The notes under the pieces: generated by a model | The model's input: the letters and a program-made list of their open reading frames with translations, nothing else | Databases searched by the model: none | Told to the model about the DNA's origin: nothing | Shown: positions 1-64,000 of the stretch, one piece after another | How positions within the stretch are numbered: the first letter of the stretch is position 1 | How the letters are laid out: the number at the start of each line of letters is the position of its first letter | Origin: Candidatus Mediterraneibacter guildfordensis | GTDB lineage: Bacteria > Bacillota > Clostridia > Lachnospirales > Lachnospiraceae | NCBI GenBank assembly: GCA_019112735.1 | Contig: DXIS01000017.1 | Location: 124,001-188,000 of the forward strand | Direction: 5' to 3' | DNA length: 64,000 nucleotides | Translations under genes and position numbers: made by a program

Positions 1-1
1 A

Positions 2-586
2 AACGGCAAACTGCTTGTACAGGGCGCGGACCTGATCGACAACAAGCAGATCCTGAAAGAGGCGGATATGGTCGTTCTTGCAGCTGCCATTGAGCCGAAC
101 CCGGATGTTCGGAAGATCGCGACCATGCTCACCGCGAGCATCGACACAAACAACTTCCTTACAGAGGCGCACGCAAAGCTGCGTCCGGTGGAGTCTCCGA
201 CAGCCGGCATCTTCCTCTCGGGCGTATGCCAGGGACCGAAAGATATCCCGGAAACTGTATCCCAGGCAGGAGCTGCCGCTGTGAAAGCCATCGGCCTTCT
301 TGCAAAAGATAAACTGCTGACCAATCCGTGTACGGCACATTCCGATGAACTCCTGTGTAACGGATGTTCCCAGTGTGCGAATGTCTGCCCGTACGGTGCG
401 ATCACCTACGAGGATAAAGAGGTGAACGATCACGGAATCCGCGAGACAAGACGCATTGCGGTTGTAAATGACGCACTGTGCCAGGGCTGCGGTGCCTGCA
501 CCGTAACATGTCCGTCCGGAGCAATGGACCTGCAGGGATTCTCGAACAGACAGATTCTAGCGGAGGTGGATGCGATATGTCGATAG
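2..586 (+). CDS. hdrA: HdrA-like heterodisulfide reductase subunit A (C-terminal part only)
   Basis: The window opens inside this gene; only the last 194 codons are visible, in frame from base 2 to the TAG at 584-586. HdrA is the FAD- and iron-sulfur-containing core of heterodisulfide reductase complexes and the site of flavin-based electron bifurcation in characterised homologues. The visible part has the family-typical stretch GVCQGPKDIPETVSQAG followed by two [4Fe-4S] ferredoxin motifs, CNGCSQCANVCP and CQGCGACTVTCP. The FAD domain lies upstream of the window. The end overlaps the start of the MvhD-like gene by 10 bases, which suggests translational coupling and a shared complex. Whether HdrB or HdrC genes lie upstream cannot be seen. 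Confidence 0.9.
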   Translation, partial: NGKLLVQGADLIDNKQILKEADMVVLAAAIEPNPDVRKIATMLTASIDTNNFLTEAHAKLRPVESPTAGIFLSGVCQGPKDIPETVSQAGAAAVKAIGLLAKDKLLTNPCTAHSDELLCNGCSQCANVCPYGAITYEDKEVNDHGIRETRRIAVVNDALCQGCGACTVTCPSGAMDLQGFSNRQILAEVDAICR

Positions 587-1020
587 AAAAGAATGAAGAA
601 TTCAGACCAAAGATCGTGGCGTTCTGCTGCAACTGGTGCAGCTACGCCGGAGCAGACCTGGCGGGAAGCAGCCGTATGTCCTATTCGGCAGACGTGAAGA
701 TCATCCGCGTTCCCTGTTCATGCCGCGTCAATCCGATGTTCATCTTAAGAGCATTCGAGAAAGGCGCCGACGGCGTGATCATGTGCGGATGCCATCCGGG
801 AGATTGCCACTATACGTCAGGCAACTACTATGCGAGAAGACGTATGACGCTTCTGTTCTCCATGCTGGACTACATCGGAGTGGAGAACGGACGTACCCGC
901 GTTGAGTGGGTATCCGCCGCTGAGGGCGCGAAATTCTCACAGACCATGCATGAGTTTGTGGACAAGATCAAATCCCTTGGCAAGAATGTAAGATTGGAGG
1001 ATTTAAGATGCAGGAATTAA
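577..1020 (+). CDS. mvhD: MvhD/FlxD-like [2Fe-2S] electron-transfer subunit
   Basis: 147 aa, the usual length for the delta subunit of methyl-viologen-reducing hydrogenase, which passes electrons from a hydrogenase or NADH-oxidising partner to HdrA. Cysteine motifs typical of the family are all present: CCNWCSYAGADLAG near residue 15, VPCSCRVNP near 48 and MCGCHPGDCHYTSGN near 68. The ATG at 577 is chosen because a GGAGG at 562-566 sits 10 bases upstream. The gene overlaps hdrA by 10 bases and the next gene by 13. No hydrogenase genes are nearby, so the electron donor is more likely the FAD/NAD(P) protein encoded downstream, as in FlxABCD-HdrABC systems. Confidence 0.9.
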   Translation: MSIEKNEEFRPKIVAFCCNWCSYAGADLAGSSRMSYSADVKIIRVPCSCRVNPMFILRAFEKGADGVIMCGCHPGDCHYTSGNYYARRRMTLLFSMLDYIGVENGRTRVEWVSAAEGAKFSQTMHEFVDKIKSLGKNVRLEDLRCRN

Positions 1021-1982
1021 TCAACCGCGCAAAAGAGCTTCTGGCCGACGGAACCGTGGCAAGAGTGCTCGGATGGAAAGCCGGGGACCTGCCTTACAAT
1101 CCGGAACCGGCTTACTTTGAGAAAGAGGAAGACTTCGCGGATTTCGTTTACAACGGCTTCTGCGGGGCCAACTTAAGCAAATATATGATCGAGGCTTCCA
1201 AGCTGGAGGGCAAAACCCTCGTATGCCTGAAGCCGTGCGATACATACAGCTATCAGGAACTGTTGAAAGAACACCGTGTGGACCGCGAGAAAGCGTATAT
1301 CATCGGCGTGGGCTGCAAGGGCAAGCTGGATATCGAGAAGATCCGCGCCATGGGCATCAAAGGTATCAAAAACATCTCCGGCGCAGAGATCGAAGATGAA
1401 GCGGAGACGCTGACCATCGATACGATCTACGGTGAGAAGACATGCGCGTATACAGACGCCATGCTGGAGAGATGCCACGTATGCAAGGGCAAGGACCATA
1501 TGATCTTTGACGAGATCATCGGCGAGTCCAAAGAGACGAAAGATGCGGACCGTTTCGCGGAAGTAGAGAAGATCGAGGCCATGAGCCCGGAAGAGAAGTT
1601 CGCATTCTTCCAGAAAGAGCTGAGCAAATGCATCCGCTGTAACGCCTGCCGCAATGTATGTCCTGCATGCAGCTGCCGCAAGTGTGTATTTGACAGCAAC
1701 AAGTTCGACAGCTCACAGAAAGCGAACGTGGATTCCTTCGAGGAAAAGATGTTCCACATCATCCGTGCTTTCCATGTGGCCGGAAGATGTACGGACTGCG
1801 GCGAGTGCAGCAGAGTATGTCCGCAGGGCATCCGCCTGCATCTCTTCAACCGCAAGTTTATCAAAGATATCAACGAGCTCTACGGCGAGTATCAGGCCGG
1901 AGCGGACCTGGAGCCCAGGACTCCGCTGACCAACTATACGACGGAAGACGCAGAGCCTGGAATTGTGGCAGAAAGGGGATAA
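1008..1982 (+). CDS. FlxC/FrhB-like 4Fe-4S dicluster electron-transfer protein
   Basis: 324 aa, soluble. The N-terminal half resembles the F420-hydrogenase beta subunit/FlxC type (GKTLVCLKPCDTYSY, YIIGVGCKGK). The C-terminal half carries two ferredoxin-type clusters: CIRCNACRNVCPACSCRKC near residue 208, with the extra Cys-rich tail characteristic of this group, and CTDCGECSRVCP near 265. The downstream protein has the same tail arrangement (CLACGTCTFVCPTCQC), so the two look like divergent paralogues, as FlxB and FlxC do. It probably relays electrons between the FAD/NAD(P) protein and MvhD/HdrA. A GGAGG at 996-1000 supports the start; it overlaps the preceding gene by 13 bases. Confidence 0.8.
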   Translation: MQELINRAKELLADGTVARVLGWKAGDLPYNPEPAYFEKEEDFADFVYNGFCGANLSKYMIEASKLEGKTLVCLKPCDTYSYQELLKEHRVDREKAYIIGVGCKGKLDIEKIRAMGIKGIKNISGAEIEDEAETLTIDTIYGEKTCAYTDAMLERCHVCKGKDHMIFDEIIGESKETKDADRFAEVEKIEAMSPEEKFAFFQKELSKCIRCNACRNVCPACSCRKCVFDSNKFDSSQKANVDSFEEKMFHIIRAFHVAGRCTDCGECSRVCPQGIRLHLFNRKFIKDINELYGEYQAGADLEPRTPLTNYTTEDAEPGIVAERG

Positions 1983-1986
1983 TGTT

Positions 1987-3027
1987 ATGTATAAGATCGC
2001 AAAAGAAAATCTGACGGCATTATTTCAGAAGATCGCCGCAGAACAGGAATTATATCTTCCGGTCCGCAATGAAGGACAGGTGAACTTCGGCGCCTGGACG
2101 GAAGAGGCGGATGTGGATATTGATACGCTCAAGACGGTCAAATCTCCGAAAGACGCGTTCTTCCCGCAGAGCGAGACGCTTTACACCTGCGTGAAGGAAG
2201 GGAAGAAGATTAGCGTGACGCCGGAGGCGTTAAAAGAGCAGAACTTTGTTGTATTCGGCATGAGAGCCTGCGATGTGAGAGGTGTGGAAGTGCTGGATAA
2301 AGTGTTCCTCGTTGACCCGCTGGATACATTCTATGCGGCGAGACGCGACCACGGTACGATCGTAGCCCTTGCCTGCCACGAGCCGGAAGAAACCTGCTTC
2401 TGCAAGGTGTTCGGAATCGATGCGGCAGAGCCGGCGGCAGATGTCGCAACCTGGCTCATCGGAGATGAACTGTACTGGAAACCGCTCACTGAGAAGGGTA
2501 AGGCGCTGACAGACGCTGTGAAAGACGTACTCACAGAGGACGGAAGTGCAGATGAGACGGTAGAGAAAGAAAAAGAAGCGATCCGCGGCATCGTGGAGCA
2601 GCTTCCGTACACCCACCTTTCCCTGAAGGGATGGAACGGCGACGTCCTGATGGAGAAATTCGAGGACCCGCTGTGGGATGAACTCTACAAACCGTGCCTT
2701 GCATGCGGCACCTGCACATTTGTGTGCCCTACATGCCAGTGCTACGATATCAAAGACTATGACACAGGAAAGAACGGCGTGCAGAGATACCGCTGCTGGG
2801 ATTCCTGTATGTACTCAGACTTTACGATGATGGCCCACGGCAACAACCGTAAGTCACAGAAAGAAAGATTCCGCCAGAGATTCATGCACAAGCTCGTATA
2901 CTTCCCGGCGAACAACGACGGGATGTACTCCTGCGTAGGCTGCGGCCGCTGCGTGGAGAAATGTCCGGAATCCCTGAACATCGTGAAGGTGATCAAAGCA
3001 TTTGCAAAAAGGGGAGGTGAAAAGTAA
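1987..3027 (+). CDS. FlxB/AsrA/sulfhydrogenase-beta-like 4Fe-4S protein
   Basis: 346 aa. It matches the family that includes anaerobic sulfite reductase subunit A, sulfhydrogenase beta and FlxB: a long N-terminal domain with FGMRACDVRGVEVLDK near residue 90, then two [4Fe-4S] sites, CLACGTCTFVCPTCQC near 235 and CVGCGRCVEKCPESLN near 315. Proteins of this family sit between an FAD/NAD(P) reductase partner and the catalytic subunits. The ATG at 1987 follows an AAAGGGG box; a longer reading frame from 1963 would lack this site. The stop overlaps the ATG of the next gene (TAATG at 3025-3029), so the two subunits are probably translated together. Confidence 0.82.
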   Translation: MYKIAKENLTALFQKIAAEQELYLPVRNEGQVNFGAWTEEADVDIDTLKTVKSPKDAFFPQSETLYTCVKEGKKISVTPEALKEQNFVVFGMRACDVRGVEVLDKVFLVDPLDTFYAARRDHGTIVALACHEPEETCFCKVFGIDAAEPAADVATWLIGDELYWKPLTEKGKALTDAVKDVLTEDGSADETVEKEKEAIRGIVEQLPYTHLSLKGWNGDVLMEKFEDPLWDELYKPCLACGTCTFVCPTCQCYDIKDYDTGKNGVQRYRCWDSCMYSDFTMMAHGNNRKSQKERFRQRFMHKLVYFPANNDGMYSCVGCGRCVEKCPESLNIVKVIKAFAKRGGEK

Positions 3028-3881
3028 TGAGTGAATGTACATGCCATAAGAACTATACACTGGATACCCTGATCCCGAAGGTAGGCGTGATCACAGATAT
3101 CCGCGAGGAGACGCCGGACGTTAAGACATTCCGCGTCAATGCGCCGGAAGGCGGCAAGCTCTTCGAGCATATGCCGGGACAGTGCGCGATGCTCTGTGCG
3201 CCGGGGATCAGCGAGGGTATGTTTTCGATTACTTCTTCGCCGACCAACAAAGAATACCAGGAGTTCAGCATTAAGAAGTGCGGAATGCTCACAGATTATC
3301 TCCACAGCCTGGAAGTGGGGGATGAGATCACTGTCCGCGGACCGTACGGCAATCATTTCCCGGTAGAGGACAAGCTCAAAGGTAAAGACCTGCTGTTCAT
3401 CGCCGGCGGCATCGGCCTTGCGCCGCTTCGTTCCGTGATCAACTATGTGCTGGACAACCGTGACGACTACGGCACCGTGGATATCGTATACGGTTCCCGC
3501 TCCGCAGACGACCTGGTACAGTTAAAGGAGATCCAGGAAGTGTGGATGAACGCACCGGATGTGCATGTCCACCTGACCATCGACCGCGAGCAGGAAGGAT
3601 GGGACGGCCATGTGGGATTCGTGCCGAACTATGTGAAGGAGCTTGGCTTCGATGTAAACAAGACGGCGCTGATCTGCGGACCTCCGATCATGATCAAGTT
3701 CACGCTGGCCGGACTGGAAGAACTGGGATTCTCCAGAGATCAGGTCTACACGACGCTGGAGCTGCGTATGAAATGCGGCATCGGCAAGTGCGGCAGATGC
3801 AACATCGGATCAAAATATGTATGTAAAGACGGCCCGGTATTTCGTTGCGATGAGATCGATGAGATGCCGAATGAGTACTAG
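3027..3881 (+). CDS. FlxA/AsrB-like FAD/NAD(P)-binding oxidoreductase subunit
   Basis: 284 aa, of the ferredoxin-NADP reductase fold found in AsrB, sulfhydrogenase gamma and FlxA. An FAD-binding barrel is followed by the nucleotide-binding segment FIAGGIGLAPLRS (about residues 124-136) and, near the C-terminus, a [2Fe-2S] motif CGIGKCGRC with a further Cys. In characterised relatives it oxidises NADH or NADPH and hands electrons to the neighbouring iron-sulfur subunit. Its presence is the main reason to infer a pyridine-nucleotide donor for the whole cluster. Which of NADH or NADPH is used cannot be read from the sequence. The start overlaps the stop of the FlxB-like gene by one base. Confidence 0.85.
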   Translation: MSECTCHKNYTLDTLIPKVGVITDIREETPDVKTFRVNAPEGGKLFEHMPGQCAMLCAPGISEGMFSITSSPTNKEYQEFSIKKCGMLTDYLHSLEVGDEITVRGPYGNHFPVEDKLKGKDLLFIAGGIGLAPLRSVINYVLDNRDDYGTVDIVYGSRSADDLVQLKEIQEVWMNAPDVHVHLTIDREQEGWDGHVGFVPNYVKELGFDVNKTALICGPPIMIKFTLAGLEELGFSRDQVYTTLELRMKCGIGKCGRCNIGSKYVCKDGPVFRCDEIDEMPNEY

Positions 3882-3898
3882 GGAAAGGAAGAAATATC

Positions 3899-4573
3899 AT
3901 GGAAAAGATGGTAAATGTATATTTTTTCGGTAAGAAATACAGTGTGCCGGCAGACCTGACGATCATGACAGCGATGGAATATGCGGGTTATACACTGAAA
4001 AGAGGATGCGGATGCCGTCACGGTTTCTGCGGTGCCTGCGCGACGATCTACAGGATCAAAGGCAAGAATGAGCTGAAAACATGCCTGGCCTGTCAGACAC
4101 AGGTAGAAGAGGGCATGTATGTGGCAAGCATCCCGTTCTTCCCGACAGACAAGAGAACCTACGACATTAACGAAGTGAAACCGGAGCAGCGCATCATGAT
4201 GGATCTCTATCCGGAGATCTACAGCTGCATCGGCTGTAACGCCTGCACAAAGGCCTGCACACAGGACCTGAATGTAATGCAGTACATTGCATATGCACAG
4301 CGCGGCGAATTCGAGAAGTGTGCGGAAGAGTCCTTCGACTGTATCGGATGCGGATGCTGTTCCGTAAGATGTCCGGCAGAGATCTCCCACCCGATGGTCG
4401 GAGTCCTTGCAAGACGTCTCACAGGAAAATACATCGCGCCGGAGTCCAAACACCTGACCGAGCGTGTTGAGGAGATCCACCACGGCGACTACGATCAGCT
4501 CATCGAGCAGATCATGGAGAAGCCGATTGAAGAGATGCAGGAACTTTACAACAACAGAGAGATCGAGAAATAA
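3899..4573 (+). CDS. Fumarate reductase/succinate dehydrogenase-type iron-sulfur subunit
   Basis: 224 aa. The N-terminal domain carries a [2Fe-2S] motif CGCRHGFCGAC (residues 37-47) with C62 and C65; the C-terminal half has CIGCNACTKAC (110-120) and CIGCGCCSVRCP (148-159). This resembles SdhB/FrdB or the N-terminal half of thiol:fumarate reductase TfrB, but the HdrB-like CCG domains of TfrB are absent. It would pass electrons to the flavoprotein encoded next. In place of the usual [3Fe-4S] quinone-side site it has two ferredoxin-like motifs, consistent with a soluble rather than quinone-linked enzyme. The preceding gene ends 17 bases upstream; GGAAAGGAAG lies before the ATG. Confidence 0.82.
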   Translation: MEKMVNVYFFGKKYSVPADLTIMTAMEYAGYTLKRGCGCRHGFCGACATIYRIKGKNELKTCLACQTQVEEGMYVASIPFFPTDKRTYDINEVKPEQRIMMDLYPEIYSCIGCNACTKACTQDLNVMQYIAYAQRGEFEKCAEESFDCIGCGCCSVRCPAEISHPMVGVLARRLTGKYIAPESKHLTERVEEIHHGDYDQLIEQIMEKPIEEMQELYNNREIEK

Positions 4574-4585
4574 GGAGGGAAGATC

Positions 4586-6187
4586 ATGTTTACACCGGAA
4601 ATGATGGAATCCGTTAAGAAAGTGGAGGCCACCAGAGAAGCGCGTCTGGGCGTTGAACCGAGACGTATGACTGCGGATGAGAAAGATGCTCTCCTTAAGG
4701 AGTTCCATCCTGATTACAAGGAAGACGCATTCGCGGAGATCAAGGTAGGACCGAACAAAGGGCAGAAAGCGCCGAGGGAGCTGGTACATCTTCTCCACTC
4801 CAACAGCCGTCTGCTCACAGACAAAGTAGATATCAGCAAAGTGGATTATGACGTGGACGTTCTCGTGATCGGCGGCGGCGGAGCGGGAGCTTCCGCAGCC
4901 ATCGAGGCAAATGAGGCGGGCGCCAATGTTATGATCGTGACAAAACTCCGTATCGGCGATGCCAATACGATGATGGCAGAGGGCGGCATCCAGGCTGCAG
5001 ACAAAGAGAACGACTCTCCGGTACAGCACTACCTGGACGCATTCGGCGGCGGACATTTCGCTGCAAGACCGGAGCTTTTAAGACGTCTTGTCATGGAAGC
5101 GCCGGACGCCATCAAATGGCTCAATGAACTGGGCGTTATGTTCGACAAGGATGAGACGGGCCGTATGATCACCACACACGGCGGCGGAACATCCAGAAAG
5201 AGAATGCATGCCTGCAAGGATTACTCCGGAGCAGAGATCATGCGTACCCTTCGCGACGAAGTCCTGAACCGTCAGATCCCGGTCGTTGAATTTACGGCTG
5301 CGGTAGAACTTATTAAAGACGACAGAGGACAGGTCGCGGGTGCGGTTCTCCAGAACCTGGAGACAGACGATTACCTGGTGGCAAAAGCGAAAACCGTCAT
5401 CATCGCCACAGGCGGTGCGGGACGTATGCACTATCAGGGATTCCCGACATCCAACCATTACGGAGCAACAGCAGACGGCCTGATCCTCGGATACCGTCTG
5501 GGCGCACCGCTCCTTTACCAGGATACGATCCAGTATCACCCGACAGGCGTGGCATTCCCGTCACAGATCTTCGGCGCGCTGGTTACAGAGAAGGTACGTT
5601 CCGTAGGCGCACAGCTTGTCAATGTGGACGGCGAGGCATTCATGCATCCGCTTGAGACCCGTGACGTGGCTGCGGCATCCATTATCCGTGAGTGTACGGC
5701 GCGCGGCAAAGGCGTGACCACACCGCTCGGAAGCGGCGTATGGCTTGATACGCCGATGATCGAGATGCTCGGCGGACCGGGAACGATCGAGAAACGCATC
5801 CCGGCGATGCTGCGTATGTACATGAACTATGATATCGATATGAGAAAACTTCCGATCCTTATCTACCCGACCCTTCACTATCAGAACGGCGGACTTGAGA
5901 TCGGAGGAGACGGCTTTACAAAAGTCATCGACAACCTGCTCGTTGCAGGTGAGGCTGTCGGCGGAATCCACGGAAGAAACCGTCTGATGGGCAACTCTCT
6001 CCTTGATATCATCGTATTCGGACGCAATGCAGGGAAGGCTGCAGCGGCCAAAGCAAAAAATGTGGAACTGGGCAATATGAACCTGGATCACATCGAAGCA
6101 TATGCGGAAGAACTGAAAGACGCAGGATTAAGCACAGGAGATGTATCTCCGCTGATCCTTCCGAAATATGCGAGACACGAGAGATAG
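4586..6187 (+). CDS. Soluble fumarate reductase-type flavoprotein subunit
   Basis: 533 aa, of the SdhA/FrdA/NadB FAD superfamily. About 90 residues of charged N-terminal extension precede the FAD-binding GGGGAGASAA (96-105). Active-site landmarks are HPTG (318-321), the RD pair at 359-360 that normally supplies the proton-donating Arg, HYQNGG (431-436) and RLMGNSLL (466-473). The position that holds the covalent-FAD histidine in SdhA/FrdA is Asn127 (DANTMMAEGG), so FAD is probably non-covalent, as in TfrA and NadB. The C-terminal region after 473 is only about 60 residues, shorter than SdhA. No signal peptide is seen. With the fumarase downstream, fumarate to succinate is the likely direction; another enoate substrate cannot be excluded. 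Confidence 0.82.
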   Translation: MFTPEMMESVKKVEATREARLGVEPRRMTADEKDALLKEFHPDYKEDAFAEIKVGPNKGQKAPRELVHLLHSNSRLLTDKVDISKVDYDVDVLVIGGGGAGASAAIEANEAGANVMIVTKLRIGDANTMMAEGGIQAADKENDSPVQHYLDAFGGGHFAARPELLRRLVMEAPDAIKWLNELGVMFDKDETGRMITTHGGGTSRKRMHACKDYSGAEIMRTLRDEVLNRQIPVVEFTAAVELIKDDRGQVAGAVLQNLETDDYLVAKAKTVIIATGGAGRMHYQGFPTSNHYGATADGLILGYRLGAPLLYQDTIQYHPTGVAFPSQIFGALVTEKVRSVGAQLVNVDGEAFMHPLETRDVAAASIIRECTARGKGVTTPLGSGVWLDTPMIEMLGGPGTIEKRIPAMLRMYMNYDIDMRKLPILIYPTLHYQNGGLEIGGDGFTKVIDNLLVAGEAVGGIHGRNRLMGNSLLDIIVFGRNAGKAAAAKAKNVELGNMNLDHIEAYAEELKDAGLSTGDVSPLILPKYARHER

Positions 6188-6206
6188 AAAGGAAGAGTAA
6201 GACAAC

Positions 6207-7376
6207 ATGTTTTTAGTTAACTGGTTTCAGGAGAGCGTAATGAGCGAGACGCTGATGGTCCTTTTCCTGGTGGCTTTCATCGGCTACCTGGTTGGAAGCA
6301 TCACGATCAAGGGCGTAGAGCTGGGAACAGCCGGCGTCCTGATCGTCGCTCTGGTATTCGGCCATTTTCTCGGCCACGACGAGGCGCTGGTGGAAGGTCT
6401 TGGCATGTTCCAGGACCTGGGCCTCATCTGCTTCGTTACGTCCGTCGGTTTTATTGCCGGACCGAAGTTCTTCCGGAACTTTAAGATCAATGCAAAATCC
6501 TATATCCTGCTTGGCTTCATCATTATCGCCATCGGTGCGCTGACAACGGTGGGCGTTATCGAGATCGCAGGCGTGCCGACTGATATCACGGTAGGCATGA
6601 TGTCCGGAGCCCTTACAAGTACGCCGGGACTTGCGGCAGCGCTTGACGCTACCGGTTCTGCAAATGCATCCATCGGATACGGTATCGCCTATCCCTTCGG
6701 AGTGATCGGCGTTGTGCTGTTCGTACAGCTCATGCCGAAGATCCTTCACACAGATATGGATGCAGAGCGGGCACAGTTCGAGGCGGCTCAGAATGTAGGA
6801 GACATTCAGAAGAAAGACAAACTGTTCCATGTTGATCCGATGGGCCTGTTCGCATTTTCACTGGCGATCGCACTCGGCATCATCCTGGCGAAGATCGTTA
6901 TCCCGCTTCCGGGCGGCGCACAGTTCTCACTGGGAACTTCCGGCGGTCCGCTGATTGCAGGCCTGATCCTTGGACATTTTGGACATGCGGGTAAGATCAG
7001 CTTCCATGTGGAGAAATCCGTGCTCGAATGCCTGAGAGAGTTCGGTCTTGCACTGTTCCTGATCGGAGCGGGCGTAGAGGCCGGCGCAGGTTTCATCGAG
7101 ATCCTCAAAGAGCAGGGACTGATCCTCTTCGTATACGGCGCGCTGATCACACTGATTCCGATGATTGTTGGATACTTTGTTGCAACCAAGTTCATGAAGC
7201 TGAGCCTCTTCAATACGCTCGGCTCCATCTGCGGCGGTATGACAAGTACACCGGCCCTGGGAACACTGATCGCCGTGACCGGAACAGACGACGTGGCAAG
7301 CGCATATGCTGCGACTTACCCCGTGGCGCTGGTATTCGTCGTACTGGCGTGCCAGTTTATCGGCATATTCTTATGA
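6207..7376 (+). CDS. AspT/YidE/YbjL-family transporter, compact form
   Basis: 389 aa, strongly hydrophobic with roughly 10-12 membrane segments. It shows two copies of the aspartate-alanine exchanger domain, each with the signature loop: GALTSTPGLAAALD near residue 137 and GGMTSTPALGTL near 346. Typical AspT/YidE proteins (about 550 aa) have two cytosolic TrkA_C domains between the membrane halves; here that region is only a short charged linker (about 185-212). The position between fumarate reductase and fumarase genes suggests a C4-dicarboxylate or aspartate/succinate exchanger, but that is inferred from context. It starts 19 bases after the flavoprotein gene with GGAAGAG upstream. Confidence 0.75.
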   Translation: MFLVNWFQESVMSETLMVLFLVAFIGYLVGSITIKGVELGTAGVLIVALVFGHFLGHDEALVEGLGMFQDLGLICFVTSVGFIAGPKFFRNFKINAKSYILLGFIIIAIGALTTVGVIEIAGVPTDITVGMMSGALTSTPGLAAALDATGSANASIGYGIAYPFGVIGVVLFVQLMPKILHTDMDAERAQFEAAQNVGDIQKKDKLFHVDPMGLFAFSLAIALGIILAKIVIPLPGGAQFSLGTSGGPLIAGLILGHFGHAGKISFHVEKSVLECLREFGLALFLIGAGVEAGAGFIEILKEQGLILFVYGALITLIPMIVGYFVATKFMKLSLFNTLGSICGGMTSTPALGTLIAVTGTDDVASAYAATYPVALVFVVLACQFIGIFL

Positions 7377-7381
7377 TATCA

Positions 7382-7436
7382 GGGTTCAAAAGTCCTGACC
7401 GGCATGCGTGCATGCGCGGACAGGACCTTGGAACCC
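7382..7436 (+). repeat. Long imperfect stem-loop between transporter and fumarase genes
   Basis: Reading inwards, bases 7382-7407 pair with 7410-7436 almost throughout: GGGTTC with GAACCC, then GTCCTG with CAGGAC, CCG with CGG, and GCATGC with GCATGC. There are three mismatches and one bulged G. No T-run follows, so it is not a standard intrinsic terminator. It could stabilise the upstream transcript, separate expression of the two gene pairs or bind a regulator. Further smaller inverted repeats (GAATCG/CGATTC, CTGCTC/GAGCAG) lie between it and the fumarase start at 7610. Confidence 0.7.
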
Positions 7437-7609
7437 GTAACAAAATGAGAAAGAAGCCCGGCAGGGCGGATTTTGAATTTTGTTAGAATCGTGGGAGCGC
7501 AGAGCGCGGAGCGATTCGTAGATATCATAAAAGATACGGCTGCTCTATGTATGAGCAGAGCGCGGGCCGAACGAAATTTTAACAAACATTAGAAAGGAGT
7601 TGACTTCCA

Positions 7610-8452
7610 ATGCGTGAAATCAATGTAAGTACACTCACCGATGTGATCGAGAGACTGTGCATCGATGCAAATGAGCACCTTCCGGAAGACGTAAAATGCG
7701 CCATCCGCAGCTGCCGTGCATGCGAGGACGGGGAGATCGCAAAAGGCGTTCTCGACAATATCATCGAGAACTTCGAGATCGCGGACAACGAAGACGTGCC
7801 GATCTGCCAGGATACAGGTATGGCATGTGTTTTCCTTGAGATCGGACAGGACGTACACCTTGTGGGCGGCGACTTAAGAGAAGCGGTTGACGAGGGCGTA
7901 CGCCGCGGATATACAAACGGATATCTGCGGAAATCTGTTGTAAAGGATCCGGTGCGCCGCGGCAATACCGGCGACAATACGCCGGCAATGCTTTACACGG
8001 AGATCGTTCCGGGTGAAAACATCAAGGTTACAGTCGGACCGAAGGGATTCGGAAGCGAGAATATGAGCCAGATCCGTATGTTCAAACCGTCAGCAGGCCT
8101 TCAGGGCATCAAGGATTTCATCCTCGAGGCGGTAGAGACAGCCGGCCCGAACCCGTGTCCGCCTATGGTAGTGGGCGTGGGCATCGGCGGTACATTTGAC
8201 AAATGTGCGCTCCTTGCAAAGAAAGCGCTCATGAGACCGCTTGATTCTTCCAATCCGGATCCGTTCTATGCAGATCTTGAGAAAGAGATGCTGGAGAAGG
8301 TAAACGAGCTGGGCATCGGACCGCAGGGATTCGGCGGAAAGACGACAGCCATCGGCCTGAACATCGAAACAATGCCGACTCATATCGCAGGCATGCCCTG
8401 TGCAGTCAATATCAACTGCCACGTGACACGCCACAAATCGGAGGTGATTTAA
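7610..8452 (+). CDS. Class I fumarate hydratase (tartrate dehydratase-type) alpha subunit
   Basis: 280 aa, the N-terminal-domain subunit of a two-subunit, oxygen-sensitive [4Fe-4S] fumarase. Recognisable stretches include VPICQDTGMACVFLEIG near residue 64, RRGNTGDNTPAMLY near 114 and GVGIGGTFDKCALLAKKA near 190; Cys residues in these regions are the expected cluster ligands. It interconverts malate and fumarate, or tartrate and oxaloacetate in the Ttd relatives. The neighbouring reductase supports fumarase. AAAGGAG at 7593-7599 precedes the ATG by about 10 bases. The stop is directly followed by the ATG of the beta subunit, with no gap. Confidence 0.92.
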   Translation: MREINVSTLTDVIERLCIDANEHLPEDVKCAIRSCRACEDGEIAKGVLDNIIENFEIADNEDVPICQDTGMACVFLEIGQDVHLVGGDLREAVDEGVRRGYTNGYLRKSVVKDPVRRGNTGDNTPAMLYTEIVPGENIKVTVGPKGFGSENMSQIRMFKPSAGLQGIKDFILEAVETAGPNPCPPMVVGVGIGGTFDKCALLAKKALMRPLDSSNPDPFYADLEKEMLEKVNELGIGPQGFGGKTTAIGLNIETMPTHIAGMPCAVNINCHVTRHKSEVI

Positions 8453-9010
8453 ATGGCAAGAAAGATCACATTACCACTCACAGAGGAACTTGCTAAGACA
8501 CTCCACGCGGGAGATCAGCTGCTCCTTACCGGAACGATCTACACATCCCGTGACGCCGGACACAAGAGAATGTGCGAGGCGCTGGCAAAAGGAGAGGAGA
8601 TCCCCTTTGATCCGAAGGATGCCACGATCTACTATGTAGGACCGACACCGGCGAAACCGGGACATGTCATCGGCAGTGCAGGCCCGACAACAAGCGGACG
8701 TATGGATGCATACGCACCGACCATGATGTCCGTGGGCGCGCGCGGCATGATCGGAAAAGGCGCACGTCTTCCTGAAGTAGTGGAAGCCATGAAGAAATAC
8801 AGCGGCGTATACTTCGGAGCCATCGGCGGCGCCGGCGCACTGCTTGCAAAATGTATCAAAAAAGCGGAGCTGATCGCGTTCGAGGATCTCGGAGCAGAAG
8901 CTCTCAGAAAACTTTATGTGGAGGATATGCCGGTGGTTGTTATCATCGACAGCGAAGGCAATAACCTTTACGAAGAGGGAAGAAAAGCATATCTGGATTC
9001 AAAGAAATAG
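8453..9010 (+). CDS. Class I fumarate hydratase (tartrate dehydratase-type) beta subunit
   Basis: 185 aa, the C-terminal-domain subunit of the two-part class I hydro-lyase. The motifs YVGPTPAKPGHVIGSAGPTT (about residues 62-81) and SVGARGMIGKGA near 93 are typical, as is FGAIGGAGALLAKCI near 122. Together with the alpha subunit it forms the catalytic dimer that hydrates fumarate. It is fused as one polypeptide in many other bacteria but separate here. It is the last gene before a strong bidirectional terminator, so the redox cluster probably ends here. Confidence 0.92.
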   Translation: MARKITLPLTEELAKTLHAGDQLLLTGTIYTSRDAGHKRMCEALAKGEEIPFDPKDATIYYVGPTPAKPGHVIGSAGPTTSGRMDAYAPTMMSVGARGMIGKGARLPEVVEAMKKYSGVYFGAIGGAGALLAKCIKKAELIAFEDLGAEALRKLYVEDMPVVVIIDSEGNNLYEEGRKAYLDSKK

Positions 9011-9015
9011 TCATT

Positions 9016-9060
9016 AAAAAAACTGCCGGGATATGATATTCATATCCCGGCAGTTTTTTT
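9016..9060. terminator. Bidirectional intrinsic terminator
   Basis: A perfect inverted repeat: a run of A, then ACTGCCGGGATATGA, a TAT loop, and the exact reverse complement ending in seven T. It terminates the fumarase operon on the plus strand and the Rpn-like remnant on the minus strand. Confidence 0.93.
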
Positions 9061-9067
9061 GAATGGA

Positions 9068-9809
9068 TTATTCAAGTATCTTATTTACCTTTTCCAAAGA
9101 AATACCGCACTTTTCCGCAATTTCATCCGGTTGTAATCCATCTGCTGAGAGCTTGAAGACCTGCTTGGTCAAAATGATTCCATGGTTTGTTGCTTCCTCC
9201 AATTCATCAGAGAACAATTCTTTTAATGCATCGCACATGTTTCGTTCAACCTCCATTTCTTTCCAGTTTGCGCGTGTAATCAGATCCATAACAGCTTCGT
9301 AATCTTTCATATTTCTGTGCTGCTCATATCGTGCAACCAGATTCCGGATCTCTGTTCCGGCTTTCAGGTCAGTGCGTAGATTCTGCAGCCAGTAGTTTTC
9401 TTCATCAGAAAGCCGGGGTGTGACCAGAAGCTGCAAGATGCCTCAAAAGTTCCCTTGGATAATGACTGCATACAAAAGTAATTGTAATCATCGATGGGTC
9501 AATTTCATTTACTTTGTCAGTATCAGATTGATACAGACAGGCGTAGGCGTACACTTTATAAAAATCATTAATACTTAGATAATCCTCCGGGGATTTGTAT
9601 TCAATAATATTATGTGCTCTGAATATTTGTCCGATTGATTTTTCTATCTGGACATTTTTAGTTTTTTTAATGAGAAGAACATCCATCTGTAAAGGCTTTT
9701 TGGCCAGCAGATATTCCTCATGCATTTCAAGATATTTCATTTCATCCTGCAGGGTGATGCGCAGGGCGGCACTAAAGGCAGGATGCCACTGTAGTTTTGT
9801 TTTCTCCAT
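9068..9809 (-). pseudogene. Broken Rpn-family (PD-(D/E)XK nuclease/transposase-like) gene
   Basis: Two overlapping minus-strand frames together look like one gene. The first, 9809-9405, starts MEKTKLQWHPAFSAALRITL after AAAGGAG and contains QMDVLLIKKT and IIEYKSPEDYLSINDFYKVY, the D...EYK pattern of Rpn/PD-(D/E)XK proteins. It ends with an out-of-family tail (ASGHTPAF). The second, 9436-9068, continues in another frame with LLVTPRLSDEENYWLQNL and an HTH-like C-terminus (GLQPDEIAEKCGISLEKV). The family's middle segment seems to be missing, so a deletion plus frameshift near 9430 is inferred. The DNA is more AT-rich than its neighbours, consistent with acquired DNA. Split expression of two functional pieces is unlikely. 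Confidence 0.7.
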
Positions 9810-9821
9810 GTGTTCTCCTTT

Positions 9822-9851
9822 AGTATAATACTACAAGTTCTCGTTACGCAA
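9822..9851 (-). promoter_or_regulatory. Predicted promoter of the Rpn-like remnant
   Basis: On the minus strand TTGCGT (9846-9851) and TATACT (9822-9827) are separated by 18 bases, just upstream of the ribosome binding site. The promoter seems intact although the gene is broken. Confidence 0.45.
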
Positions 9852-10074
9852 TAACTGATAAATAATTTATTGTTTTTCTACGCTCAATGGCATCACGCTC
9901 CGTTCATTGATTTTAACTGCTGATGAAATATACTCCGAAAGTGGAGTAGAAAATTTAGAAAGATTAAATCCCCTGCCATCGTTTAGAAAGATGGTGAAGA
10001 TAGAGTAACATATATGTTGATGAAGTACAAGAATGATTTTGAATGTTCAGATGGATAATTACAGAATGAATGCA
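9852..10074. other. AT-rich intergenic stretch with no recognised gene
   Basis: About 220 bases between the broken Rpn-like gene and the galT downstream hairpin. Apart from a short CCATC/GATGG inverted repeat near 9980 I see no coding frame, tRNA or known motif. The AT-rich composition matches the adjoining pseudogene and may be debris of the same insertion. Confidence 0.4.
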
Positions 10075-10113
10075 ACAGCCCGGGCCGGAACATTATCGTT
10101 CCGGCCCGGCTGT
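10075..10113 (-). terminator. Hairpin downstream of galT
   Basis: ACAGCC(C)GGGCCGGAAC pairs with GTTCCGGCCCGGCTGT around a short AT loop with one bulged base. It lies 42 bases beyond the galT stop on the minus strand. The following T-run is weak, so it may act as a 3'-end stabiliser as much as a terminator. Confidence 0.6.
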
Positions 10114-10154
10114 ATTTATGAGAGGGTTATCAGCATTGTTCAGATCGCGCCTGT

Positions 10155-11645
10155 TTAAAGTGCATCGATGAACCGGTGGAATGCCCTGAGTCCTTCTTCG
10201 TTGTACTTGTAGACGCCTGCATCTTCGAGTACCTGGCAGAAGACTTTTCCGACTTCCTGTTCCAGGATATGATCAATGTTGTCTGCGTTGATCTCCGGAT
10301 AGGACGGAAGGAACTCGTCCACCCAGTCCGCGTGTTTCTCAATCTGTTCGTTGCTCCGGATGTCTTTGCCTTCAAGGATGTACTCTTTCAGCAGTTCCAT
10401 CTCGCCTTTCAGACGTGCCGGAAGTACGGCAAGTCCCATGACTTCGATCAGTCCGATGTTTTCCTTCTTGATGTGATGAAGCTTCGCGTGGGGATGATAG
10501 ACGCCCAGCGGGTGCTCCTCGGTGGTGATGTTGTTGCGCAGGGTAAGATCCAGTTCGTACATGCCGTCTTTCATACGTGCGATCGGTGTGATCGTGTTGT
10601 GCGGCGTGCCGTCTGTCTCAGCGAAGATGAATGCCTCCTCGTCAGTGTAGGAGCGCCATTTTCCGAGGATGTGGTCGGCAAGGTCGATGATGCGCTCTGT
10701 GTCTTTCCCGCGCAGACGGATCACGGACAGCGGCCATTTTACGATGCCGGCCTCCACATCTTCGTATCCGGCGATGGTGAAGTGCTCTGTGATCGGCGCT
10801 TTCGCCATGGCAAATGTATAGTGTCCGCCCTGGAAATGATCGTGGCTTAAGATGGAGCCTCCGACGATCGGCAGGTCGGCGTTGGAGCCGAGGAAGTAAT
10901 GCGGGAACAGTTTGATGAAGTCAAAAAGCTTCGCAAATGCGCTGCGGTCGATCTTCATCGGCACATGCTGACCGTTGAATACGATGCAGTGCTCATTGTA
11001 ATAAACATACGGAGAGTACTGGAATCCCCATTTATTTCCCTGGATGGTGATCGGGATGATCCGGTGGTTCTCACGGGCCGGATGATTGACGCGGCCGGCG
11101 TATCCTTCATTCTCCATGCACAGCTGGCATTTCGGATAGGAAGAGGATTTGGCAGCGCCTGCGGCTGCGATCGCCTTCGGATCTTTCTCCGGCTTGGACA
11201 GGTTGATCGTGATATCCAGGGTGCCGTACTCGGTTTCCACGGTCCACTTCCGGTCCCGTGCGATACGGTAGCGGCGGATATAGTCGCTGTCCTGGCTGAG
11301 TTTGTAATAATAAGCAGTGGCGTCTTCCGGAGATTTCTCATATTCTTTCCAGAATAGATCCTGGATCTGCGCCGGACGGGGCACGAGGCAGTTCATCAGC
11401 TTCGTGTCGAAGAGATCACGGTAGGTTACACTGTCTTCGATGATCCCGCGTTTTACGGCTTCGTCGAGAAGATCTTTTAATACGTCCTCAAGTACGATAT
11501 GGTCGAGGTCGCAGTCAACGTCCTCATAATCATCTTCTTTCATCAGGTCGAGCAGAAGATTGGTCGTGTAAATGCGTTCGCTTTCAGGTATAAGTCCGGT
11601 GTTGATCCCGTACTGTACCAGTTTCTTGATTGATTCGTAAAGCAT
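10155..11645 (-). CDS. galT: UDP-glucose--hexose-1-phosphate uridylyltransferase (Firmicutes-type GalT)
   Basis: 496 aa. It transfers UMP from UDP-glucose to galactose-1-phosphate in the Leloir pathway. The length and wording match the long Gram-positive GalT type rather than the roughly 350 aa E. coli form: an all-helical N-terminal domain, the nucleotidyl-transfer region SHDHFQGGHYTF (about residue 275) and VYHPHAKLHH near 403. The ATG at 11645 follows GAAAGGAG; a longer frame starting 16 codons upstream would run back towards galK and lacks this site. It lies 22 bases downstream of galK and is evidently co-transcribed with it. Confidence 0.95.
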   Translation of the reverse strand: MLYESIKKLVQYGINTGLIPESERIYTTNLLLDLMKEDDYEDVDCDLDHIVLEDVLKDLLDEAVKRGIIEDSVTYRDLFDTKLMNCLVPRPAQIQDLFWKEYEKSPEDATAYYYKLSQDSDYIRRYRIARDRKWTVETEYGTLDITINLSKPEKDPKAIAAAGAAKSSSYPKCQLCMENEGYAGRVNHPARENHRIIPITIQGNKWGFQYSPYVYYNEHCIVFNGQHVPMKIDRSAFAKLFDFIKLFPHYFLGSNADLPIVGGSILSHDHFQGGHYTFAMAKAPITEHFTIAGYEDVEAGIVKWPLSVIRLRGKDTERIIDLADHILGKWRSYTDEEAFIFAETDGTPHNTITPIARMKDGMYELDLTLRNNITTEEHPLGVYHPHAKLHHIKKENIGLIEVMGLAVLPARLKGEMELLKEYILEGKDIRSNEQIEKHADWVDEFLPSYPEINADNIDHILEQEVGKVFCQVLEDAGVYKYNEEGLRAFHRFIDAL

Positions 11646-11667
11646 ATCTGTTCTCCTTTCAGAAATC

Positions 11668-12837
11668 TTAATCGATCCGGGAAGCTCCGTCACCGATATC
11701 TACGGTATAGAACTCTGCCTCGTGTCCGACTTTCTCTTTGTAGATCCTGCCGATCTCGGTGATAAACTGATCTACAGAATCATTTTTAACAATGCTTACT
11801 GTACAGCCGCCGAATCCGCCGCCTGTGATACGGGAACCGATCACGCCCGGGATCTTCCATGCCAGGTCAACGAGGATGTCGATCTCTTCGCAGGATACTT
11901 CGTAGTCGTCGCGAAGGGATACGTGGGACTGGTTCATAAGCTGGCCGAATTTTTCAATATCGCCGTTTCTTAAAGCTGCCACTGCATCGATGGTGCGCTG
12001 GTTCTCGTATACGGCGTGTTTCGCACGCTTCAGCTGGACCGGATCTGTGATGAGCTCTTTGCTTGCTTCGAATTCCTCCGGCGTCAGGTCGCCCAGCGCG
12101 GTAATGTCAAGTTTTGTCTTCAGTGCGGCCAGTGCCTCTGTACATTCGCGGCGGCGGTCGTTGTACGCAGAATCAACCAGACTGTGTTTCACCTTGCTGT
12201 TTGTGATAACGATCTTCGCGTCTTCCAGATGGATCGGCGCATATTCATATTTCATTGTATTCGTATCAAGGAAGATCGCATTATCCTTTTTGCCCATGGC
12301 AACGGCGAACTGATCCATGATGCCGCAGTTGCAGCCGTTGAAATTATTCTCAGAGTACTGTCCGATCAGCGCCAGATCAGTCATCGTGAGGTCTGTAATG
12401 CCGAACAGGTCGGTAAGGATAACGCCGGTCAGGACTTCAAGGGAGGCAGAAGAAGAGAGGCCGGAGCCGTTCGGGATGTTGCCCCAGATGACCATGTCGA
12501 AGCCGGTGTCAATCGGATGTCCTTTTTCTGCGAAAGCCCATACCACGCCGAGCGGATAATTTGCCCAGTTGTATGCCTTTTTGTTTGTCAGATCGTCCAG
12601 TGAAGCCTCGACAACACCGAAGTTGTCCAGGTTCATGGAATAGAAATGTACCAGACGGTCATCACGTTTTCTGGCTGCGCCGTATGTACCCATTGTAAGG
12701 GCGCAGGGGAATACGTGTCCGCCGTTATAGTCCGTATGCTCGCCGATCAGGTTGACACGACCCGGTGAGAAGTAGAAGCGGGCGCCCTCTGCGCTACCGA
12801 AAAGCTCTGCGAATTTGTCAAACAGTTTCTGTTTCAT
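11668..12837 (-). CDS. galK: Galactokinase
   Basis: 389 aa, normal length for a GHMP kinase that phosphorylates galactose at C1 with ATP. Motif 1 is GRVNLIGEHTDYNGG (about residues 27-41), motif 2 GNIPNGSGLSSSASLEV near 119 and motif 3 RITGGGFGGCTVSIV near 345. It is the first gene of the minus-strand galK-galT pair. An AGGAGG lies before the ATG at 12837, and TATAAT (12893-12898 on the minus strand) lies upstream without a good -35 box, which would fit activation by the divergent AraC-family regulator. No epimerase or galactose transporter gene is in the window. Confidence 0.96.
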   Translation of the reverse strand: MKQKLFDKFAELFGSAEGARFYFSPGRVNLIGEHTDYNGGHVFPCALTMGTYGAARKRDDRLVHFYSMNLDNFGVVEASLDDLTNKKAYNWANYPLGVVWAFAEKGHPIDTGFDMVIWGNIPNGSGLSSSASLEVLTGVILTDLFGITDLTMTDLALIGQYSENNFNGCNCGIMDQFAVAMGKKDNAIFLDTNTMKYEYAPIHLEDAKIVITNSKVKHSLVDSAYNDRRRECTEALAALKTKLDITALGDLTPEEFEASKELITDPVQLKRAKHAVYENQRTIDAVAALRNGDIEKFGQLMNQSHVSLRDDYEVSCEEIDILVDLAWKIPGVIGSRITGGGFGGCTVSIVKNDSVDQFITEIGRIYKEKVGHEAEFYTVDIGDGASRID

Positions 12838-12892
12838 CTGATGATCCTCCTCAATTTCTGAAATAAGATTAATTCAGCTTGTTCTGTAAATA

Positions 12893-12898
12893 ATTATA
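12893..12898 (-). promoter_or_regulatory. Candidate -10 box of galKT
   Basis: A perfect TATAAT on the minus strand about 55 bases before the galK ATG. The -35 position (about 12916-12921) does not resemble TTGACA, so transcription may need an activator. Confidence 0.45.
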
Positions 12899-12952
12899 AC
12901 TGCGAAGCGCCGGGGAGTCCATATAAAATGTGTGCAAAACCATGTAAAAATG

Positions 12953-12982
12953 TTGCACATGAAGTGCCTGTTATATTATAAT
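12953..12982 (+). promoter_or_regulatory. Predicted promoter of the AraC-family gene
   Basis: TTGCAC (12953-12958), an 18-base spacer and TATAAT (12977-12982), about 43 bases before the chosen ATG. It is divergent from the galKT promoter region. Confidence 0.6.
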
Positions 12983-13024
12983 GATTTCTGCAAAATGATG
13001 GGGAACCAGAAGGAGATGTCAAAC

Positions 13025-13882
13025 ATGTCAGATTCATACAAACACTCCTATAAAACCGGAGAGAATCTTCTGAATTCACTTTCCGTATATAACGTAGGCT
13101 ATCAGAAATGCGAGCCGGACTACCAGTGGGGGCCTGGCGTGCGCGATCACTACTGTATCCACCACATCCTTTCCGGGAGCGGGGTATATACAACGGGAAA
13201 GGTGTCCGTCCGCCTGAGTGCGGGTGATACGTTCATCCTTTTCCCGGGCACGGAGCTTCAGTACCAGGCGGACAGCGAGGAGCCTTGGGAGTACTGCTGG
13301 GCCGGCTTTATGGGCGCGGATGCGGCGTCCATTATTCGGAATACGGATTTCAGCCGTGACATGCCCTATATTCCAGGCGGCAGGATCCCGGAAGAGGAGA
13401 TCCGGGACGGGATGGAGCAGATCTATCTGAGCAAGGGCAATACCTATGAGTCAGCGGTGGCCATGGCGGGGAAGCTGTACAGCCTGCTTGCTGTATTCAT
13501 GCATTACGCGGAGAAGCCGGAGCCGGAGAAGGACGCCCACGTTACGTACGTGGAGAAAGCGCTGACCTATATTGAGACCAACTATTCCTATCCGGTCACG
13601 GTGGAGGATATCGCCTATTACGTGGGGATCAGCAGGAGCCATCTTTTCCGTTCCTTCCAGCATTACATGAGCAGGTCGCCAAAAGAATATCTGACAGAGT
13701 ACCGGATCAAACAGGCCTGCCATCTCTTAAGAGAAACGGATCTCTCGGTATCGGCCATTGCATACTCGGTGGGGTTTGAAAATAATCTGTATTTTTCCAA
13801 GGCGTTCCGGAAGCAGAAAGGGCTGAGCCCTTCTGAATACAGAAAAGAAAAAGCAAAGATGACAGGAGAGAAAAATGATTGA
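13025..13882 (+). CDS. AraC-family transcriptional regulator with cupin sensor domain
   Basis: 285 aa. The N-terminal half looks like an AraC-type cupin sugar-binding domain (HHILSGSGVY, LSAGDTFILFPG); the C-terminal 100 residues hold two helix-turn-helix motifs, VTVEDIAYYVGISRSHLFR and LSVSAIAYSVGFENNLYFSK, ending in the family signature GLSPSEYRK. The ATG at 13025 is preceded by AAGGAG at 13010-13015; the reading frame is open 31 codons further upstream but without a comparable site. The divergent position next to galK-galT suggests it controls galactose or galactoside use. The last 8 bases overlap the start of tcdA. Confidence 0.88.
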   Translation: MSDSYKHSYKTGENLLNSLSVYNVGYQKCEPDYQWGPGVRDHYCIHHILSGSGVYTTGKVSVRLSAGDTFILFPGTELQYQADSEEPWEYCWAGFMGADAASIIRNTDFSRDMPYIPGGRIPEEEIRDGMEQIYLSKGNTYESAVAMAGKLYSLLAVFMHYAEKPEPEKDAHVTYVEKALTYIETNYSYPVTVEDIAYYVGISRSHLFRSFQHYMSRSPKEYLTEYRIKQACHLLRETDLSVSAIAYSVGFENNLYFSKAFRKQKGLSPSEYRKEKAKMTGEKND

Positions 13883-14633
13883 TCAATATGCAAGGACAGA
13901 ACTTCTGATTGGGGAAGACGGGCTGAAAAGGCTGAAAGATTCATCCGTTATGGTGTTCGGCGTGGGCGGCGTGGGATCCCACTGCATCGAAGCCCTGGCA
14001 AGAAGCGGGGTGGGCAGGCTGATCCTGGTCGATAATGATGCCGTGTCCGTTACCAATATTAACCGCCAGTCCATCGCTTATCACAGCACCATCGGACGGA
14101 TGAAGACGGAAGTGATGCGGGAGCGCATCCGGGATATCGATCCTGCGATCACTGTGAGAACATATGAGACATTCGTGCTGCCGGATAATCTGGCTGATCT
14201 TCTGGATCAGGCGGAGAAAAGCACGGAAGGAAAGATCGATTATATCATAGACGCCATTGACACGGTGAGCGCGAAGATCGCGCTTGTGGAAGAGTCGCTG
14301 AAGCGGGGCATCCGTCTTATCAGCAGCATGGGCACGGGAAATAAACTGCATCCGGAACTCTTCGAGATCGCTGATCTGGCGGATACGAGCGTCTGCCCGC
14401 TCTGCCGGGTCATGAGAAGGGAACTGAAGCAGAGAGGAATCATGCACCTGAAAGTGCTCTATTCAAAGGAAAAGCCGGTTGACACATGCGGCCGGAGCAC
14501 GGGTGAGGACAGCGGTGCGCGCCGTTCTCTGCCGGGGAGCATCTCGTTCGTTCCGCCGGTGGCGGGGCTTCTGATCGCGGGCGAGGTGATCCGTGAACTG
14601 GCCGGGATCAATGCGGGGAGCCGGAAGTCATAA
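13875..14633 (+). CDS. tcdA: tRNA threonylcarbamoyladenosine dehydratase TcdA (ThiF/E1-like)
   Basis: 252 aa. It shows the E1-like ATP-binding fold: FGVGGVGSHCIEALARSGVG (residues 29-48), VDNDAVSVTNINRQ and YIIDAIDTVSAK. TcdA cyclises t6A37 of ANN-decoding tRNAs to ct6A with ATP. Cys residues in SVCPLCRV near residue 172 resemble the zinc or catalytic region of the family. MoeB/ThiF proteins share the fold, but the wording fits TcdA (formerly CsdL/YgdL) best. It overlaps the AraC-family gene by 8 bases, with AGGAGAG just upstream, so it is probably translated from the same mRNA although functionally unrelated. Confidence 0.87.
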   Translation: MIDQYARTELLIGEDGLKRLKDSSVMVFGVGGVGSHCIEALARSGVGRLILVDNDAVSVTNINRQSIAYHSTIGRMKTEVMRERIRDIDPAITVRTYETFVLPDNLADLLDQAEKSTEGKIDYIIDAIDTVSAKIALVEESLKRGIRLISSMGTGNKLHPELFEIADLADTSVCPLCRVMRRELKQRGIMHLKVLYSKEKPVDTCGRSTGEDSGARRSLPGSISFVPPVAGLLIAGEVIRELAGINAGSRKS

Positions 14634-14662
14634 AGCAGGAATAAAGGAGAAGGAAACAGTAT

Positions 14663-15979
14663 ATGGATTTATTTGATTATATGAGAGAGACCAGTCAGGA
14701 AAAGGAAGCGCCTCTTGCGTCCAGAATGCGTCCCGCAACGCTAGATGAAGTGGTGGGACAGCAGCATATCATCGGCAAAGACAAGCTGCTTTACCGTGCG
14801 ATCAAAGCGGACAAGTTAAGTTCCGTGATTTTTTACGGGCCGCCGGGGACCGGCAAGACGACGCTGGCGAAGGTGATCGCCAATACGACCAGTGCCGCGT
14901 TTAAACAGATCAACGCCACGGTCGCCGGCAAGAAAGACATGGAAGAGGTGGTGAAAGAGGCGAAGGACCTGCAGGGGATGTACGGGAAGAAGACCATCCT
15001 CTTCATCGATGAGATCCACCGTTTTAATAAAGGACAGCAGGACTATCTGCTCCCCTTTGTTGAGGACGGGACGGTGATCCTTATCGGCGCCACCACGGAA
15101 AATCCGTATTTCGAAGTGAACAGCGCGCTGATCTCCCGGTCCGTGATCTTCGAACTGAAGCCGCTTGAAAAAGAGGATATCAGGACGCTCCTTCAAAGGG
15201 CCGTCAGCGATACGGATAAAGGGATGGGCAGCTTCCGCGCCCGGATCGATGATGATGCGCTGGAATTTCTGGCGGACATGGCCGGCGGAGATGCAAGAAG
15301 TGCGCTGAATGCAGTTGAACTGGGCATCCTGACGACGGAGCGCAGCGCGGACGGACTGATCCACATTACCGTGGATGTGGCTTCAGAATGCATCCAGAAG
15401 CGGGTCGTGAATTATGATAAGCGGGGGGATAATCATTACGACATAATTTCTGCGTTTATCAAGAGCATGCGGGGATCGGACCCTGACGCGGCGGTTTATT
15501 ATCTGGCAAAAATGCTGTATGCCGGGGAAGATGTGAAGTTCATTGCCCGGCGGATCATGATCTGCGCGTCCGAGGACGTGGGAAATGCAGATCCCATGGC
15601 GCTTACCGTGGCGGTGGCGGCCGCCCAGGCGGTGGAGCGGATCGGAATGCCGGAGTCCCAGATCATCCTGTCCCAGGCGGTGACCTATGTGGCCTGCGCG
15701 CCGAAGAGCAATTCCGCATGCAATGCCATCTTCGCGGCAAATGAAGCGGTGAAGAGAATCCGGACGACCGTGCCGGCCCATCTCCGGGACGCCCATTATA
15801 AAGGTGCCGCGAAGCTGGGGCACGGGACCGGGTATAAGTATGCCCATGACTACCCGGGGCATTATGTAAAGCAGCAGTATCTGCCCGATGAAATAAAAGA
15901 CGCCAGGTTCTATGAACCCGGCGTGCTCGGCTGTGAGAAGCAGATCGGTGAATATTTAAAGAAGCTTCGTGAGGAGTAG
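14663..15979 (+). CDS. rarA: Replication-associated recombination protein RarA (MgsA), AAA+ ATPase
   Basis: 438 aa, typical of RarA/MgsA, a clamp-loader-like ATPase acting at stalled replication forks. The N-terminus reads [20 protein letters not shown]; Walker A is GPPGTGKTT (about residues 58-66) and Walker [13 protein letters not shown] near 111, followed by sensor 1 [12 protein letters not shown]. The C-terminal tetramerisation domain contains [13 protein letters not shown] and ends with [23 protein letters not shown] precedes the ATG. Its last 24 bases overlap the 3' end of the convergent DUF4364 gene. Confidence 0.95.
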
Positions 15980-16468
15980 GGTATAGATCTCCTGGCTCTT
16001 CGCGTTCCAGCGGTTGGCGATGGCCTCCGCTTCCTGCTCGGTGGGAACGGTCAGTTTCAGATCGATGAGATTGGAGCCGTTCTCCTCGATGCGGCAGCGC
16101 ACCTCATATTCATTTGTCCTCGTTGTGTAGTAGTCCGCTTTGACGGAAGCTTCTTCTTTCAGGTCAAACTGTTTTTCCTTCAGATATTCATCAATGTCTT
16201 TTTTGATGGCAGGCGGCAGATTCCTGCTGAAATAGTGGATCGTCTCGCAGCCGCCTTCGGTCAGGTGATAAAGGGTGCGGTTGTGGGTGGATTCTTTGCG
16301 GATCAGACCGGATTCTGAGAGCTCGGAGAGAGCTTCCTGCAGTTTGAAATACGTGGTGTATCCCTCATCCAGGATGAATTCCGAGATCTGGGATGTGGTG
16401 AGCGGAAAATCCACCTTGTTCAGCATATATAAGATGATCAGTTTATAGAGTGTAAATGTTTCAGCCAT
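15956..16468 (-). CDS. DUF4364 family protein, winged-helix-like
   Basis: 170 aa. The wording MAETFTLYKLIILYMLNKVDFPLTTSQISEF matches in character the clostridial DUF4364 family, whose N-terminal half resembles a winged-helix DNA-binding domain (ALSELSESGLIRKES looks like the wing region). No enzyme motif is seen. The function is unknown; a small transcriptional regulator is a reasonable guess. The start at 16468 follows AAAGGATT; the frame is open nine codons further upstream. It overlaps the radical SAM gene start-to-stop by 8 bases, suggesting co-translation, and runs tail-to-tail into rarA with a 24-base overlap. Confidence 0.75.
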   Translation of the reverse strand: MAETFTLYKLIILYMLNKVDFPLTTSQISEFILDEGYTTYFKLQEALSELSESGLIRKESTHNRTLYHLTEGGCETIHYFSRNLPPAIKKDIDEYLKEKQFDLKEEASVKADYYTTRTNEYEVRCRIEENGSNLIDLKLTVPTEQEAEAIANRWNAKSQEIYTLLLTKLL

Positions 16469-17384
16469 GATAATCCTTTCCCTGCCACAGATCATTTTCT
16501 TTCAGGTATCTGTGGAAATTATTTAATACTGTGCGTTTGGCGCCGGTCCAGCGAGGTGCGATGAGCAGGTCCTTCGGTCCGTCGCCGGTCAGCCTGTGGA
16601 TGACGATGTCCGGGCGGATTGCGCAGACACACCGGCCGAGCAGGCGGATGTATTCGTCCATATCCGGTACATGGAACGGTTCGGATCCATAAAGTTCTGC
16701 AAGATCCGTCCCTTTCAGGATGTGGAGCAGCTGGAGCTTGATCCCCTGGATGTCTGTATGGTTCAGATGATCCAGCGTCTGCAGCATCATTTCTTCTGTT
16801 TCTCCGGGAAGGAAGAGGATCACGTGAACGATAACCTCGATCCCGGCCGCGCGCAGATCTCTTACGGCCCGGTCAAAGACATCCAGCGGATAGCCCCGCC
16901 GGATAAACCCTGCTGTTTCCGGATGGATCGTCTGCAGTCCCAGTTCGACCCAGACTGGTTTGATCCGGTTCAGGCGGGCGAGAAGAGCGACCACGTCGGG
17001 GCCCAGGCAGTCGGGCCGGGTGGCGATGGACAGGATCTTTACATCCGGATCCCGGATCGCTTCCGTAAATATTTTCTCAAGATAGTCCACAGGGGCGTAA
17101 GTGTTGGTAAATGCCTGGAAATAGGCGATATATGAGTGGATCGGGCGTTTCTTCTGAAGGTCTGCCTTCCCCTGCATCAGCTGTTCTGTGACGGACAGGG
17201 ATGCGTCTCCGGCAAAGTCGCCGGATCCGTGCGCACTGCAGAAGATGCAGCCGCCGGTCCCGACACGGCCGTCCCGGTTGGGGCAGGTCATGCCGCCGTT
17301 CAGTGTGATCTTGTATATTTTTTCACCAAATCTGTTCTTCAGTTCCCAGTCCAGTGAATGGTACCGCTTTTCACCCCAGCGCAC
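16461..17384 (-). CDS. TIGR01212-type radical SAM protein (YhcC-like)
   Basis: 307 aa. The N-terminus contains TCPNRDGRVGTGGCIFC (about residues 33-49), the modified cysteine motif of the YhcC/TIGR01212 branch of the Elp3-like radical SAM proteins, which differs from the canonical CX3CX2C. Further family wording is SIATRPDCLGPDVVALL and WVELGLQTIHPET. The physiological substrate of this family is not established to my knowledge; a tRNA or nucleotide modification role is often assumed. It is the first gene of a two-gene minus-strand unit with the DUF4364 gene, and is divergent from rho. Confidence 0.9.
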   Translation of the reverse strand: MRWGEKRYHSLDWELKNRFGEKIYKITLNGGMTCPNRDGRVGTGGCIFCSAHGSGDFAGDASLSVTEQLMQGKADLQKKRPIHSYIAYFQAFTNTYAPVDYLEKIFTEAIRDPDVKILSIATRPDCLGPDVVALLARLNRIKPVWVELGLQTIHPETAGFIRRGYPLDVFDRAVRDLRAAGIEVIVHVILFLPGETEEMMLQTLDHLNHTDIQGIKLQLLHILKGTDLAELYGSEPFHVPDMDEYIRLLGRCVCAIRPDIVIHRLTGDGPKDLLIAPRWTGAKRTVLNNFHRYLKENDLWQGKDYHG

Positions 17385-17441
17385 GATACGATAACTCCTG
17401 TGATAATAATGATATGGGTATCATAACACTTCGCCCCTGAC

Positions 17442-17471
17442 TTGACAAGGGCGGGGGGTGAAATGTATAAT
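17442..17471 (+). promoter_or_regulatory. Consensus promoter of rho
   Basis: TTGACA (17442-17447) and TATAAT (17466-17471) are perfect consensus boxes with an 18-base spacer. A CGCCC/GGGCG inverted repeat (17432-17436 and 17449-17453) brackets the -35 box and could be an operator. About 95 bases of untranslated leader follow before the rho ATG. Confidence 0.8.
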
Positions 17472-17570
17472 AGACGCATATTTTAATGCAGTAATCGTAT
17501 TTGAGTCAGTTCAGACGACATTTCCCGAAGCATTTAAGTAGTCAAAACAAATAAGAAAGGACAGAGATGT

Positions 17571-18920
17571 ATGACAAGAGAAAGGTATGAATCACTGCCG
17601 CTTGCAACGCTTCGTGAGCTTGCAAAGGCAAGAAAGATGAAAGGTGTATCTACATTAAAGAAAGGCGAACTTATTGACGCCATGCTTGCCCTTGATGAGC
17701 AGGAAGAACAGGCGGAGGCTGCTTCTGAAGCGAAAGAAGAAGTAAAGGAAGAAATGAAAGAAAAGAAAGCGGAGACGGACATCGAACAGCTTGACAGCGG
17801 ATACACGGCGAGCGGGATCCTTGAAGTCATGCAGGACGGTTTCGGATTTATCCGGAGCGACAATTATCTCCCCGGGGAAAATGACGTCTACGTATCGCCT
17901 GCGCAGATCCGCAGATTCGGCCTGAAGACAGGGGATATCCTGACCGGAAATACACGGATCAAGACCCAGAGTGAAAAGTTCAGCGCGCTCCTCTATGTGT
18001 CCACCATCAACGGCATGAGGCCGGCGGAAGCGATGAAGCGCAAGAACTTTGAAGATCTGACGCCCATTTTCCCGAACCGCCGGATCCGTCTGGAGACGCC
18101 GGGGAGTAGCACAGCCATGCGGGTGATGGACCTGGTATCCCCGATCGGAAGAGGGCAGAGAGGAATGATCGTCTCCCCGCCGAAAGCCGGAAAGACGACT
18201 CTGTTAAAAGAAGTGGCGCTTGCCGTACAGAAGAGCGAGCCCCATATGCATCTGCTCATCCTCCTGATCGATGAGCGTCCGGAGGAGGTAACAGATATTA
18301 AAGAAGCCATCTCCGGTCCGAACGTGGAAGTGATCCATTCCACTTTTGATGAGCTCCCGGAACATCATAAAAGAGTATCCGAGATGGTGATCGCCAGGGC
18401 GAAACGCCTGGTGGAGCACGGCAAGGACGTTATGATCCTCCTGGACAGCATTACCAGACTGTCCCGGGCCTACAACCTGATCGTGCCTCCGTCCGGAAGA
18501 ACCCTGTCCGGCGGTCTTGACCCGGCGGCGCTCTACAGCCCGAAACGGTTCTTCGGTGCGGCGAGAAATATGCGCGAGGGCGGAAGCCTTACGATCCTTG
18601 CGACCGCACTTGTGGATACAGGAAGCAAGATGGATGATGTCGTATACGAGGAGTTCAAGGGAACCGGCAATATGGAGCTGATCCTGGACCGTAAGCTTCA
18701 GGAAAAGAGGGTGTTCCCGGCGATCGATATCGCAAGATCCGGTACGAGACGTGAGGACCTTCTTCTTAATAAGGAAGAGCAGGAGGCCGTCTACATCATG
18801 CGCAGGGCGCTGAACGGAATGAAGGCGGACGAGGCGACAGACAATCTCCTGAACATGTTTGCAAGGACGAAGACGAATGCGGAACTGGTACACCAGGTGA
18901 TCCGTCAGAAGTTTATATAA
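17571..18920 (+). CDS. rho: Transcription termination factor Rho
   Basis: 449 aa. The Rho N-terminal helical domain ([20 protein letters not shown]) is followed by a short charged Glu/Lys-rich insert (about residues 44-68), the cold-shock-type RNA-binding domain ([15 protein letters not shown]), and the RecA-like motor with Walker [14 protein letters not shown] near 203 and Walker [13 protein letters not shown] near 224. The Q- and R-loop regions ([20 protein letters not shown] and [18 protein letters not shown]) are intact, so an active hexameric RNA helicase is expected. AAAGGACAG lies before the ATG. The next gene, rpmE, has its own promoter. Confidence 0.97.
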
Positions 18921-18927
18921 AAAACAG

Positions 18928-18956
18928 TTGCAAAACCCTATATCTTGTGCTACAAT
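18928..18956 (+). promoter_or_regulatory. Predicted promoter of rpmE
   Basis: TTGCAA (18928-18933), a 17-base spacer and TACAAT (18951-18956), starting 8 bases after the rho stop and 56 bases before the rpmE ATG. Confidence 0.65.
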
Positions 18957-19011
18957 GAGAAAGCTGTTTAGAGAGTATTATATTATATTTTAAAATAGAG
19001 AGGTGAAAATC

Positions 19012-19212
19012 ATGCGCGAAGGAATCCATCCGGAATATCATCAGGCAACTGTAACCTGCAACTGTGGCAATACATTTGTGACAGGTTCTACGAAAGAGAA
19101 CATCCACGTTGAAATCTGCTCCAAGTGCCATCCGTTCTATACAGGACAGCAGAAAGCAGCGCAGGCACGCGGCCGTGTTGATAAGTTCAACAAGAAATAC
19201 GGTATGAAATAA
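19012..19212 (+). CDS. rpmE: Ribosomal protein bL31 (zinc-binding form)
   Basis: 66 aa, full length for bL31 of the large ribosomal subunit. The zinc ligands are present as TCNCGN (Cys16 and Cys18) and [11 protein letters not shown] (Cys36 and Cys39), so this is the C+ form that needs zinc rather than the zinc-independent paralogue. The start at 19012 fits the conserved N-terminus MREGIHPEY and follows AGAGGTG; a GTG three codons upstream is part of that site. It is placed after rho and before the DUF1385 gene. Confidence 0.97.
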
Positions 19213-19225
19213 GTAAAGACACAGC

Positions 19226-19258
19226 AGGCTGAGGTGGAAGCATCTCAGCCTCTTTGTT
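19226..19258 (+). terminator. Hairpin after rpmE
   Basis: AGGCTGAG and CTCAGCCT form an 8-bp stem with a 10-base loop, followed by CTTTGTTTG. It is a weak intrinsic terminator or attenuator because the next gene starts 14 bases later. Confidence 0.65.
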
Positions 19259-19271
19259 TGGTGGAGGAATT

Positions 19272-20186
19272 ATGAAGTCATCGAATATAGGCGGACAGGC
19301 TGTGCTTGAAGGCATTATGATGCGTAACGGCGGAAAATACTCTGTCGCTGTCCGCAAAAGCGACGGAGAGATCGCCGTCGATGTGCAGGATTATCACAGC
19401 GTGATCCCCTGGAAGACGCCGCTTAAGATCCCGTTTATCCGGGGAATCTTCAGTTTTATCGATTCTCTTGTGCTGGGCATGAAGACACTGATGTTTTCGG
19501 CCAGCTTTTTTGAGGAGGAAGAGGAAGAGATCCTGACTGAGAAGGAAGCGGCGAAGCAGGAAAAACAGGATAAGCTTTTTATGACCCTTACGGTCATCCT
19601 GGCTGTTGTGATCGCCATTGCCCTTTTTATGGTCCTGCCGTATTTCCTGAGCAGTTTCGTGGAAAAATATACCAGATCTCGTACGGCTATGACGATCTTC
19701 GAAGGTGTGATCCGTGTGGCGATCTTTCTGATCTACATATTTCTGATTTCCAGGACAAAGGATATTAAGCGGACATTCATGTATCACGGGGCGGAGCATA
19801 AATGCATCAACTGCATTGAACACGGGCTGGAGCTGAACGTGGAAAATGTGCGGAAAAGTTCGAAGCAGCACAAGCGGTGCGGGACCAGCTTTCTCTTTTT
19901 CGTCATGATCGTAAGCATCATTTTCTGCTTCTTTATCACGGCAGAATCCCAGATCGCAAGAGTGCTGATCCGGATCGCGCTATTCCCGCTGATCTCCGGC
20001 GTATCCTATGAGATCATCCGGCTGGCGGGCAACAGTGACAATGTACTGGTCAATCTTCTGAGCCGCCCGGGAATGTGGGTGCAGAACATGACGACGAAAG
20101 AGCCGGACGACAGCATGATCGAGGTCGCCATCTGTGCGGTTGAGAAAGTATTTGACTGGCGGACCTGGCAGAAGGAGAATCTATGA
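19272..20186 (+). CDS. DUF1385 family membrane protein
   Basis: 304 aa. The N-terminus MKSSNIGGQAVLEGIMMRN is the hallmark of the DUF1385 family, as is the central YHGAEHKCINCIEHG (about residues 174-188) and QHKRCGTSFLF. Hydrophobic segments near 115-140, 150-165 and two between 205 and 255 suggest four or more membrane passes. The His/Cys-rich AEHK core looks like a metal-binding or catalytic site, but no function is established. A GGTGGAGG site supports the ATG at 19272. The ATGA overlap with prmC ties it to the translation-termination genes, an arrangement common in Firmicutes. Confidence 0.88.
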   Translation: MKSSNIGGQAVLEGIMMRNGGKYSVAVRKSDGEIAVDVQDYHSVIPWKTPLKIPFIRGIFSFIDSLVLGMKTLMFSASFFEEEEEEILTEKEAAKQEKQDKLFMTLTVILAVVIAIALFMVLPYFLSSFVEKYTRSRTAMTIFEGVIRVAIFLIYIFLISRTKDIKRTFMYHGAEHKCINCIEHGLELNVENVRKSSKQHKRCGTSFLFFVMIVSIIFCFFITAESQIARVLIRIALFPLISGVSYEIIRLAGNSDNVLVNLLSRPGMWVQNMTTKEPDDSMIEVAICAVEKVFDWRTWQKENL

Positions 20187-21064
20187 ACCTGAAATCAAAT
20201 CTGGAGAGGGCTGCCGGGGAACTGATGGCGGCCGGCGTGCCGGAACCGGACCTGGATGCCTGGTATCTTCTGGAATATGTGACCGGCGTAAGCCGGGCGG
20301 CGTATTTCGCGGATCCCGACCGGGAACTGACGGAAGCGCAGCAGGAAGCGTTCGACGCCTGCGTGAAGAAGCGCGTCGGGCGGATCCCGCTCCAGCACAT
20401 CACCGGGACCCAGGAGTTCATGGGACTTTCGTTCCGGGTAAATGAACATGTGCTGATCCCGAGACAGGATACGGAGATCCTGGTAGAAGAAGCGCTGGAG
20501 ATGCTGAAGAAGAGAGCGGTTCCGACAGAAAACCGGGACGGTCAGACGACGGAGATCCTGGATCTGTGTACCGGATCCGGATGCATCCTGCTCAGTGTGC
20601 TCCATTATGCGGGACAGAAAGAGCATATGAACCTGCGCGGCACCGGAAGCGACCTGTCTGGACAGGCCCTTGAGACGGCCCGGGGAAATGCAGAACATCT
20701 GGGGATCCGGGCTCATTTCGTACAGAGCGACCTCTTCGGCAGCCTGCCGGGGCGGTATGCCATGATCCTGTCCAATCCCCCGTATATACGAAGCGGCGAT
20801 CTTGAGGAGCTGCAGCCGGAAGTCCGGTTCCACGATCCGGGGATGGCGCTGGACGGCGGTGCGGACGGTCTTGCCTTTTACCGCCGGATCACAGAGGAAA
20901 GTCCGGCTCATCTGGAGGACAACGGGATCCTGATGCTTGAGATCGGGTGCGATCAGGCGGCGGACGTGTCTGAACTGATGCGCATGAACGGATTCACGGA
21001 CATTACGGTGAAAAAGGACCTGGCAGGGCTTGACCGGGTGGTTTACGGACGATATAGTAAATAA
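20183..21064 (+). CDS. prmC: Peptide chain release factor N5-glutamine methyltransferase PrmC
   Basis: 293 aa. It methylates the GGQ glutamine of release factors with S-adenosylmethionine; its substrate PrfA is encoded just downstream. The N-terminal helical domain is followed by PLQHITGTQEFMGLSF and LIPRQDTEILVEEAL, the AdoMet motif LDLCTGSGCILLSVL near residue 125 and the catalytic NPPY at about 197-200. The ATG overlaps the stop of the DUF1385 gene (ATGA, 20183-20186). Confidence 0.95.
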   Translation: MNLKSNLERAAGELMAAGVPEPDLDAWYLLEYVTGVSRAAYFADPDRELTEAQQEAFDACVKKRVGRIPLQHITGTQEFMGLSFRVNEHVLIPRQDTEILVEEALEMLKKRAVPTENRDGQTTEILDLCTGSGCILLSVLHYAGQKEHMNLRGTGSDLSGQALETARGNAEHLGIRAHFVQSDLFGSLPGRYAMILSNPPYIRSGDLEELQPEVRFHDPGMALDGGADGLAFYRRITEESPAHLEDNGILMLEIGCDQAADVSELMRMNGFTDITVKKDLAGLDRVVYGRYSK

Positions 21065-21099
21065 GGTGAAAATTGATTCAAGAAAAGGACGTATGAGAA

Positions 21100-22170
21100 A
21101 TGTTTGACAGATTAGATGATCTACTGATCCGATATGAGGAAGTGATGGGCGAGCTCCAGGAGCCGGGCGCGGCGGACGACCAGGCGCGGTTCCGGAAGCT
21201 GATGAAAGAGCAGAGCGACCTTGCCCCCATTGTGGAAGCTTATAATGAATATAAAAGCTGTAAACAGAATGTGGACGACAGCCTGGCTATGCTGGAAGAG
21301 GAGTCCGACGAGGAGATGCGTGAGCTGGCGAAAGAAGAGCTGAATGAATCCAGAAAGCGGATCGAGGAGCTGGAACAGGAACTGAAGATCCTGCTCCTTC
21401 CGAAAGACCCGAATGACGACAAGAACGTTATCGTAGAGATCCGCGCCGGCGCCGGCGGAGACGAGGCGGCCCTTTTTGCCGCCGAGATCTACCGGATGTA
21501 TGTACATTATGCGGACGGGCGCGGCTGGCGCACCGAGCTGATCTCACTGAATGAGAACGGGATCGGCGGATTCAAAGAGTGCGTATTCATGATCACGGGA
21601 CAGGGCGCTTACTCCCGTCTGAAATACGAGAGCGGCGTGCACCGTGTGCAGCGTGTGCCGGAGACGGAGAGCGGCGGAAGGATCCATACTTCGACTATTA
21701 CGGTTGCGATCATGCCGGAGGCGGAGGAAGTGGACGTGGTCATCGATGAGAAAGACATCCGCATCGATGTCATGCGTGCATCCGGAAACGGCGGCCAGTG
21801 TGTCAATACGACGGACTCTGCCGTGCGTCTGACCCACTTCCCGACCGGGATCGTGATCTACAGCCAGACTGAGAAGTCCCAGCTTCAGAATAAAGAAAAA
21901 GCGTTCCGGCTGCTCCGTTCCAAACTGTATGACCTGGAACTGGAGAAACAGCAGGCTTCCGAGGCGGAGGCGAGAAGAAGCCAGATCGGCACGGGCGACC
22001 GCTCCGAGAAGATCCGGACCTACAACTTCCCCCAGGGACGTGTGACGGACCACCGGATCAAACTGACGCTGCACAAGCTGGATTCCGTCCTGAACGGAGA
22101 TCTCGATGAGATCATCGACAGCCTGATCGCGGCGGATCAGACGGCGAAGCTTGCGAAGATGGAAGACTGA
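21100..22170 (+). CDS. prfA: Peptide chain release factor 1
   Basis: 356 aa, normal for RF1, which reads UAA and UAG. The catalytic GGQ is intact in [16 protein letters not shown] (about residue 231). The RF1-specific PxT-type region is [20 protein letters not shown], and the PCRF domain begins [17 protein letters not shown]. It starts 35 bases after prmC, which encodes its modifying enzyme. The site upstream (AAAAGGACG) is acceptable. Confidence 0.97.
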
Positions 22171-22188
22171 CAGAGGTGAAAGGATCAT

Positions 22189-23115
22189 ATGACAGAACAG
22201 ATGACAGACAGGACAGCGCAGGAACCGCTGTTTAAGCGGCCGGAGCTGGAAGATAAAGAGATCATTACGGCGTATTTTGACAGGTCCCCGAGCCGGAGCT
22301 GTGAACGGACCTTTGTAAACGTCTACCTGTGGTCCAGACATTACCGGGTACAGTACGCGGTGATCGAAGACGCGCTGGTATTCAAAAGCAAAGACCACGG
22401 GATCGCATTTTCCTATCCCGCAGGTGAGAAGGAGAATATACGGAGAGCAGTGGATTATCTGACCGGATACTGTAAGGAGCTGGGGTGTCCCCTTGTATTC
22501 TACAATGTGACGCCGGAGATGTTCGCCCAGCTGGAGGAGTGGTACCCGGGACGGTTTACGGTGGAATACAACCGGGATTACGCGGACTATGTCTATGAGC
22601 GGGAGAAGCTTGCGACCCTCGCAGGCAAGAAGCTCCACGGCAAGCGCAATCATATCAACAAGTTTAAGACGCTGTATCCGGACTGGACTTATGAAGCCCT
22701 GTCCGATGACAATGTGGAGGACTGCTTCCAGATGGCGCTTGAATGGCGCAATGAGAACGGATGCGAGGACGACCCTGAGAAGAACGCGGAAATGTGCGTG
22801 ACCCTTAATTCCCTGCGGCTCTATAAGGAGCTCGGCTTAAAAGGCGGCGTGCTGAAAGCGCAGGGGCGCATTGTCGCATTTACGGTGGGCGAGCCGCTTT
22901 GCGACGACACATTCGTGGTCCATATTGAAAAGGCATTCCCGGATGTGGAGGGAGCCTATCCGATGATCAACCAGCAGTTCGTACAGCATGAATGTATGGA
23001 TTATAAATACGTAAACCGGGAGGAGGACACCGGCGCGGAAGGGTTAAGAAAGGCGAAGCTTTCATACCGGCCGGCATTCCTGGAAGAAAAAGGCATTGTA
23101 AAAGAAAGGTCGTGA
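22189..23115 (+). CDS. DUF2156 (phosphatidylglycerol lysyltransferase-like) protein
   Basis: 308 aa, soluble, with no membrane segment. It resembles the stand-alone DUF2156 domain, a tandem GNAT-like fold also found at the C-terminus of MprF-type aminoacyl-phosphatidylglycerol synthases. Supporting wording: FVNVYLWSRHYRVQ, the basic GKKLHGKRNHINKFK near residue 145, and FTVGEPLCDDTFVVHIEKA. The substrate is unknown; without the membrane half it probably transfers an acyl or aminoacyl group to a soluble acceptor. AAAGGATC precedes the ATG. It ends 5 bases before the aminotransferase. Confidence 0.8.
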   Translation: MTEQMTDRTAQEPLFKRPELEDKEIITAYFDRSPSRSCERTFVNVYLWSRHYRVQYAVIEDALVFKSKDHGIAFSYPAGEKENIRRAVDYLTGYCKELGCPLVFYNVTPEMFAQLEEWYPGRFTVEYNRDYADYVYEREKLATLAGKKLHGKRNHINKFKTLYPDWTYEALSDDNVEDCFQMALEWRNENGCEDDPEKNAEMCVTLNSLRLYKELGLKGGVLKAQGRIVAFTVGEPLCDDTFVVHIEKAFPDVEGAYPMINQQFVQHECMDYKYVNREEDTGAEGLRKAKLSYRPAFLEEKGIVKERS

Positions 23116-23120
23116 CAGCT

Positions 23121-24308
23121 ATGATATCAAAGAAAATGGAAAACATGGTGGCAAACAGTTCGGCAATCCGTGCGATGTTCGAGGAGGGCAACCGCCTTGC
23201 GAAGATCTACGGGCCTGAGAATGTATTTGATTTCAGCCTGGGCAACCCGAATGTTCCGGCGCCTGCGTCTGTGAAAAAGGCGATCATCGAACTTCTCGAT
23301 GAGGAAGACCCGGTGGTGCTCCACGGCTATACAAACAGCAATGCCGGATATGAGGATGTGCGGCAGGCTGTGGCGGAGTCCCTGAACAGCCGGTTCGGGA
23401 CGGCATTTGCGGCAAAGAATATCACCATGACGGTGGGCGCGGCCGGCGGGCTGAACGTAATCCTGAAAGCCCTGCTGAACCCGGGCGATGAGGTGATCGT
23501 ATTCGCGCCGTATTTCGGAGAATACAGAAGCTATGTCAACAACTACGACGGAGTGATCGTGGAGATCTCCCCGAATACGGCGGACTTTCAGCCGAAGCTG
23601 GATGAATTTGAGGCGAAGATCACGCCGAAGACTCGCGCCGTGATCGTAAATACCCCGAACAACCCGACCGGCGTTGTTTATTCAGAGGATACGATCAAAA
23701 AGCTGGCGGCGGTCATGGAGAAGAAGCAGGAAGAGTTCGGGACGGACATCTACCTGATCTCCGACGAGCCGTACCGTGAACTGGCCTATGACGGCGTGGA
23801 AGTTCCGTATCTGACAAAATACTATGACAATACAGTTGTGGGCTATTCCTACAGCAAGTCCCTGTCCCTCCCCGGAGAGCGGATCGGCTATCTGGTCATC
23901 CCGGACGAGGCGGCGGACAGTGAGAACCTGATCTCGGCGGCCAATGTGGCAACCCGGATCCTGGGCTTTGTCAATGCGCCCACCCTGCAGCAGAAAGTGG
24001 TCAAGGCATGCCTGAATGAAAAAACAGACATTTCATTCTATGACCGGAACCGGGAAACGCTTTACAACGGGCTGAAGGAACTGGGGTTCGAGTGCATCAG
24101 GCCGGAGGGCGCCTTCTATCTCTTTGTGAAATCCCCGGTCGAAGATGAGAAGGCATTCTGCGCAGAGGCGAAGAAGTACAATATCCTCGTAGTGCCGGGA
24201 AGTTCTTTCGGCTGCCCGGGCTATGTGCGGATCGCGTACTGCGTATCCTATGAGACGATCGTCAACTCCCTGCCGAAATTCGCGGAGCTGGCAAAGGAAT
24301 ATAAGTAA
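23121..24308 (+). CDS. Pyridoxal-phosphate aminotransferase, class I/II (aspartate aminotransferase-like)
   Basis: 395 aa, fold type I. Landmarks are VFDFSLGNPN near residue 34, MTVGAAGGLNVILKALLNPGD near 101, NTPNNPTGVVYS near 178, the SDEP of the cofactor site, and the Schiff-base lysine in YSYSKSLSLPGERIGYL near 250. The exact amino donor cannot be assigned; AspB/PatA-like specificity is likely. The ATG at 23121 is preferred over an in-frame GTG at 23112 because AAAGG at 23105-23109 is better spaced. It is followed after 20 bases by hisC. Confidence 0.85.
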   Translation: MISKKMENMVANSSAIRAMFEEGNRLAKIYGPENVFDFSLGNPNVPAPASVKKAIIELLDEEDPVVLHGYTNSNAGYEDVRQAVAESLNSRFGTAFAAKNITMTVGAAGGLNVILKALLNPGDEVIVFAPYFGEYRSYVNNYDGVIVEISPNTADFQPKLDEFEAKITPKTRAVIVNTPNNPTGVVYSEDTIKKLAAVMEKKQEEFGTDIYLISDEPYRELAYDGVEVPYLTKYYDNTVVGYSYSKSLSLPGERIGYLVIPDEAADSENLISAANVATRILGFVNAPTLQQKVVKACLNEKTDISFYDRNRETLYNGLKELGFECIRPEGAFYLFVKSPVEDEKAFCAEAKKYNILVVPGSSFGCPGYVRIAYCVSYETIVNSLPKFAELAKEYK

Positions 24309-24328
24309 TCCGGACGGGGGCATAAAAG

Positions 24329-25396
24329 ATGAAGATCAGACAGGAGTTACTGAAGAATATCAGACAGGTAGAACCTTACGTGCCCGGCGAACAGCCCCAG
24401 GGACGCGTGGTCAAGCTGAATACGAACGAGAATCCCTACCCGCCGTCACCGGAAGTCCGCAAAGCGCTTGACGCGCTGGATACTGACGCTTTCCGGCTTT
24501 ACCCGGATCCGGCGTCCAGCGTGCTCATAAAGGCGCTGGCAGAGCAGTATCAGGTGGGAGAGGACCAGGTATTCGCCGGGGTCGGGTCGGACGATGTTCT
24601 GTCGCTGTGTTTCCTGACGTTTTTTAACTCGGATAAGCCGGTCCTGTTCCCGGATATTACATATTCTTTTTATAAAGTATGGGCGCAGCTCTACCGCATC
24701 CCGTACGAGTGCCCCGCGCTTGATGAGGATTTCCGCATTGTAAAAGAAGATTACTACCGGGAAAACGGAGGCGTCATCTTCCCTAATCCGAATGCGCCGA
24801 CCGCCATCTATGAGGAACTGGATTTTGTGGAGGACATCCTGGCACATAACCGGGATTCCATCGTGATCGTGGATGAGGCATATATCGATTTTGCCGGCAG
24901 ATCAGCGGTGGAGCTGGTGGATAAATATGACAACCTGATCGTGACCCAGACATTTTCCAAGTCCCGCAGCATGGCGGGGATGCGGATCGGTTACGCGATC
25001 GCATCGCCGGCGCTGATCCGGTGCCTCAATGATGTGAAGTATTCGTTCAACTCCTATACGATGAGCCGGGCGGCGCTCGTATGCGGCGCCGCGGCTGTAG
25101 AGGACCGGGCGTATTTTGAAGAGAATGTGCGTAAGATTTGTGAAACCCGGACGCGGACGCAGAATGAACTTAAGGAGTTAGGCTTCGAGATGACCGGATC
25201 GGACGCCAATTTCCTCTTCGCCCGACAGCCGGAATATGACGCGGGCTGGCTCTTTCAGGAGCTGAAAAAGTGGGGCATCTATGTTCGGCACTGGAATGCC
25301 GAGCGGATCCGCCAGTATCTGCGGATCACCATCGGCACGGACGAGGAGATGGATATCTTCTTCCAGGCGCTGAGGGATATTTTGAATAATAAATAA
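24329..25396 (+). CDS. hisC: Histidinol-phosphate aminotransferase
   Basis: 355 aa. Typical HisC wording includes KLNTNENPYPPSPEV near residue 30, FAGVGSDDVLSLCF near 83, VIVDEAYIDFAG near 180 and the pyridoxal-phosphate lysine in TQTFSKSRSMAGMRIGYA near 210. It converts imidazole-acetol phosphate to histidinol phosphate; homologues also act on aromatic 2-oxo acids. No other his genes are in the window, so an aromatic aminotransferase role is possible, which may be relevant to the arylpyruvate cluster near 36 kb. The ribosome binding site is weak (GGGGG, 24316-24320). Confidence 0.88.
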   Translation: MKIRQELLKNIRQVEPYVPGEQPQGRVVKLNTNENPYPPSPEVRKALDALDTDAFRLYPDPASSVLIKALAEQYQVGEDQVFAGVGSDDVLSLCFLTFFNSDKPVLFPDITYSFYKVWAQLYRIPYECPALDEDFRIVKEDYYRENGGVIFPNPNAPTAIYEELDFVEDILAHNRDSIVIVDEAYIDFAGRSAVELVDKYDNLIVTQTFSKSRSMAGMRIGYAIASPALIRCLNDVKYSFNSYTMSRAALVCGAAAVEDRAYFEENVRKICETRTRTQNELKELGFEMTGSDANFLFARQPEYDAGWLFQELKKWGIYVRHWNAERIRQYLRITIGTDEEMDIFFQALRDILNNK

Positions 25397-25415
25397 AAGT
25401 CAGGAGACAGAAACT

Positions 25416-26264
25416 ATGATCAAGAGATTACTGCAGGGAATGGTCGTGGGCATCGCCAACATCATCCCCGGCGTGAGCGGCGGCACGATGATGGTCGCCA
25501 TGGGACTTTATGACAAGTTGATCCATGCGATCACACATCTGAAATCAGAATTCAAGGAGAGCATGAAGCTGCTGGTTCCGATCTTCCTCGGGGCAGGCAT
25601 CGCCATCGTGGCGCTCTCAAGACTTTTTGAATTTCTGCTGGAGAATTATCCGATCCCGACGAACTTTGCATTCTGCGGGCTGATCGCCGGAAGCCTGCCA
25701 TTTATCTTTAAGAAAGTGAAAGGCCATTCCGCATCTGTGGGCAGGATAGTCTGCTTTATCATTTTCTTTGCCATCGTCATCCTGATGGCAGTCATGGGCG
25801 AGACGAGCGGCAATGCGGCGGATGTAAGCTTCGGACTGATTAATGTGGTCAAACTTCTGTTGGTGGGTATCATCGCAGCGGCCACCATGGTCATCCCCGG
25901 GGTGAGCGGTTCCATGATGCTCATGCTGCTGGGGTACTATGATACGATCCTGAAGACGATCAACAACTTTATGGATGCGCTGGTTGCATTTGACATGCAG
26001 GATATCCTGGTGCAGTGCGGCATCCTCATCCCCTTCGGCATCGGCGTGATCCTCGGGATCTTCCTGATCGCGAAGATCATTGAATTCATCTTCTCAAAGG
26101 CGGAGATCCATGCTTATTACGCGATCATCGGACTGATCCTTGCATCACCGATCGCCATCCTTTTAAAAACAGACTGGAGCGGATTCTCCATCCTGACGCT
26201 TATCATCGGACTGATCACATTCGCGGCCGGATGGTTCGTATCCTCGAAGCTTGGCGGGGAGTAG
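25416..26264 (+). CDS. DUF368 membrane protein (PopT-like undecaprenyl-phosphate transporter)
   Basis: 282 aa, highly hydrophobic with about 8 membrane segments. The signature appears twice, as NIIPGVSGGTMMVAMGLYDKL near residue 15 and VIPGVSGSMMLMLLGYYDTI near 160, showing an internal duplication. DUF368 proteins have been identified as PopT-type carriers that return undecaprenyl phosphate across the membrane for cell-envelope synthesis; this is a family-level assignment. An AGGAGACAG site precedes the ATG. It follows hisC by 19 bases and is probably the last gene of that run. Confidence 0.85.
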   Translation: MIKRLLQGMVVGIANIIPGVSGGTMMVAMGLYDKLIHAITHLKSEFKESMKLLVPIFLGAGIAIVALSRLFEFLLENYPIPTNFAFCGLIAGSLPFIFKKVKGHSASVGRIVCFIIFFAIVILMAVMGETSGNAADVSFGLINVVKLLLVGIIAAATMVIPGVSGSMMLMLLGYYDTILKTINNFMDALVAFDMQDILVQCGILIPFGIGVILGIFLIAKIIEFIFSKAEIHAYYAIIGLILASPIAILLKTDWSGFSILTLIIGLITFAAGWFVSSKLGGE

Positions 26265-26306
26265 GCACCTTTGTGCTGGCCGGCTGACAGCTCCGGATGC
26301 GGGGCG

Positions 26307-26335
26307 TTGACAGCCTGCGGCGGAATCCGTATAAT
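26307..26335 (+). promoter_or_regulatory. Consensus promoter upstream of the small membrane-anchored protein
   Basis: TTGACA (26307-26312), a 17-base spacer and TATAAT (26330-26335), 34 bases before the ATG at 26369. Both boxes are perfect. Confidence 0.8.
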
Positions 26336-26368
26336 GATAAAAGGAATGAAAAAAGGTGTGAGGGATAT

Positions 26369-26782
26369 ATGATTTACGAGAATAATGAAGAAAAAAGAAG
26401 TACACTGTGGCGTACGGTGCTGACCGTTTCTTCCGTTCTGATCATTATAATTGCCGTGTTTTTTGTCGTGAAGCTCTTTACCGGCAATCCCCTGGAAGGC
26501 AAATGGACCAGTGAGTCCACAGGCGGTACGATCGAAATCACGGACAAGGATGAACTGATCATCCAGCCGGAGGATCAGGAGAGCACCACCATCGTTAAAG
26601 GATTTGTGGACACAAAGAACAAGACGCTGACCGTGGGCTTAAGCGGCGGGGGATCACTGGATCCGGAGGTTGAGATGATCATCGGGACCGGAAGCTACAA
26701 TTATAATGTGGAGCAGGACATCCTGACTCTCACAGAACGGGAATATGGAGACCAGTTTGTATTTGAACGGACCGGGAAATAA
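26369..26782 (+). CDS. Membrane-anchored protein with lipocalin-like C-terminal domain, function unknown
   Basis: 137 aa. About 16 polar residues are followed by one membrane segment (VLTVSSVLIIIIAVFFVV, about 18-35) and an extracytoplasmic domain that begins NPLEGKWTSESTGGTIEI. The G-x-W start and alternating beta-strand pattern resemble small lipocalin-like domains found in clostridial surface proteins. I do not recognise the family with confidence. AAAAAGGTGTGAGGG precedes the ATG; the frame is open 24 codons upstream, but the promoter lies inside that stretch, so the shorter form is right. It is monocistronic, followed by a hairpin. Confidence 0.7.
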   Translation: MIYENNEEKRSTLWRTVLTVSSVLIIIIAVFFVVKLFTGNPLEGKWTSESTGGTIEITDKDELIIQPEDQESTTIVKGFVDTKNKTLTVGLSGGGSLDPEVEMIIGTGSYNYNVEQDILTLTEREYGDQFVFERTGK

Positions 26783-26790
26783 AAAAAGAT

Positions 26791-26816
26791 GGAGAGTTCC
26801 GCTTGCGGGACTCTCC
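26791..26816. terminator. Strong hairpin between the lipocalin-like gene and ispG
   Basis: GGAGAGTTCCGC pairs with GCGGGACTCTCC with only one G-T pair and a two-base loop. On the plus strand the tail (TGTTGTGC) is poor in T, whereas on the minus strand a run of seven T follows. It lies 9 bases after the upstream stop codon. Confidence 0.65.
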
Positions 26817-26868
26817 TGTTGTGCTGTAAACAGAACCTGTAAATGATTCGGAATGAAGGAGAAAAGCC

Positions 26869-27924
26869 ATGTTAAGGGAAGAAACGAAAGTGATCGATAT
26901 CGGCGGCGTGAAGATCGGCGGGACATATCCGGTCGCGATACAGTCCATGACCAACACAAAGACAGAAGATGTGAAAGCAACGGTGGAGCAGATCCTCAGG
27001 CTGGAAGCGGCCGGCTGTGAGATCATCCGCTGCGCGGTCCCGACCATGGAAGCCGCTGAGGCGCTGGGCGAGATCAAAAAACAGATCCACATCCCGCTGG
27101 TGGCGGACATCCATTTTGATTACAGGCTGGCCATCGCGGCGATCGAGAACGGGGCGGACAAGATCCGCATTAATCCGGGCAACATCGGGGCAGAGGACCG
27201 TGTAAAAGCCGTGGTGGACAAAGCGAAAGAATACGGCGTGCCGATCCGGGTCGGCGTGAACAGCGGCTCCCTTGAGAAGCCTCTTCTGGAAAAATACGGC
27301 GGTGTGACGGCGGAAGCGATCGTAGAGAGCGCCCTTGACAAAGTGCATATGATCGAAAACATGGGATATGGCAATCTGGTTGTCAGTATTAAGTCATCGG
27401 ACGTCCTGATGTGCATCCGGGCCCACGAACTCATTGCGAAGCAGTGCCCGTACCCGCTCCATGTGGGGATCACGGAATCCGGCACGGTTTATTCCGGCAA
27501 TGTCAAGTCTTCCGTGGGACTTGGCATCATCCTTCATGAAGGCATCGGCAATACGATCCGCGTCTCCCTGACCGGGGATCCGGCGGAGGAGATCCGGACG
27601 GCGAAGCTGATCCTGAAGACGCTGGGCCTTCGCAAAGGCGGCATCGAGGTGGTGTCCTGCCCGACCTGCGGACGGACGAAGATCGACCTGATCGGCCTGG
27701 CCAATGAAGTGGAGAAAATGGTGGCTGACATCCCCCTTGACATCAAAGTGGCGGTCATGGGCTGCGTGGTAAACGGACCGGGAGAAGCAAGAGAGGCGGA
27801 CATCGGCATCGCCGGCGGCATCGGCGAGGGCCTGCTGATCAAAAAAGGCGAAGTTATCAGAAAAGTAAAAGAAGAAGAACTGCTTGATACGCTCCGGCAG
27901 GAACTGCTGAACTGGAAAGAGTAA
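26869..27924 (+). CDS. ispG: 4-hydroxy-3-methylbut-2-enyl diphosphate synthase IspG (GcpE)
   Basis: 351 aa. It is the penultimate enzyme of the MEP isoprenoid pathway, a [4Fe-4S] enzyme using reduced ferredoxin or flavodoxin. The TIM-barrel part includes PVAIQSMTNTKTEDV and PLVADIHFDYRLA; the cluster ligands are in VSCPTCGRTKIDL near residue 262 and VMGCVVNGPGEARE near 300. GAAGGAG precedes the ATG. The MEP gene ispF is also in this window at 53342. polC follows after about 40 bases and may be co-transcribed. Confidence 0.97.
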   Translation: MLREETKVIDIGGVKIGGTYPVAIQSMTNTKTEDVKATVEQILRLEAAGCEIIRCAVPTMEAAEALGEIKKQIHIPLVADIHFDYRLAIAAIENGADKIRINPGNIGAEDRVKAVVDKAKEYGVPIRVGVNSGSLEKPLLEKYGGVTAEAIVESALDKVHMIENMGYGNLVVSIKSSDVLMCIRAHELIAKQCPYPLHVGITESGTVYSGNVKSSVGLGIILHEGIGNTIRVSLTGDPAEEIRTAKLILKTLGLRKGGIEVVSCPTCGRTKIDLIGLANEVEKMVADIPLDIKVAVMGCVVNGPGEAREADIGIAGGIGEGLLIKKGEVIRKVKEEELLDTLRQELLNWKE

Positions 27925-27965
27925 GTCCCTGCCTGTGCGTAATCAGATAAACAGGAGTGTTGACA

Positions 27966-30900
27966 GTGGAAAAGACCAGAAATGACAAATCATTTTTCTA
28001 TGTATTTCCAACACTGAAAGTAGAGGATGATATCCAGATTCTCTTCACAGATGTGGAGGTTCAGAAGATCACGACGAATTCCCGGCGTGATTTTCTTCAT
28101 GTGTACATATACAGCCGTCATCTGATCCAGAAGAGACAGATCCGGCAGATGGAACAGCGGATCAAGGATCAGCTCTTTTCAAAAGTTCCGGTCGATGTGC
28201 AGATCGAGGAAGAGTACGCCCTGTCGGGACAGTATACGCCGGAAGCGCTCCTGCGCGAATACCGTGACAGCATCATCCTGGAACTGAAAGAACGAAGCAT
28301 CCTTGCGTCCAATATGTTCGCGCAGGCGAAGATCCATTATGAGGACGGAAATGTAGTCTGCCTGGAACTTCTGGATTCCATCGTGTCTGAGGGGAGAAAA
28401 GAGGAGATCCTTGCGTTCCTTAAAAATCTCTTTGCGCGCCGGTTCCATATGAAGGCGGATATCCGCATTACATATCGTGAAGCGGACGGTGAGGGGACCC
28501 GGGAATACGACGAACAGCGGGTCCAGCAGGAGATCAATGCTATCTTCGAGCGGCGTGCGCGGCAGAATGGCGGGACAACCGGTGATTCGGACGATGCGGG
28601 AATCGGTGGAAACGCCGATGTGGATGGAGTGACTGCGTCTTCTTCATCCGACAAGACATCTGCCAAAAAAGAGAAAAATGAAAAGATTGCATCCAGAAAC
28701 GGCGGACGCACAGACCGGAAAAATAGTAAAAAAGGTGAATTCCGCAAAAAGGATTTCTACCGTCCGGTGAAACAGGGCGATGATCCGAATCTGATCTACG
28801 GGAAAAACTTTGATGACGAGCCGATCTCCCTTGACCAGGTTGTCACTGAGATGGGCGAGATCACGATCCACGGAAAGATCATTAATTTTGAGACCCGTGA
28901 GATCCGCAACGAGAAAACGATCATCATGTTCGCGGTAACAGACTATAATGACACGATCACGGTAAAGATGTTCGCCCGCAACGAGCAGCTGCCGGAGATC
29001 CTGGGTGAACTGAAGAAGGGCGCATTTGTCAAGGTCAAGGGTGTGACGACCATTGATAAATTCGACGGCGAACTGACCATCGGCTCCGTTACCGGGATCA
29101 AAAAGATCGGCGACTTTACGGTTTCCCGGAATGATCTGAGCCCTGTGAAGCGGGTGGAACTTCACTGCCATACGAAAATGAGCGATATGGACGGAGTGTC
29201 CGAGGTGAAGGACATTGTGAAGCGCGCCCACGACTGGGGCCATCCGGCCATTGCTATCACGGATCACGGCGTGGCCCAGGCTTTCCCGGATGCTAATCAT
29301 TATATTGAGACACTGGACAAAGACGACCCCTTCAAAGTTATCTACGGGGTGGAAGGCTATGTGGTGGACGACCTGACGGAGATCGCCGTGAATGCGGGCG
29401 GTCAGACGTTGGATGATACTTATGTTGTCTTCGATATTGAGACCACCGGTTTCAGTTCCATCCGGGACCGGATCATCGAGATCGGCGCGGTAAAAGTGAG
29501 CGGCGGGAAGATCACGGACCGGTTCAGCACCTTCGTCAACCCCGGGCGGCCGATCCCCTTTGAGATCACCAATCTTACGAGTATTACCGATGAGATGGTC
29601 ATGGAATATCCGGAGATCGGGGTGATCCTTCCGCAGTTCCTTGAATTCGTCGGGGACAGCGTGCTGGTTGCACACAATGCGGGATTTGACGTGGGATTCA
29701 TCGAGCAGAACTGCAGGAACCTGGGGCTTCAGGATCACTTCGCTTATCTGGATACGGTGGCGCTGGCCAGAGTCCTGCTTCCGACCCTGTCCAAATATAA
29801 GCTTAATGTGGTGGCAAAAGCCCTGAATATTTCACTGGAAAATCACCACCGGGCGGTGGATGACGCGGGGGCTACGGCGGAAATCTTTGTGAAATTCGTG
29901 GAGATGCTGAAAAAGGACGGCATTTTCACGCTGAAAGAGGTCAACCGGTACGGCGACCGCAATGTAAACGCCATCCGCAAGATGCCGACCCACCATATCA
30001 TTATCCTGGCGAAGAACGACATCGGCCGGTACAACCTCTACCAGCTGATCACGGAGTCCCATCTGACCTACTACGCGAGACGGCCAAGGATCCCGAAGAG
30101 CCTGCTGAATGAATACCGGGAAGGCCTGCTCATCGGCAGCGCCTGTGAGGCCGGGGAACTCTACCAGGCGGTCCTGGAGAAACGGTCCGCCCAGCAGATC
30201 GCGAAGCTGGCGGAATTCTATGATTACTATGAGATCCAGCCCCTGGGGAACAACCGATTCATGATCGCCAGCGACCGGACGCCGGATGTGACGTCCGAGG
30301 AGGACCTGAAAAACATCAACCGGGAGATTGTGGAGCTGGGCGAGAAGTTCGGCAAGCCCGTTGTGGCAACCTGCGACGTGCATTTCCTGGATCCGGATGA
30401 CGAAGTATACCGCCGGATCATCATGGCCGGGAAAGGATTCGATGATGCAGACAACCAGGCGCCTCTTTTCCTGCGTACGACGGAGGAGATGCTGGATGAG
30501 TTCGCCTACCTTGGCGCGGCGAAAGCCCGGGAGATCGTGATTGATAATCCGGTGAAGATCGCAGGCATGATCGAGAAGATCTCGCCGGTGAACCCGAACA
30601 AGTGCCCGCCGGTCATCGAGAACTCGGACCAGGAGCTCCGGAACATCTGTTACCGGAAAGCCCATGAGATGTACGGGGAAGACCTGCCGGAGCCGGTATC
30701 GGCAAGACTGGAGCGGGAACTGAATTCCATTATATCCAACGGCTATGCGGTCATGTATATCATCGCCCAGAAGCTGGTGTGGAAATCCAATGCGGACGGC
30801 TACCTGGTTGGATCCCGTGGATCCGTCGGTTCCTCGTTCGTGGCTACCATGGCCGGGATCACGGAAGTGAATCCCTTAAGTCCGCATTACTACTGCAGCA

Positions 30901-32537
30901 AATGCCATTACAGCGATTTCGATTCGGATGAGGTAAGATCCTATGCCGGCGGCTGCGGCTATGATATGCCGGACAAGACCTGCCCGGTATGCGGCGAGCC
31001 TTTGGTGAAAGCCGGATTTGACATCCCATTCGAGACATTCCTCGGATTCAAGGGAGACAAGGAGCCGGATATCGACCTGAACTTCTCCGGAGACTATCAG
31101 GCCAAGGCTCACAAATATACGGAAGTGCTTTTTGGAGAAGGGCATACATTTAAGGCCGGGACCATCGGTACGCTGGCCGACAAGACGGCTTACGGTTTTG
31201 TAAAGAACTATTACGAGGAGCGGGAACAGCGCAAGCGCCGCTGCGAGATCGAGCGGATCACGGAAGGATGTACTGGGATCCGGCGCAGTACCGGCCAGCA
31301 TCCGGGCGGCATCGTTGTGCTCCCGCACGGCCATAATATTAATGAATTTACGCCGGTCCAGCACCCGGCAAACGATATGGAGTGCGGCATTATCACGACT
31401 CATTTTGATTATCACTCCATCGACCACAACCTTCTGAAGCTGGATATCCTGGGACATGATGACCCGACCATGATCCGTACGCTGGAGGATTATATTACGT
31501 CCGACGCCATGGACAATGAGTATAATGCGGAACATCCTTTTGTGGCGACGGAGATCCCCCTGGATGACAAACAGGTGATCGAACTCTTTCACGGGACGGA
31601 TGTGCTGGGGATCAAGCCGGAGGACATCGGCGGTTGCAAGCTGGGATGTCTCGGCATCCCGGAGTTCGGGACGGACTTCGTTATCCAGATGGTGGAAGAT
31701 ACAAAGCCGCAGACCCTCTCGGACCTGATCCGGATCTCCGGTCTGTCCCACGGGACCAACGTGTGGCTCGGCAACGCCCAGGAACTGGTGAAGACGGGCA
31801 AGGCCACCATTTCCACGGCGATCTGTACCCGAGACGATATTATGATCTACCTGATCAACAAAGGGGTGGAAAGCGCCCTAGCGTTTACGATCATGGAGAG
31901 TGTCCGTAAGGGAAAGGGCCTGAAGCCGGAATGGGAAGAGGCCATGACTGCCCAGGGCGTGCCGGACTGGTATATCTGGTCGTGCAAGAAGATCAGTTAC
32001 ATGTTCCCGAAGGCGCATGCCGCAGCCTACGTTATGATGGCGTACCGCATCGCCTACTGCAAGATCAACTACCCGCTGGCATATTATGCGGCTTATTTCA
32101 GTATCCGCGCGGATGCGTTCTCCTATGAGATCATGTGCCAGGGGAAAGATAAACTGAATTATTATATCCAGGATTACAAGAAGCGCAGCGATTCTCTCAG
32201 CAAGAAGGAACAGGATGTCATGAAGGACATGAAGATCGTGCAGGAAATGTATGCCCGGGGATTTGAATTCGTGCCCATCGACATTTACCGGGCGAAGGCA
32301 CGGATGTTCCAGATCGTTGACGGAAAGCTCATGCCGTCCCTGGCCAGCATCGAAGGCATGGGGGACAAGGCGGCCGAGGCTGTGGAAGAAGCGGCAAAAG
32401 ACGGAAAGTATCTGTCCCTTGACGACTTCAGGCAGCGGACCAAGGTCAGCAAAACGGTCATCGACCTGATGCAGGAGCTTGGCCTGTTCGGGGACCTGCC
32501 CCAGAGCAACCAGCTGTCCCTGTTTGATTTTGCTTAG
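27966..32537 (+). CDS. polC: DNA polymerase III PolC-type catalytic subunit
   Basis: 1523 aa, replicative polymerase of low-GC Gram-positives. Domains in order: PolC N-terminal region (1-200); a Gly/Ser/Lys-rich linker (about 200-260); an OB fold (ITIHGKIINFETREIRN); PHP first half (VELHCHTKMSDMDG near 395); an inserted DEDDh proofreading exonuclease (VVFDIETTGFSSIRD near 485, HNAGFDVGFI, HRAVDDAGA); PHP second half; palm with GSRGSVGSSFVATMAGI near 950; zinc ribbon (CSKCHYSDF and CPVCGE) and catalytic EPDIDLNFSGDYQ near 1035. GTG at 27966 is chosen because AGGAG at 27953-27957 is 8 bases upstream; GTG 27957 and TTG 27960 are too close. Confidence 0.96.
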   Translation: MEKTRNDKSFFYVFPTLKVEDDIQILFTDVEVQKITTNSRRDFLHVYIYSRHLIQKRQIRQMEQRIKDQLFSKVPVDVQIEEEYALSGQYTPEALLREYRDSIILELKERSILASNMFAQAKIHYEDGNVVCLELLDSIVSEGRKEEILAFLKNLFARRFHMKADIRITYREADGEGTREYDEQRVQQEINAIFERRARQNGGTTGDSDDAGIGGNADVDGVTASSSSDKTSAKKEKNEKIASRNGGRTDRKNSKKGEFRKKDFYRPVKQGDDPNLIYGKNFDDEPISLDQVVTEMGEITIHGKIINFETREIRNEKTIIMFAVTDYNDTITVKMFARNEQLPEILGELKKGAFVKVKGVTTIDKFDGELTIGSVTGIKKIGDFTVSRNDLSPVKRVELHCHTKMSDMDGVSEVKDIVKRAHDWGHPAIAITDHGVAQAFPDANHYIETLDKDDPFKVIYGVEGYVVDDLTEIAVNAGGQTLDDTYVVFDIETTGFSSIRDRIIEIGAVKVSGGKITDRFSTFVNPGRPIPFEITNLTSITDEMVMEYPEIGVILPQFLEFVGDSVLVAHNAGFDVGFIEQNCRNLGLQDHFAYLDTVALARVLLPTLSKYKLNVVAKALNISLENHHRAVDDAGATAEIFVKFVEMLKKDGIFTLKEVNRYGDRNVNAIRKMPTHHIIILAKNDIGRYNLYQLITESHLTYYARRPRIPKSLLNEYREGLLIGSACEAGELYQAVLEKRSAQQIAKLAEFYDYYEIQPLGNNRFMIASDRTPDVTSEEDLKNINREIVELGEKFGKPVVATCDVHFLDPDDEVYRRIIMAGKGFDDADNQAPLFLRTTEEMLDEFAYLGAAKAREIVIDNPVKIAGMIEKISPVNPNKCPPVIENSDQELRNICYRKAHEMYGEDLPEPVSARLERELNSIISNGYAVMYIIAQKLVWKSNADGYLVGSRGSVGSSFVATMAGITEVNPLSPHYYCSKCHYSDFDSDEVRSYAGGCGYDMPDKTCPVCGEPLVKAGFDIPFETFLGFKGDKEPDIDLNFSGDYQAKAHKYTEVLFGEGHTFKAGTIGTLADKTAYGFVKNYYEEREQRKRRCEIERITEGCTGIRRSTGQHPGGIVVLPHGHNINEFTPVQHPANDMECGIITTHFDYHSIDHNLLKLDILGHDDPTMIRTLEDYITSDAMDNEYNAEHPFVATEIPLDDKQVIELFHGTDVLGIKPEDIGGCKLGCLGIPEFGTDFVIQMVEDTKPQTLSDLIRISGLSHGTNVWLGNAQELVKTGKATISTAICTRDDIMIYLINKGVESALAFTIMESVRKGKGLKPEWEEAMTAQGVPDWYIWSCKKISYMFPKAHAAAYVMMAYRIAYCKINYPLAYYAAYFSIRADAFSYEIMCQGKDKLNYYIQDYKKRSDSLSKKEQDVMKDMKIVQEMYARGFEFVPIDIYRAKARMFQIVDGKLMPSLASIEGMGDKAAEAVEEAAKDGKYLSLDDFRQRTKVSKTVIDLMQELGLFGDLPQSNQLSLFDFA

Positions 32538-32558
32538 AGTTCCGTTGATGAAAATGCG

Positions 32559-32587
32559 TAGACGCGGCGGACGTGCTGTGCTATAAT
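32559..32587 (+). promoter_or_regulatory. Predicted promoter of glyA
   Basis: TAGACG (32559-32564; four of six match TTGACA), a 17-base spacer and a perfect TATAAT (32582-32587), 62 bases before the glyA ATG. Confidence 0.55.
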
Positions 32588-32649
32588 GACTTCAATGCGT
32601 TTGTGCAGTGAAGTAAAATTCAGATTGATATTTTATGGAGGATTATGAG

Positions 32650-33885
32650 ATGTACGACTTCGATGAGATCATGACGACAGACCGGGAAGTGGCCGACGCG
32701 ATCAAAGCCGAGATGGAGAGACAGAATTCCCACATCGAGCTGATCGCCTCCGAGAACTGGGTGAGCAAGGCCGTGATGGCGGCTATGGGCAGCCCGCTGA
32801 CGAATAAATACGCGGAAGGCTATCCGGGAAGAAGATATTACGGCGGATGCCAGTGCGTGGATGTAGTGGAAGACCTGGCGAGAGAGCGGGCGAAAGAACT
32901 GTTCGGCTGCGAATACGCCAATGTTCAGCCCCATTCCGGCGCACAGGCGAATATGGCTGTATTCTTTGCCATCCTTGAGCCGGGCGATACATTCATGGGC
33001 ATGAACCTGGACCACGGCGGACATCTGACCCACGGTTCACCGGTCAATATGTCCGGAAAATATTTCAACGTCGTTCCTTATGGCGTCAATGACGACGGCG
33101 TGATCGATTATGACGAGGTGCGCAGGATTGCTTTAGAGTGTAAACCGAAGCTGATCGTGGCAGGCGCCAGCGCCTATGCCCGCACCATTGATTTTAAACG
33201 TTTCCGTGAGATCGCGGACGAAGTCGGCGCATATCTGATGGTGGATATGGCGCACATCGCCGGGCTTGTTGCGGCAGGCCTGCATCCGAGCCCGATCCCG
33301 TATGCACATGTGACGACCACGACCACTCATAAGACGCTGAGAGGGCCCCGCGGCGGCATGATCCTCTCCAGCAACGAGATGAACGAGAAGTTCAACTTTA
33401 ATAAAGCAATCTTCCCGGGCATCCAGGGCGGTCCGCTCATGCATGTGATCGCGGCCAAAGCCGTATGCTTCAAAGAAGCGCTCACACCTGAGTTTAAAGA
33501 ATATCAGAAACAGGTTGTCAAAAATGCCAAGGCGCTCTGCAAAGGACTGAAGAAACGCGGCGTGAAGATCGTATCCGGTGATACGGACAATCATCTGATG
33601 CTGGTGGATCTGACCGGAAAAGACGTCAGCGGAAAAGAACTGGAGAAGCGTCTGGACGACGCGCACATCACCTGCAACAAGAACACCATCCCGAACGATC
33701 CCCGGTCCCCGTTCGTTACAAGCGGCGTGAGACTTGGTACTCCTGCGGTGACGACCCGCGGCATGAAAGAGGATGATATGGATAAGATCGCCGAGATCAT
33801 CGCCATGGTCATCGAGAGTGAGGACAACGTGGAGGCCGGACGGAAGATGGCGGCAGAACTGACAGAGAAATACCCGCTCTGCTGA
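32650..33885 (+). CDS. glyA: Serine hydroxymethyltransferase
   Basis: 411 aa. It interconverts serine and glycine with tetrahydrofolate, the main one-carbon source. Conserved segments are [20 protein letters not shown] (about residues 25-44), [30 protein letters not shown] near 197 and the pyridoxal-phosphate lysine in [15 protein letters not shown] near 226. The ATG at 32650 is preferred over 32635 because the GGAGG (32637-32641) needed for initiation lies between them. It is flanked by its own promoter and a downstream pair of overlapping hairpins. Confidence 0.96.
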
Positions 33886-33928
33886 TCAGCCGGACGTTCA
33901 GAGCGTCGGACGGGAAAGATGAATTATT

Positions 33929-33984
33929 GAATACAGGCCGGAATATAAGTGCTGGATAAAGACAGCGCCTGTATTCCGGCTTTT
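33929..33984 (+). terminator. Overlapping alternative hairpins and terminator after glyA
   Basis: Two mutually exclusive 9-bp stems can form: GAATACAGG (33929-33937) with CCTGTATTC (33968-33976), or GCCGGAATA (33937-33945) with TATTCCGGC (33972-33980). The second is followed directly by TTTT, the arrangement of an intrinsic terminator. A small GCTG/CAGC hairpin can nest inside. The element lies between glyA and aroD. Confidence 0.65.
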
Positions 33985-34024
33985 ATCATCAGGTGAAAGA
34001 AGAAGCGAAAATTGGAGAAAAAGT

Positions 34025-34786
34025 ATGAATTCGATTAAAGTAAGAAATCTAGATATAGGCGCCGGGATTCCGAAAATATGCGTTCCGATCGTCGGAACTG
34101 ACAGAACTGCGATCCTGGATGCAGCGAAGCGTATCCCCGGATCCGCAGCGGACCTGGCAGAGTGGCGCGCAGACTGGTATGAAGATATATTCGATGAGCA
34201 GAAAACCGGGGAGATGCTGAAAGAGCTTCGCATGATCCTGGGAGATATGCCGATTCTATTTACTTTCCGTACTGCCAGAGAAGGTGGAGAGAAGGAGATT
34301 GAGCTTGCGCGCTATCTCGAGCTGAACCGTCAGGCGGCTGCGTCCGGCTGTGTGGATCTGGTGGATGTGGAACTGTTTACCGGGGACGATGCGGTGCGGA
34401 CTGTGATCGACGCGGCACACCGTCACAGCGTGAAGGTGATCGCATCCAATCATGATTTTCACGCCACACCGTCGAAAGAAGAGATCATCATACGGCTCAT
34501 AAAGATGCAGGAGCTTGGCGCGGATATCCTGAAGATCGCCGTGATGCCGCAGAACAGCAGAGACGTGCTGACCCTTCTGTCCGCGACCGAAGAAATGACG
34601 CGGCTTTATGCGGAACGCCCGCTCATCACTATGTCCATGGGCGGGACAGGCCTGATGAGCCGCCTGTGTGGGGAAACTTTTGGCTCAGCGGTAACATTCG
34701 GAGCTGTCGGAAAGACATCCGCGCCGGGACAGATCGCGGCGGATGAACTGGCGCAGGTACTGGAACTGCTGCACAAGAACCGGTAG
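34025..34786 (+). CDS. aroD: Type I 3-dehydroquinate dehydratase
   Basis: 253 aa, third step of the shikimate pathway by the class I Schiff-base mechanism. Expected residues are visible: AEWRADWYE near 44, VDVELF near 115, the His in IASNHDFHATPSKEE near 143, the lysine in DILKIAVMPQ near 172 and the C-terminal SMGGTGLMSRLCGE and GKTSAPGQI. GGAGAAAAAGT precedes the ATG. It is a lone aro gene here, directly upstream of the aryl-CoA ligase/indolepyruvate oxidoreductase cluster, but separated from it by about 100 bases with a possible promoter. Confidence 0.95.
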   Translation: MNSIKVRNLDIGAGIPKICVPIVGTDRTAILDAAKRIPGSAADLAEWRADWYEDIFDEQKTGEMLKELRMILGDMPILFTFRTAREGGEKEIELARYLELNRQAAASGCVDLVDVELFTGDDAVRTVIDAAHRHSVKVIASNHDFHATPSKEEIIIRLIKMQELGADILKIAVMPQNSRDVLTLLSATEEMTRLYAERPLITMSMGGTGLMSRLCGETFGSAVTFGAVGKTSAPGQIAADELAQVLELLHKNR

Positions 34787-34821
34787 ATACTGCTCGATCA
34801 AATGAATTGTGAATTTTCCAC

Positions 34822-34850
34822 TTTAAATCGGCAAAGTATTGTGTTATACT
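34822..34850 (+). promoter_or_regulatory. Possible promoter of the aryl-CoA ligase/IOR cluster
   Basis: TTTAAA (34822-34827), a 17-base spacer and TATACT (34845-34850), 40 bases before the first ligase ATG. The -35 box is weak. Confidence 0.4.
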
Positions 34851-34889
34851 ATCCAAAGGCATATGTTTAATCAAAGGAGGGCGCATACG

Positions 34890-36200
34890 ATGATATGGGC
34901 AAAGGAAGAGACTCTGCCAAGAGACGAGATCGAAGCGATCCAGTACGCGAAGCTGAAGGGTACGGTCCGCTATATTTATGACAGAGTGAAACCCTACCGC
35001 GACAAGATGGACGCGGCGAAGGTTAAGCCGGAGGACATCCGTTCACTGGATGACCTGAAAAGGCTGCCGTTTACATATAAGGCTGATTTCCGGGACAACT
35101 ACCCGGACGGGCTTTTTGCAGTGGATAAGAAAGAGATCGTGCGTTATCACGCCAGTTCAGGAACGACAGGGAAGCCGACGGTTGTCGGATATACGAGGAA
35201 TGATCTGGACATGTGGCTCAATAACGTGGCGCGCATTGCCTGTATGGGCGGCGCGTCTGCAGAGGATGTGGCGCAGATCTCATTCGGATACGGGACATTT
35301 ACAGGAGCCCTCGGACTCCACGGAGGACTGGAGAAGGTCGGTGCATCCGTGATCCCCATGTCTTCGGGAAATACGAACAAGCAGATCATGTTCCTTCAGG
35401 ATATGGGCGTGACCCTTCTGGTGGCGACGCCGTCCTACGCCCTGCATCTGGGTGAGGAGATCCGCAACCGGGGGATCAATCCACAGAAAGACCTGAAGCT
35501 TCATATCGGACTTTTCGGCGGCGAGGGCATGACAGAGCCCATGCGCGATGAGATGCATAAAGTCTGGGGCGGGCAGTTCTTCTGTACCCAGAACTATGGA
35601 ATGAGCGAACTGTGCGGCCCGGGCGTGGCAGGAGAGTGCAGTGAGCTGTGCGGCATGCATATCAACGAAGACTGGTTCATCCCGGAAGTCATTGATCCGG
35701 AGACCGAGGAAGTGCTCCCGCCGGGCGAACTGGGCGAGCTTGTTGTGACCTGCCTGGGCAAAGAGGCCCTTCCCCTTGTAAGATACCGCACGGGCGATCT
35801 GACCCGTCTGATGTATGAACCGTGCAAATGCGGCCGTACGACCTGCCGGATGGAGAATATTTCCGGACGCGCGGACGACATGCTCGTGATCCGCGGCGTG
35901 AACGTATTCCCAACCCAGATCGAGGAAGTACTCCTCAAGATCGAGGAGATCGGTCCGCACTATGAGATCCTCGTAGAGCGCAAGAACCGGCTGGATGTCA
36001 TGACAATCACCGTTGAGCTGATCGACGACCGTCTGCTTGACAGCTACGGAAAACTGAGCGAGCTGGAGGCGCGGATCAAGAAGGCCCTGAAGGCGCAGCT
36101 CGGACTGGCGACCCAGATCCGTCTGGTGGCGCCCAATTCCCTGAAGCGTTTCGAGGGCAAGGCAAAACGGGTGACAGATTTACGAAAGGATGGTTTATGA
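34890..36200 (+). CDS. Phenylacetate--CoA ligase family protein (first copy)
   Basis: 436 aa, an ANL-superfamily adenylate-forming enzyme of the PaaK type, activating an aryl-acetate to its CoA thioester or working in reverse to make ATP. Motifs: YHASSGTTGKPTVVGYT (ATP-binding, about residues 86-102), FGYGTFTGALGLHGG near 131, NYGMSELCGPGVAGEC near 236, and VIRGVNVFPTQIEEVL near 335 in the C-terminal PaaK domain. The ATG at 34890 follows AAAGGAGGG. Its stop abuts the iorA start, showing close coupling to the oxidoreductase whose product is an aryl-acyl-CoA. Confidence 0.9.
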   Translation: MIWAKEETLPRDEIEAIQYAKLKGTVRYIYDRVKPYRDKMDAAKVKPEDIRSLDDLKRLPFTYKADFRDNYPDGLFAVDKKEIVRYHASSGTTGKPTVVGYTRNDLDMWLNNVARIACMGGASAEDVAQISFGYGTFTGALGLHGGLEKVGASVIPMSSGNTNKQIMFLQDMGVTLLVATPSYALHLGEEIRNRGINPQKDLKLHIGLFGGEGMTEPMRDEMHKVWGGQFFCTQNYGMSELCGPGVAGECSELCGMHINEDWFIPEVIDPETEEVLPPGELGELVVTCLGKEALPLVRYRTGDLTRLMYEPCKCGRTTCRMENISGRADDMLVIRGVNVFPTQIEEVLLKIEEIGPHYEILVERKNRLDVMTITVELIDDRLLDSYGKLSELEARIKKALKAQLGLATQIRLVAPNSLKRFEGKAKRVTDLRKDGL

Positions 36201-36201
36201 T

Positions 36202-37947
36202 ATGGCAGACAAAGTGATCATGCTGGGCAATGAAGCCATTGCCCGCGGAGCATATGAAGCGGGAGTGAAAGTGTCTTCCGCGTACCCGGGAACTCCGAGT
36301 ACGGAGATCAGCGAATACCTGGTGCAGTACCGGGATGATGTATACGAGGAGTGGGCGCCGAATGAGAAGGTGGCCACAGAAGTAGCGGTTGGAGCGAGCC
36401 TTTCCGGCGTCCGCGCCATGGCCTGCATGAAGCATGTGGGACTGAATGTGGCGGCGGATCCGCTGTATTCCGTATCCTACATGGGCGTCAATGGCGGCCT
36501 TGTCATCGTCGTTGCCGATGATCCGGGACTTTACAGCTCCCAGAACGAGCAGGATACAAGAATGGTGGCGAGAGCGGCGCAGATCCCGGTGATCGAACCG
36601 TCCGACAGCGCGGAGGCGAAAGATTACTTTAAAGCGGCTTTTGAGCTGAGCGAGCAGTTTGACCGTCCGTTCATCTTCCGCACCACGACCCGTCTTGCCC
36701 ATTCCCAGGGACTGGTAGAGCTTCAGGAACATGTGGTCCCGGAAGATAAGCCCTATGTGAAGAACATCCAGAAAAATGTTATGATGCCGGGCAATGCGAA
36801 GCTCCGCCATGTGGAGATCGAGAAGCGCAACCTGGAGCTTGCAGAAGCGGCGAACAGCCTGCCCATCAACCGGGTGGAAATGAATGACACGAAGATCGGC
36901 GTCATTACGAGCGGCATTCCCTATCAGTATGTGAAAGAGGCCATGCCGGAGGCGTCTGTCCTGAAGCTTGGAATGGTCAATCCGCTTCCAAGGAAGATGA
37001 TCGAAGACTTTGCATCCAAAGTTGAGACCTTATATATCGTGGAGGAGCTGGATCCGGTGATCGAGGAGCAGGTGAAATCCTGGGGCATCGAATGCATCGG
37101 CAAGGAGATCCTGACCGTTCAGGGCGAGTACAGCGCAAATATGCTGAGAAAAGCGATCCTCAAAGAGGATCTTGATATCAAAGAACCGGCGGCTGCGCCG
37201 GGAAGACCGCCGATCCTCTGTCCGGGATGTCCGCACCGCAGTGTATTCTACACGCTGAACCGGCTGAAAATGCATGCGGCGGGCGATATCGGATGCTATA
37301 CCCTCGGAGCGGTCGCGCCGCTGAGCGTGATCGATACGACTATGTGTATGGGTTCCAGCATCTCCACCCTGCACGGTATGGAGAAGGCAAAAGGCAAAGA
37401 CTATATTAAGAACTGGGTGGCCGTGATCGGAGATTCCACATTCATGCACACCGGTGTGAACTCCCTGATGAACATGGTTTACAACAAAGCAACCGGCACT
37501 GTGATCATTCTGGACAACTCCACCACCGGCATGACCGGACACCAGGACCATGCGGCGACCGGGAAGACGCTGCAGGGCGATCCCACCTATGCGATCAGCA
37601 TCCCCGGCATCTGCAAAGCCATGGGTATCAAAAATGTATACGAGATCAATGCCTTTGACCTGCCGCTCCTTGAGAAAACGATCAAAGAAGAAGTGGCGAA
37701 GGATGAGATCTCAGTGATCATCACAAAGACGCCGTGCGTTCTTCTCGACAAGAGAAAGAAGCCGCTTTATACGGCCCATGCGGATAAATGTAAGAAATGC
37801 GGCGCATGCATGAAGCCGGGATGTCCGGCCATGACGAAGAATCCGGACGGCACGGTCCGCATCGACGATACGATGTGCACCGGATGCGGGCTCTGCAAAG
37901 ACCTGTGTAAATTCGACGCCATAGAGCTTGTAAGGGAGGGTGAGTAA
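36202..37947 (+). CDS. iorA: Indolepyruvate:ferredoxin oxidoreductase alpha subunit
   Basis: 581 aa. IorAB oxidatively decarboxylates aryl-pyruvates to aryl-acetyl-CoA with reduction of ferredoxin, reversibly. The N-terminal pyrimidine-binding domain has SSAYPGTPSTEISEYL; the thiamine diphosphate domain contains GDIGCYTLGAVAPL and a GDSTFMHTG...N pattern near 415; the C-terminus has two [4Fe-4S] motifs, CKKCGACMKPGCP and CTGCGLCKDLCK. The ATG at 36202 follows AAAGGA (36185-36190); an in-frame ATG at 36190 lies in that site. It starts one base after the first ligase gene and is coupled to iorB. Confidence 0.95.
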   Translation: MADKVIMLGNEAIARGAYEAGVKVSSAYPGTPSTEISEYLVQYRDDVYEEWAPNEKVATEVAVGASLSGVRAMACMKHVGLNVAADPLYSVSYMGVNGGLVIVVADDPGLYSSQNEQDTRMVARAAQIPVIEPSDSAEAKDYFKAAFELSEQFDRPFIFRTTTRLAHSQGLVELQEHVVPEDKPYVKNIQKNVMMPGNAKLRHVEIEKRNLELAEAANSLPINRVEMNDTKIGVITSGIPYQYVKEAMPEASVLKLGMVNPLPRKMIEDFASKVETLYIVEELDPVIEEQVKSWGIECIGKEILTVQGEYSANMLRKAILKEDLDIKEPAAAPGRPPILCPGCPHRSVFYTLNRLKMHAAGDIGCYTLGAVAPLSVIDTTMCMGSSISTLHGMEKAKGKDYIKNWVAVIGDSTFMHTGVNSLMNMVYNKATGTVIILDNSTTGMTGHQDHAATGKTLQGDPTYAISIPGICKAMGIKNVYEINAFDLPLLEKTIKEEVAKDEISVIITKTPCVLLDKRKKPLYTAHADKCKKCGACMKPGCPAMTKNPDGTVRIDDTMCTGCGLCKDLCKFDAIELVREGE

Positions 37948-37948
37948 G

Positions 37949-38521
37949 ATGGCAGTAAAGAATATTATGATCGTCGGCGTCGGCGGACAGGGAACCCTGC
38001 TCACCAGCCGGATCCTCGGCGGACTTACCATCGCGGCAGGCTATGATGTAAAGCTTTCGGAAGTGCACGGTATGGCGCAGCGCGGCGGAAGCGTGGTGAC
38101 ATTCGTGCGCTACGGTGACAAAGTGGCGGAGCCGATCGTGGAAGAAGGACAGGCGGACGTCATCATTGCATTCGAGCGTCTGGAAGCGCTCCGGTACGCG
38201 CATTTCCTTAAAAAAGACGGCGCACTGGTTGTCAATGACTGGCGGATCGACCCGATGCCGGTCGTGATCGGAAACGCGCAGTATCCGGAACATATCCTTG
38301 AGGATCTGGAAAAGGACTATAAAGTATATAAAGTGGATGCGACGGAAGAGTCCCGGAAGCTGGGCAACCCGAAGGTGTTCAACCTGATCGTGCTCGGCGT
38401 TGCGGCGCAGCACATGGACTTTACGAAAGAGCAGTGGTATGAGGTGATCGAGAAGACCGTTCCGCCGAAGACCATCGAGATCAATAAAAAAGCGTTTGAC
38501 GTGGGATATAATCTGAAATAG
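37949..38521 (+). CDS. iorB: Indolepyruvate:ferredoxin oxidoreductase beta subunit
   Basis: 190 aa, the gamma-domain-like partner of IorA. The N-terminus MAVKNIMIVGVGGQGTLLTS and MAQRGGSVVTFVRYG near 44 are characteristic of 2-oxoacid:ferredoxin oxidoreductase small subunits. The ATG at 37949 follows GGGAGG (37934-37939); an upstream in-frame GTG at 37940 is too close to that site. It lies one base after the iorA stop, so the two subunits should be made in equal amounts. Confidence 0.94.
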   Translation: MAVKNIMIVGVGGQGTLLTSRILGGLTIAAGYDVKLSEVHGMAQRGGSVVTFVRYGDKVAEPIVEEGQADVIIAFERLEALRYAHFLKKDGALVVNDWRIDPMPVVIGNAQYPEHILEDLEKDYKVYKVDATEESRKLGNPKVFNLIVLGVAAQHMDFTKEQWYEVIEKTVPPKTIEINKKAFDVGYNLK

Positions 38522-38556
38522 CTTATAAAATCAAACAGGGAAAGGCGGTGATAACA

Positions 38557-38976
38557 ATGATCAGGCAGATATCCGTTTTTGTGGAAAATCAGCCGGGTAG
38601 CATGATGAATGTAACTTCCGTGCTCAATGAGGCGCATGTGAATATCAGGGCGATCTCTACATTTGACACGCCGGAATTCGGCATTATGCGCCTTGTGGTA
38701 GACGATCCCGTACAGGCGAAGGAAAGTCTGACGAAGGAAGGCTTCGTCACCCGGATCAGCGAGGTGATCGGGGCGGAACTGAAAGATGAGAAGGGCAACT
38801 TAAACCAGATGCTTTCGATCCTTGCCGACGGCGAGATCAATGTCAATTACATCTACTCTTTTGTGATCCGCGAAGGAAAAGCTCCGGTCATGGTATTTAG
38901 CACAGATGACTATGAGAAAGCGGAAAATGTACTCAGAGCGGCGAATGTAAAGCTCATTGAGGAAGATGAATTATAA
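38557..38976 (+). CDS. Tandem ACT-domain protein (first copy)
   Basis: 139 aa composed of two ACT domains: IRQISVFVENQPGSMMNVTS begins the first, with the loop and strand pattern NIRAISTFDTPEFGIMRLVV, and the second spans about residues 70-138 (INVNYIYSFVIREGK). ACT domains bind amino acids and regulate enzymes allosterically. Stand-alone ACT proteins beside PaaK/IOR genes are common in anaerobes, presumably sensing an aromatic or branched-chain amino acid. It has no catalytic motif. AAAGGCGG precedes the ATG at 38557. A paralogue lies at 40353. Confidence 0.85.
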   Translation: MIRQISVFVENQPGSMMNVTSVLNEAHVNIRAISTFDTPEFGIMRLVVDDPVQAKESLTKEGFVTRISEVIGAELKDEKGNLNQMLSILADGEINVNYIYSFVIREGKAPVMVFSTDDYEKAENVLRAANVKLIEEDEL

Positions 38977-39003
38977 TACATTGATTTAAAGGAGAAGAAA
39001 CAA

Positions 39004-40335
39004 ATGGCTGGAGTAGCACTGGAGAACTGGGTGGAGCGCATCCGTGATCCGAAGATCGAGTGTATGAGCAGGGACGAGATGGCGGCCCTGCAGAGCGAGA
39101 GACTGGTAGACGTGGTAAAAAGAGTCTATGAAAATGTGCCTTTCTACCGCAGGAAAATGCAGCAGAGGGGCGTGGAGCCCGGGGATATCAGATCTATAGA
39201 AGATATTGAGAAGCTTCCGTTTACCACAAAGGAAGACCTGCGGGATAATTATCCTTTCGGACTTCTCGCCATCCCCATGAGTGATGTGGCCCGTGTGCAG
39301 GGTACATCCGGAACGACCGGCAAACTGACCATCGCGCCTTATTCTCAGAAGGATGTGGACGTGTGGGGCGAGTGCGTGGCGCGGAACCTGACCATGGCCG
39401 GGCTTACGAAAGACGATATCATCCATGTATGTTACGGATACGGACTGTTCACCGGAGGAATGGGTCTGGATTACGGCGCAAAAGCGCTGGGCGCCACGGC
39501 GATCCCCATGTCCGCCGGCAACACGAAGCGTCAGATGATGGTCATGGAGGACCTGGGCGCGACCGCATTTGCGTGTACGCCGTCCTATGCCCTCTATCTG
39601 GCGGAGTCCATCCAGGAGGCGGGTCTCGTAGACCATATGAAACTGAAAGCCGGGATCCACGGCGCAGAGCCCTGGACGGAGGAGATGCGCAAGAAGATCG
39701 AAAGCATCCTGAATATCAACTGCTTCGACATCTACGGCCTGTGCGAGATCACCGGTCCGGGCGTGGCTCAGGACTGCATCCACAAGGCTGGGCTTCATGT
39801 GCATGTGGATTATTTCTATCCGGAAGTCCTCAATCCGGCGACCCATGAGAAATGTGCGGACGGCGAGACAGGAGAGCTTGTATTCACCACCCTTGCGAAA
39901 GAAGCGATGCCGCTTCTCCGCTACCGCACGAAGGACCTGACAAGCATCGATCACAGCCCGTGCGCATGCGGAAGGACCCTTCCGAGGATCTCCAAGTTCA
40001 CCGGCAGAACTGACGATATGAAAGTCATCCGCGGCGTCAATGTATTCCCGACCCAGGTTGAGACCGCCCTTCTTTCCATGGGCGGCGTGGTCGCACCGCA
40101 CTACATGATGATCGTTGACCGGGAGAACAACATGGATGTCCTGACCGTCATGGTGGAAGTGGATGAACGGGTATTCTCGGATGAGATCCGTAAACTGGAC
40201 GCCCTGAGAACAAAGATCGGGGCGGTGCTCAAACAGGCGCTCGGCGTATCCGTGCGTGTGAAACTGGTAGAGCCGAAGACGATCCAGAGAAGCGAGGGCA
40301 AGGCTGTCCGCGTGATCGACAACAGAGGTCTGTAA
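39004..40335 (+). CDS. Phenylacetate--CoA ligase family protein (second copy)
   Basis: 443 aa, paralogous to the ligase at 34890. It has the same architecture: VQGTSGTTGKLTIAPYS near residue 100, CYGYGLFTGGMGLDYGAKAL near 143, IYGLCEITGPGVAQDC near 245 and VIRGVNVFPTQVETALL near 342. Residues around the acyl pocket differ between the copies (GAKALGATAIPMSAG here versus GLEKVGASVIPMSSG), so different aryl or acyl substrates are plausible. AAAGGAGAAG precedes the ATG. It is followed by its own ACT partner, making a second ligase-ACT unit in the same operon. Confidence 0.9.
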   Translation: MAGVALENWVERIRDPKIECMSRDEMAALQSERLVDVVKRVYENVPFYRRKMQQRGVEPGDIRSIEDIEKLPFTTKEDLRDNYPFGLLAIPMSDVARVQGTSGTTGKLTIAPYSQKDVDVWGECVARNLTMAGLTKDDIIHVCYGYGLFTGGMGLDYGAKALGATAIPMSAGNTKRQMMVMEDLGATAFACTPSYALYLAESIQEAGLVDHMKLKAGIHGAEPWTEEMRKKIESILNINCFDIYGLCEITGPGVAQDCIHKAGLHVHVDYFYPEVLNPATHEKCADGETGELVFTTLAKEAMPLLRYRTKDLTSIDHSPCACGRTLPRISKFTGRTDDMKVIRGVNVFPTQVETALLSMGGVVAPHYMMIVDRENNMDVLTVMVEVDERVFSDEIRKLDALRTKIGAVLKQALGVSVRVKLVEPKTIQRSEGKAVRVIDNRGL

Positions 40336-40352
40336 GACAGGAGGTAGATATT

Positions 40353-40796
40353 ATGGGAATTACGATTCAGCAGTTATCTGTATTTCTTGAGAACCGCGAA
40401 GGACGGCTCGACGAGGTGCTTTCTGTTCTTGCGTGGAATGATGTGAATATCGTGGCGTTAAGCCTGGCGGATACGACGGAGTACGGCATGCTCCGCATGA
40501 TCGTATCGGATCCGAACAAAGGAAAAGCGGTGCTCAAAGAAAACGGCATCACCGCCATGCTCACCGACGTGGTGGCGCTGCGTGTGCCGCACGAGACCGG
40601 CTCCTTAAGCCGCGCCATGCATCAGATCGTGGAAGGCGAGGTCAATATCGAATATATGTACGCCTTCGCGAACGGCGTTGACGCGTCGGCTGTCCTGAAG
40701 TGCGATGACCCGGCAAGGGTTGTGGACATTTTAAGAGGCAGCGGATTCGACGTATGGGAAGCGCCGGAGGCCTATGTATCGAACATTAAGATCTGA
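40353..40796 (+). CDS. Tandem ACT-domain protein (second copy)
   Basis: 147 aa with two ACT domains (ITIQQLSVFLENREGRLDEV, then VALRVPHETGSLSRAMHQIV), similar in layout to the protein at 38557. The copies differ in the ligand-binding loop (ENREGRLDEV here versus ENQPGSMMNV), which suggests different effector amino acids. It probably regulates the adjacent ligase or the oxidoreductase. AGGAGG precedes the ATG by 9 bases. It is the last gene of the cluster; an intrinsic terminator follows. Confidence 0.85.
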   Translation: MGITIQQLSVFLENREGRLDEVLSVLAWNDVNIVALSLADTTEYGMLRMIVSDPNKGKAVLKENGITAMLTDVVALRVPHETGSLSRAMHQIVEGEVNIEYMYAFANGVDASAVLKCDDPARVVDILRGSGFDVWEAPEAYVSNIKI

Positions 40797-40816
40797 TCAG
40801 AAATCAGACAATAAAG

Positions 40817-40860
40817 AAACGCCCGTATCAGTCTTCCGGCTGACGGGCGTTTGCTTTTTT
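40817..40860. terminator. Intrinsic terminator between the ACT gene and the cold shock gene
   Basis: AAACGCCCGT pairs with ACGGGCGTTT around a loop that can itself pair (CAG/CTG), followed by GCTTTTTT on the plus strand. On the minus strand the tail CTTTATTG is weaker, but it may also end the cold shock transcript. Confidence 0.85.
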
Positions 40861-40932
40861 AATCTGTTTTTCTGTAATGCTTTTTAATATAAATCTAGTC
40901 GGTTATATATTAAAAGGTACATAAAAATCTGA

Positions 40933-41130
40933 TTAAAGTTTTACGACGTTTGTTGCCTGCGGTCCTTTCGCGCCTTCTGTCACTTCGAATTCGACAGCCT
41001 GGCCTTCCTCCAGTGTCTTGAACCCATCCATAACAAGTCCTGAGTAGTGTACGAAGATATCGTTGCCCTCAGAATCGGAGATGAATCCATAGCCTTTCTG
41101 GTTGTTAAACCACTTAACTGTACCTGTCAT
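40933..41130 (-). CDS. Cold shock protein (CspA family)
   Basis: 65 aa single cold-shock domain. Nucleic-acid-binding motifs are RNP1 KGYGFIS (residues 13-19) and RNP2 DIFVHYS (about 25-31); the start [16 protein letters not shown] is typical. It acts as an RNA chaperone. The ATG at 41130 follows GGAGGG; the frame is open 20 codons upstream but this is the untranslated leader. A good promoter lies 70-98 bases upstream, giving a leader of about 65 bases, as often seen for csp genes. Confidence 0.95.
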
Positions 41131-41199
41131 TGTGTTACCCTCCATTAAGAATAAATAAATAAGTTGCTGTATGGTCCTTGGCGGATCCAATACTGCCTC

Positions 41200-41228
41200 A
41201 GTGTAGCATGTTTAACAATCAAAGTCAA
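41200..41228 (-). promoter_or_regulatory. Predicted promoter of the cold shock gene
   Basis: On the minus strand TTGACT (41223-41228), a 17-base spacer and TACACT (41200-41205). Confidence 0.65.
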
Positions 41229-41275
41229 CGCGATTCTTGTCGATTTCGTAAAATTATACAAAAGTTTACCGGAAG

Positions 41276-41304
41276 TTGTAATCCGGCCTGTTTCTGATTA
41301 AAAT
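41276..41304 (+). promoter_or_regulatory. Predicted promoter of cysK
   Basis: TTGTAA (41276-41281), a 17-base spacer and TAAAAT (41299-41304), about 40 bases before the cysK ATG. Confidence 0.5.
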
Positions 41305-41344
41305 AATAGGAAAAGCCATAATGTGAAGAGAGGAGAATGAAGAT

Positions 41345-42271
41345 ATGAAGATATATGGAAGCGTAACCGAACTGATCGGCAGGACGCCGCTCCTGGAAGT
41401 GAAGAATCTGGAGCGGGACCTGGATCTGAAAGCCAGAGTCCTGGTGAAGCTTGAATATTTTAATCCGGCTGGGAGCGTGAAGGACCGCGCGGCGCTGAGC
41501 ATGATCGAGGATGCGGAAGAAAAGGGACGGATCCGGCCGGGCGCGACGCTCATCGAGCCGACCAGCGGCAACACCGGGATCGGGCTGGCATCCGTGGCTG
41601 CGTCAAAAGGATATAAAACCATCTTTGTTATGCCGGAGACCATGAGCATCGAGCGCAGGAAGCTCCTGCTGGGATACGGCGCGCAGATCGTGCTGACGGA
41701 GGGCGCAAAAGGCATGAAGGGCGCCATCGAAAAAGCCGAAGAGCTGGAGAAAGAGATGGAGAATGCAGTCATCCTCGGGCAGTTTGTGAATCCGGCCAAT
41801 CCGGACGCCCATTACCGGACGACCGGTCCGGAGATCTGGGAGGACACCGACGGAGCCGTTGACATTTTCATCGCGGGTGCAGGGACCGGCGGCACGGTGA
41901 CCGGTACCGGAAGATATCTGAAAGAGAAGAAACCGGGCGTGAAAGTGATCGCGGCCGAGCCGGCAAAATCCCCGGTCCTCTCCGGCGGCAAGCCGGGTCC
42001 CCACGGTCTGCAGGGGATCGGAGCGGGATTCATACCTGAGATCCTGGATACAGAGATCTATGATTCCATCAGCCGCGTGACCGAAGAGGAAGCCTACGCG
42101 GCGTCAAAGCTCCTGGCCACAAGAGAAGGGATCCTGACCGGGATCACTTCCGGTGCGGCGCTCCACACGGCGCTTATGGAAGCCCGGAAACCGGAGAACG
42201 AAGGGAAGCTGATCGTCGCCCTGCTCCCGGACACGGGCGAACGGTATCTCTCCACCCCGCTTTTTGACTGA
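41345..42271 (+). CDS. cysK: Cysteine synthase (O-acetylserine sulfhydrylase) CysK
   Basis: 308 aa. It makes cysteine from O-acetylserine and sulfide. The pyridoxal-phosphate lysine is in FNPAGSVKDRAALSMI near residue 42; the substrate loop EPTSGNTGIGLA is near 66, and the phosphate-binding AGAGTGGTVTGTGRYL near 178. Its substrate-forming partner cysE is at 55033. GAGAGGAGAATG precedes the ATG. It appears monocistronic with its own promoter; ptsH has another promoter just downstream. Confidence 0.95.
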   Translation: MKIYGSVTELIGRTPLLEVKNLERDLDLKARVLVKLEYFNPAGSVKDRAALSMIEDAEEKGRIRPGATLIEPTSGNTGIGLASVAASKGYKTIFVMPETMSIERRKLLLGYGAQIVLTEGAKGMKGAIEKAEELEKEMENAVILGQFVNPANPDAHYRTTGPEIWEDTDGAVDIFIAGAGTGGTVTGTGRYLKEKKPGVKVIAAEPAKSPVLSGGKPGPHGLQGIGAGFIPEILDTEIYDSISRVTEEEAYAASKLLATREGILTGITSGAALHTALMEARKPENEGKLIVALLPDTGERYLSTPLFD

Positions 42272-42288
42272 GCCTTACCAATCTGTAA

Positions 42289-42317
42289 TTGAAAATTATG
42301 ACAATGTGTTATATACT
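42289..42317 (+). promoter_or_regulatory. Predicted promoter of ptsH-ptsI
   Basis: TTGAAA (42289-42294), a 17-base spacer and TATACT (42312-42317), 36 bases before the ptsH ATG. Confidence 0.6.
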
Positions 42318-42352
42318 AGTTGGAGAATGAAAATCAAAGGAGGAACCTGGAA

Positions 42353-42610
42353 ATGAAAGAGTTCAAATATGTGATCACAGACCCGGAGGGAATCCACGCA
42401 AGACCGGCCGGTATCCTCGTAAAACAGGCGGCAGGCTATCAGTCATCCGTTAAGATCGCAAAAGGTGAGAAGAGCGCGGACGCGAAGAGGATCTTCGGCG
42501 TTATGGGCCTCGGCGTAAAGACAGGCGAGGAAGTTACGATCACAGTGGAAGGTGCAGACGAAGATACAGCAGCTGCAGAACTGGAGACATTCTTCAAGGA
42601 GAATTTATAA
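42353..42610 (+). CDS. ptsH: HPr phosphocarrier protein lacking the Ser46 regulatory site
   Basis: 85 aa. It shuttles phosphate from Enzyme I to sugar-specific EIIA proteins. The phosphorylated histidine is His15 in GIHARPAG. Aligned without gaps to B. subtilis HPr, the position of regulatory Ser46 (LKSIMGVM) is Arg46 here (AKRIFGVMGLG). HPr kinase could not phosphorylate this residue, so the usual HPr-Ser-P/CcpA catabolite repression route should not pass through this copy. The ATG at 42353 follows AAAGGAGG; the frame upstream is open for 11 codons. ptsI follows after 30 bases. Confidence 0.93.
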   Translation: MKEFKYVITDPEGIHARPAGILVKQAAGYQSSVKIAKGEKSADAKRIFGVMGLGVKTGEEVTITVEGADEDTAAAELETFFKENL

Positions 42611-42640
42611 ATCAGGTCAGGTAAGGAGATTTGATCGGTT

Positions 42641-44263
42641 ATGATTACGATTAGCGGTAAAAGTGTATTCGGCGGTGTATCGATCGGCAAGATCCTGTTC
42701 TATCAGAGAAATGACAAAGTGATCAAGAGAGAGCACGTCGATGATGTGGATGCAGAGTGGAAGCGATTCCAGGATGCAAAAGACCAGGCGGTGGAGCAGC
42801 TCAAAGGCCTTTATGAAAAAGCCCTGGAAGATGTGGGCGAGGCCAATGCCATGATCTTCGAGATCCATCAGATGATGCTGGAGGATCTTGATTATCTTGA
42901 GTCCATTGAAAATATCATCCGCACCCAGGAAGTCAATGCAGAGTATGCAGTCGCTACGACGGCGGACAACTTTGCGGCGATGTTCTCCGCGATGGATGAC
43001 GCATATATGCAGGGGCGTGCGGCCGATGTGAAAGATGTGTCCGAGCGTGTCCTTAATATCTTAAGCGGTGCGGACACCGGCCTTCAGGAAATGAATGAGC
43101 CCTGCATCATCGCGGCGGACGATCTGGCGCCCAGCGAGACGGTGCAGCTTGACAAGAGCAAGGTGCTCGGCTTCGCGACCATGTACGGGTCATCCAATTC
43201 CCACACGGCGATCCTGGCCCGCACCATGAATATCCCGGCCGTGATCGGCCTGGGAGAGGACCTGAAAGAAGAATACAATGGGAAAGACGCGATCATCGAC
43301 GGATTCACCGGAACCCTCTACATCGAGCCGGATGAAGAGACGATGAAGGCGATGCAGGAGAAACGGGCGAAGGATCTGGAACAGAGAGCCCTTCTGGAGC
43401 AGCTTAAAGGCAAGGAAAATGTCACGAAGAGCGGACAGAAGATCAATGTCTACGCCAATATCGGCAATGTGTCCGATCTTGGCGCCGTACTTAAAAACGA
43501 TGCCGGCGGCATCGGACTCTTCCGGAGCGAATTCCTCTATCTTGAGAATTCTGATTTCCCGGCGGAAGAGCAGCAGTTCGCCGTATATAAGAAAGTGGCG
43601 GAGAGCATGGCCGGCAAGAAGGTCATCATCCGTACCCTCGATATCGGAGCGGACAAGCAGGTGGATTATTTCGGGCTTGACAAAGAAGAGAACCCGGCGC
43701 TCGGTTACCGTGCGATCCGGATCTGCCTGACAAGGCCGGAGATCTTCAAGACACAGCTCCGCGCCCTCTACCGTGCGGCGGTATTCGGGAACATTTCCAT
43801 TATGTTCCCGATGATCATCTCTGTAAAAGAAGTGCAGAAGATCAAAGAGATCATTGGCGAGGTGAAAGAAGAGCTGAAGAGCGAAGGCATCCCGTATAAA
43901 GAGGATGTGGAACTGGGCATCATGATCGAGACCCCGGCGTCCGTTATGGTCAGCCGCGAACTGGCGAAGGAAGTTGATTTCTTCAGCGTCGGAACGAACG
44001 ATCTGACTCAGTATACACTGGCCATCGACCGCCAGAATTCCAAACTCGATGAGTTCTATGACCCGCATCATCCGGCGGTACTGCGGATGATCCAGATGGC
44101 GGCCGAGAGCGCGCACGCGGAAGGCGCCTGGATCGGCATCTGCGGCGAGCTCGGAGCAGATCTGGAGCTTACGGAAGAGTTCCTGAAGATGGGACTGGAT
44201 GAACTGTCCGTATCCCCGTCCATGGTGCTTCCGCTGAGGAACCGGATCAGACAGTGTGAGTAG
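42641..44263 (+). CDS. ptsI: Phosphoenolpyruvate--protein phosphotransferase (Enzyme I)
   Basis: 540 aa. It takes phosphate from phosphoenolpyruvate and passes it to HPr, encoded just upstream. The phosphorylated histidine lies in GSSNSHTAILARTMNIP (near residue 189). The C-terminal barrel has GIGLFRSEFLY near 289, MFPMIISVKEV near 388, and the signature DFFSVGTNDLTQYTLAIDR near 447. The length is slightly shorter than the roughly 570 aa of B. subtilis and E. coli Enzyme I but all domains are present. AAGGAG precedes the ATG. A terminator hairpin lies after it. Confidence 0.96.
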   Translation: MITISGKSVFGGVSIGKILFYQRNDKVIKREHVDDVDAEWKRFQDAKDQAVEQLKGLYEKALEDVGEANAMIFEIHQMMLEDLDYLESIENIIRTQEVNAEYAVATTADNFAAMFSAMDDAYMQGRAADVKDVSERVLNILSGADTGLQEMNEPCIIAADDLAPSETVQLDKSKVLGFATMYGSSNSHTAILARTMNIPAVIGLGEDLKEEYNGKDAIIDGFTGTLYIEPDEETMKAMQEKRAKDLEQRALLEQLKGKENVTKSGQKINVYANIGNVSDLGAVLKNDAGGIGLFRSEFLYLENSDFPAEEQQFAVYKKVAESMAGKKVIIRTLDIGADKQVDYFGLDKEENPALGYRAIRICLTRPEIFKTQLRALYRAAVFGNISIMFPMIISVKEVQKIKEIIGEVKEELKSEGIPYKEDVELGIMIETPASVMVSRELAKEVDFFSVGTNDLTQYTLAIDRQNSKLDEFYDPHHPAVLRMIQMAAESAHAEGAWIGICGELGADLELTEEFLKMGLDELSVSPSMVLPLRNRIRQCE

Positions 44264-44301
44264 GATTGAATTGGAAATCAGATCCAATATAGGTAATTTT
44301 C

Positions 44302-44341
44302 ATACAGCAGACAGAGGTTGAACCCCGGTCTGCTGTATTTT
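44302..44341 (+). terminator. Intrinsic terminator after ptsI
   Basis: ATACAGCAGAC (44302-44312) and GTCTGCTGTAT (44328-44338) form an 11-bp stem followed by TTT. It ends the ptsHI transcript just before the helicase gene. Confidence 0.8.
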
Positions 44342-44369
44342 ATGATTATATTCAGATGGTGAGCAGCAA

Positions 44370-46730
44370 GTGGGATCAGAAAATGAAAAGACGATCCGCA
44401 TCTCAGTCCGGAACCTTGTGGAATTCATTCTGAGAAGCGGGGATATTGACAATCGTACATCCGGCGGCATGGAGCGGGAAGCGATGCTCATGGGCGGCCG
44501 TCTCCACCGGAAGATCCAGCGCAGCATGGGGTCGGACTATCACGCGGAAGTCCCGATGAAGATACAGGTGCCCTGCGACGGATTCACGATCCAGGTGGAA
44601 GGCCGGGCGGACGGCGTCATTATCCATGAAAAAGAGAAAGAAAATGAAGTGCTGATCGATGAGATCAAAGGCGTGCTCCGGGACCTGGAGCGGATCGAAA
44701 AACCGGTTCCGGTGCATCTTGCACAGGCGAAATGTTATGCGTACATCTATGCAGTGCAGAACAGCCTGAAAAGGATCAAAGTGCAGATGACCTACTGTCA
44801 TCTTGACACAGAGGAGATCCGGAGATTTACAGAAGAATACACCCTGGAAGAACTGGAACAGTGGTTCGGGGATCTGACCGGACAGTATGAGAAATGGGCC
44901 CGGTTCCAGATCGAATGGGCGAAGAAGCGGGACGCCTCGATCCGGGCCTGTGAATTCCCTTTTTCCTACCGGACCGGGCAGAAGGATGTGGCGGCTGCCG
45001 TGTACCGCACGATCCTCCGGAAAAAGAAGCTTTTCATCCAGGCGCCCACCGGCGTCGGCAAGACCATCTCCACTGTGTTCCCTGTGGTGAAGGCTGTGGG
45101 CGAGGGGCTGGGCGACAAGATCTTTTACCTGACCGCCAAGACCATCGCAAGGACCGCGGCGGAGCAGGCCTTCCGGACGATGCAGGAGCAGGGACTCCAG
45201 ATGAAGGTGATCACCCTTACGGCGAAGGAGAAGATCTGTTTCTGCGATGATGCGGTATGCAATCCGGATGCCTGTCCCTACGCAAAAGGTCATTTTGACC
45301 GGGTGAACGACGCGGTCTATGACATGCTCATGAGCGGGGACGAGATCAGCCGGCCGGTCATTGAGGCGCAGGCGGAGAGATTCCGGGTCTGTCCCTTTGA
45401 ACTGTCGCTGGATATATCCACCTGGGTTGACGCCGTGATCTGTGATTACAATTATGTGTTTGATCCGAATGCCCATCTGAAACGGTTTTTCTCTGAGGGC
45501 GGCAGCGGAAATTATATATTCCTCATCGACGAGGCCCACAATCTGGTGGAACGCGGGCGGGAGATGTACAGCGCGGCGCTGTATAAGGAAGATTTCCTGG
45601 AACTGAGGAAAGAAGTCCGGATCCTGGACGGAAAGCTGGCGAGACGGCTTGGGGACATCAATAAGCTGTTCCTGGAACTGAAGCGGGAATGTGAAGACTA
45701 CCAGATCCTTGGCAGCGTGTCGCACATTGCGCTCAAATTGATGAATCTCCTGACGGAAATGGAACGGGTCATGGAAGAGTCGGTCGATGAAGAACTGAGG
45801 GAGAAGATCCTGAACCTGTATTTCCAGGTGCGGTCCTTTGTCAATATCCATGATGAGATGGATGAAAACTATGTGATCTATTCCGAACTGGAGGAGAACG
45901 GGCGCTTTAAGGTGAGGCTGTTCTGCGTCAATCCGGCGACGAATCTCCAGAATTATCTGGAATACGGTTCGGGTACGGTCTTCTTTTCAGCCACGCTGCT
46001 TCCGATCCATTATTATAAGAGTCTTCTGTCCGTTGAGAAAGATGACTATGCGATCTACGCCCAGTCCCCGTTCCCGCGGGAAAATATGCTCCTGATACAG
46101 GGGGCGGACGTGACGACCCGGTATACCATGCGTGATGAAGGGATGTTCCGGCGGATCGCAGGATATATCCGCACGGCGGTCAGCGGGAAGAAGGGAAATT
46201 ATATGATCTTTTTCCCGTCCTACCGGTTCCTTGAAAATGTATATGAGGCTTTTCTCGATATGGGGCCGGATGTGGATCTGATCGTACAGTCCCAGAATAT
46301 GCGGGAACATGAAAAGGAAGATTTCCTGGCGGAATTTGAGCAGGAGCGGGAGAGGCCGCTGGCCGCATTTTGCGTGATGGGCGGCGTGTTCTCCGAGGGG
46401 ATCGATCTCACGGATGATCGGCTCATCGGGGCGGTTGTGGTCGGGACCGGCCTGCCCCAGGTGTGTACGGACCGGGAGATCATAAAAGGATATTTTGAAG
46501 CCAGGGGAATGGACGGATTTTCGTATGCCTACCTCTATCCGGGTATGAACAAAGTGCTCCAGTCAGCGGGAAGAGTGATCCGGACAGAGACGGACCGGGG
46601 GATCGTCCTGCTCCTTGACTCCCGTTTCTCGGGCAGCCGGTACCGGGAGATCTTCCCGAGAGAATGGGCGGACTGCCGGATCTGTACCGCGTCCACCCTG
46701 AAAGATCAGATTGAATCGTTCTGGAAATAG
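44370..46730 (+). CDS. PD-(D/E)XK nuclease fused to XPD/DinG-type iron-sulfur DNA helicase
   Basis: 786 aa. The N-terminal 190 residues look like a Cas4/RecB-type nuclease domain: EGRADGVII (Asp81), LIDEIKG (Glu98, Lys100) and Gln119 in HLAQAKCYAYIY. The rest is a superfamily 2 helicase with Walker A APTGVGKT (225-232), DEAH (387-390), and a Cys cluster KICFCDDAVCNPDACPYAKG with a later RVCPFEL (Cys290-341), the likely [4Fe-4S] site of XPD/DinG helicases. The C-terminal motifs GGVFSEGIDL and QSAGRVIRTETDRG complete the motor. It probably acts in DNA repair. The GTG at 44370 is the only in-frame start before the upstream stop, with GGTGAG before it. Its 3' end overlaps the convergent lysR-type gene by 25 bases. 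Confidence 0.85.
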   Translation: MGSENEKTIRISVRNLVEFILRSGDIDNRTSGGMEREAMLMGGRLHRKIQRSMGSDYHAEVPMKIQVPCDGFTIQVEGRADGVIIHEKEKENEVLIDEIKGVLRDLERIEKPVPVHLAQAKCYAYIYAVQNSLKRIKVQMTYCHLDTEEIRRFTEEYTLEELEQWFGDLTGQYEKWARFQIEWAKKRDASIRACEFPFSYRTGQKDVAAAVYRTILRKKKLFIQAPTGVGKTISTVFPVVKAVGEGLGDKIFYLTAKTIARTAAEQAFRTMQEQGLQMKVITLTAKEKICFCDDAVCNPDACPYAKGHFDRVNDAVYDMLMSGDEISRPVIEAQAERFRVCPFELSLDISTWVDAVICDYNYVFDPNAHLKRFFSEGGSGNYIFLIDEAHNLVERGREMYSAALYKEDFLELRKEVRILDGKLARRLGDINKLFLELKRECEDYQILGSVSHIALKLMNLLTEMERVMEESVDEELREKILNLYFQVRSFVNIHDEMDENYVIYSELEENGRFKVRLFCVNPATNLQNYLEYGSGTVFFSATLLPIHYYKSLLSVEKDDYAIYAQSPFPRENMLLIQGADVTTRYTMRDEGMFRRIAGYIRTAVSGKKGNYMIFFPSYRFLENVYEAFLDMGPDVDLIVQSQNMREHEKEDFLAEFEQERERPLAAFCVMGGVFSEGIDLTDDRLIGAVVVGTGLPQVCTDREIIKGYFEARGMDGFSYAYLYPGMNKVLQSAGRVIRTETDRGIVLLLDSRFSGSRYREIFPREWADCRICTASTLKDQIESFWK

Positions 46731-47596
46731 CTGAGAAATTCTGCCGAAGCACGTGTGAGCGGAAGATGTTCATTGTAGGCCACGGCCAGTTCGCGGGCGG
46801 GAAGCTCTTCCTTTGTCTTCAGCACAAAGAGGTCTTCGCTGTTGTCACGGATGCAGTAATCCGGGACAAAGGCGATGCCCAGGCCGATCCGGGCCAGGTC
46901 AAGCAGCAGATCGTTGCTGGTCAGCTCAATCTCCGGGACAAGATCCAGCTGATGCTGCTGGAAAACCTGGTGCAGGAATTCGTTCGTCGTGCTGTTTTTG
47001 TCCAGCATAAGGATCGGGTAGTGGAGCAGCTCCGAAAATGTAACCGTCCGGTCCTTCAGTTCCGTAAACGGACTCCCGGCCACAAATGCATCGTGGAACT
47101 TCCGGATCCTTAAGACAGAGGCGGCGGAATCAAGATAGCTGTTCGGATAGTTCACGACGATCAGGTCGACAAGGCCGTTCCGCAGCAGCTCCGCGCATTT
47201 CATGGAAGTCTGGTTGACGACTTTAATGTGGGCGCCGGGGAATGCTTTGTGGAAGCGCTCCAGATAAGGAATCAGGAAATAGCGGCAGATGGTGTCGCTG
47301 GCGCCGATCCGGATCTGGCCCCCGGTGGAGGAGGCGTCGAGGAGCTGGGCCTCGCCCTTCTGGATCAGGTTCATGGCCGGCTCGATATGGCGCATGAGGA
47401 TCTCACCCTCCGGTGTGAGCTGGACTTTCTTCGTGCTGCGGATAAAGAGGGTCTGGTCCAGTTTTCGCTCCAGAGTCTTGATGGACTGGCTTACGGCGGA
47501 CTGGGATATGAAAAGCTGTTTTGAAGCCTCGGAAAAGTTCAGGGTGGAAGCTACGTGGTAAAACACCTTGTAAAGCTCGTAGTTTATATCAATCAC
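46706..47596 (-). CDS. LysR-family transcriptional regulator
   Basis: 296 aa, normal for LysR-type regulators. The N-terminal helix-turn-helix reads STLNFSEASKQLFISQSAVS (about residues 16-35), followed by the linker helix and an effector domain starting IRIGASDTICRYFLIPYLE near 95. The regulated gene is probably its divergent neighbour at 47683 and itself. A TATTAG-N5-CTAATA palindrome at 47597-47613 contains the ribosome binding site of this gene on the minus strand. No effector can be inferred. Confidence 0.93.
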   Translation of the reverse strand: MIDINYELYKVFYHVASTLNFSEASKQLFISQSAVSQSIKTLERKLDQTLFIRSTKKVQLTPEGEILMRHIEPAMNLIQKGEAQLLDASSTGGQIRIGASDTICRYFLIPYLERFHKAFPGAHIKVVNQTSMKCAELLRNGLVDLIVVNYPNSYLDSAASVLRIRKFHDAFVAGSPFTELKDRTVTFSELLHYPILMLDKNSTTNEFLHQVFQQHQLDLVPEIELTSNDLLLDLARIGLGIAFVPDYCIRDNSEDLFVLKTKEELPARELAVAYNEHLPLTRASAEFLSYFQNDSI

Positions 47597-47613
47597 TATT
47601 AGACCTCCTAATA
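47597..47613. promoter_or_regulatory. Palindrome covering the lysR-type gene's ribosome binding site
   Basis: TATTAG (47597-47602), five bases, CTAATA (47608-47613). The GGAGG of the minus-strand gene is inside it. It may be an operator for autoregulation or a small translational hairpin. Confidence 0.45.
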
Positions 47614-47682
47614 AATACTGGGTCTATTATAAGCTATACAGAAGATAATTACAATACTATTAAGAAAGGACCGGAAGATCCT

Positions 47683-48381
47683 ATGAAAAGCAGGAAAATC
47701 ATACATTACGGAGCCGGACTGATCCTCGGGTTTGCCCTGATCGCCGCGCTTCTGATCACAAGTTTTGAAATCGCGATGTACGCGGACTTTGATGTTTACA
47801 GACAGGAATATGAAAAATACGACGTGCTCTCAGACCTTGATATGTCCATGGATGACGTCATGGATGTGACCCGGCAGATGATGGCCTATCTACGGGGAGA
47901 AGGGGACACCCTATCCGTCATCACCACAGTGGACGGCCAGGAGCAGGATTTCTTCAATGAGCAGGACCGGTTCCATATGGGAGAAGTCCGGGACCTGTTT
48001 ATCGGCGGACTGAATATCCGGACCGGGGCGCTGGTGATCGCAGTCCTGTGCATCCTGCTTCTCATTCTGACCAAGGCGGATCTTAAGAAAACGGTGCCGG
48101 CCGGCTATCAGGCAGCGCTTGCCGTTACGGCGGCCGCGCTTCTGTTCCTGGGGATCGCCTGTGCGGTTGATTTTAATACCGTGTTTGTTAAATTCCACCA
48201 CATCTTTTTTGACAATGACCTGTGGATCTTTGACCCGGCGGAAGATTATATGATCCGGATGCTGCCGGAAGGATTGTTTTTTGATATGGTCGCGCGGATC
48301 GGATGCATATTTGCCGGGCTTCTCGCAGTGTTCCTGATCCTCAGTTTCATCCCCCGGATCATGAAAGTGAAAAGAAATTAG
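47683..48381 (+). CDS. TIGR01906/DUF1461 family integral membrane protein
   Basis: 232 aa with about four membrane segments (residues 10-30, 105-125, 132-155 and 200-222). The family features are an extracytoplasmic loop after the first segment (YEKYDVLSDLDMSMDDVMDVT, MMAYLRGEGD, NEQDRFHMGEVRDLF) and the loop FVKFHHIFFDNDLWIFDP. The function is unknown; a cell-envelope role is often assumed. The ATG at 47683 follows AAAGGACCGG; the longer frame reads back into the divergent regulator and is not credible. The divergent LysR-type regulator is the obvious candidate for its control. Confidence 0.85.
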   Translation: MKSRKIIHYGAGLILGFALIAALLITSFEIAMYADFDVYRQEYEKYDVLSDLDMSMDDVMDVTRQMMAYLRGEGDTLSVITTVDGQEQDFFNEQDRFHMGEVRDLFIGGLNIRTGALVIAVLCILLLILTKADLKKTVPAGYQAALAVTAAALLFLGIACAVDFNTVFVKFHHIFFDNDLWIFDPAEDYMIRMLPEGLFFDMVARIGCIFAGLLAVFLILSFIPRIMKVKRN

Positions 48382-48412
48382 TATGACTTATAACTAACTT
48401 TAATTATATTAA

Positions 48413-48442
48413 TTGTACTAATGATGTGAATTATGGTACGAT
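48413..48442 (+). promoter_or_regulatory. Possible promoter of purL
   Basis: TTGTAC (48413-48418), an 18-base spacer and TACGAT (48437-48442), 57 bases before the purL ATG. No purine riboswitch or PurR-like repeat is recognised. Confidence 0.4.
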
Positions 48443-48498
48443 ACAGACAGATGCTTAATGATACACACTTATGACTATGAATGAAAAGGAGAACAAAT

Positions 48499-51400
48499 AT
48501 GAGCGGTGTAAAACGAGTATACGTTGAAAAGAAACCGGATTATGCTGTTGCGGCCAAAGCGCTCCGCCATGAGATCAGACGGTATCTCGGGATCATGGAC
48601 GTCACAGGCGTCCGCGTGCTGATCCGTTATGATGTGGAGAATATTTCCGATGAGACATTTGAGAAGGCATGCAGCGGTGTGTTTGCAGAGCCGCCGGTTG
48701 ATATCCTTTATAAGGAAAGTTTCTCTGCGGATGAGGGAAGCCGCAGCTTTTCCGTGGAATATCTTCCCGGACAGTTCGACCAGAGAGCGGATTCTGCGGA
48801 GCAGTGCATCCGTTTCATCAATGAGGATGAGGCTCCGGTCGTCCGGATGGCGACCACCTATGTGATCGAGGGAAATATTTCAGATGAGGAATTTGAAGCC
48901 ATCAAGGAGCACTGCATCAACCCGGTTGATTCCAGAGAAGCAGCGGAAGAGAAACCGGACACCCTGGTCACGGTATTTGATGACCCGGCCGATATCACCG
49001 TGTTTGACGGATTCAAGGACATGGCGGAGGATGAACTGAAGAAGCTGTATGATTCTCTCGGCCTTGCCATGACATTCAAAGATTTCCTTCACATCCAGAA
49101 TTATTATAAAGGCGAGGAGGACCGTGACCCGACGATGACAGAGATCCGCGTGCTTGATACGTACTGGTCGGATCACTGCCGCCATACAACATTCTCTACA
49201 GAGCTTAAAAATATTAAATTCGATGACGGCGATTACCGCCAGCCCATCGAGGACACCTACCGTGAATATCTGAAAGACCACAGCGAGATCTTCGCGGGCA
49301 GAGAGGACAAGTTCGTCTGCCTGATGGATCTGGCGCTCATGGCGATGCGCCGGCTGAAAAGAGAGGGCAAACTTCAGGATCAGGAAGAGTCCGATGAGAT
49401 CAACGCCTGCAGCATCGTCGTGCCGATCAAAGTGGACGGCGTGGAAGAGGAGTGGCTTATCAATTTTAAGAACGAGACCCACAACCATCCTACAGAGATC
49501 GAGCCTTTCGGCGGCGCGGCCACCTGTCTGGGCGGTGCGATCCGCGATCCCCTTTCCGGACGGACCTATGTATATCAGGCCATGCGTGTGACCGGCGCTG
49601 CAGATCCCACCGTGTCTGTGAAAGATACATTAAAGGGCAAGCTGCCCCAGAAGAAGCTGGTGCGCGAGGCGGCTCACGGATACAGTTCCTACGGCAACCA
49701 GATCGGTCTTGCAACAGGCCTTGTAAAAGAGATCTATCATCCCGACTATGTGGCGAAACGTATGGAGATCGGCGCTGTGCTGGGCGCGGCTCCGAGACGC
49801 GCCGTGATCCGTGAGAATTCGGATCCGGGCGATATCATCATCCTGCTCGGCGGCCGCACGGGACGCGACGGCTGCGGCGGCGCAACCGGTTCTTCCAAAG
49901 TCCATACGGTTGAATCGATCGAGACATGCGGCGCGGAAGTACAGAAGGGAAATCCGCCGACAGAGCGTAAGATCCAGCGTCTGTTCCGCCGCGAGGAAGT
50001 AAGCTGCCTCATCAAGAAGTGTAACGACTTCGGCGCGGGCGGCGTGTCTGTGGCCATCGGCGAGCTTGCGGACGGACTCCGCATTGAACTGGATAAAGTC
50101 CCGAAAAAATATGCCGGCCTTGACGGAACAGAGATCGCCATCTCTGAATCCCAGGAGCGTATGGCGGTTGTTGTAGATCCGAAAGATGTGGATCAGTTCA
50201 TGTCTTACGCCGCAGAGGAAAACCTGGAGGCGACAAAAGTTGCCGTTGTCACGGAAGAGCCGAGGCTTGTCCTCATCTGGAGAGGAAAAGAGATCGTAAA
50301 TCTCTCCAGAGCGTTCCTCAATACAAACGGCGCGCACCAGGAGACAGATGTGGAAGTAGAGATCCCGTCCCATGCAGATACTCTGTTCCGCAGAGCTGAG
50401 ATCAACAATGTAAAAGATGCATGGCTGAATACCCTGAGCGACCTGAATGTGTGCTCACAGAAAGGGCTTGTGGAGATGTTCGACGGATCCATCGGCGCCG
50501 GTTCCGTATTCATGCCCCACGGCGGAAAATACCAGCTCACAGAGACCCAGGCCATGGTTGCAAAAGTCCCGGTCCTTAACGGAAAGACCGACAGCGTCTC
50601 CATGATGAGCTACGGCTTTGATCCCTATCTGTCAAGCTGGAGCCCGTATCACGGCGCGGTGTATGCCGTAACGGAATCCATTGCCAAGATTGTGGCTGCA
50701 GGCGGAGACTTCCACGGCATCCGGTTCACATTCCAGGAATATTTCCGCAGAATGACCGAAGATCCGAAGCGCTGGAGCCAGCCTTTCGCGGCCCTGCTCG
50801 GCGCCTACGCCGCACAGATCGGCTACGGCCTGCCGTCCATCGGCGGAAAGGACAGTATGTCCGGAACATTCCAGGATATCGACGTGCCGCCGACCCTGGT
50901 ATCCTTTGCCGTGGATATGGCCCATGACAATGAGATCATTACACCGGAACTGAAAAAAGCCGGCAATAAGCTTGTATGGCTCCGTATCGAAAGAGATGAG
51001 TATGACCTTCCGAAGTACGATAAGGTCATGGAACAGTATGCAAAATTCACGGAAGACATCCGTGCCGGACGCATCGTGTCCGCTTACGTACCGGACCGCC
51101 ATGGCGTGATCGCTGCGGTCAGCCGCATGGCATTCGGCAATAAGATGGGCGTGAAGCTGGAGCACAACATGGATCCGAGAGATCTCTTCGCACCGGCATT
51201 CGGTGATATCATCGCAGAAGTAGCAGACGGACAGGTGGGCAGCCTGCAGATCACCTACACTGTGATCGGCGAGGTGACAGACCGTGACGGCTTCGAATAT
51301 GCAGATACGCAGATCAGCATGGATGAGGCCCTTCAGGCATGGACCGGCACACTGGAGAAAGTATTTGCGACCAAATCCGAAGAGAGCAGGGCGCAGACGG

Positions 51401-52254
51401 TGGACAATGAACCGTATAAAGCGTCTGACATCCATATCTGCAGCCATAAGATCGGACAGCCGACTGTATTTATCCCGGTATTCCCGGGAACCAACTGTGA
51501 GTATGACAGCAGAAAGGCATTCGAGCGCGCTGGCGCACGGGTCATTACAAAAGTGTTCCGCAACCTGGATGCAGAGGATATCCGTTCATCCGTGGAAGAA
51601 TTCGAGAAGGCCATCGGCCAGGCCCAGATGATCATGTTCCCGGGCGGTTTCAGCGCCGGAGACGAGCCGGACGGCTCAGCCAAGTTCTTCGCGACCGCAT
51701 TCCAGAACGCGAAGATCAAAGAAGCGGTAGAGAAGCTTCTTAATGAGCGGGACGGCCTTGCACTCGGCATCTGCAACGGATTCCAGGCTCTGATCAAGCT
51801 GGGACTGGTTCCGTACGGCGAGATCACCGGACAGACTGCAGACTCACCGACACTGACGTACAACACCATCGGACGCCATATCTCCAAGATGGTCTACACG
51901 AAAGTTGTATCCAACAAGTCCCCGTGGCTTCAGGAAGCGAAGCTGGGCGGCGTATATACCAACCCGGCATCACACGGTGAAGGACGGTTCGTGGCAAATG
52001 AGGAGTGGATCAGACGACTCTTTGAAAACGGACAGGTGGCAACCCAGTACTGTGATCCGGAAGGCGTAAGCTCCATGGATGAAGAGTGGAACATCAACGG
52101 ATCCTACAGTGCGATCGAGGGCATCACCAGCCCGGACGGAAGGATCCTGGGCAAGATGGCGCACTCTGAACGCCGCGATACTTCAGTGGCTGTGAACATC
52201 TATGGAGAGCAGGATCTGAAGATCTTCGAGTCGGGTGTGAAATATTTTAAATAA
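48499..52254 (+). CDS. purL: Phosphoribosylformylglycinamidine synthase, single-chain PurL
   Basis: 1251 aa, fourth step of purine synthesis, converting FGAR to FGAM with glutamine and ATP. It is the large single-chain form: an N-terminal PurS-like region, two PurM-like synthetase halves (VRVLDTYWSDHCRHTTFSTE near 217, NFKNETHNHPTEIEPFGGAA near 328, GIGGKDSMSGTF-type region near 785), and a C-terminal class I glutaminase with VFPGTNCEYDS, MFPGGFSAGDEPDG and the nucleophile in LGICNGFQAL near 1092. Firmicutes such as Bacillus use split PurS/Q/L, while clostridia often have this fused form. AAAAGGAG precedes the ATG. No other pur genes are in the window. Confidence 0.96.
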   Translation: MSGVKRVYVEKKPDYAVAAKALRHEIRRYLGIMDVTGVRVLIRYDVENISDETFEKACSGVFAEPPVDILYKESFSADEGSRSFSVEYLPGQFDQRADSAEQCIRFINEDEAPVVRMATTYVIEGNISDEEFEAIKEHCINPVDSREAAEEKPDTLVTVFDDPADITVFDGFKDMAEDELKKLYDSLGLAMTFKDFLHIQNYYKGEEDRDPTMTEIRVLDTYWSDHCRHTTFSTELKNIKFDDGDYRQPIEDTYREYLKDHSEIFAGREDKFVCLMDLALMAMRRLKREGKLQDQEESDEINACSIVVPIKVDGVEEEWLINFKNETHNHPTEIEPFGGAATCLGGAIRDPLSGRTYVYQAMRVTGAADPTVSVKDTLKGKLPQKKLVREAAHGYSSYGNQIGLATGLVKEIYHPDYVAKRMEIGAVLGAAPRRAVIRENSDPGDIIILLGGRTGRDGCGGATGSSKVHTVESIETCGAEVQKGNPPTERKIQRLFRREEVSCLIKKCNDFGAGGVSVAIGELADGLRIELDKVPKKYAGLDGTEIAISESQERMAVVVDPKDVDQFMSYAAEENLEATKVAVVTEEPRLVLIWRGKEIVNLSRAFLNTNGAHQETDVEVEIPSHADTLFRRAEINNVKDAWLNTLSDLNVCSQKGLVEMFDGSIGAGSVFMPHGGKYQLTETQAMVAKVPVLNGKTDSVSMMSYGFDPYLSSWSPYHGAVYAVTESIAKIVAAGGDFHGIRFTFQEYFRRMTEDPKRWSQPFAALLGAYAAQIGYGLPSIGGKDSMSGTFQDIDVPPTLVSFAVDMAHDNEIITPELKKAGNKLVWLRIERDEYDLPKYDKVMEQYAKFTEDIRAGRIVSAYVPDRHGVIAAVSRMAFGNKMGVKLEHNMDPRDLFAPAFGDIIAEVADGQVGSLQITYTVIGEVTDRDGFEYADTQISMDEALQAWTGTLEKVFATKSEESRAQTVDNEPYKASDIHICSHKIGQPTVFIPVFPGTNCEYDSRKAFERAGARVITKVFRNLDAEDIRSSVEEFEKAIGQAQMIMFPGGFSAGDEPDGSAKFFATAFQNAKIKEAVEKLLNERDGLALGICNGFQALIKLGLVPYGEITGQTADSPTLTYNTIGRHISKMVYTKVVSNKSPWLQEAKLGGVYTNPASHGEGRFVANEEWIRRLFENGQVATQYCDPEGVSSMDEEWNINGSYSAIEGITSPDGRILGKMAHSERRDTSVAVNIYGEQDLKIFESGVKYFK

Positions 52255-52269
52255 AATGTAAAAAAACAG

Positions 52270-52299
52270 TTGACATCTGTCGGAAGTTAATAGTATAAT
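52270..52299 (+). promoter_or_regulatory. Consensus promoter of the tRNA-Val/tRNA-Met operon
   Basis: TTGACA (52270-52275), an 18-base spacer and TATAAT (52294-52299). Both boxes are perfect, as expected for stable RNA genes. Confidence 0.85.
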
Positions 52300-52305
52300 A
52301 GCAAA

Positions 52306-52335
52306 GCGGGTTGCGGGAAAGAAACCGGAACCCGC
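52306..52335 (+). other. Leader hairpin upstream of tRNA-Val
   Basis: GCGGGTTGCGG pairs with CCGGAACCCGC with one mismatch and an A-rich loop, ending 7 bases before the tRNA. It may assist 5' processing or protect the precursor. Confidence 0.55.
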
Positions 52336-52342
52336 ATAATAT

Positions 52343-52415
52343 GGGGTCTTAGCTCAGCTGGGAGAGCATCTGCCTTACAAGCAGAGGGTCATAGGTTCGA
52401 GCCCTATAGGCCCCA
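52343..52415 (+). tRNA. tRNA-Val (anticodon TAC)
   Basis: 73-base cloverleaf. The acceptor GGGGTCT pairs with AGGCCCC (one G-T), the D-stem is GCTC/GAGC, and the anticodon stem TCTGC/GCAGA has loop CTTACAA with TAC at 52376-52378. The T-arm is ATAGG TTCGAGC CCTAT. CCA is not encoded. Confidence 0.96.
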
Positions 52416-52430
52416 TAAATAATTAAATAT

Positions 52431-52504
52431 GGCGGAATAGCTCAGTTGGCTAGAGCACACGGTTCATACCCGTGGTGTCGCTGGTTCAAATCCAGTTTCC
52501 GCTA
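52431..52504 (+). tRNA. tRNA-Met (anticodon CAT), elongator type
   Basis: 74-base cloverleaf. The acceptor GGCGGAA pairs with TTCCGCT (terminal G-T), the anticodon stem CACGG/CCGTG has loop TTCATAC with CAT at 52465-52467, and the T-arm is GCTGG TTCAAAT CCAGT. The anticodon stem lacks the three consecutive G-C pairs of initiator tRNA, so an elongator is more likely; a tRNA-Ile with lysidine cannot be strictly excluded. CCA is not encoded. Confidence 0.92.
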
Positions 52505-52512
52505 CTTGCAGG

Positions 52513-52535
52513 AGCCCGTTTTTACGGGCTTTTTT
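52513..52535 (+). terminator. Intrinsic terminator of the tRNA operon
   Basis: AGCCCGT and ACGGGCT form a 7-bp stem around TTTT, followed by a run of T, 9 bases after tRNA-Met. Confidence 0.92.
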
Positions 52536-52616
52536 CAATGTTCAATTTTATTGAACTGGAATTACATTTCAAGTTATGATAGAATAGTCCACAGAATGGT
52601 TACGGAGGATAAAGTC

Positions 52617-53339
52617 ATGAATCAGAAATCAAGTTACGCATTTCGTCTGGTGCTTGGCGGCTGGCTTACTTATCTCGGCGTCAGCCTGCTGTATCAGATG
52701 TATAAAGAGAGACCGAGCAATATGGTGCTCATAAGCGTGATCGCAGTTATATTTGTGGTCGTCGGCGCGGTCTGTGCGATACACAGCCTGTTGAAAATAC
52801 TCGGTATCCGCATGCCCAAACTGTTCAGAAACTTCAAAAAGAAAACGGCGGAAAAAGCGGAAGAACCGGAAGTTCAGCAATTCATACTAACTGACAGCAA
52901 CGTACAGCCTGTGGCACTGACTGCTCCGGAAGAGATCAGTCCGGCGGAGGATGAATCATCTGAATCTGAAAATGCTTCAGATGCTCCGGAAAATGAAGCA
53001 GATAATACAGCCGATGCTGCAAACAGGCCGGCAGACGATGCGGATGCTCCGCAGGGCAATGCTGCTGAGCCAAATGCTGAGGCGGATACTCCAAAGAGTG
53101 ATGCAGGTGAGCCGCAGGACAATGCGGATGTTCCGGAAAATGATGCGGATCAGCCGGCAGAGAGTGCGGATAACGAGGAAGCCGATGCGGCTGAGGCGGA
53201 TGCCGCTGTAGAAACGTCTGAGGCTCAAGAAGAGGAAAAACTGAGAACCAGCGCTTCGGATGTTGAGATCCTTGAGGTTACTGAAGAAGAGAAAGATGAC
53301 CATGCAGACGAGCTTGAAAATGATTATGAGGAGAAATAG
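52617..53339 (+). CDS. Two-pass membrane protein with long acidic, Asp/Ala/Glu-rich tail
   Basis: 240 aa. Two membrane segments (about residues 8-28 and 36-58) are followed by a basic stretch ([13 protein letters not shown]) and then, from about 103 to the end, a low-complexity tail dominated by Asp, Glu, Ala, Asn and Pro with imperfect repeats of the kind [17 protein letters not shown] cytoplasmic tail is suggested by the positive charges next to the second segment. I do not recognise the family. The tail is probably disordered. The ATG at 52617 follows GGAGG; the reading frame upstream runs through the tRNA and is discarded. ispF begins 3 bases after its stop. Confidence 0.8.
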
Positions 53340-53341
53340 GT

Positions 53342-53815
53342 ATGCGGATCGGAATGGGCTATGATGTGCACCGGCTGTCAGCCGGAAGAAAACTGATCAT
53401 GGGCGGTGTGGATATTCCATATGAAAAAGGGCTTCTGGGGCATTCGGATGCGGACGTCCTGATACATGCGATCATGGATGCGCTTCTCGGCGCGGCTGCG
53501 CTCGGAGACATCGGGAGCCATTTCCCGGATACAGATCCGGCCTATGAGGGGATCTCCAGCATCCGTCTGCTGGAGCATGTCGGAAAGCTTCTTTCCGATC
53601 ACGGGTATAAGATCGGCAATATTGATGCGACGATCATCGCGCAGAAACCGAAGATGCGCCCCCACATTGATCAGATGCGGGAAAACATTGCCAATGCGCT
53701 GAAGATCCGTCCGGACCAGGTCGGCGTAAAAGCAACGACAGAAGAAGGACTTGGCTTTACAGGCAGCGGCGAGGGCATATCCGCCCATGCGGTGTGTCTT
53801 CTGGAACAGATATAA
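53342..53815 (+). CDS. ispF: 2-C-methyl-D-erythritol 2,4-cyclodiphosphate synthase
   Basis: 157 aa, full length. It cyclises CDP-methylerythritol 2-phosphate in the MEP pathway. Metal-binding and conserved residues lie in GMGYDVHRL near residue 6 (Asp8, His10), [23 protein letters not shown] near 31 (His42) and [12 protein letters not shown] near 56; the C-terminal [12 protein letters not shown] is typical. AGGAGAAATAG precedes the ATG. It lies immediately after the acidic membrane protein gene and 17 bases before the GNAT gene. ispG is at 26869, so the MEP genes are scattered. Confidence 0.97.
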
Positions 53816-53832
53816 AGGGGAATGGCGGAGAA

Positions 53833-55005
53833 ATGATCCTTCGTAAGCTTACTCAGGAAGAGCATGGAAATACGCGCCCGTTGTGGGAGGAAGTCTTTGC
53901 GGATGACACAAAGGCTTTTCTTGATTATTATTACTATATTAAGACGCGGGACAATGAGATCTACACGGTGGAAGAGGACGGACAGATCTGTTCTATGCTC
54001 CAGCTTAATCCATACACACTGAATATCGTGAATAATTCGTTTCCCGGCACCTATATCATTGCAGTGGCGACCAGGGAGCCGTACAGAGGACGGGGATACA
54101 TGGGCGCGCTGCTGCGTACGGCGCTGAATGATATGTATGCGAAGAAAATGCCGTTTACTTTTCTGATGCCTGCCGCAGAAGCAATCTATACGCCTTATGA
54201 CTTCCGTTTTATCTACACGCAGAACATCGGAAGGATCACGCTGGAAGATGAGGCGGATGCGCAGCAGAACGATGACTGCACATTTACCGATGCCGCGCTC
54301 TGGGATGCCGAAGAAATGGCCTCTTTCTTTAACGGGCATTTTGCGGTACAATGGCAGGTGTACGCCAAAAGAGACGCGGCGTACTATCAGACCATGATCA
54401 TGGAACAGATGAGCGAGCGGGGCGGTGTGCGGCTGATCCGTGAAAACGGTGCCCTTAAGGGCATGTACGCCTATGCGGCAGAGGGAAAGCTTGAGATCCG
54501 TGAACCGCTGTATCTCCCGGGATATGAGGCTGCATACAGAAGTTCAGTCCGGGAACTGCTTAAAGCACAGATGCATAAGGCAACGGCAGACAGCGGCAAA
54601 GGCTGCAATGAAGCGGTTGTATATGCCTGCGGTGAGGAGGATGCGGTTGAAAAGAAGCCGGTCATCATGGCGCGGATCATCCGTCTGGAAGAACTGCTGA
54701 AGGCCATGATTGTTCCGTCCGGCACAGCCATGCGGTGCAGCTTCGCGGTGATCGATCCGTTGATCCACGGGAACAGCCGTGTATGGCAGATCTCAAGCGA
54801 TGAAAATGAGCAGGCGATCCACGTGCGCGAGACGGAGGATTCAGAGGGCGTGATCCCCATCACCGCCCTGACAGAATTCCTTTTCGGGCAGACGGATATA
54901 CATGAACTGTCCGCTCAGGAAGATGTGATCCTTTCAGAACACCTTACGGAAGAACTGGATAAGATCACCCGGCTTTCGGACGTGTTCCTGAATGAGATCG
55001 TATAG
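53833..55005 (+). CDS. GNAT family N-acetyltransferase, Eis-like
   Basis: 390 aa. The N-terminal GNAT domain includes YIIAVATREPYRGRGYMGALL (near residue 79), the acetyl-CoA pyrophosphate-binding R-G-x-G-Y-M-G pattern. The following 250 residues resemble the second GNAT and sterol-carrier-like domains of Eis-type acetyltransferases. The substrate is unknown; Eis relatives acetylate amines such as aminoglycosides or peptides, but that cannot be concluded here. The ATG at 53833 follows GGCGGAG. It lies in a tight run of genes between ispF and cysE. Confidence 0.8.
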   Translation: MILRKLTQEEHGNTRPLWEEVFADDTKAFLDYYYYIKTRDNEIYTVEEDGQICSMLQLNPYTLNIVNNSFPGTYIIAVATREPYRGRGYMGALLRTALNDMYAKKMPFTFLMPAAEAIYTPYDFRFIYTQNIGRITLEDEADAQQNDDCTFTDAALWDAEEMASFFNGHFAVQWQVYAKRDAAYYQTMIMEQMSERGGVRLIRENGALKGMYAYAAEGKLEIREPLYLPGYEAAYRSSVRELLKAQMHKATADSGKGCNEAVVYACGEEDAVEKKPVIMARIIRLEELLKAMIVPSGTAMRCSFAVIDPLIHGNSRVWQISSDENEQAIHVRETEDSEGVIPITALTEFLFGQTDIHELSAQEDVILSEHLTEELDKITRLSDVFLNEIV

Positions 55006-55032
55006 GACCGAAGACATCTACAGGAGAACAGA

Positions 55033-55719
55033 ATGGGTATAATATCATATATAAGAGAAGAAATACAGGTGATACGCGAACGGGATCCGGCTATCAAATC
55101 AAACATGGAAGTATTCCTTTATCCGAGCTTCCGTGTGATCCTCAGATACCGGATCGCCCACAAACTGTATCTGAAAGGACATTATTTCTGGGCCAGATGG
55201 ATCTCCCAGCGCGGCGCACGCAAGACCGGCATTGAGATCCATCCCGGGGCGACCATCGGGAAAGGCCTGTTTATCGACCACGGCAGCGGGGTCATCATCG
55301 GAGAGACCACGGTCATCGGTGACAATGTAACCCTGTACCAGGGCGTTACGCTGGGCGGAACCGGCAAAGAGCAGGGGAAACGTCATCCGACCCTTGAGGA
55401 TAATGTAATGGTGAGCGCCGGTGCGAAGATCCTTGGCTCCTTTACCATCGGAGAAAATTCGAAGATCGGAGCGGGATCCGTGGTGCTGGAGGAAGTGCCT
55501 CCAAACTGTACGGTCGTCGGCGTCCCCGGGCGGATCGTCCGGATGGACAACAAGAAAATCCCGCGCTTTGATATGGACCAGGTGCATCTGCCCGATCCGG
55601 TGCTGGAAGACATCCGGCGGCTACATGATGAGAATCTGCGGCTGCACAGCAAGTTAAAGACCCTGATGCGGGAGATGCGCTGCATTGAAAAGAAAGGAGA
55701 AGAAGATGAAGATTTATAA
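55033..55719 (+). CDS. cysE: Serine O-acetyltransferase (EpsC/CysE type)
   Basis: 228 aa. It acetylates serine for cysteine synthesis, feeding CysK at 41345. The left-handed beta-helix hexapeptide region contains [20 protein letters not shown]-like wording ([18 protein letters not shown]) and the catalytic His-containing [19 protein letters not shown]. The N-terminus is short, as in Bacillus CysE rather than E. coli CysE. The start has AGGAGAAC upstream. It overlaps cysS by 14 bases, the conserved Firmicutes arrangement that links cysteine synthesis with charging of tRNA-Cys. Confidence 0.94.
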
Positions 55720-57112
55720 TACAATGTCAAAGAGAAAAGAAGAGTTCGTGCCGCTCGAGGAAGGAAAGGTAAAGATGTATGTATGCGGTCCTACCGTATA
55801 CAATCTGATCCACATCGGCAATGCGCGTCCGATGATCGTATTCGATACGGTGCGCAGATACTTTGAATACAAAGGGTATGACGTGAATTTTGTGTCAAAT
55901 TTCACGGATGTAGACGATAAGATCATCAAAAAGGCGATCGAGGAAGGTACGACCGCGGAGGTGATCTCCAAACGCTACATCGAGGAATGCAAAAAAGACA
56001 TGGATGCCATGAACATCAAACCGGCGACAAAGAATCCTCTGGCGACGGAGGAGATCTGCGGCATGGTGGACATGATCCGGACACTGATCGACAAAGGCTA
56101 TGCTTATGAGAAGAACGGAACGGTTTACTACCGCACCCGGAAGTTCAAGGATTACGGCAAGCTTTCCCACAAGAACCTGGATGACCTGCAGTCCGGCGGA
56201 CGCACCCTTCTTGTGACCGGGGAGGATGAAAAGGAAGATCCCCTTGATTTCGTGCTCTGGAAGCCGAAGAAAGAGGGCGAGCCGGCATGGGAGTCCCCGT
56301 GGAGCGAAGGGCGTCCGGGATGGCATATCGAGTGTTCTGAGATGTCAAAAAAATATCTGGGCGAGCAGATCGACATCCATGCAGGCGGCGAGGACCTTAT
56401 CTTCCCGCATCATGAGAACGAGATCGCACAGAGCGAGGCGGCCAACGGCAAGGAGTTTGCCCGCTACTGGATGCATAACGGCTTTCTGAACATTGATAAC
56501 CGGAAAATGTCAAAATCACTGGGCAATTTCTTTACGGTCCGCGAGATCAGCGAGAAATATGATCTTCAGGTCCTCCGGTTCTTCATGCTCAGCGCACATT
56601 ACAGAAGCCCGCTCAACTTCAGCGCGGAGCTGATGGAGGCGGCGAAGAACGGACTGGAGCGCATCCTTACAGCAGCGGATAATCTGAAATTCCTCGCAGG
56701 CAATGCGTCCAGTGAGGTTATGACGGATGAAGAAAAAGAACTGTTCCTGAAGACGCAGGAGTACACCGACAGCTTCGAACGCGCCATGGATGACGACTTT
56801 AATACGGCGGATGCCATCGCCGCGGTATTCGAACTTGTAAAATATATCAATACGACCGCAGACGGGACCCGTTCAAAAGAATATCTGGACAGCCTTTATA
56901 AGAGGCTTGAAAGCCTGACGGACGTGCTGGGCATCATTATCGAGAAGAAAGAAGAGATGCTTGACGAAGAGATCGAGGCGATGATCGAGAAACGCCAGGC
57001 GGCGAGAAAAGAGCGGAACTTCGCGCTTGCGGACCAGATCAGGGATGAACTGCTGGCCAGAGGCATTAGCCTGGAGGATACACGAGAAGGAGTAAAATGG
57101 AAAAAAGCGTAG
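55706..57112 (+). CDS. cysS: Cysteine--tRNA ligase
   Basis: 468 aa, class I synthetase. The HIGH-like motif is [16 protein letters not shown] near residue 31, the zinc-site region is [16 protein letters not shown] with [19 protein letters not shown] near 230, and [10 protein letters not shown] is near 266. The C-terminal part ends with [20 protein letters not shown]. The ATG at 55706 follows AAAGGAG; an earlier in-frame start would lack it. It overlaps cysE by 14 bases and mrnC by 16, so the three are translationally coupled. Confidence 0.96.
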
Positions 57113-57567
57113 AATACGGACTGGAACATTATATAAGATCAATTCCCGGCATGAATGCGGTGGACCCGAAGATGAGTTCACCGCTCGTGCTTGCGTATAT
57201 CGGGGACTGTGTGTTTGACCTGATCATCAAACTGATGGTGACGGGGAAGGGAAACCGCCAGGTGCATAAGCTTCATGAAGAGACCAGCAGATATGTGCAG
57301 GCGTCGGCCCAGTCCTACATGATGCGCAGCATCCAGGAAAAGCTTGACGAAGAGGAGCACGGGGTCTACCGCCGGGGGCGGAACGCACGGAGCGTCTCGC
57401 CGGCCAAGAACCAGTCCATCACGGATTACCGCAGGGCGACCGGTTTCGAGGCGCTGATCGGATATCTGTATCTGACCGGCAGATATGAGCGGCTGACAGA
57501 GCTTGTGACGGTGGGTCTGAAAAGTATGGAACAGAAGGAAGCAGAAGAGGATGGAAATCATGCATGA
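57097..57567 (+). CDS. mrnC: Mini-ribonuclease 3
   Basis: 156 aa. It is an RNase III catalytic domain without the double-stranded RNA-binding domain, acting in 23S rRNA maturation in Bacillus. The active-site helix is [20 protein letters not shown] near residue 29; [28 protein letters not shown]-type wording near 92 ([13 protein letters not shown]) is typical. GAAGGAG precedes the ATG. It sits between cysS and rlmB, its usual place in Firmicutes. Confidence 0.93.
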
Positions 57568-58342
57568 GACAGAAAGAGAGCAGACGAAAAATCTGAATGA
57601 AAGCGGGCATACGCTGGTGATCGAAGGCCGGAATGCGGTGATCGAGGCGTTCCGTTCCGGACGGACCATCGATAAGGTATTCGTGCTTGACGGATGCCAG
57701 GACGGCCCGGTCCGCACGATCGTGCGGGAAGCCAAAAAGCACGGTGCGGTCCTGAACTTTGTGGAAAAGGAGCGCCTGAACCAGCTGAGCGAGACCGGAC
57801 GCCATCAGGGCGTGATCGCCTGGGCGGCGGCCTATTCTTATGCGGAAGTGTCTGATATGCTGGAAGTGGCTGCGCAGAAGAACGAAGATCCGTTCCTGAT
57901 CCTTCTGGACGGGATCGAGGATCCTCATAATCTGGGCGCCATTATCCGTACCGCTAATACGGCAGGAGCGCACGGCGTGATCATCCCGAAGCGGCGTGCA
58001 TCGGGACTGACAGCCACGGTTGCCAAGGCATCCGCCGGCGCCCTCAATTATACACCGGTCGCCAAAGTGACGAATCTGGCGAAAACGATTGATGAACTGA
58101 AAGAAAAGGGGCTCTGGTTTGTCTGCGCTGACATGGACGGAGAGCAGATGTACGACTTGAACCTGACCGGACCGATCGGACTGGTGGTCGGAAGCGAGGG
58201 ACAGGGCGTGAGCAGGCTGGTAAAAGAAAAATGCGATTATATCGCATCGATCCCGATGAAAGGCGAGATCACATCGTTAAATGCCTCAGTGGCAGGCGGT
58301 GTGCTTGCTTATGAGATCGTGAGACAGAGGATTCAGAAATAA
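57551..58342 (+). CDS. rlmB: 23S rRNA 2'-O-methyltransferase RlmB/TrmH family
   Basis: 263 aa SPOUT methyltransferase. An N-terminal substrate-binding domain (LVIEGRNAVIEAFRSGRTI) is followed by the knotted catalytic domain with LDGIEDPHNLGAIIRTANTAG (motif 1), GLVVGSEGQGVSRLV (motif 2) and SLNASVAGGVLAYEI (motif 3). It is predicted to methylate a guanosine of 23S rRNA, G2251 by E. coli numbering. Two starts, 57551 and 57560, both have suitable sites (AAGGAA and AGAGG); the first is listed. It overlaps mrnC by 17 bases. Another TrmH-type target is possible. Confidence 0.92.
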   Translation: MEIMHETEREQTKNLNESGHTLVIEGRNAVIEAFRSGRTIDKVFVLDGCQDGPVRTIVREAKKHGAVLNFVEKERLNQLSETGRHQGVIAWAAAYSYAEVSDMLEVAAQKNEDPFLILLDGIEDPHNLGAIIRTANTAGAHGVIIPKRRASGLTATVAKASAGALNYTPVAKVTNLAKTIDELKEKGLWFVCADMDGEQMYDLNLTGPIGLVVGSEGQGVSRLVKEKCDYIASIPMKGEITSLNASVAGGVLAYEIVRQRIQK

Positions 58343-58343
58343 G

Positions 58344-58964
58344 ATGAATAAATATGATTCAATGACGGATGAACAGCTCATCCGTGAACTGAAAAAGGGA
58401 GATACCGCGGTGACGGATTATATCATGGACAAATACAAATCCATGGTCCGGAAGAAAGCCCGCGCCATGTATCTCTTCGGCGGAGAGACGGAAGATCTGA
58501 TCCAGGAGGGGATGATCGGACTGATCAAGGCGGTGCGGGACTTTGACCCGTCCGCCGGCAATTCCTTCAGCAGTTTTGCCCAGTTATGCATATCCCGTCA
58601 GATGTACAGCGCCATCGAAGCGTCAAAAAGGAAAAAGCATATTCCGCTGAACTCCTATGTGTCGCTCTATGAGGAGAGTGAAGTCCGCCGGGACGGGAAG
58701 AAGCTTCCGCTGATCGACACCATCGGAACGGAGAAAGAATCCGATCCGGCAGCGCTTTATTTCAGCAGGGAATACACGGAGATCTTTATTGAGCAGCTGA
58801 AAGAGAAGCTCAGCCCTCTGGAGAATCATGTACTGTATCTCCATCTTATGGGGACCGATTACAGAAAGATCGCGGAAATACTGGAAAAGACGCCGAAATC
58901 GATCGATAATGCGATCCAGCGGATCCGCAGTAAAGCAGAGAAAATGATCCGGAATGCGGATTGA
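58344..58964 (+). CDS. sigH: RNA polymerase sigma factor SigH
   Basis: 206 aa, sigma-70 family. Region 2 includes YLFGGETEDLIQEGMIGLIKAVRDFDP (core-binding and -10 recognition, about residues 45-71, split here into GGETEDLIQEGMIGLIKA and VRDFDP), then SFSSFAQLCISRQMYSAIE. Region 4 is LSPLENHVLYLHLMGTDYRK with helix-turn-helix IAEILEKTPKSIDNAIQR. The gene order after rlmB identifies it as SigH, the transition-state and early sporulation sigma factor of Bacillus and clostridia. The length agrees. It is co-transcribed with the upstream run, starting one base after rlmB, and slightly precedes the CPBP gene. Confidence 0.9.
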   Translation: MNKYDSMTDEQLIRELKKGDTAVTDYIMDKYKSMVRKKARAMYLFGGETEDLIQEGMIGLIKAVRDFDPSAGNSFSSFAQLCISRQMYSAIEASKRKKHIPLNSYVSLYEESEVRRDGKKLPLIDTIGTEKESDPAALYFSREYTEIFIEQLKEKLSPLENHVLYLHLMGTDYRKIAEILEKTPKSIDNAIQRIRSKAEKMIRNAD

Positions 58965-58983
58965 AATACCGGGAGATGAGAAG

Positions 58984-59853
58984 ATGAAAAAACACGTAAA
59001 TTACCTGTTGGCCGCATCAGTCTTCATACTGATGCTGGTATTGCTTTACGGCAGCTCGGTCATGCTGGCGGCCGTCGTCAGCCTGCTTGGGTTTTTCCTG
59101 GGAGGAAGCGAAGGTTTTTCGGCAGGCTACTGGTTCCTGCTTGACCATATGAATCTGGTTTCCTGCGTCGTATATATGGTTCCGGCTGTTGCCTTTATCC
59201 TGTGGTACTGGTTTGAAGTGGTCAGGAGAAGCGGGCCGGCTTCCTTTGCCAGAGCCCAGATAAAGAGGGTCACTCCGGCAGGGGTTCTCTGGACCTTCAT
59301 TCTTGCCTATGCAGTACAGCATGCCGTTTCAATTATTATCGGCTTTCTGGCCATCCTGCTTCCCGAGACCGTGGAGGCATATGCGGAACTGGTGGAATCC
59401 GCCGGAATGACGGATTATTCCCTTGCGTGGGTCTTTGCAGTTGTGATCCTTCCGCCGCTAGTTGAAGAGACGGTGTTCCGCGGCCTTATATTTTACTATC
59501 TGAAAAAGGGCGGCGCGGGATTCTGGGCGGCCAATCTGATCCAGGCGGTCCTGTTCGGGATCTATCACGGCAATCTGGTCCAGGGGATCTATGCGTTCTT
59601 CATCGGCCTCCTGCTCGGGTATCTGGCGGAGCGTTACAGCAGCCTGATCATCCCGGTCATGGTACATGCATTGTTTAATCTGTTCGGTACGCTTGGCGTG
59701 GAACTGGAAGCGCTGATCCTTCCGGAGATGGTCCAGGGGATGCTGATCTACGGCTGCGTCCCGCTTACTGCGATGCTGCTGGTGCTGATCCATTACGGGG
59801 CCGGAGAGAAGAAGAGAGACAGCGGATACATTGAAGAGAGGAGTGAACCATGA
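58984..59853 (+). CDS. CPBP family intramembrane metalloprotease
   Basis: 289 aa with about seven hydrophobic segments. The CAAX-protease/bacteriocin-processing motifs are [14 protein letters not shown] near residue 160 (EExxxR), [15 protein letters not shown] near 192 and VHALFNLFG near 230 (HxxxN). These supply the presumed metal ligands inside the membrane. The substrate is unknown; relatives process prenylated proteins or confer bacteriocin self-immunity. The ATG at 58984 follows GGGAGATGAG and is 19 bases after sigH. The stop overlaps the dtd start (ATGA). Confidence 0.88.
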
Positions 59854-60296
59854 GATTTGTGATCCAGCGGGTGAAAAATGCATCCGTAACAGTAGAGGAA
59901 AATGTAACGGGAGAGATCGGGAAAGGGTTTCTCGTACTGATCGGCGTCTCTGAAAACGATACAGAACAGACCGCAGACAAAATGATCCGGAAAATGACCG
60001 GGCTTCGCATCTTTGAAGATGAGAACGGGAAAACCAATCTGTCCCTTGCGGATGTAAACGGAAGCCTTCTGCTTGTATCCCAGTTTACTCTGTATGCAAA
60101 CTGTAAAAAGGGAAACCGGCCCAGTTTTATTGAAGCCGGATCCCCGGAGAAAGCGGAAGCGCTGTACGAGTATGTGATCCGGGAATGCAAAAAGTCTGTA
60201 CCTGAGGTACAGACCGGTGTATTCGGGGCGGATATGGCTGTGAGCCTTGTAAATGACGGGCCTTTTACCATCATTCTTGACTCGGATCAGCTGTAA
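59850..60296 (+). CDS. dtd: D-aminoacyl-tRNA deacylase
   Basis: 148 aa, full length. It hydrolyses D-amino acids from mischarged tRNAs. The family motifs are [17 protein letters not shown] at the N-terminus, [20 protein letters not shown] (active-site SQFT, about residues 71-90) and the C-terminal [15 protein letters not shown], which here reads NDGPFT at the position where DTD1 proteins have the cross-subunit NxGP(V/F)T. AGAGGAG precedes the ATG, which overlaps the stop of the CPBP gene by 4 bases. Confidence 0.95.
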
Positions 60297-60312
60297 AAGG
60301 GCAAAAAAATAA

Positions 60313-60385
60313 AGCTGTCTAGGGGACTTGAACCCCCGACCTCCGCCTTACCAAGGCGACGCGCTACCGACTGCGCCAAGACAGC
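60313..60385 (-). tRNA. tRNA-Thr (anticodon GGT)
   Basis: On the minus strand the acceptor GCTGTCT pairs perfectly with AGACAGC, the D-stem is GCGC/GCGC, the anticodon stem TCGCC/GGCGG has loop TTGGTAA with GGT at 60352-60350, and the T-arm is GGGGG TTCAAGT CCCCT. The discriminator is T and CCA is not encoded. It reads against the neighbouring genes, with its 3' end 17 bases from the dtd stop. Confidence 0.95.
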
Positions 60386-60415
60386 TTACTGCGTATGCTT
60401 TAATACGCAAGCATT

Positions 60416-60445
60416 AATATACACCACACTTTCATGGGTTGTCAA
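60416..60445 (-). promoter_or_regulatory. Predicted promoter of tRNA-Thr
   Basis: On the minus strand TTGACA (60440-60445), an 18-base spacer and TATATT (60416-60421), about 30 bases before the tRNA. Confidence 0.75.
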
Positions 60446-60551
60446 GAGAAAAATGCAATGATATCTGTCATTTCCACTGCTTCCTGCCGCATTGTGATAT
60501 AGTTGTTTATTACAACGTGGTGTTTCCTGCGCAGGCCGGAGGGAAAAGACT

Positions 60552-60890
60552 ATGAAAATGGGAAGAGCGGAACTGCAGGAATTGCGGGAAGAACTGGAGC
60601 GGCTGACGGATTTTATCCGGGGAATGGAAGGGGACAGACTGCCATATTTTTATCATTGTTTTGATACGATGAAAAATAACATTGAAATATATTTTTATGT
60701 CGGGAGCGAGGACACGGACGATCTCTTCCCGGTCCTTGAAAGAGACTGGACTGCGTCGCACCGGATGTTTATCGGAGTGCAGAATTATGACATCAGGAAG
60801 GAACACCCGGGTGCGGATCCGGAATTGTGCCTCTATTTTGCGCGTCTCCTGGCAGGCGTCGGCAGGCATTTTGAAAGCGGAATGAAATGA
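60552..60890 (+). CDS. Small soluble protein, function unknown
   Basis: 112 aa, no signal or membrane segment. The N-terminus is an amphipathic helix (GRAELQELREELERLTDFI), followed by an alternating region with many aromatics (YFYHCFDTMKNNIEIYFYV) and a C-terminal helix (LCLYFARLLAGVGRHFESG). A GGAGGG (60538-60543) lies 8 bases before the ATG, so expression is likely. I do not recognise the family. It stands alone between tRNA-Thr and glnS, and a promoter for glnS begins 2 bases after its stop. Confidence 0.65.
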   Translation: MKMGRAELQELREELERLTDFIRGMEGDRLPYFYHCFDTMKNNIEIYFYVGSEDTDDLFPVLERDWTASHRMFIGVQNYDIRKEHPGADPELCLYFARLLAGVGRHFESGMK

Positions 60891-60891
60891 G

Positions 60892-60920
60892 TTGTAGCCG
60901 CTTTATTTTTATGGTAAGAT
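60892..60920 (+). promoter_or_regulatory. Predicted promoter of glnS
   Basis: TTGTAG (60892-60897), a 17-base spacer and TAAGAT (60915-60920), about 38 bases before the glnS ATG. Confidence 0.45.
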
Positions 60921-60957
60921 AATTGGAGCGAGTTTTGTGGTTATAGAGGAGAAGACA

Positions 60958-62628
60958 ATGGAAAACGAAACAGTATCAAAGAATTTTATCGAGCAGGAGA
61001 TCGATAAGGATCTCAGGGAAGGAGTGTACGATCATGTATGCACGAGATTCCCGCCTGAGCCCAACGGTTATCTGCATATCGGACATGCCAAATCCATCCT
61101 TCTGAATTATGGACTTGCCAGAGAATACGGCGGCACGTTTCATATGCGTTTTGACGATACCAATCCGACAAAGGAACGAATGGAATTCGTGGATTCCATC
61201 AAAGAAGATATTAAATGGCTGGGAGCAGACTGGGGCGAGCATCTCTATTTTGCTTCCGACTATTTTGACCAGATGTACGAGTGCGCGGTGAAGCTGATCA
61301 AAAAGGGCAAAGCATTCGTCTGCGACCTGACCGCTGAAGAGATGAGAGCGTACCGCGGCACCCTTACAGAACCGGGAAAGGAAAGTCCGTACCGGAACCG
61401 TTCCGTAGAAGAGAACCTGCAGCTCTTTGAAGAGATGCGCAAAGGCAAATACGCGGACGGAGAGAAAGTGCTCCGTGCGAAGATCGATATGGCCTCCCCG
61501 AATATTAATATGAGAGACCCGATCATTTATCGCGTGGCGCATATGACCCACCACAATACAGGGGACAAGTGGTGCATCTATCCGATGTACGATTTCGCAC
61601 ATCCGATTGAGGACGCCATCGAAGGGATCACACATTCCATCTGTACGCTGGAGTTTGAGGATCACCGCCCGCTCTATGACTGGGTTGTCCGTGAATGTGA
61701 ATTTGAGAATCCGCCGCGTCAGATCGAGTTCGCCAAACTGTATCTGACGAATGTGGTGACCGGAAAGCGCTATATCAAGAAGCTGGTTGAAGACGGCATT
61801 GTGGACGGGTGGGACGACCCCCGCCTTGTATCCATCGCAGCGCTCCGCAGACGTGGCTTTACACCGGAGTCCATCAAGATGTTCATTGACCTGTGCGGCG
61901 TATCCAAGGCGCAGAGTTCCGTGGATTATGCGATGCTCGAATACTGCATCCGCGAGGATCTGAAGATGAAGAAGCCCCGTATGATGGCCGTTCTTGATCC
62001 GATCAGACTGGTGATCGACAACTATCCGGAAGACCAGGTGGAATACCTGGATGTGGCCAACAATCTGGAGAATGAAGAACTCGGAAGTCGGAAAGTTCCC
62101 TTCGGACGGGAACTGTTCATCGAGAGAGAGGACTTCATGGAAGAGCCTCCGAAGAAATATTTCCGTCTCTTCCCGGGCAATGAAGTGCGCCTGATGCATG
62201 CATATTTTGTAAAATGCACCGGCTTTGAGAAGGATGAGAACGGGAACGTTACGGTCGTACACTGCACTTACGATCCGGAGACAAAAGCAGGCAGCGGATT
62301 TACCGGAAGAAAAGTAAAAGGCACGATCCACTGGGTGCCGGCTGCTTATGCGCAGAAAGCGGAAGTCAGACTGTATGAGAATCTGGTGGACGAGGAAAAG
62401 GGCGTATATAACAAGGAAGACGGTTCGCTGAACCTGAACCCCAATTCGCTGACGGTGATCAAAGATGCGCTTGTAGAGCCGAGTTTTGAAGGATACGGCG
62501 CGTATGACAGCTTCCAGTTCGTCCGGAACGGATATTTCTGCATTGATGCACATGATTCCACGCCGGAGCATCTGGTGTTTAACCGGATCGTTTCTCTGAA
62601 GAGTTCATTCAGGCTGCCGCAGAAATAA
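60958..62628 (+). CDS. glnS: Glutamine--tRNA ligase
   Basis: 556 aa, class Ib synthetase. The HIGH motif is in [17 protein letters not shown] (about residues 32-48) with FDDTNPTKE near 72, and the anticodon-binding beta-barrels end with [20 protein letters not shown] near 395 and the C-terminal wording [11 protein letters not shown]. The position of the KMSKS loop reads [15 protein letters not shown] near 263, where E. coli-type GlnRS has VMSKRKL, so the Met-Ser of the loop is Thr-Gly. The GWDDPRL that follows is conserved. GAGGAG precedes the ATG at 60958. Many Firmicutes lack GlnRS and use GatCAB, so this gene is of a type often spread by transfer. Confidence 0.95.
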
Positions 62629-62647
62629 ACGGGGACAGATCAGGAAG

Positions 62648-64000
62648 ATGTATGAACTGACGATCAGTCTCAGACAGGGGGAGAAGACGCCTCTGTATGA
62701 GCAGATATATGATTATATTAAGAATGAGATCAGAGAGGGAAGGATTTCCAGCGGGGAAAAACTTCCCTCTACCAGACTTCTGAGCCGGCATCTGGATATC
62801 AGCAGAAGCACCGTGGAACTGGCATATGAGCAGCTTCTGTCCGAGGGGTATATCGAATCAAAGCCGCAGAGAGGCTACTATGTGTCGCAGATCGATGGCC
62901 TGTACCAGATTCGTGCCACGAAGCCTTCCGGGAAGGGATCTGTAAAAGACGAGAGACAGGCGTACCGGTATGACTTCACACCAAACGGCGTCGACCTGAA
63001 CAGTTTCCCGTACAATACATGGCGCAAGCTTTCCAGGGAATGTCTGCTGGATGACCGCGCGGAACTGTTCCGGCTCGGGTGCCCCCAGGGGGAACCGGGA
63101 CTCCGCTCGGCGATCTGCAGTTATCTCCATCAGGCCAGAGGGGTGAACTGCAGTCCGGACCAGATCATCGTCGGCGCAGGAAACGATTATCTGATGATGC
63201 TCCTGTGCGCCGTTCTCGGGACCGGACACCGGGTCGCACTGGAGAATCCGACCTACAGGCAGGCGTACCGGCTGTTTACCAATCTGTCTTTTGATACACG
63301 CACAGTCGACATGGACGCGCGGGGGATGCGGGTGGATGAACTGGAGCGTTCCGGCGCGGACCTTGCTTTTGTCATGCCGTCCCATCAGTATCCGCTGGGG
63401 ACTGTCATGCCGATCCGCCGGAGGATGGAACTGCTCCGGTGGGCATCAGAAGCAGAAGGACGGTATATCATTGAAGATGACTATGACAGTGAATTCCGGT
63501 ATAAAGGGAAGCCTATCCCGGCCCTCCAGGGCTATGACGCAGACGGGAAAGTGATCTACATTGGTACATTTTCCAAATCCATCGCGCCGGCCATACGGAT
63601 GAGCTATATGGTCCTCCCGGAAAAAGTATGTGAAATGTACCATAAGCGGTGCGGATTCATCAGCTCTACGGTATCCAAAGTAGATCAGCTGATCCTGCAG
63701 AAGTTTATTGAAGAGGGATATTATGAAAGACATCTGAACAAGATGCGCGCGCTGTACCGGAGCCGGCATGACGTCCTGCTGTCCGGGTTAAAAGAGATGG
63801 GAGATGAGTATACGGTCTCCGGAGAAAACGCCGGCGTCCATCTGCTGGTCCATTTCAGGGACGGAAGGCCGGAGCGTGAACTGATCCGCCTTGCAGCAGA
63901 AAAAGGAGTAAAAGTATACGGACTTTCAGAGTACTATGTAGACGGCGCCCGCGCGACGGAGGAGTCTGTCATCCTGCTCGGGTACGCCAATATGGATGAA
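62648..64000 (+). CDS. MocR/PdxR-type GntR regulator with aminotransferase-like domain (3' end beyond window)
   Basis: 451 codons are visible and the frame is still open at the window edge. The N-terminal GntR winged helix reads PLYEQIYDYIKNEIREG, LPSTRLLSRHLDISRSTVEL and EGYIESKPQRGYYV. The rest is a fold-type I aminotransferase domain with IVGAGNDYLMMLL, IIEDDYDSEFRYKG and the pyridoxal-phosphate lysine in GTFSKSIAPAIRMSYMV. Such MocR-family proteins use pyridoxal phosphate as effector; PdxR activates vitamin B6 synthesis genes, but other members control unrelated transport or amino-acid genes. The target, probably divergent or downstream, is not visible. The ribosome binding site before 62648 is weak. 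Confidence 0.9.
   Translation, partial: MYELTISLRQGEKTPLYEQIYDYIKNEIREGRISSGEKLPSTRLLSRHLDISRSTVELAYEQLLSEGYIESKPQRGYYVSQIDGLYQIRATKPSGKGSVKDERQAYRYDFTPNGVDLNSFPYNTWRKLSRECLLDDRAELFRLGCPQGEPGLRSAICSYLHQARGVNCSPDQIIVGAGNDYLMMLLCAVLGTGHRVALENPTYRQAYRLFTNLSFDTRTVDMDARGMRVDELERSGADLAFVMPSHQYPLGTVMPIRRRMELLRWASEAEGRYIIEDDYDSEFRYKGKPIPALQGYDADGKVIYIGTFSKSIAPAIRMSYMVLPEKVCEMYHKRCGFISSTVSKVDQLILQKFIEEGYYERHLNKMRALYRSRHDVLLSGLKEMGDEYTVSGENAGVHLLVHFRDGRPERELIRLAAEKGVKVYGLSEYYVDGARATEESVILLGYANMDE

Follow-up and report, generated by a model that had tools for sequence, protein, structure and literature searches.

A conserved hdr-flx-frd operon of gut Clostridia, candidate for fumarate reduction coupled to ferredoxin

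The FlxABCD-HdrABC system of Desulfovibrio is said to have been described by Ramos in 2015. For the Flx-Hdr proteins of sulfate reducers, reduction of a disulfide carrier such as DsrC is proposed (PMC4215793). A succinate operon of Pseudoclostridium thermosuccinogenes, described in PMC7282089, contains fumarase, Flx-Hdr (CDQ83_RS03360-30), fumarate reductase and a putative transporter; fumarate reduction is assumed there to be linked to ferredoxin reduction, with reference to a 2019 preprint on this linkage (10.20944/preprints201912.0288.v1), and transcripts of the operon were about 4-fold up under CO2 limitation, not significantly for all subunits. A model of Blautia luti metabolism relies on a theoretical fumarate reductase which depends on NADH (PMC12773636).

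The operon described here shares with that of P. thermosuccinogenes, compared by its published description, the presence of frdAB, fumarase, Flx-Hdr and transporter in a single unit. By its locus tags, that operon has fumarase and the transporter at opposite ends, which differs from the order found here, and the LDH/MDH gene and the Rex-type site of our operon do not appear in the operon description of PMC7282089. The idea of a ferredoxin-coupled fumarate reductase working with Flx-Hdr, for which a previous sequence-only reading of this DNA knew no characterised complex of this composition, had already been put forward for P. thermosuccinogenes; the arrangement proposed in one thermophilic bacterium is found here in many gut Clostridia. 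No purified member of such a complex was found in the literature searched.

The window, i.e. the whole stretch of 64,000 nucleotides which was analysed, starts within hdrA, and three further genes on the same strand are located upstream, outside the window (locus L002). The operon is composed of 13 genes on one strand, in the order ldh/mdh-hdrB-hdrC-hdrA-flxD-flxC-flxB-flxA-frdB-frdA-aspT-fumA-fumB (Table 1). Intergenic distances range between -13 and +19 bases from hdrA to aspT, while 233 bases separate aspT from fumA and none fumA from fumB; hdrB and hdrC overlap by 4 bases, and hdrC ends 6 bases before hdrA. The ten genes named in the sequence-only reading were all found in their place, on one strand, with Pfam and NCBIfam support. 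A probable terminator is present after fumB, as indicated there: it starts 12 bases 3' of the gene and was found by direct reading, the automatic terminator scan not listing it.

Table 1. Features of the operon and of its 3' border. Positions refer to the window, or to locus L002 where indicated.
Feature	Position	Strand	Evidence and remarks
LDH/MDH-family gene (operon gene 1)	L002 6446-7393	same strand as operon	outside window
hdrB	L002 7408-8205	same strand as operon	outside window
hdrC	L002 8202-8591	same strand as operon	outside window
hdrA, 3' part in window	2..586	+	full gene L002 8598-10586, 662 aa; 686 bits to HdrA 5odc_A, residues 3-660
flxD (MvhD/FlpD family)	577..1020	+	PF02662 182.9 bits; five Cys invariant 40/40
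flxC, two 4Fe-4S motifs and more invariant Cys	1008..1982	+	Fer4 families; 15 Cys invariant 29/29
flxB, AsrA / sulfhydrogenase beta-like Fe-S protein	1987..3027	+	PF17179 109.7 bits; ShyB 190.2, AsrA 161.8 bits, both below cut-off
flxA, FAD/NAD(P)H oxidoreductase subunit	3027..3881	+	PF00175, PF00970, PF10418; hydrogenase gamma / AsrB-like
frdB, 2Fe-2S and two 4Fe-4S motifs, without C-terminal CCG domain	3899..4573	+	12 cluster Cys invariant 64/64
frdA, short FRD flavoprotein, N-terminal extension, without Succ_DH_flav_C	4586..6187	+	PF00890 (FAD_binding_2); active-site residues 63/63; top fold match 1kf6_A
AspT/YidE/YbjL family antiporter	6207..7376	+	PF06826 247.7 bits (Asp-Al_Ex); TIGR01625 above cut-off
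Clostridiales-1 RNA (RF01699), between aspT and fumA	7374..7527	+	123.4 bits, gathering 48
Class I fumarase alpha (fumA)	7610..8452	+	PF05681 392.6 bits (Fumerase)
Class I fumarase beta (fumB)	8453..9010	+	PF05683 202.9 bits (Fumerase_C)
Probable operon terminator	9023..9060	+	perfect 14-base stem, 3-base loop, T run; read directly

All seven subunits of the Desulfovibrio system are found, with conserved cysteine motifs. HdrA is full-length and near to the solved bifurcating chains 5odc, 8rvu and 7bkb, and 26 of its 32 cysteines, including four 4Fe-4S-type motifs, are invariant in 37/37 sequences; its previous indication as a flavin-based bifurcation core is supported by these features. HdrB keeps its ten CCG ligands, with both CCG motifs each time, in 43/43 sequences, and HdrC eight cysteines, in two 4Fe-4S motifs, in 42/42; the window operon's own sequences are included in both counts. 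ORFs below the length and score filters were omitted from residue and cysteine counts. Scores of the three Hdr proteins against the methanogen NCBIfam models are below the respective cut-offs, and the top NCBIfam match of HdrB, also below cut-off, comes from a different fumarate reductase, whose CCG subunit it is (MFR SdhE, 145.7 bits). FlxA contains NAD and FAD domains and a DHODB Fe-S domain, FlxB and FlxC are Fe-S proteins, and FlxD is an MvhD-like protein of the FlpD family (183 bits, Pfam). In contrast to Desulfovibrio, the cluster is joined here by frdBA.

FrdA, whose top fold match is E. coli FrdA, keeps residues H233, E246, R288, H356 and R391 (E. coli gene numbering) in 63/63 sequences; conservation of these substrate and proton-transfer residues predicts fumarate reductase activity. 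The nearest curated family is TfrA (324.8 bits, cut-off 718), and L-aspartate oxidase models match as well. Fold, active site and order of the FrdB clusters are shared with E. coli FrdABCD, a quinol:fumarate reductase (complex II), from which the present pair differs in four features: no anchor gene is contained in the operon; the covalent-flavin His is replaced by Asn in 63/63 sequences; the C-terminal flavoprotein domain PF02910 gives no match in FrdA at E 0.01, whereas it is detected in the E. coli control; C151 of FrdB adds a fourth cysteine at the position of the E. coli 3Fe-4S site, resulting in a 4Fe-4S motif (64/64). FlxABCD and a soluble FrdAB are both present, as previously read. A quinone-linked enzyme was also considered and rejected: the operon has no anchor gene and, as regards the MenD route, MenD matches in this genome reach 62.8 and 55.2 bits (cut-off 244.2).

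FrdB is the weakest gene call, its best sequence matches being RnfC-type ferredoxin domains (40 bits for RnfC models, 35.1 for TfrB, whose cut-off is 385). It was named frdB because its cluster order agrees with that of E. coli FrdB, 11 cysteines being aligned, and because it precedes frdA; the predicted structure (pLDDT 46) is too poor to use. Of the 488 positions of the TfrB model, 19-87 align to FrdB and 415-487 to HdrB, while the ferredoxin-like middle part matches HdrC; the latter match is unspecific, FlxC being equal in the same region (E 6.8e-6 vs 6.4e-6). The locus differs from methanogen TfrAB in having FrdB and HdrB as separate chains, scores far below the TfrA and TfrB cut-offs, and an NADH module attached.

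The nine-gene core, hdrB-hdrC-hdrA-flxDCBA-frdBA, is found in this order in 56 of the 57 named relatives whose upstream sequence extends over 7 kb or more, the last one ending at a contig edge; because of this conservation, the arrangement cannot be attributed to chance. This core contains the ordered set for which the sequence-only reading had proposed a search, with hdrB-hdrC in addition. Neighbouring ORFs with the same name are merged in this count, where a split hdrA, as in L084 and L201 (two ORFs each), is invisible. The core is similarly in order in 23 of the 25 fetched family loci and in 12 of the 13 fetched from the genus of G656, the other three being cut, two of them, in the family set, by contig ends; the three locus sets overlap, and G560, a fragment, and G724 were left out of the fetched loci. 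The labels of genomes carrying the core include Mediterraneibacter, Blautia, Dorea and Christensenella, among others, and FrdB is detected in 27 of the 299 genera sampled in the family. Among 38 loci from farther away in the phylum, 17 show neither hdr nor flx genes near frdBA within the fetched stretch, and FrdBA can therefore have other donors; five of the 38 show hdrC-hdrB-frdB-frdA without an adjoining hdrA, a point in favor of the reading preferred below. In L034, L042 and L067, the stretch surveyed upstream of frdB was shorter than 2.4 kb.

Operon-start regions were obtained for 92 of 119 loci, the others lacking hdrB or enough contig sequence, and 87 of them are distinct. A Rex-type operator is present in 41 of the 87, against 0 of 84-88 in each of five control regions, and is found in 33 of the 45 regions where the LDH-family gene comes first vs 8 of the 42 starting with hdrB. 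The site of this operon, at L002 6251-6268, has 1 mismatch in 14. Promoter-like sites are no commoner than in shuffles (14 vs 11.3). With an operator near the promoter and a Rex-domain gene in this genome, the operon is a predicted Rex regulon member, to which Rex would bind; the conserved operator is new here, and the operon looks redox-controlled.

An Arg at LDH position 102 is a marker of malate dehydrogenases. It is present in the first gene in 17/17 sequences over the score filter, window operon included; the NCBIfam cut-off is exceeded for L-lactate dehydrogenase, not for malate dehydrogenase, and the same Arg is found in PDB chain 1y6j, labelled L-LDH. LDH-family matches at L034 (143 bits), L084 (256 bits, partial) and L091 (236 bits) were omitted from these counts. 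The AspT-like antiporter is a possible transporter of succinate or other C4-dicarboxylates. The Clostridiales-1 RNA is absent at the loci of 7 relatives and was discarded as a conserved part of the operon.

The operon would encode the reductive route by which oxaloacetate becomes exported succinate, with energy coupling at the last step. The first gene product would convert oxaloacetate to malate, fumarase would dehydrate malate, and the antiporter would move C4-dicarboxylates. NADH would be oxidised by FlxA and electrons transferred via FlxBC and then FlxD to the HdrA FAD, where bifurcation would send one electron to ferredoxin, via the HdrA ferredoxin domains, and the second through HdrC, HdrB and FrdB to FrdA for fumarate reduction; HdrB and FrdB would together do the job of the single TfrB chain of methanogens. 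The net reaction, 2 NADH + fumarate + Fd(ox) -> 2 NAD+ + succinate + Fd(red), would yield about -33 to -53 kJ/mol at standard potentials (hand arithmetic), by using the values quoted for NADH and fumarate, -320 and +33 mV (PMC5861303), and for ferredoxin, -400 to -500 mV (PMC12773636). Rex would repress the operon until NADH accumulates, and reduced ferredoxin would be used by Rnf in most relatives, or by hydrogenase in this genome.

This genome contains PEPCK and four [FeFe]-hydrogenase matches, in line with this reading; no Rnf was detected in the assembly (completeness 89.9%), which makes the benefit of reduced ferredoxin less evident here and counts against the bifurcating reading. An Rnf/Nqr-type protein is found in 263 of the 299 family genomes; by list counts read by eye, it is present in 22 of the 27 FrdB-positive genomes and absent from 5, and absent from 31 of the other 272. 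No clear association emerges, and Rnf was dropped as a specific partner of the operon. IorAB in its usual direction reduces ferredoxin. Its supply with ferredoxin by the operon, suggested earlier, finds weak support, the IorA/IorB-like genes (window 36190-38521) being adjacent to an AMP-binding ligase.

The view that FrdAB replaces HdrBC and forms the high-potential arm of a complex with HdrA and FlxABCD, as assumed by the sequence-only reading, holds only when the sequence preceding the window is ignored: hdrB and hdrC lie directly upstream of hdrA, all cluster cysteines included, which is the first half of an outcome that the reading had itself named as contrary, and both occur in 57/57 named close relatives whose sequence reaches 7 kb or more upstream of frdB. 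We regard it as hardly tenable. Better founded, if still rather unlikely, is a thiol-linked scheme, in which HdrABC-FlxABCD bifurcates to ferredoxin and a disulfide, and FrdAB uses the resulting thiols, coupled by a carrier without contact. The conserved HdrB CCG motifs would be compatible with thiol/disulfide chemistry no less than with direct transfer, and the similarity of FrdA to TfrA and the DsrC proposal for sulfate reducers also favor this scheme; on the other hand, FrdB is devoid of the HdrB-like C-terminal part of TfrB, no carrier gene is obvious within the operon, and a search of this genome revealed no DsrC, at the completeness given above.

A plain NADH:fumarate reductase, with Hdr-Flx merely conducting electrons and no ferredoxin being reduced, would agree with B. 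luti, which makes succinate, reduces fumarate in a viologen-dependent assay and has frdAB transcripts, in a report whose main text contains no word starting with hdr (PMC12773636). We consider it improbable, given the whole-length closeness of HdrA to solved bifurcating chains, with cysteine motifs kept, and the cost that seven extra subunits would represent for a downhill transfer. NADH-driven fumarate reduction coupled to ferredoxin stays the best reading: the operon probably encodes a bifurcating enzyme which oxidises NADH and reduces both fumarate and ferredoxin, with HdrB as the presumed donor to FrdB. For the stricter version, a single soluble complex of nine subunits with direct HdrB to FrdB transfer, carrying out a quinone- and membrane-free, Rex-controlled fumarate respiration with one reduced ferredoxin per succinate, we see the chances as even.

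If the nine-subunit reading is true, current fermentation models of gut Clostridia would miscount ATP and hydrogen; wherever frdAB lies in this cluster and succinate formation bifurcates, one more reduced ferredoxin for each succinate would have to enter models of the B. luti type. With the Rex-type operator, the link to NADH can be tested by simple genetics. One neglected complex may set the amount of ferredoxin, and hence of ATP and H2, which accompanies succinate in the gut.

The contig is 207,896 bases long, and the 10 kb lying 5' of the window were added as stretch L002, whose positions minus 10000 give window positions. The added sequence contains hdrB and hdrC directly upstream of hdrA and on the same strand, so HdrBC is not replaced by the fumarate reductase pair, as the sequence-only reading had proposed; the genes which that reading named are real and correctly called. 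The complete order is ldh/mdh-hdrB-hdrC-hdrA-flxD-flxC-flxB-flxA-frdB-frdA-aspT-fumA-fumB, with intergenic gaps of -13 to +19 bases, except for 233 bases 5' of fumA, and the 3' end is marked by a perfect stem followed by a T run. The aspT-fumA gap contains a Clostridiales-1 RNA (RF01699), a second copy of which lies on another contig of the same genome; none was found in the loci of the 7 relatives searched.

Coordinates of the features discussed
Feature	Position	Strand	Remark
Promoter-like site with putative Rex-type operator	L002 6251-6279		gap 5' of first gene
LDH/MDH-family gene (first gene)	L002 6446-7393	+	same strand as hdrA, upstream of hdrA fragment
hdrB	L002 7408-8205	+	same strand as hdrA, upstream of hdrA fragment
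hdrC	L002 8202-8591	+	same strand as hdrA, upstream of hdrA fragment
hdrA, full gene	L002 8598-10586	+	only 3' part inside window
Clostridiales-1 RNA (RF01699)	window 7374-7527		aspT-fumA gap
AMP-binding ligase, IorA-like and IorB-like genes	window 34839-38521

Along its whole length HdrA aligns with structurally solved HdrA chains (686 bits to 5odc_A). HdrB has matches to five solved HdrB sequences and contains PF02754 twice, and FlxD belongs to the FlpD/MvhD family. FlxB is similar to the beta subunit of sulfhydrogenase and to AsrA, and FlxA to the gamma subunit and to AsrB, in each case under the curated cut-off. Conservation in HdrB, HdrC, FrdB and FrdA was counted over the phylum and family loci sequences passing script filters, window included: the ten CCG ligands of HdrB are all kept (43/43), as are eight Cys of HdrC (42/42). 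In HdrA 26 of 32 Cys are invariant among 37 sequences; invariant Cys number 5 in FlxD (n=40), 15 in FlxC (n=29) and four, C-terminal, in FlxA (n=30). In two relatives' loci, L084 and L201, hdrA appears as two ORFs, from either a broken gene or an assembly error.

Among curated models TfrA is the closest to FrdA, under its cut-off. The predicted FrdA model (mean pLDDT 68, pTM 0.74) has E. coli FrdA as its best PDB match (TM 0.62 by query length); unlike that control, it lacks the C-terminal domain, and its FAD domain starts at residue 91. Five active-site residues are kept in 63/63 sequences, while Asn replaces the His of covalent FAD attachment in all 63. Since E. coli FrdA without this His reportedly keeps fumarate reduction and oxidises succinate poorly, the Asn would suit an enzyme that works in the fumarate-reducing direction only. 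Of the names given to the operon's genes that of FrdB is the least secure, as it scores better with RnfC-type and other ferredoxin domains than with SdhB/FrdB or TfrB. Its Cys line up with 11 Cys of E. coli FrdB, and 64/64 sequences keep the 12 cluster Cys, four at the 2Fe-2S site and eight at the two 4Fe-4S sites; the last 4Fe-4S site has one Cys more than its E. coli counterpart.

How electrons would pass from the Hdr proteins to FrdB was evaluated by comparison with known fumarate reductases. On the curated TfrB model (one chain, 488 positions) FrdB aligns at 19-87, HdrC at 118-219 and HdrB at 415-487, the HdrC match being unspecific, as FlxC does just as well in that region. Among curated models HdrB scores highest with the CCG subunit of 8-methylmenaquinol:fumarate reductase, at 145.7 bits against 142.3 for the HdrB model, both under cut-off; this subunit and TfrB are both CCG proteins serving fumarate reductases. 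Together with loci in which hdrC and hdrB adjoin frdBA, these likenesses favour direct transfer from HdrB to FrdB. Coupling of Hdr-Flx and FrdAB through a disulfide/thiol carrier, as in thiol:fumarate reductase (TfrAB), is also compatible with them; a search of the window's genome (completeness 89.9%) found no DsrC.

FrdB was detected in 39 of 398 genomes sampled across the phylum and in 27 of 299 family genomes, one per genus, the window's own being counted in both. A named collection yielded at least 545 confirmed relatives among at least 591 candidates, and the best 80 were used. These include a MAG under the name Candidatus Mediterraneibacter merdipullorum, whose FrdB is 100% identical, and sequences labelled Blautia glucerasea, B. 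schinkii, [Clostridium] asparagiforme, Dorea sp. 5-2, Sporofaciens musculi, Porcincola intestinalis, Christensenella intestinihominis and uncultured Treponema. In the last (L172), FrdB is 75% identical and the core is present, through transfer between phyla or wrong binning. The ordered gene set of the sequence-only reading recurs, with hdrB-hdrC as part of it: of the best 80, 57 loci have at least 7 kb 5' of frdB and 56 of them carry the nine-gene core in order, L141 ending at a contig edge after frdB. Among the 42 of the best 80 with long flanks on both sides, an LDH-family gene is present in 33, an AspT-like gene in 27 and fumA-fumB in 29. The core is complete in 23/25 fetched family loci (contig ends truncate L088 and L104) and, in the genus of genome G656, where FrdA occurs in 15/64 genomes, in 12/13, the thirteenth being cut. 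L084, in the family set, and L201, in the genus set, are counted as complete with their two-ORF hdrA; the three sets overlap in part.

Of 38 other phylum loci, classed by hand, five have hdrB, hdrC, hdrA and flxDCBA beside frdBA (3' of it in four), 11 have hdrA and an MvhD gene before frdBA without flxAB, and five have hdrC-hdrB-frdB-frdA without hdrA. The latter are L038, L044, L048, L051 and L058; fumarase genes adjoin in L048, L051 and L058, and the 3.8 kb contig of L044 ends in the neighbour of frdB. No hdr or flx gene lies within the fetched stretch of 17, three of which have less than 2.4 kb before frdB; their neighbours are, from translations, for example malic-enzyme-like or pyruvate-carboxylase-like. 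Given these mixed neighbours, FrdBA is a module frequently but not invariably associated with Hdr proteins. In eight loci (L052, L055, L056, L059, L060, L062, L064, L065), all without flxAB, frdBA follows hdrC-hdrB-hdrA, an additional long HdrA-like ORF and an MvhD gene; this is probably another way of linking a fumarate reductase or succinate dehydrogenase to Hdr proteins.

In the gap 5' of the first gene lies TTGTCA-17-TATGAT, a promoter-like site of a kind that is no commoner in the region than in shuffles. It is overlapped by an 18-base inverted repeat that differs at 1 of 14 positions from the consensus for Rex, TTGTTAA-N4-TTAACAA. A putative operator with at most 2 mismatches is found in 41 of 87 distinct operon-start regions; since these regions are related to one another, the 41 do not represent as many independent events. 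Equally designed control regions gave none (before hdrA 0/88, flxC 0/88, frdB 0/88, frdA 0/86, 900 bases further upstream 0/84), the best of 104 permuted half-sites gave 5, other spacings 0-2, and dinucleotide shuffles 0.7% at the same mismatch level. The site occurs in 33/45 operons whose presumed first gene is the LDH-family gene versus 8/42 in which it is hdrB, and a gene with a Rex DNA-binding domain is present in the window's genome. Because Rex responds to the NADH/NAD+ ratio, this putative operator supports NADH as the donor. Similar predicted Rex sites are printed in PMC5886521.

NCBIfam names the first gene L-LDH (340 bits against a cut-off of 303.6), an MDH subfamily model reaching 279.9 of 283. 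An Arg replaces the Gln of two aligned LDH chains in 17/17 sequences over the filter; as a mark of malate dehydrogenase it is a lead, not proof, because Arg is found at this position in a third chain too, PDB 1y6j, which is labelled L-LDH. The window's genome has PEPCK and four [FeFe]-hydrogenase matches. Rnf was not found in it: the Rnf/Nqr membrane protein (PF03116), present in 263/299 family genomes, was not detected, possibly through assembly incompleteness (completeness 89.9%). The IorA-like and IorB-like genes adjoin an AMP-binding ligase, as in arylpyruvate oxidation. Their usual direction presumably yields reduced ferredoxin, so that they are likely a ferredoxin source instead of the consumer initially suggested.

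The idea itself is already in print: PMC7282089 describes an operon for succinate formation that comprises fumarase, Flx-Hdr, fumarate reductase and a putative transporter, ferredoxin coupling being assumed, and whose transcripts rise roughly 4-fold at low CO2, not significantly for all subunits. According to PMC12773636, Blautia luti makes succinate and has fumarate reductase and malate dehydrogenase activity; the model given there uses a theoretical NADH-dependent enzyme. Among the matches listed from titles and abstract openings of open-licence PMC literature, no report was found of the purification of a complex so composed, or of its control by Rex. To the first reading are added the operon in full, its occurrence across gut Clostridia, the features of FrdA and FrdB and the putative Rex-type operator. 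The operon most likely encodes an NADH-oxidising bifurcating fumarate/ferredoxin reductase in which HdrB would feed FrdB.
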